A stretch of DNA of 5,782 bases from contig CAJPKC010000086.1 in assembly GCA_905370255.1 (NCBI GenBank), positions 1-5,782 on the forward strand, given 5' to 3'. The translations under genes and the position numbers were made by a program. This DNA is from Streptococcus oralis (GTDB lineage Bacteria > Bacillota > Bacilli > Lactobacillales > Streptococcaceae). Position 1 is the first letter of the stretch. Every line of letters begins with the position of its first letter. Below are positions 1 to 5,782 of the stretch, piece after piece. Under the pieces are notes generated by a model. That model was not told the DNA's origin and made no database searches. It worked only from the letters and a program-made list of their open reading frames with translations.

Positions 1-1098
1 CTTTCAAACCGTTGCTGGCGATAACCCCATAAAGAAGGATTGACATACCACCAAGTACGGCGCTAGGGATTGTAGAAATCAAAGCAGTGAATTTACCAAG
101 GAAGCTAAGGGCAATCGCGATAAAGGCAGCGTTACGGATAACTGAGACAGAAGCGATACGAGTCATACCGATCACCCCTGTATTTTCACCGTAGGTAGTA
201 TTAGCAGGACCACCAAGGAAGGCAGATACAGATGTTGCGATACCGTCACCAAGAAGGGTACGGTGAAGACCTGGTTCTTTCAAGAATTGACGGCCACAGA
301 TTTGGCTCAAGACCGTGTGGTCTCCAATGTGTTCTGAGATTGTTACGATCGCGATTGGTAAGATTGCGATTGTCTCTGGACCGAAGTAAAGGTTGTATTC
401 TTTGAAGGCACCACCTGTGCTAAATGGTAGGTAGAAGCCTGGAATTTCGAACCAGTTAGCTTGAAGAACAGGTGTGAAGTCTACTAGACCAAGAAAGACT
501 GCAAAGATATATCCACCGATAATGGCAAATAAGAAAGGAATGATACGAAGGAATCCTTTTCCTTTTGTATTGATAAAGGCAGCGATGAGGAAGGTAACCA
601 CAGCTACAAGAGCATTTTTCCAGTTGCCGTCAGCTACAAGACCAGCATTGGTTACGGCAGAACCAGCAAGCCCAAGACCGATAACGATAATCATAGGACC
701 AATAATGATTGGAGGCAAGAGTTTATCAATCCATTTTGTACCTGCGAAGCGAACACTTGCAGCAACAAGGACATAAACAAAACCAGTTAGGATAACCCCT
801 GTCTGAGCAGCAGATACATCACCCCCCATTTCTTTCATGGCAAGTGACATGGCTGTAATAAAGGCGAAAGAAGAACCAAGATAAACAGGAACTCTAAAAC
901 CTGTTGCAAACATATAGATGAGGGTACCAACCCCTGAAGCGAAGAGGGCAACAGATACAGGCATTCCCAAAATCAATGGTACCAAGATGGTGCACCAAAC
1001 ATGGCAAACACGTGCTGGAAACTGAGTAGGATTCCCTTACCAAAAGAAGGACGTTGGTCAACGTCGAGTAACAAATCAACAGTTGATTCTTGTTTCAT
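1..1098 (-). pseudogene. pyrP: Uracil permease (NCS2/NAT family), frameshifted near N-terminus and cut by the window edge
   Basis: Membrane symporter that imports uracil (NCS2 nucleobase transporters; also called uraA). ATG at 1098-1096 has GAGG at 1104-1107, 5 nt upstream. The opening frame reads 41 residues to a TGA at 973-975. One base is missing at about 990-991 (GCACC where GCAACC is needed). Restoring it joins the frame to an unbroken frame running off the left edge, giving 366 visible residues; by recall the family is about 425 long. Restored numbering shows the QH motif at 28-29, SEHIGD with Glu256, and GGPANTTYGEN with Glu305. These two glutamates are 49 apart, as are Glu241 and Glu290 of E. 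coli UraA. Many hydrophobic helices follow. The gene sits behind a PyrR-type attenuator, which supports a pyrimidine substrate. The break may be real or a sequencing error; family assignment is secure. Confidence 0.9.
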
Positions 1099-1121
1099 AA
1101 ATACCTCACTTTTTGGGCATC

Positions 1122-1156
1122 AAAAAAGAGCCCATTATTTTACAGCAATAGGCTCT
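1122..1156 (-). terminator. Intrinsic terminator of the pyrP attenuator
   Basis: On the minus strand a 10-bp stem, AGAGCCUAUU (1156-1147) with AAUGGGCUCU (1136-1127, one G-U pair), closes a 10-nt loop. It is followed by an uninterrupted run of U down to 1122. It lies 24 nt upstream of the permease ATG and downstream of the gene's own promoter, so it is a leader terminator rather than the end of another gene. Confidence 0.88.
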
Positions 1157-1257
1157 CAGAGTAGACTTCTTTAAAAAGAGGATTATCTCATTCTTAAAGA
1201 ATTTCATATATTTCTGCGTCTTCGTCACCTCACGGGATGACATTAAAAACCTTTGCT
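1144..1257 (-). promoter_or_regulatory. PyrR-responsive attenuator leader with antiterminator
   Basis: The leader RNA can fold in two exclusive ways. Antiterminator: AGCAAAGGUUUU (1257-1246) pairs with AGAGCCUAUUGCU (1156-1144) as two helices of 5 and 6 bp around a small internal loop, consuming the left arm of the terminator. Anti-antiterminator: the PyrR loop beginning at 1241 and its lower stem compete for the 3' side of the same upstream segment. A further 10-bp hairpin (1168-1200, arms UCUUUAAGAA and UUUUUAAAGA on the minus strand) stacks between them. In the Bacillus model, UMP-bound PyrR stabilises the anti-antiterminator so transcription stops when pyrimidines are plentiful. The pairings are read from the sequence by eye; the regulatory direction is inferred from the family. 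Confidence 0.72.
1224..1241 (-). promoter_or_regulatory. PyrR-binding loop
   Basis: The minus strand reads GUCAUCCCGUGAGGUGAC. GUCA pairs with UGAC, a single U bulges, CC pairs with GG, and the apical sequence CCGUGA fits the CNGNGA loop I recall as the PyrR recognition signature. Only about 16 nt separate it from the predicted transcription start, as expected for the first element of a pyr leader. Confidence 0.78.
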
Positions 1258-1263
1258 TGTGAT

Positions 1264-1292
1264 AGTATAGCAGAAAAAAATGATTTTGTAAA
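1264..1292 (-). promoter_or_regulatory. Sigma-70 promoter of pyrP
   Basis: TTTACA (-35, 1292-1287), a 17-bp spacer and TATACT (-10, 1269-1264) preceded by TGC, an extended -10. Transcription should start near 1257, leaving a leader of about 160 nt. The -35 box lies inside the palindromic core of the first 50-bp tandem repeat. Confidence 0.85.
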
Positions 1293-1430
1293 TCATTTTT
1301 TCCCGAGCCTTGAAATAAGAGAGCGAGGTTTGATTTTGTAAATCATTTTCTCTCAAGCCAAGAAACAAAAAAGTGAGGCATGATTTTGTAAATCATTTTT
1401 TCCCGAGCAAGGAAATAAAGACGCGAGGCT
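1281..1430. repeat. Three 50-bp tandem repeats with a palindromic core
   Basis: Units start at 1281, 1331 and 1381, exactly 50 bp apart. Each begins with the identical 19 bp TGATTTTGTAAATCATTTT, whose TGATTT and AAATCA arms flank TGT. In unit 1 the arms extend through flanking A and T runs to about 12 bp each. The remaining 31 bp is partly conserved (CCGAGC early, AAATAA in the middle, GCGAGG at the end in units 1 and 3) and more diverged in unit 2. A stub of a fourth unit (GATTTT) starts at 1431. The array fills the gap after rsmG and abuts the pyrP promoter. I do not recognise it as BOX, RUP or SPRITE. Confidence 0.85.
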
Positions 1431-1458
1431 GATTTTTTAGGTATCTTTTTAAAAATGC

Positions 1459-2172
1459 TTAAAGTGGTCGTTTGTTGGGCATGCCAGCCTTACGTGGATA
1501 TTTGTTTGGAGTTTCCTTTTTCTTTTCAACAATGGTGATGTAGCGAGGGTCTCCATTTGGAAGTGTATAGCTAAGGTTGTCTTCGACCTTGCTAAAGAGA
1601 AGGTTGAGGGCATTCTTGGCTTCTGTCAATTCCTCTGGTGCATTACTGGCCTTAAGTGCCAAAAGTTTTCCTCCTACCTTTAGATAAGGAATCGTTAATT
1701 CAGACAAGACCTGCATGCGAGCAACTGCACGAGCTGTCACAATGTCGAATTGGGCACGGAAATTCTTCTCTTGAGCAAAATCTTCTGCGCGCCCATGATA
1801 GAAATGAACACCTTCTAGATTAAGCTCTTCAGCTAAAAGCTGAAGAAAGTTAATGCGCTTATTGAGTGAATCAATGATGGTCACATCTAGCTGAGGGTAG
1901 AGAATCTTCATAGGAAGACTTGGGAATCCTGCACCAGCGCCAATATCAAGTAACTTAATTTCTTGGTTTTCTATCAACCCTTGTAGGATAGGAGCGATGG
2001 AATCATAAAAGTGTTTAAGATAAACTTCTTCCTTTTCAGTAATTGCAGTCAGGTTGATTTTTTGGTTCCACTCGACTAAGAGTTCGAAATAGCGCTCAAA
2101 TTGTGCTTTTTGCTGGTCAGTAAGATTAATATTCTGTTCAGCAAGTAGTGTGTAAAAAGTTTCTGGTTTCAT
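1459..2172 (-). CDS. rsmG: 16S rRNA (guanine-527-N7) methyltransferase RsmG
   Basis: SAM-dependent enzyme that methylates N7 of G527 in the 530 loop of 16S rRNA (also called GidB); loss is known to give low-level streptomycin resistance. The 237-residue product is full length. Visible: NLTAI (40-44), KHFYDS (53-58), the SAM-binding [15 protein letters not shown] (74-88), an acidic end of the next strand at ID (100-101), GRAED (127-131), ARAVA (147-151), and the family C-terminal signature [11 protein letters not shown] (224-234). I chose ATG 2172-2170 because AGAAGGA (2186-2180) sits 7 nt upstream. An in-frame ATG at 2196 has no ribosome site and lies upstream of the predicted transcript start. 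It is divergent from lemA, and downstream lies only the tandem repeat array. Confidence 0.96.
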
Positions 2173-2199
2173 AGTTATATCCTTCTTGTATATCATCTT

Positions 2200-2208
2200 A
2201 TTTTACCA
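2200..2208 (-). promoter_or_regulatory. Extended -10 promoter of rsmG
   Basis: The minus strand reads TGGTAAAAT, an extended -10 (TGn plus TAAAAT) with no good -35 at 17 bp. Predicted start is near 2193, giving a leader of about 20 nt that contains the ribosome site. It lies back to back with the lemA promoter; the two -10 boxes are 22 bp apart. Confidence 0.6.
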
Positions 2209-2224
2209 CAAAAACATGGAAATT

Positions 2225-2233
2225 TGATATACT
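2225..2233 (+). promoter_or_regulatory. Extended -10 promoter of the lemA-htpX operon
   Basis: TGATATACT is an extended -10 (TGn plus TATACT). A weak -35 candidate, TTACCA at 2203-2208, is spaced at 19 bp. Transcription should start near 2240, about 25 nt before the lemA start. Confidence 0.62.
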
Positions 2234-2263
2234 TGTACTAATCAAAAGGCAGAAAGGAGCTTT

Positions 2264-2827
2264 ATGATGAATTGGATTTTTTATGGACTTCTTGCTCTAA
2301 TTATTATCTTGGTAATTGACTGCTATAATAAATTGGTGAAAAATCGTATGCAGACCAAGGAAGCTTGGAGTCAGATTGATGTTCAGTTGAAGCGTCGAAA
2401 TGATCTCTTACCAAACTTAATTGAAACAGTAAAAGGTTACGCTAAATACGAAAGTTCTACTCTAGAAAAGGTGACTGAACTCCGTAGACAAGTAGCTGCA
2501 GCAACTACACCTGCAGAAGCCATGAAAGCTAGTGATGCACTGACTCGTCAGGTATCTGGTATTTTTGCGGTTGCAGAGAATTATCCTGACTTGAAGGCTA
2601 GTAGCAATTTTGCTCACTTACAAGAAGAACTGACTAACACAGAAAATAAAATTTCTTATTCACGTCAGCTCTATAATAGTGTCGTTAGCAACTACAATGT
2701 TAAATTAGAAACTTTCCCAAGTAATCTGGTTGCGGCTATATTTGGCTTCAAGGCAGCGGATTTCCTTCAAACTCCAGAAGAAGAAAAGGCTGTGCCTAGA
2801 GTTGATTTTAGTGGTTTAGGTGACTAA
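2264..2827 (+). CDS. lemA: LemA family membrane protein
   Basis: LemA proteins have one N-terminal membrane helix and a helical bundle on the other side; their biochemical role is not established, although lemA often stands next to a gene for the protease HtpX. Here a hydrophobic segment (about residues 4-20) is followed by the family motif [16 protein letters not shown] (44-59), long amphipathic helices, and the conserved C-terminal stretch around [11 protein letters not shown]. Length (187, or 186 residues) is normal. Two ATG codons are adjacent: AAAGGAG at 2253-2259 is 4 nt from the first and 7 nt from the second, so translation may start at 2267. It is the first gene of a two-gene unit with htpX, with 1 nt between them. 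It may act as a partner or adaptor of HtpX, which is inference from synteny only. Confidence 0.93.
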
Positions 2828-2828
2828 G

Positions 2829-3728
2829 ATGCTGTACAAACAAATTGCTAGTAATAAACGTAAAACTTGGATTCTTTTAATTGTCTTCTTTCTTTTGCTA
2901 GCCTTGGTTGGTTATGCTGTTGGTTTTCTGTTCATGAACTCAGGTATCTGGGGCGTGACTGTAGCTATGATTATCGGTTTCATCTATGCCTTGACCATGA
3001 TTTTTCAATCTACAGAGATTGTCATGAGCATGAATGGTGCGCGTGAGGTTGATAGAAACGAAGAACCTGTTCTCTATCATGTTGTCGAGGATATGGCAAT
3101 GGTGGCGCAGATTCCTATGCCACGAGTTTATGTAATTGATGACCCGGGTTTGAATGCCTTCGCCACCGGTTCGAATCCTCAAAATGCTGCTGTTGCTGCT
3201 ACGTCAGGACTTTTAGAGATCATGAATCGTGAGGAGTTAGAAGCTGTAATCGGGCATGAAGTTAGTCATATTCGCAACTTAGATATTCGAATCTCTACCA
3301 TTGCTGTTGCTCTTGCCAGTGCCATCACCCTTTTATCGAGTATGGCTGGTCGTATGATGTGGTGGGGTGGAGCTAGTCGTAGTCGTAGAAGTAATGACCG
3401 TGATGGTGGAGGACTTGAAGTGATTATGTTAGTTGTTTCTCTCCTAGCCATCGTTCTAGCGCCTCTTGCAGCAACTTTGGTGCAGTTAGCTATCTCTCGC
3501 CAACGAGAATTTTTAGCGGATGCTTCAAGTGTGGAACTAACTCGTAATCCTCAGGGGATGATCAATGCTTTACAAAAATTAGACAATAGTCAACCTATGA
3601 GTCATCATGTAGATGATGCTAGTAGTGCCCTTTATATCAATGATCCTCAAAAACCAGGTTTCTTGAAAAAACTATTTTATACGCATCCACCTATTTCAGA
3701 GCGAATTGAACGTTTGAAACAAATGTAA
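2829..3728 (+). CDS. htpX: Membrane zinc metalloprotease HtpX
   Basis: M48-family protease that cleaves misfolded or surplus membrane proteins, with its active site in the cytoplasm. From ATG 2829 the product has 299 residues, the usual streptococcal length by recall. Membrane segments are near 14-33, 42-60, 154-174 and 198-222. HEVSH (143-147) gives the two histidine zinc ligands and the catalytic glutamate, and Glu227 in [10 protein letters not shown] is the third ligand. A C-terminal THPPISERI motif (285-293) is typical. A GTG at 2820 in the same frame is possible but overlaps the lemA end; AGGTGA (2818-2823), 5 nt before ATG 2829, favours the ATG. The 1-nt gap to lemA suggests translational coupling. 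All catalytic residues are present. Confidence 0.95.
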
Positions 3729-3730
3729 AA

Positions 3731-3760
3731 AAACATCCAGAGAACTTTCTCTGGATGTTT
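3731..3760. terminator. Bidirectional terminator between htpX and the ABC-F gene
   Basis: AAACATCCAGAGA (3731-3743) and TCTCTGGATGTTT (3748-3760) form a perfect 13-bp stem with a 4-nt loop. On the plus strand it ends in a T-rich tract for htpX. On the minus strand it ends in a seven-T run, serving the convergent ABC-F gene whose stop codon is at 3773. Confidence 0.93.
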
Positions 3761-3772
3761 TATTTCCAAAAG

Positions 3773-4579
3773 TTAAAGATCTTGTAAATCAACTACTTCT
3801 AAACCATGCTCTGTCAGACTATAGATACTCGTACAGACTTCTTTTAAGAAACGTCGATCATGCGAAACAGTGACAAGACCACCAGAATAATTGGCAAAGA
3901 GTTTTCTGATTTCGGGTTGAGAAGTTGGAGAAAAGTTTCGTGTGGGTTCATCCAGAAGGAGAAAGTTTGGTTTTCGCAGAACTAAATTCAAAAGAAGGAG
4001 TTTACCTTGTTGACCGCCGGATAAGGAGCGGATTTGGTGGTGCATCTCTGGATAACTGAAATTGAGACTGGCTAGGAAGGATTGGATTTTCTGTAATTCC
4101 TCTTTATGTCCAGTTTGGCTGAGAAATTCTACTGGAGATAGATCCAATTGTAGTGTTTCTTGATAATCTTGTGGCATAAATCCAAGTGAAATCTCACTTT
4201 TGTCACTTAGTAGTTGTTGTAACTTGCCTAACAGAGTCGATTTGCCAACGCCATTGGGACCGATGATGCCGATTTTATCTTGACCACGGACAGTTAATTG
4301 TAACTCCTGAGCCAAAACACGCTCACCAATGGACAAAGTCTCATTTTCCAGTAGAACTAAGACTTTTGAAGTGGCTAATGGCTCTATATCTGAAAAGAAA
4401 AGTTGGATTTGTTCCTCTTCAAGTGGCTTTTGGGTCATGGACTGAGCTGCTTTTTCGTAACGTTTTTCTTGAGAAAGAACATTTTTCATCTTTTTAGCTA
4501 ATAGGCGACCGGCAGTACTGTCTTTGGTAGCTCGAAGTGCAGTTTCTACATTTTGCTTGACGCGACGATGCTTCTCCAT
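3773..4579 (-). CDS. C-terminal part of the split ABC-F protein (linker end and ABC2)
   Basis: 268 residues from the first ATG of this frame, although the frame stays open back to about 4720, and no ribosome site is evident at 4579. Residues 1-55 are the basic, helical linker of the ABC-F fold, the part that reaches the peptidyl-transferase centre in characterised members. ABC2 then shows Walker A GPNGVGKST (107-115), signature LSGGQ (186-190), Walker B FLLLDEP (206-212) with the catalytic Glu, and switch His240 in VSHD. The segment after Walker B is TRNFSP instead of the usual TNHLD. The fragment would lack ABC1 if made alone, so it is unlikely to be functional. Confidence 0.8.
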   Translation of the reverse strand: MEKHRRVKQNVETALRATKDSTAGRLLAKKMKNVLSQEKRYEKAAQSMTQKPLEEEQIQLFFSDIEPLATSKVLVLLENETLSIGERVLAQELQLTVRGQDKIGIIGPNGVGKSTLLGKLQQLLSDKSEISLGFMPQDYQETLQLDLSPVEFLSQTGHKEELQKIQSFLASLNFSYPEMHHQIRSLSGGQQGKLLLLNLVLRKPNFLLLDEPTRNFSPTSQPEIRKLFANYSGGLVTVSHDRRFLKEVCTSIYSLTEHGLEVVDLQDL

Positions 4580-4680
4580 GGTTTTGTCATAGGCTCTCTG
4601 GTCGTTAGCAGCTTGCTGGCTTTGTCTGGCAAAATTAGCCTTTCTCTGGTCACTATAGCTATCGTAGTCTAAATGCTCTA

Positions 4681-5298
4681 CTAGCGTTTCCGCTTCCTTT
4701 CGATGCTTGACCAGTCGTAATGGATAATGGTGTCTGCCGTTTGAGAGAGAAAATCTTCATCATGAGAAATGAAAATAACGGTTTGCCTCATCTTTTGAAT
4801 CTGTTTTTTTAGCCAATCAACCATCTCTATATCCAGGTCATTTGAAGGTTCATCTAAAAATAAAATCTCAAAGGGTTTGGCAAATTCATGGATGAGCTGA
4901 ATTTTCAAAGCTTCACCACCCGAGAGACTACTAATTTCTTGATCACTTGAAAAACGACTGCTGTCAAAGTGTAATTCCTCAGCCAAGCGATAGAGGATGG
5001 TGTAGTCTAAATCAGCAGAATCCAAAAAGAAGTAGTCCTGTAGAGATTTTTTCTTCAGTTCTTCAGGGAGATGTTGGGGAATGTAGGCCAGGGACTGAAG
5101 GTCAGATTGGATTTCGCCCCTGATAGTGAAATCAGCTAATCTTTCTCCCATTAAAGTTCGAAGTAAGGTTGATTTTCCATTTCCTTCTTCGCCTATAATA
5201 GCGACCTTTTCTCCGTCTTGGATGTTAATGTTTAAATCGGAAACAAGGTCTCTTAAATCTTTGTTTTGTGTGATGGTCAGATGATTGATTTTTATCAT
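4681..5298 (-). CDS. N-terminal part of the split ABC-F protein (ABC1)
   Basis: 205 residues from ATG 5298; the last 12 (after His193) are out-of-frame sequence ending at TAG 4681-4683. ABC1 shows Walker A GEEGNGKST (36-44, with EE where PN is common), signature LSGGE (125-129), Walker B ILFLDEP (145-151), D-loop SNDLD (152-156) and the switch His179 in ISHDEDFL. An upstream in-frame ATG at 5331 was not chosen because it has no ribosome site and almost abuts the U-tract of the leader terminator. Confidence 0.8.
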   Translation of the reverse strand: MIKINHLTITQNKDLRDLVSDLNINIQDGEKVAIIGEEGNGKSTLLRTLMGERLADFTIRGEIQSDLQSLAYIPQHLPEELKKKSLQDYFFLDSADLDYTILYRLAEELHFDSSRFSSDQEISSLSGGEALKIQLIHEFAKPFEILFLDEPSNDLDIEMVDWLKKQIQKMRQTVIFISHDEDFLSQTADTIIHYDWSSIERKRKR

Positions 5299-5334
5299 AT
5301 TATTGCCCTTTCTAGAATGTCCATATTGCATAAC

Positions 5335-5362
5335 AAAAAGCTCTACTTTACCTAGTAGAGCT
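5335..5362 (-). terminator. Leader terminator (T2) just upstream of the ABC-F gene
   Basis: On the minus strand AGCUCUACU (5362-5354) and AGUAGAGCU (5347-5339) form a perfect 9-bp stem with a 6-nt loop, followed by UUUUGUU. It lies after the gene's own promoter and ends about 36 nt before the ATG, so it acts on the leader transcript as an attenuator. Confidence 0.88.
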
Positions 5363-5375
5363 AATCGTTTATGTC

Positions 5376-5419
5376 AAAAAAACTCTTTTAAAAGGGCTGA
5401 AAATCCAGCAGAAAAAGAG
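5376..5419 (-). terminator. Possible second leader terminator (T1)
   Basis: On the minus strand CUCUUUU (5419-5413) can pair with AAAAGAG (5389-5383), enclosing a small GCUG/CAGC helix (5409-5406 with 5399-5396), followed by seven U (5382-5376). A second CUCUUUU at 5433-5427 is an alternative left arm. The outer stem is weak and A/U-rich, so activity is uncertain. Confidence 0.45.
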
Positions 5420-5442
5420 CACACAAAAAAGAGACAGAAACA

Positions 5443-5477
5443 AGATCTACTAAATAAAGGTTCTTTATTTGATAGAC
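5443..5477 (-). promoter_or_regulatory. Switch hairpin and antiterminator strand in the ABC-F leader
   Basis: AAAUAAAG (5470-5463) and CUUUAUUU (5459-5452) form 8 perfect pairs around a 3-nt loop. After one mismatch GUCUAU (5477-5472) pairs with GUAGAU (5450-5445), 6 pairs including two G-U. The 3' arm includes AGUAGAUCU (5451-5443), which can instead pair with 8 of 9 bases of the T2 left arm AGCUCUACU (5362-5354). The two pairings exclude each other. The 5' arm starts immediately after the stop codon of the upstream ORF, within reach of a stalled ribosome. Confidence 0.6.
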
Positions 5478-5489
5478 TTAGTTGTTCAT
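5478..5489 (-). CDS. Three-codon upstream ORF (Met-Asn-Asn) in the ABC-F leader
   Basis: ATG AAC AAC TAA, with a strong GGAGG (5504-5500) 10 nt upstream and a further GGGAG closer in. It is the only ATG between the predicted transcript start (about 5514) and the T2 terminator. Its position, in front of a hairpin that competes with a terminator, fits a sensor peptide whose translation state controls readthrough into the ABC-F gene. Very short leader ORFs are known before antibiotic-inducible ABC-F genes. Translation itself is not shown by sequence. Confidence 0.55.
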   Translation of the reverse strand: MNN

Positions 5490-5520
5490 GTCTCCCTTAC
5501 CTCCGAGTATTGTTGCAATC

Positions 5521-5549
5521 ATCATACTCTTTTTGAGAATATTTGTCAA
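5521..5549 (-). promoter_or_regulatory. Sigma-70 promoter of the ABC-F leader
   Basis: TTGACA (5549-5544), a 17-bp spacer and TATGAT (5526-5521): a perfect -35 with a near-consensus -10. The predicted start near 5514 gives an untranslated leader of about 215 nt before the ABC-F ATG, unusually long for this genome type and occupied by the attenuator elements listed here. Confidence 0.88.
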
Positions 5550-5574
5550 GGTTTAGCTAGAAAAACCACTATTT

Positions 5575-5782
5575 TTAAAAACCAAAAACAGGTCCATAAA
5601 GTGTCAAAACGTGTTTGACTTGATCGTAGTGGAATTTGTCATAGTTTCGCCAAGCTGTGCGAGCTTCTTCATTGAGTTTAAGGGTGCCAAGTCCAATCAA
5701 GAGACTGGTAAGTTGGTAAAATTTCTCCAGATCAATTAAGATAGAGTTATCTAGTTTCTCTGTCTTTTTAAGTTGTTTGAGT
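5575..5782 (-). CDS. Hypothetical protein, C-terminal 68 residues only
   Basis: An open frame enters from the right edge and ends at TAA 5577-5575. The visible part is largely helical in character, with a lysine-rich start, a hydrophobic FYQLTSLLIGLGTL segment, an aromatic stretch (AWRNYDKFHYDQ) and the ending LYGPVFGF. Codon use looks like the neighbours, so it is probably a real gene on the same strand as the ABC-F gene. I do not recognise the family. Its size and helical pattern recall small bacteriocin-immunity-type bundles, but no signature supports that. No convincing terminator follows it before the ABC-F promoter. Confidence 0.7.
   Translation of the reverse strand, partial: LKQLKKTEKLDNSILIDLEKFYQLTSLLIGLGTLKLNEEARTAWRNYDKFHYDQVKHVLTLYGPVFGF

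What the first reader, a model, noticed from the sequence alone, without database searches (positions are those of the whole stretch)
5335..5549. Predicted ribosome-mediated attenuator with a Met-Asn-Asn sensor ORF upstream of an ABC-F gene
Seen: consensus promoter, strong ribosome site, ATG AAC AAC TAA, a hairpin whose 5' arm starts just after the stop, an antiterminator strand AGUAGAUCU in its 3' arm that matches 8 of 9 bases of the T2 left arm, and T2 with a U-tract before the gene. Known: Listeria lmo0919 and B. subtilis vmlR, both ABC-F genes, are controlled by attenuation involving short leader ORFs. Inferred: a drug-stalled ribosome on the tiny ORF masks GUCUAU, frees AGUAGAUCU, blocks T2 and turns on the ATPase. 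An ORF this short would suit drugs that stall the first peptide bonds, such as lincosamides, pleuromutilins or streptogramin A. I know of no description of this leader in streptococci.
Basis: partly seen in the sequence, partly recalled or inferred. Interest (0 to 1): 0.78.

Follow-up and report, generated by a model that had tools for sequence, protein, structure and literature searches.

The report
Three-codon ribosome sensor before ABC-F gene
Just before a streptococcal gene for an ABC-F ATPase (a class that acts on ribosomes) lies an RNA switch whose three-codon mini-gene probably senses antibiotic-stalled ribosomes; part of it was catalogued earlier as a free-standing small RNA, and the same arrangement is found in many species of the genus.

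Summary
Promoter, ribosome site, ATG-AAC-AAC-TAA, hairpin and pre-gene terminator T2 are where stated. Corrections: the hairpin (SL1) is larger and takes in the start codon and uORF; the antiterminator helix is 16 of 17 positions, not 8 of 9; a U-run after SL1 makes a possible earlier terminator. The first 100 nt match Rfam RF02436, the "SpF43 sRNA" of S. pneumoniae, so that sRNA is best read as the 5' part of this leader. SD plus Met-Asn/Lys-Asn/Lys occurs in 177 of 284 Streptococcus genomes (backward control 0) and in 0 of 324 other Lactobacillales. Of 60 (of 107) motif-negative Streptococcus genomes searched, 44 have the ABC-F gene; of 29 resolved leaders 17 carry other three-codon uORFs (shuffles: mean 0.6). 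SL1-T2 pairing persists while its sequence turns over, weakly in some lineages. Folding with a ribosome on the uORF moves T2's 5' arm into the antiterminator in 123 of 123 leaders before T2 is complete; with T2 complete, 35 of 123 hardly change. The architecture is that of B. subtilis vmlR. Drug induction, and whether this ABC-F protects against drugs, are untested. New member of a known kind.

The parts
5521..5549 (-). sigma-70-type promoter TTGACA-17-TATGAT
   Evidence: 11 of 12 consensus matches; 121 of 126 distinct related leaders have a site of at least 9 of 12 within 60 nt upstream of the SD (no shuffle control)
5415..5514 (-). match to Rfam RF02436 SpF43_sRNA; its first base 5514 lies 7 nt after the -10 hexamer, where transcription would be expected to start
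   Evidence: 109.6 bits, gathering 70; F43 listed as 99 nt between SP1281 and SP1282, verified by Northern (PMC3395615, passages)
5490..5504 (-). Shine-Dalgarno region of the uORF, GGAGGUAAGGGAGAC
   Evidence: sequence; 7-9 nt between GGAGGTA and ATG in 126 of 126 distinct strict-pattern leaders; the pattern itself demanded GGAGGTA and 5-11 nt
5478..5489 (-). uORF Met-Asn-Asn-stop
   Evidence: 177 of 284 Streptococcus genomes carry GGAGGTA + ATG-AAN-AAN-TAA, backward control 0
5427..5498 (-). SL1, anti-antiterminator hairpin containing start codon and uORF
   Evidence: MFE hairpin, -24.5 kcal/mol
5443..5459 (-). antiterminator strand CUUUAUUUAGUAGAUCU in the 3' arm of SL1
   Evidence: 16 of 17 positions pair with T2; kept across 79 distinct leaders of this type
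5412..5432 (-). U-rich stretch after SL1: candidate early terminator (T1) or pause site
   Evidence: sequence; the SpF43 match ends in it; TTTTT 35-75 nt after the uORF stop in 117 of 126 distinct leaders (no shuffle control)
5335..5362 (-). T2, intrinsic terminator with U-tract
   Evidence: -12.3 kcal/mol; a T2-like hairpin in 123 of 126 distinct leaders
4681..5298 (-). ABC-F gene, first piece, from the likely start ATG 5298; relatives match it up to about residue 204 of the longer ORF
3773..4579 (-). ABC-F gene, second piece in another frame (second ATPase domain)

Best explanation
This is a cis-acting, ribosome-mediated transcription attenuator of the downstream ABC-F gene. Without drug, a ribosome translates the three-codon uORF and leaves; SL1 closes, its 3' arm is occupied, T2 forms and RNA polymerase stops before the gene (and, in this and related species, possibly already at the U-run after SL1). 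When a drug holds the ribosome on the start codon or the first codons, it covers the 5' arm of SL1; the 3' arm is free, pairs with the 5' arm and loop of T2 as they emerge, and T2 cannot form, so the gene is transcribed. Shown here by computation: the parts, their conservation, the mutually exclusive pairings, and that covering the uORF switches the computed fold of the not yet complete leader. Inferred: that the uORF is translated, that termination occurs at T2 in the cell, and that the inducers are drugs acting at or just after initiation (lincosamides, pleuromutilins, streptogramin A). The uORF seems to act mainly through its shortness and position.
For: Parts in place. SpF43 match starting where the promoter points. 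uORF in 177 of 284 Streptococcus genomes, backward control 0. In 29 resolved ABC-F loci chosen for lacking the exact motif, 17 have an SD plus exactly three codons; 200 dinucleotide shuffles give mean 0.6, maximum 3; GTG or TTG starts and TAG stops occur while the ORF is kept, which speaks for translation. Antiterminator: 13 clusters, native -11.6 vs swapped -7.9 kcal/mol; ungapped complement native 24.7 vs swapped 19.9, Wilcoxon p 0.003; among 79 distinct leaders 3 of 16 scored pairs have two-sided changes. Folding up to the T2 loop with a ribosome mask: 123 of 123 leaders gain more than 0.2 of T2-arm pairing to SL1; means 0.05 to 0.87 (78 of the window's group) and 0.06 to 0.75 (45 others); window 0.00 to 0.83. 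23 leaders from motif-negative genomes 0.13 to 0.72, against 0.34 with shuffled T2 arms.
Against: With T2 complete and at equilibrium, the mask lowers T2 only from 0.97 to 0.76 or 0.67 in the window, and 35 of 123 leaders keep T2 at 0.85 or more; the model needs the antiterminator to form first. The antiterminator is not individually significant in some lineages: shuffles reach the native energy 67, 177, 190 and 153 times in 500 for L140, L142, L157, L177 (20 for the window), with a longer region, 29, 47, 85, 23 and 178 in 300 for L127, L140, L142, L154, L173 (0 for the window; L157 1, L177 6). Two-sided changes come from few lineages (2, 2 and 1 of 79 rows), and the 17th position never pairs and was not scored. 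uORF and SL1 overlap, so uORF conservation within one group could be structural. 3 of 126 strict-pattern leaders and 4 of 27 others with a uORF had no T2 by my rules; 11 or 12 of 30 motif-negative loci have longer or no uORFs. No expression data with a drug were found. Three intact orthologues lie below the NCBIfam cut-off for ribosome protection (295-302 vs 380 bits). For vmlR, MRK was less efficient than MIN and the authors later call uORF identity crucial, against a purely length-based sensor.
Confidence: 0.82

Rival explanations
1. SpF43 is a trans-acting small RNA, as catalogued, and only happens to lie before the ABC-F gene.
For: Listed as a 99-nt RNA, Northern-positive, in S. pneumoniae (PMC3395615) and still as a conserved putative sRNA in 2025 (PMC12323649).
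Against: Same direction as the ABC-F gene, with SD, tiny ORF, T2 and an SL1-T2 pairing kept in front of that gene in many species. Its neighbour in the catalogue, F44, is already recognised as a PyrR site. These do not exclude an added role in trans.
Confidence: 0.06
2. An amino-acid attenuator: the two Asn codons sense shortage of charged tRNA-Asn.
For: 110 of 126 distinct strict-pattern leaders are MNN and 16 MKN (the pattern allows only Asn and Lys).
Against: Other genomes have MIH, MKI, MYI, MIK in the same place, with no Asn; the gene is an ABC-F; no amino-acid leader family reaches its gathering score. Asn at codon 3 could also come from SL1 pairing.
Confidence: 0.03
3. A general sensor of initiation or of translation state (any slowing at the uORF), not tuned to antibiotics.
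For: The uORF is often only three codons and its residues vary, so almost any block at or near the start codon should do; vmlR induction also involves (p)ppGpp (title and introduction passages of PMC9226507).
Against: The gene controlled is an ABC-F, and the closest analogues respond to drugs their product counteracts (PMC9226507, PMC10201436).
Confidence: 0.08
4. Chance or decayed sequence without function.
For: The ABC-F frame of this particular window is broken.
Against: Conservation and controls above.
Confidence: 0.01

Closest known systems
vmlR leader of Bacillus subtilis (Takada 2022, PMC9226507; passages and section 18 seen)
   Same: Three-codon uORF (MIN) inside the first stem-loop, which is an anti-antiterminator; SD single-stranded before it; antiterminator; intrinsic terminator before an ABC-F gene. 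Some streptococcal leaders also have MIN or MDN; in vmlR the variants MDN and MDK work and MRK is weaker.
   Different: Leader sequences were not compared; vmlR has a separate pause hairpin SL-2 and an SD-sequestering SL-4; here the antiterminator also takes in the T2 loop, and SL1 is followed by a U-run. The streptococcal ABC-F is not shown to be a resistance factor.
lmo0919/vgaL leader (rli53) of Listeria (Dar 2016, seen only as cited in PMC11550727 and PMC5418344)
   Same: ABC-F gene, lincomycin-dependent antitermination with a uORF.
   Different: Original paper not held; sequence not compared here.
cplR, vmlR2 and lsaA leaders (Obana 2023, PMC10201436; passages seen)
   Same: Very short uORFs: MR[I/M], MK[L/Q], MAGN; ABC-F genes.
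   Different: cplR also hides the gene's own SD in the terminator; other genera; the word Streptococcus does not occur in the main text held.
msrD leader of streptococcal mef/mel elements (PMC10314930, passages seen)
   Same: Transcription attenuation of an ABC-F gene in streptococci.
   Different: Six-codon leader peptide MYLIFM senses cladinose macrolides, with residues L3 and I4 critical; carried by mobile elements (PMC4335068, abstract start).
Rfam RF02436 SpF43_sRNA
   Same: Matches the first ~100 nt of this leader.
   Different: Typed in Rfam as an sRNA gene; only its name, type and model match were seen.

Membership tests
uORF-dependent transcription attenuator of an ABC-F gene (vmlR type) | short uORF with its own SD early in the leader | tested here: met
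   window 5504-5478; 177 of 284 genomes; 17 of 29 further leaders with other three-codon uORFs
uORF-dependent transcription attenuator of an ABC-F gene (vmlR type) | uORF lies in the 5' arm of an anti-antiterminator hairpin | tested here: met
   window; in 24 of 24 representatives the end of the uORF pairs downstream in the MFE fold, the AUG itself in 18 of 24
uORF-dependent transcription attenuator of an ABC-F gene (vmlR type) | intrinsic terminator between uORF and gene | tested here: met
   T2; 123 of 126 distinct leaders
uORF-dependent transcription attenuator of an ABC-F gene (vmlR type) | antiterminator exclusive with both SL1 and T2, conserved | tested here: met
   computed only, and weak in some lineages
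uORF-dependent transcription attenuator of an ABC-F gene (vmlR type) | induced by ribosome-targeting drugs through uORF translation | not testable with these tools
   needs RNA or reporter experiments
uORF-dependent transcription attenuator of an ABC-F gene (vmlR type) | premature termination products in the cell | tested here: inconclusive
   F43 is a 99-nt RNA in print and its model starts at the expected start site; ends at T2 not seen
antibiotic-resistance (ARE) ABC-F proteins | membership by curated NCBIfam profile | tested here: not met
   best is NF000355 at 294.9-301.6 bits, cut-off 380, for 3 intact orthologues; an ABC-F, ARE status open
Rfam RF02436 SpF43_sRNA | score above gathering | tested here: met
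   109.6 vs 70 bits
Rfam RF02436 SpF43_sRNA | acts in trans as an sRNA | not tested
   no target search was made
amino-acid (Asn) leader-peptide attenuator | codons of the sensed amino acid conserved in the uORF | tested here: not met
   MIH, MKI, MYI, MIK in relatives

The most novel reading that the evidence does not exclude
Streptococci widely keep an ABC-F gene under a tiny, mostly three-codon uORF that works as a bare initiation-stall detector, selected for length and place more than for peptide; one stalled ribosome both opens SL1 (ending early termination after it) and frees the antiterminator that blocks T2. The catalogued sRNA SpF43 is the aborted product of this switch, and the uncharacterised SP_1282 family is a drug-inducible ribosome protection factor of pneumococcus and its relatives.
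Probability: 0.45. Interest if true: 0.7.

Novelty: new member of a known kind. Interest (0 to 1): 0.56.

Why it matters
It reassigns a published small RNA and its Rfam family to a cis-acting switch, predicts a drug-inducible, ribosome-acting ABC-F gene in many species of Streptococcus including S. pneumoniae, and gives a natural series of three-codon uORFs (MNN, MKN, MIN, MRN, MIH, MKI, MYI, MDN...) in one regulatory setting, with which the question whether such minimal uORFs sense by sequence or by position could be tested directly.

Tried and rejected
A riboswitch, T-box or other known leader: the Rfam scan of the window gave over gathering score only SpF43 here and SpF44 elsewhere; below it PyrR (48.2, gathering 54, overlapping SpF44), Phe_leader over this leader (24.8 bits, gathering 55, E 0.74), a ceN111 match, and SpF43 on the opposite strand (28.6 bits), which I read as the mirror of the hairpin. 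Asn-starvation attenuation: set aside on uORF variants. Equilibrium folding as sole test gave mixed results, told above; the snapshot ending at the T2 loop was added afterwards because attenuation is decided before T2 is complete. RNAalifold on a plain MAFFT alignment of SL1 gave a poor consensus (-6.1) with 14 pairs, 2 of them with two-sided changes; SL1 therefore rests on single-sequence folds, not on covariation. The exact motif was not found in 324 other Lactobacillales; 9 of 80 of these that I searched have an ABC-F homologue, and 8 of the 9 show other very short ORFs upstream by eye, some with loose SD spacing; not pursued. Expression of SP_1282 under drugs: none found; paper searches were (listings), and the main text of Warrier 2018 (PMC6296669) has no '1282' or 'F43'; PMC10942264 has no 'SP1282', 'F43', 'uORF' or 'ABC-F'; PMC4960207 no 'F43'. 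Supplementary files could not be read, and Dar 2016, which used oral-microbiome Term-seq (as cited in PMC5418344), is not held, so prior mention there cannot be excluded.

Full report
WHAT IS THERE. On the minus strand, upstream of a split ABC-F gene, lie a near-consensus promoter (TTGACA-17-TATGAT, 5549-5521, 11 of 12), a strong Shine-Dalgarno region (5504-5490), the ORF ATG AAC AAC TAA (5489-5478), a long hairpin SL1 (5498-5427, -24.5 kcal/mol) and an intrinsic terminator T2 (5362-5339, U-tract to 5335; -12.3 kcal/mol). The probable gene start is ATG 5298, 36 nt past the T2 U-tract, preceded by AGAAAGGG. The 215-nt stretch 5514-5300 folds with z = -4.45, no shuffle of 200 reaching it.

CORRECTIONS. 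The antiterminator strand is 17 nt, CUUUAUUUAGUAGAUCU, and faces T2's 5' arm, loop and first bases of the 3' arm with 16 of 17 positions paired.

ALREADY CATALOGUED. Rfam RF02436, 'Streptococcus sRNA SpF43', matches 5514-5415 with 109.6 bits (gathering 70). In PMC3395615 (passages seen) F43 is 99 nt, between SP1281 and SP1282, drawn in the same direction as both genes, verified by Northern; its deletion mutant was among 15 tested in mice but not among the 8 that were attenuated. PMC12323649 (passages seen) lists it as M52, matched in 385 genomes, in its table of putative sRNAs. The match starts 7 nt after the -10 hexamer, where transcription would be expected to start, and ends in the U-rich stretch just past SL1. 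The simplest reading is that F43 is a short form of the SP_1282 leader with its 3' end made after SL1; termination, pausing or processing cannot be told apart here.

DISTRIBUTION. A scan by the ABC-F N-terminal piece gave 66 streptococcal loci among 77; 3 of the 66 have too little upstream DNA, and the other 63 have ATGAACAACTAA (60), ATGAATAACTAA (1, synonymous) or ATGAAAAACTAA (2, MKN). RF02436 itself matches 181 of 284 Streptococcus genomes at E 0.1 or better, 125 over the cut-off. The pattern GGAGGTA-N5-11-ATG-AAN-AAN-TAA is in 177 of 284, with 0 for the backward control; in two of these, G173 and G243, a second match looks unrelated. Not every one of the 177 was followed up to its gene. 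In an order-wide draw, 53 of 395 genomes match and all 53 belong to the Streptococcus set; 0 of the 324 others do. From the loci held I extracted 126 distinct leaders; each is followed by a long reading frame whose first residues resemble those of this ABC-F (119 of 126 frames reach 400 codons or more within the DNA held), 110 with MNN and 16 with MKN (the pattern allows only Asn or Lys). Three lacked a T2 by my rule (L130, L159, L178, the last with a doubtful gene start).

HELD-OUT TEST. Sixty of the 107 motif-negative Streptococcus genomes were searched for the ABC-F; 44 have it at E 1e-70 or better. The best 30 of these 44 were returned with DNA; the other 14 were not examined. By eye 18 have a three-codon uORF: MIN x4, MRN x3, MNN with TAG x2, MIH x2, MKN x2 (one with TTG), MKI, MYI, and GTG-started MDN, MIK, MLN; five have five codons (MDNNK, MDSNK, MDNKK), four have seven (MYKKSIA), one nine, one fourteen, and one stretch (L219, short contig end) none. 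By script, 17 of 29 resolved loci have an SD plus exactly three codons, against a mean of 0.6 and a maximum of 3 in 200 dinucleotide shuffles. GTG, TTG and TAG substitutions that keep the ORF argue for translation rather than base pairing alone. The frequent Asn at codon 3 may come from SL1 pairing; I do not read it as proof of a peptide signal.

THE COMPETING PAIRINGS. In 24 of 24 representatives the end of the uORF pairs downstream in the MFE fold, and in 18 the AUG does too. SL1's 3' side is complementary to the apical half of T2. Examples: window CUUUAUUUAGUAGA with UCUACUAGGUAAAG; L128 GAUAGA with UCUAUC; L131 CCAGUAGG with CCUACUGG; L174 UGACUUAUCA with UGAUAAGUCA; L176 ACUUUAUCAAG with CUUGAUAAAGU; L177 CCUUAUCAAGU with ACUUGGUAAGG. 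Over 13 clusters (75% identity) native duplexes are stronger than swapped ones, -11.6 vs -7.9 kcal/mol, median z against shuffles -2.0, with L140, L142, L157 and L177 not distinguishable from shuffles. With a longer search region native ungapped scores beat swapped means (24.7 vs 19.9, Wilcoxon p 0.003); still individually weak are L127, L140, L142, L154 and L173. On 79 distinct leaders of the window's type (from 104 of 123; 19 of longer or different type left out), 16 of 17 antiterminator positions could be scored: 3 with two-sided changes and 6 with one-sided ones only; 15 broken cells, 12 of them at the last pair; the two-sided changes occur in 2, 2 and 1 rows.

RIBOSOME MASK. With T2 complete and at equilibrium, masking to a start-codon stall lowers T2 from 0.95 to 0.44 on average and raises the antiterminator to 0.47, but in the window only 0.97 to 0.76, and 35 of 123 leaders keep T2 at 0.85 or more. 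When RNA polymerase has made only the T2 5' arm and loop, 123 of 123 leaders gain more than 0.2: 0.05 to 0.87 in 78 of the window's group, 0.06 to 0.75 in 45 others, 0.00 to 0.83 in the window. In 23 leaders from motif-negative genomes the change is 0.13 to 0.72, against 0.34 with shuffled T2 arms; in 13 cluster representatives 0.10 to 0.71 against 0.36 (12 shuffles each; L157 is matched by 4 of 12). Four further motif-negative leaders (L216, L222, L228, L234) had a uORF but no T2 by my rule.

THE GENE. The window's ABC-F is in two frames; 64 of 66 relatives have 505 codons or more. Three intact orthologues score 295-302 bits to NF000355 'ribosomal protection-like ABC-F', below its 380 cut-off; next come Sal, Vga and PRK15064 profiles in varying order. 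Best solved relatives by sequence are YheS, 8buu (named ExpZ; VmlR2 by my recollection) and 7p48 ('ABC-F type ribosomal protection protein'). It is an ABC-F; whether it is a resistance factor is open.

COMPARISON AND VERDICT. vmlR in B. subtilis has the same order of parts: free SD, three-codon uORF (MIN) in an anti-antiterminator, antiterminator, terminator; uORF initiation is needed for lincomycin induction, MDN and MDK work as well and MRK less well (PMC9226507, passages and section 18). A later paper of overlapping authors calls the uORF sequence crucial (PMC10201436, passages), which speaks against a sensor by length alone; the same paper gives MR[I/M], MK[L/Q] and MAGN for cplR, vmlR2 and lsaA. 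The streptococcal leader resembles these in the computational tests made here; induction by drugs is not shown. I found no description of it as an attenuator in the listings or in the passages read, but Dar 2016 was not held. I judge it a new member, widespread in the genus, of a known kind, and a correction to the standing of a published sRNA.

Noticed in passing
window 1121-1253, minus strand: Rfam SpF44_sRNA (107.9 bits) overlaps a PyrR binding-site match (48.2 bits, gathering 54) before a permease-like ORF; PMC12323649 also calls F44 a PyrR site. A second 'sRNA' that is a leader.
   Followed up: partly
window 1280-1436: Tandem array, period 50, 3.2 copies, consensus ATGATTTTGTAAATCATTTTTTCCCGAGCC..., between the PyrR-type leader and a gene that looks like rsmG (by eye, not searched); GATTTTGTAAATC in each unit is a small palindrome.
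   Followed up: no
window 5331-3773 and 1098-2, minus strand: Two genes of this 5.8-kb window seem split between frames (the ABC-F and the permease-like one), which suggests sequencing errors as much as decay; not mended.
   Followed up: partly
L176, L224, L226, L227, L229, L231, L238, between T2 and the ABC-F gene: An extra ORF of roughly 45-60 codons ending in ...HNxGNR sits between terminator and ABC-F (by eye); a possible co-regulated small protein.
   Followed up: no
L239-L246, upstream of ABC-F homologues in other Lactobacillales: Very short ORFs in a similar place by eye: MYTI/MDTI in L239-L244, MKL in L245, MRI in L246, SD spacing loose; MKL and MRI fit the published VmlR2 and CplR consensus peptides.
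   Followed up: no
window 5313-5306 and about 5394-5387, minus strand: In the MFE fold, GCCCUUUU appears to pair with AGAAAGGGC, the ABC-F gene's own SD region; a possible translational layer like vmlR SL-4, not checked in relatives.
   Followed up: no
relatives L004, L023, L024, L034, L053, L055 and others: The leader length from SD to gene varies from about 200 to 400 nt among close relatives, mostly between SL1 and T2, so the switch tolerates insertions between its halves.
   Followed up: partly
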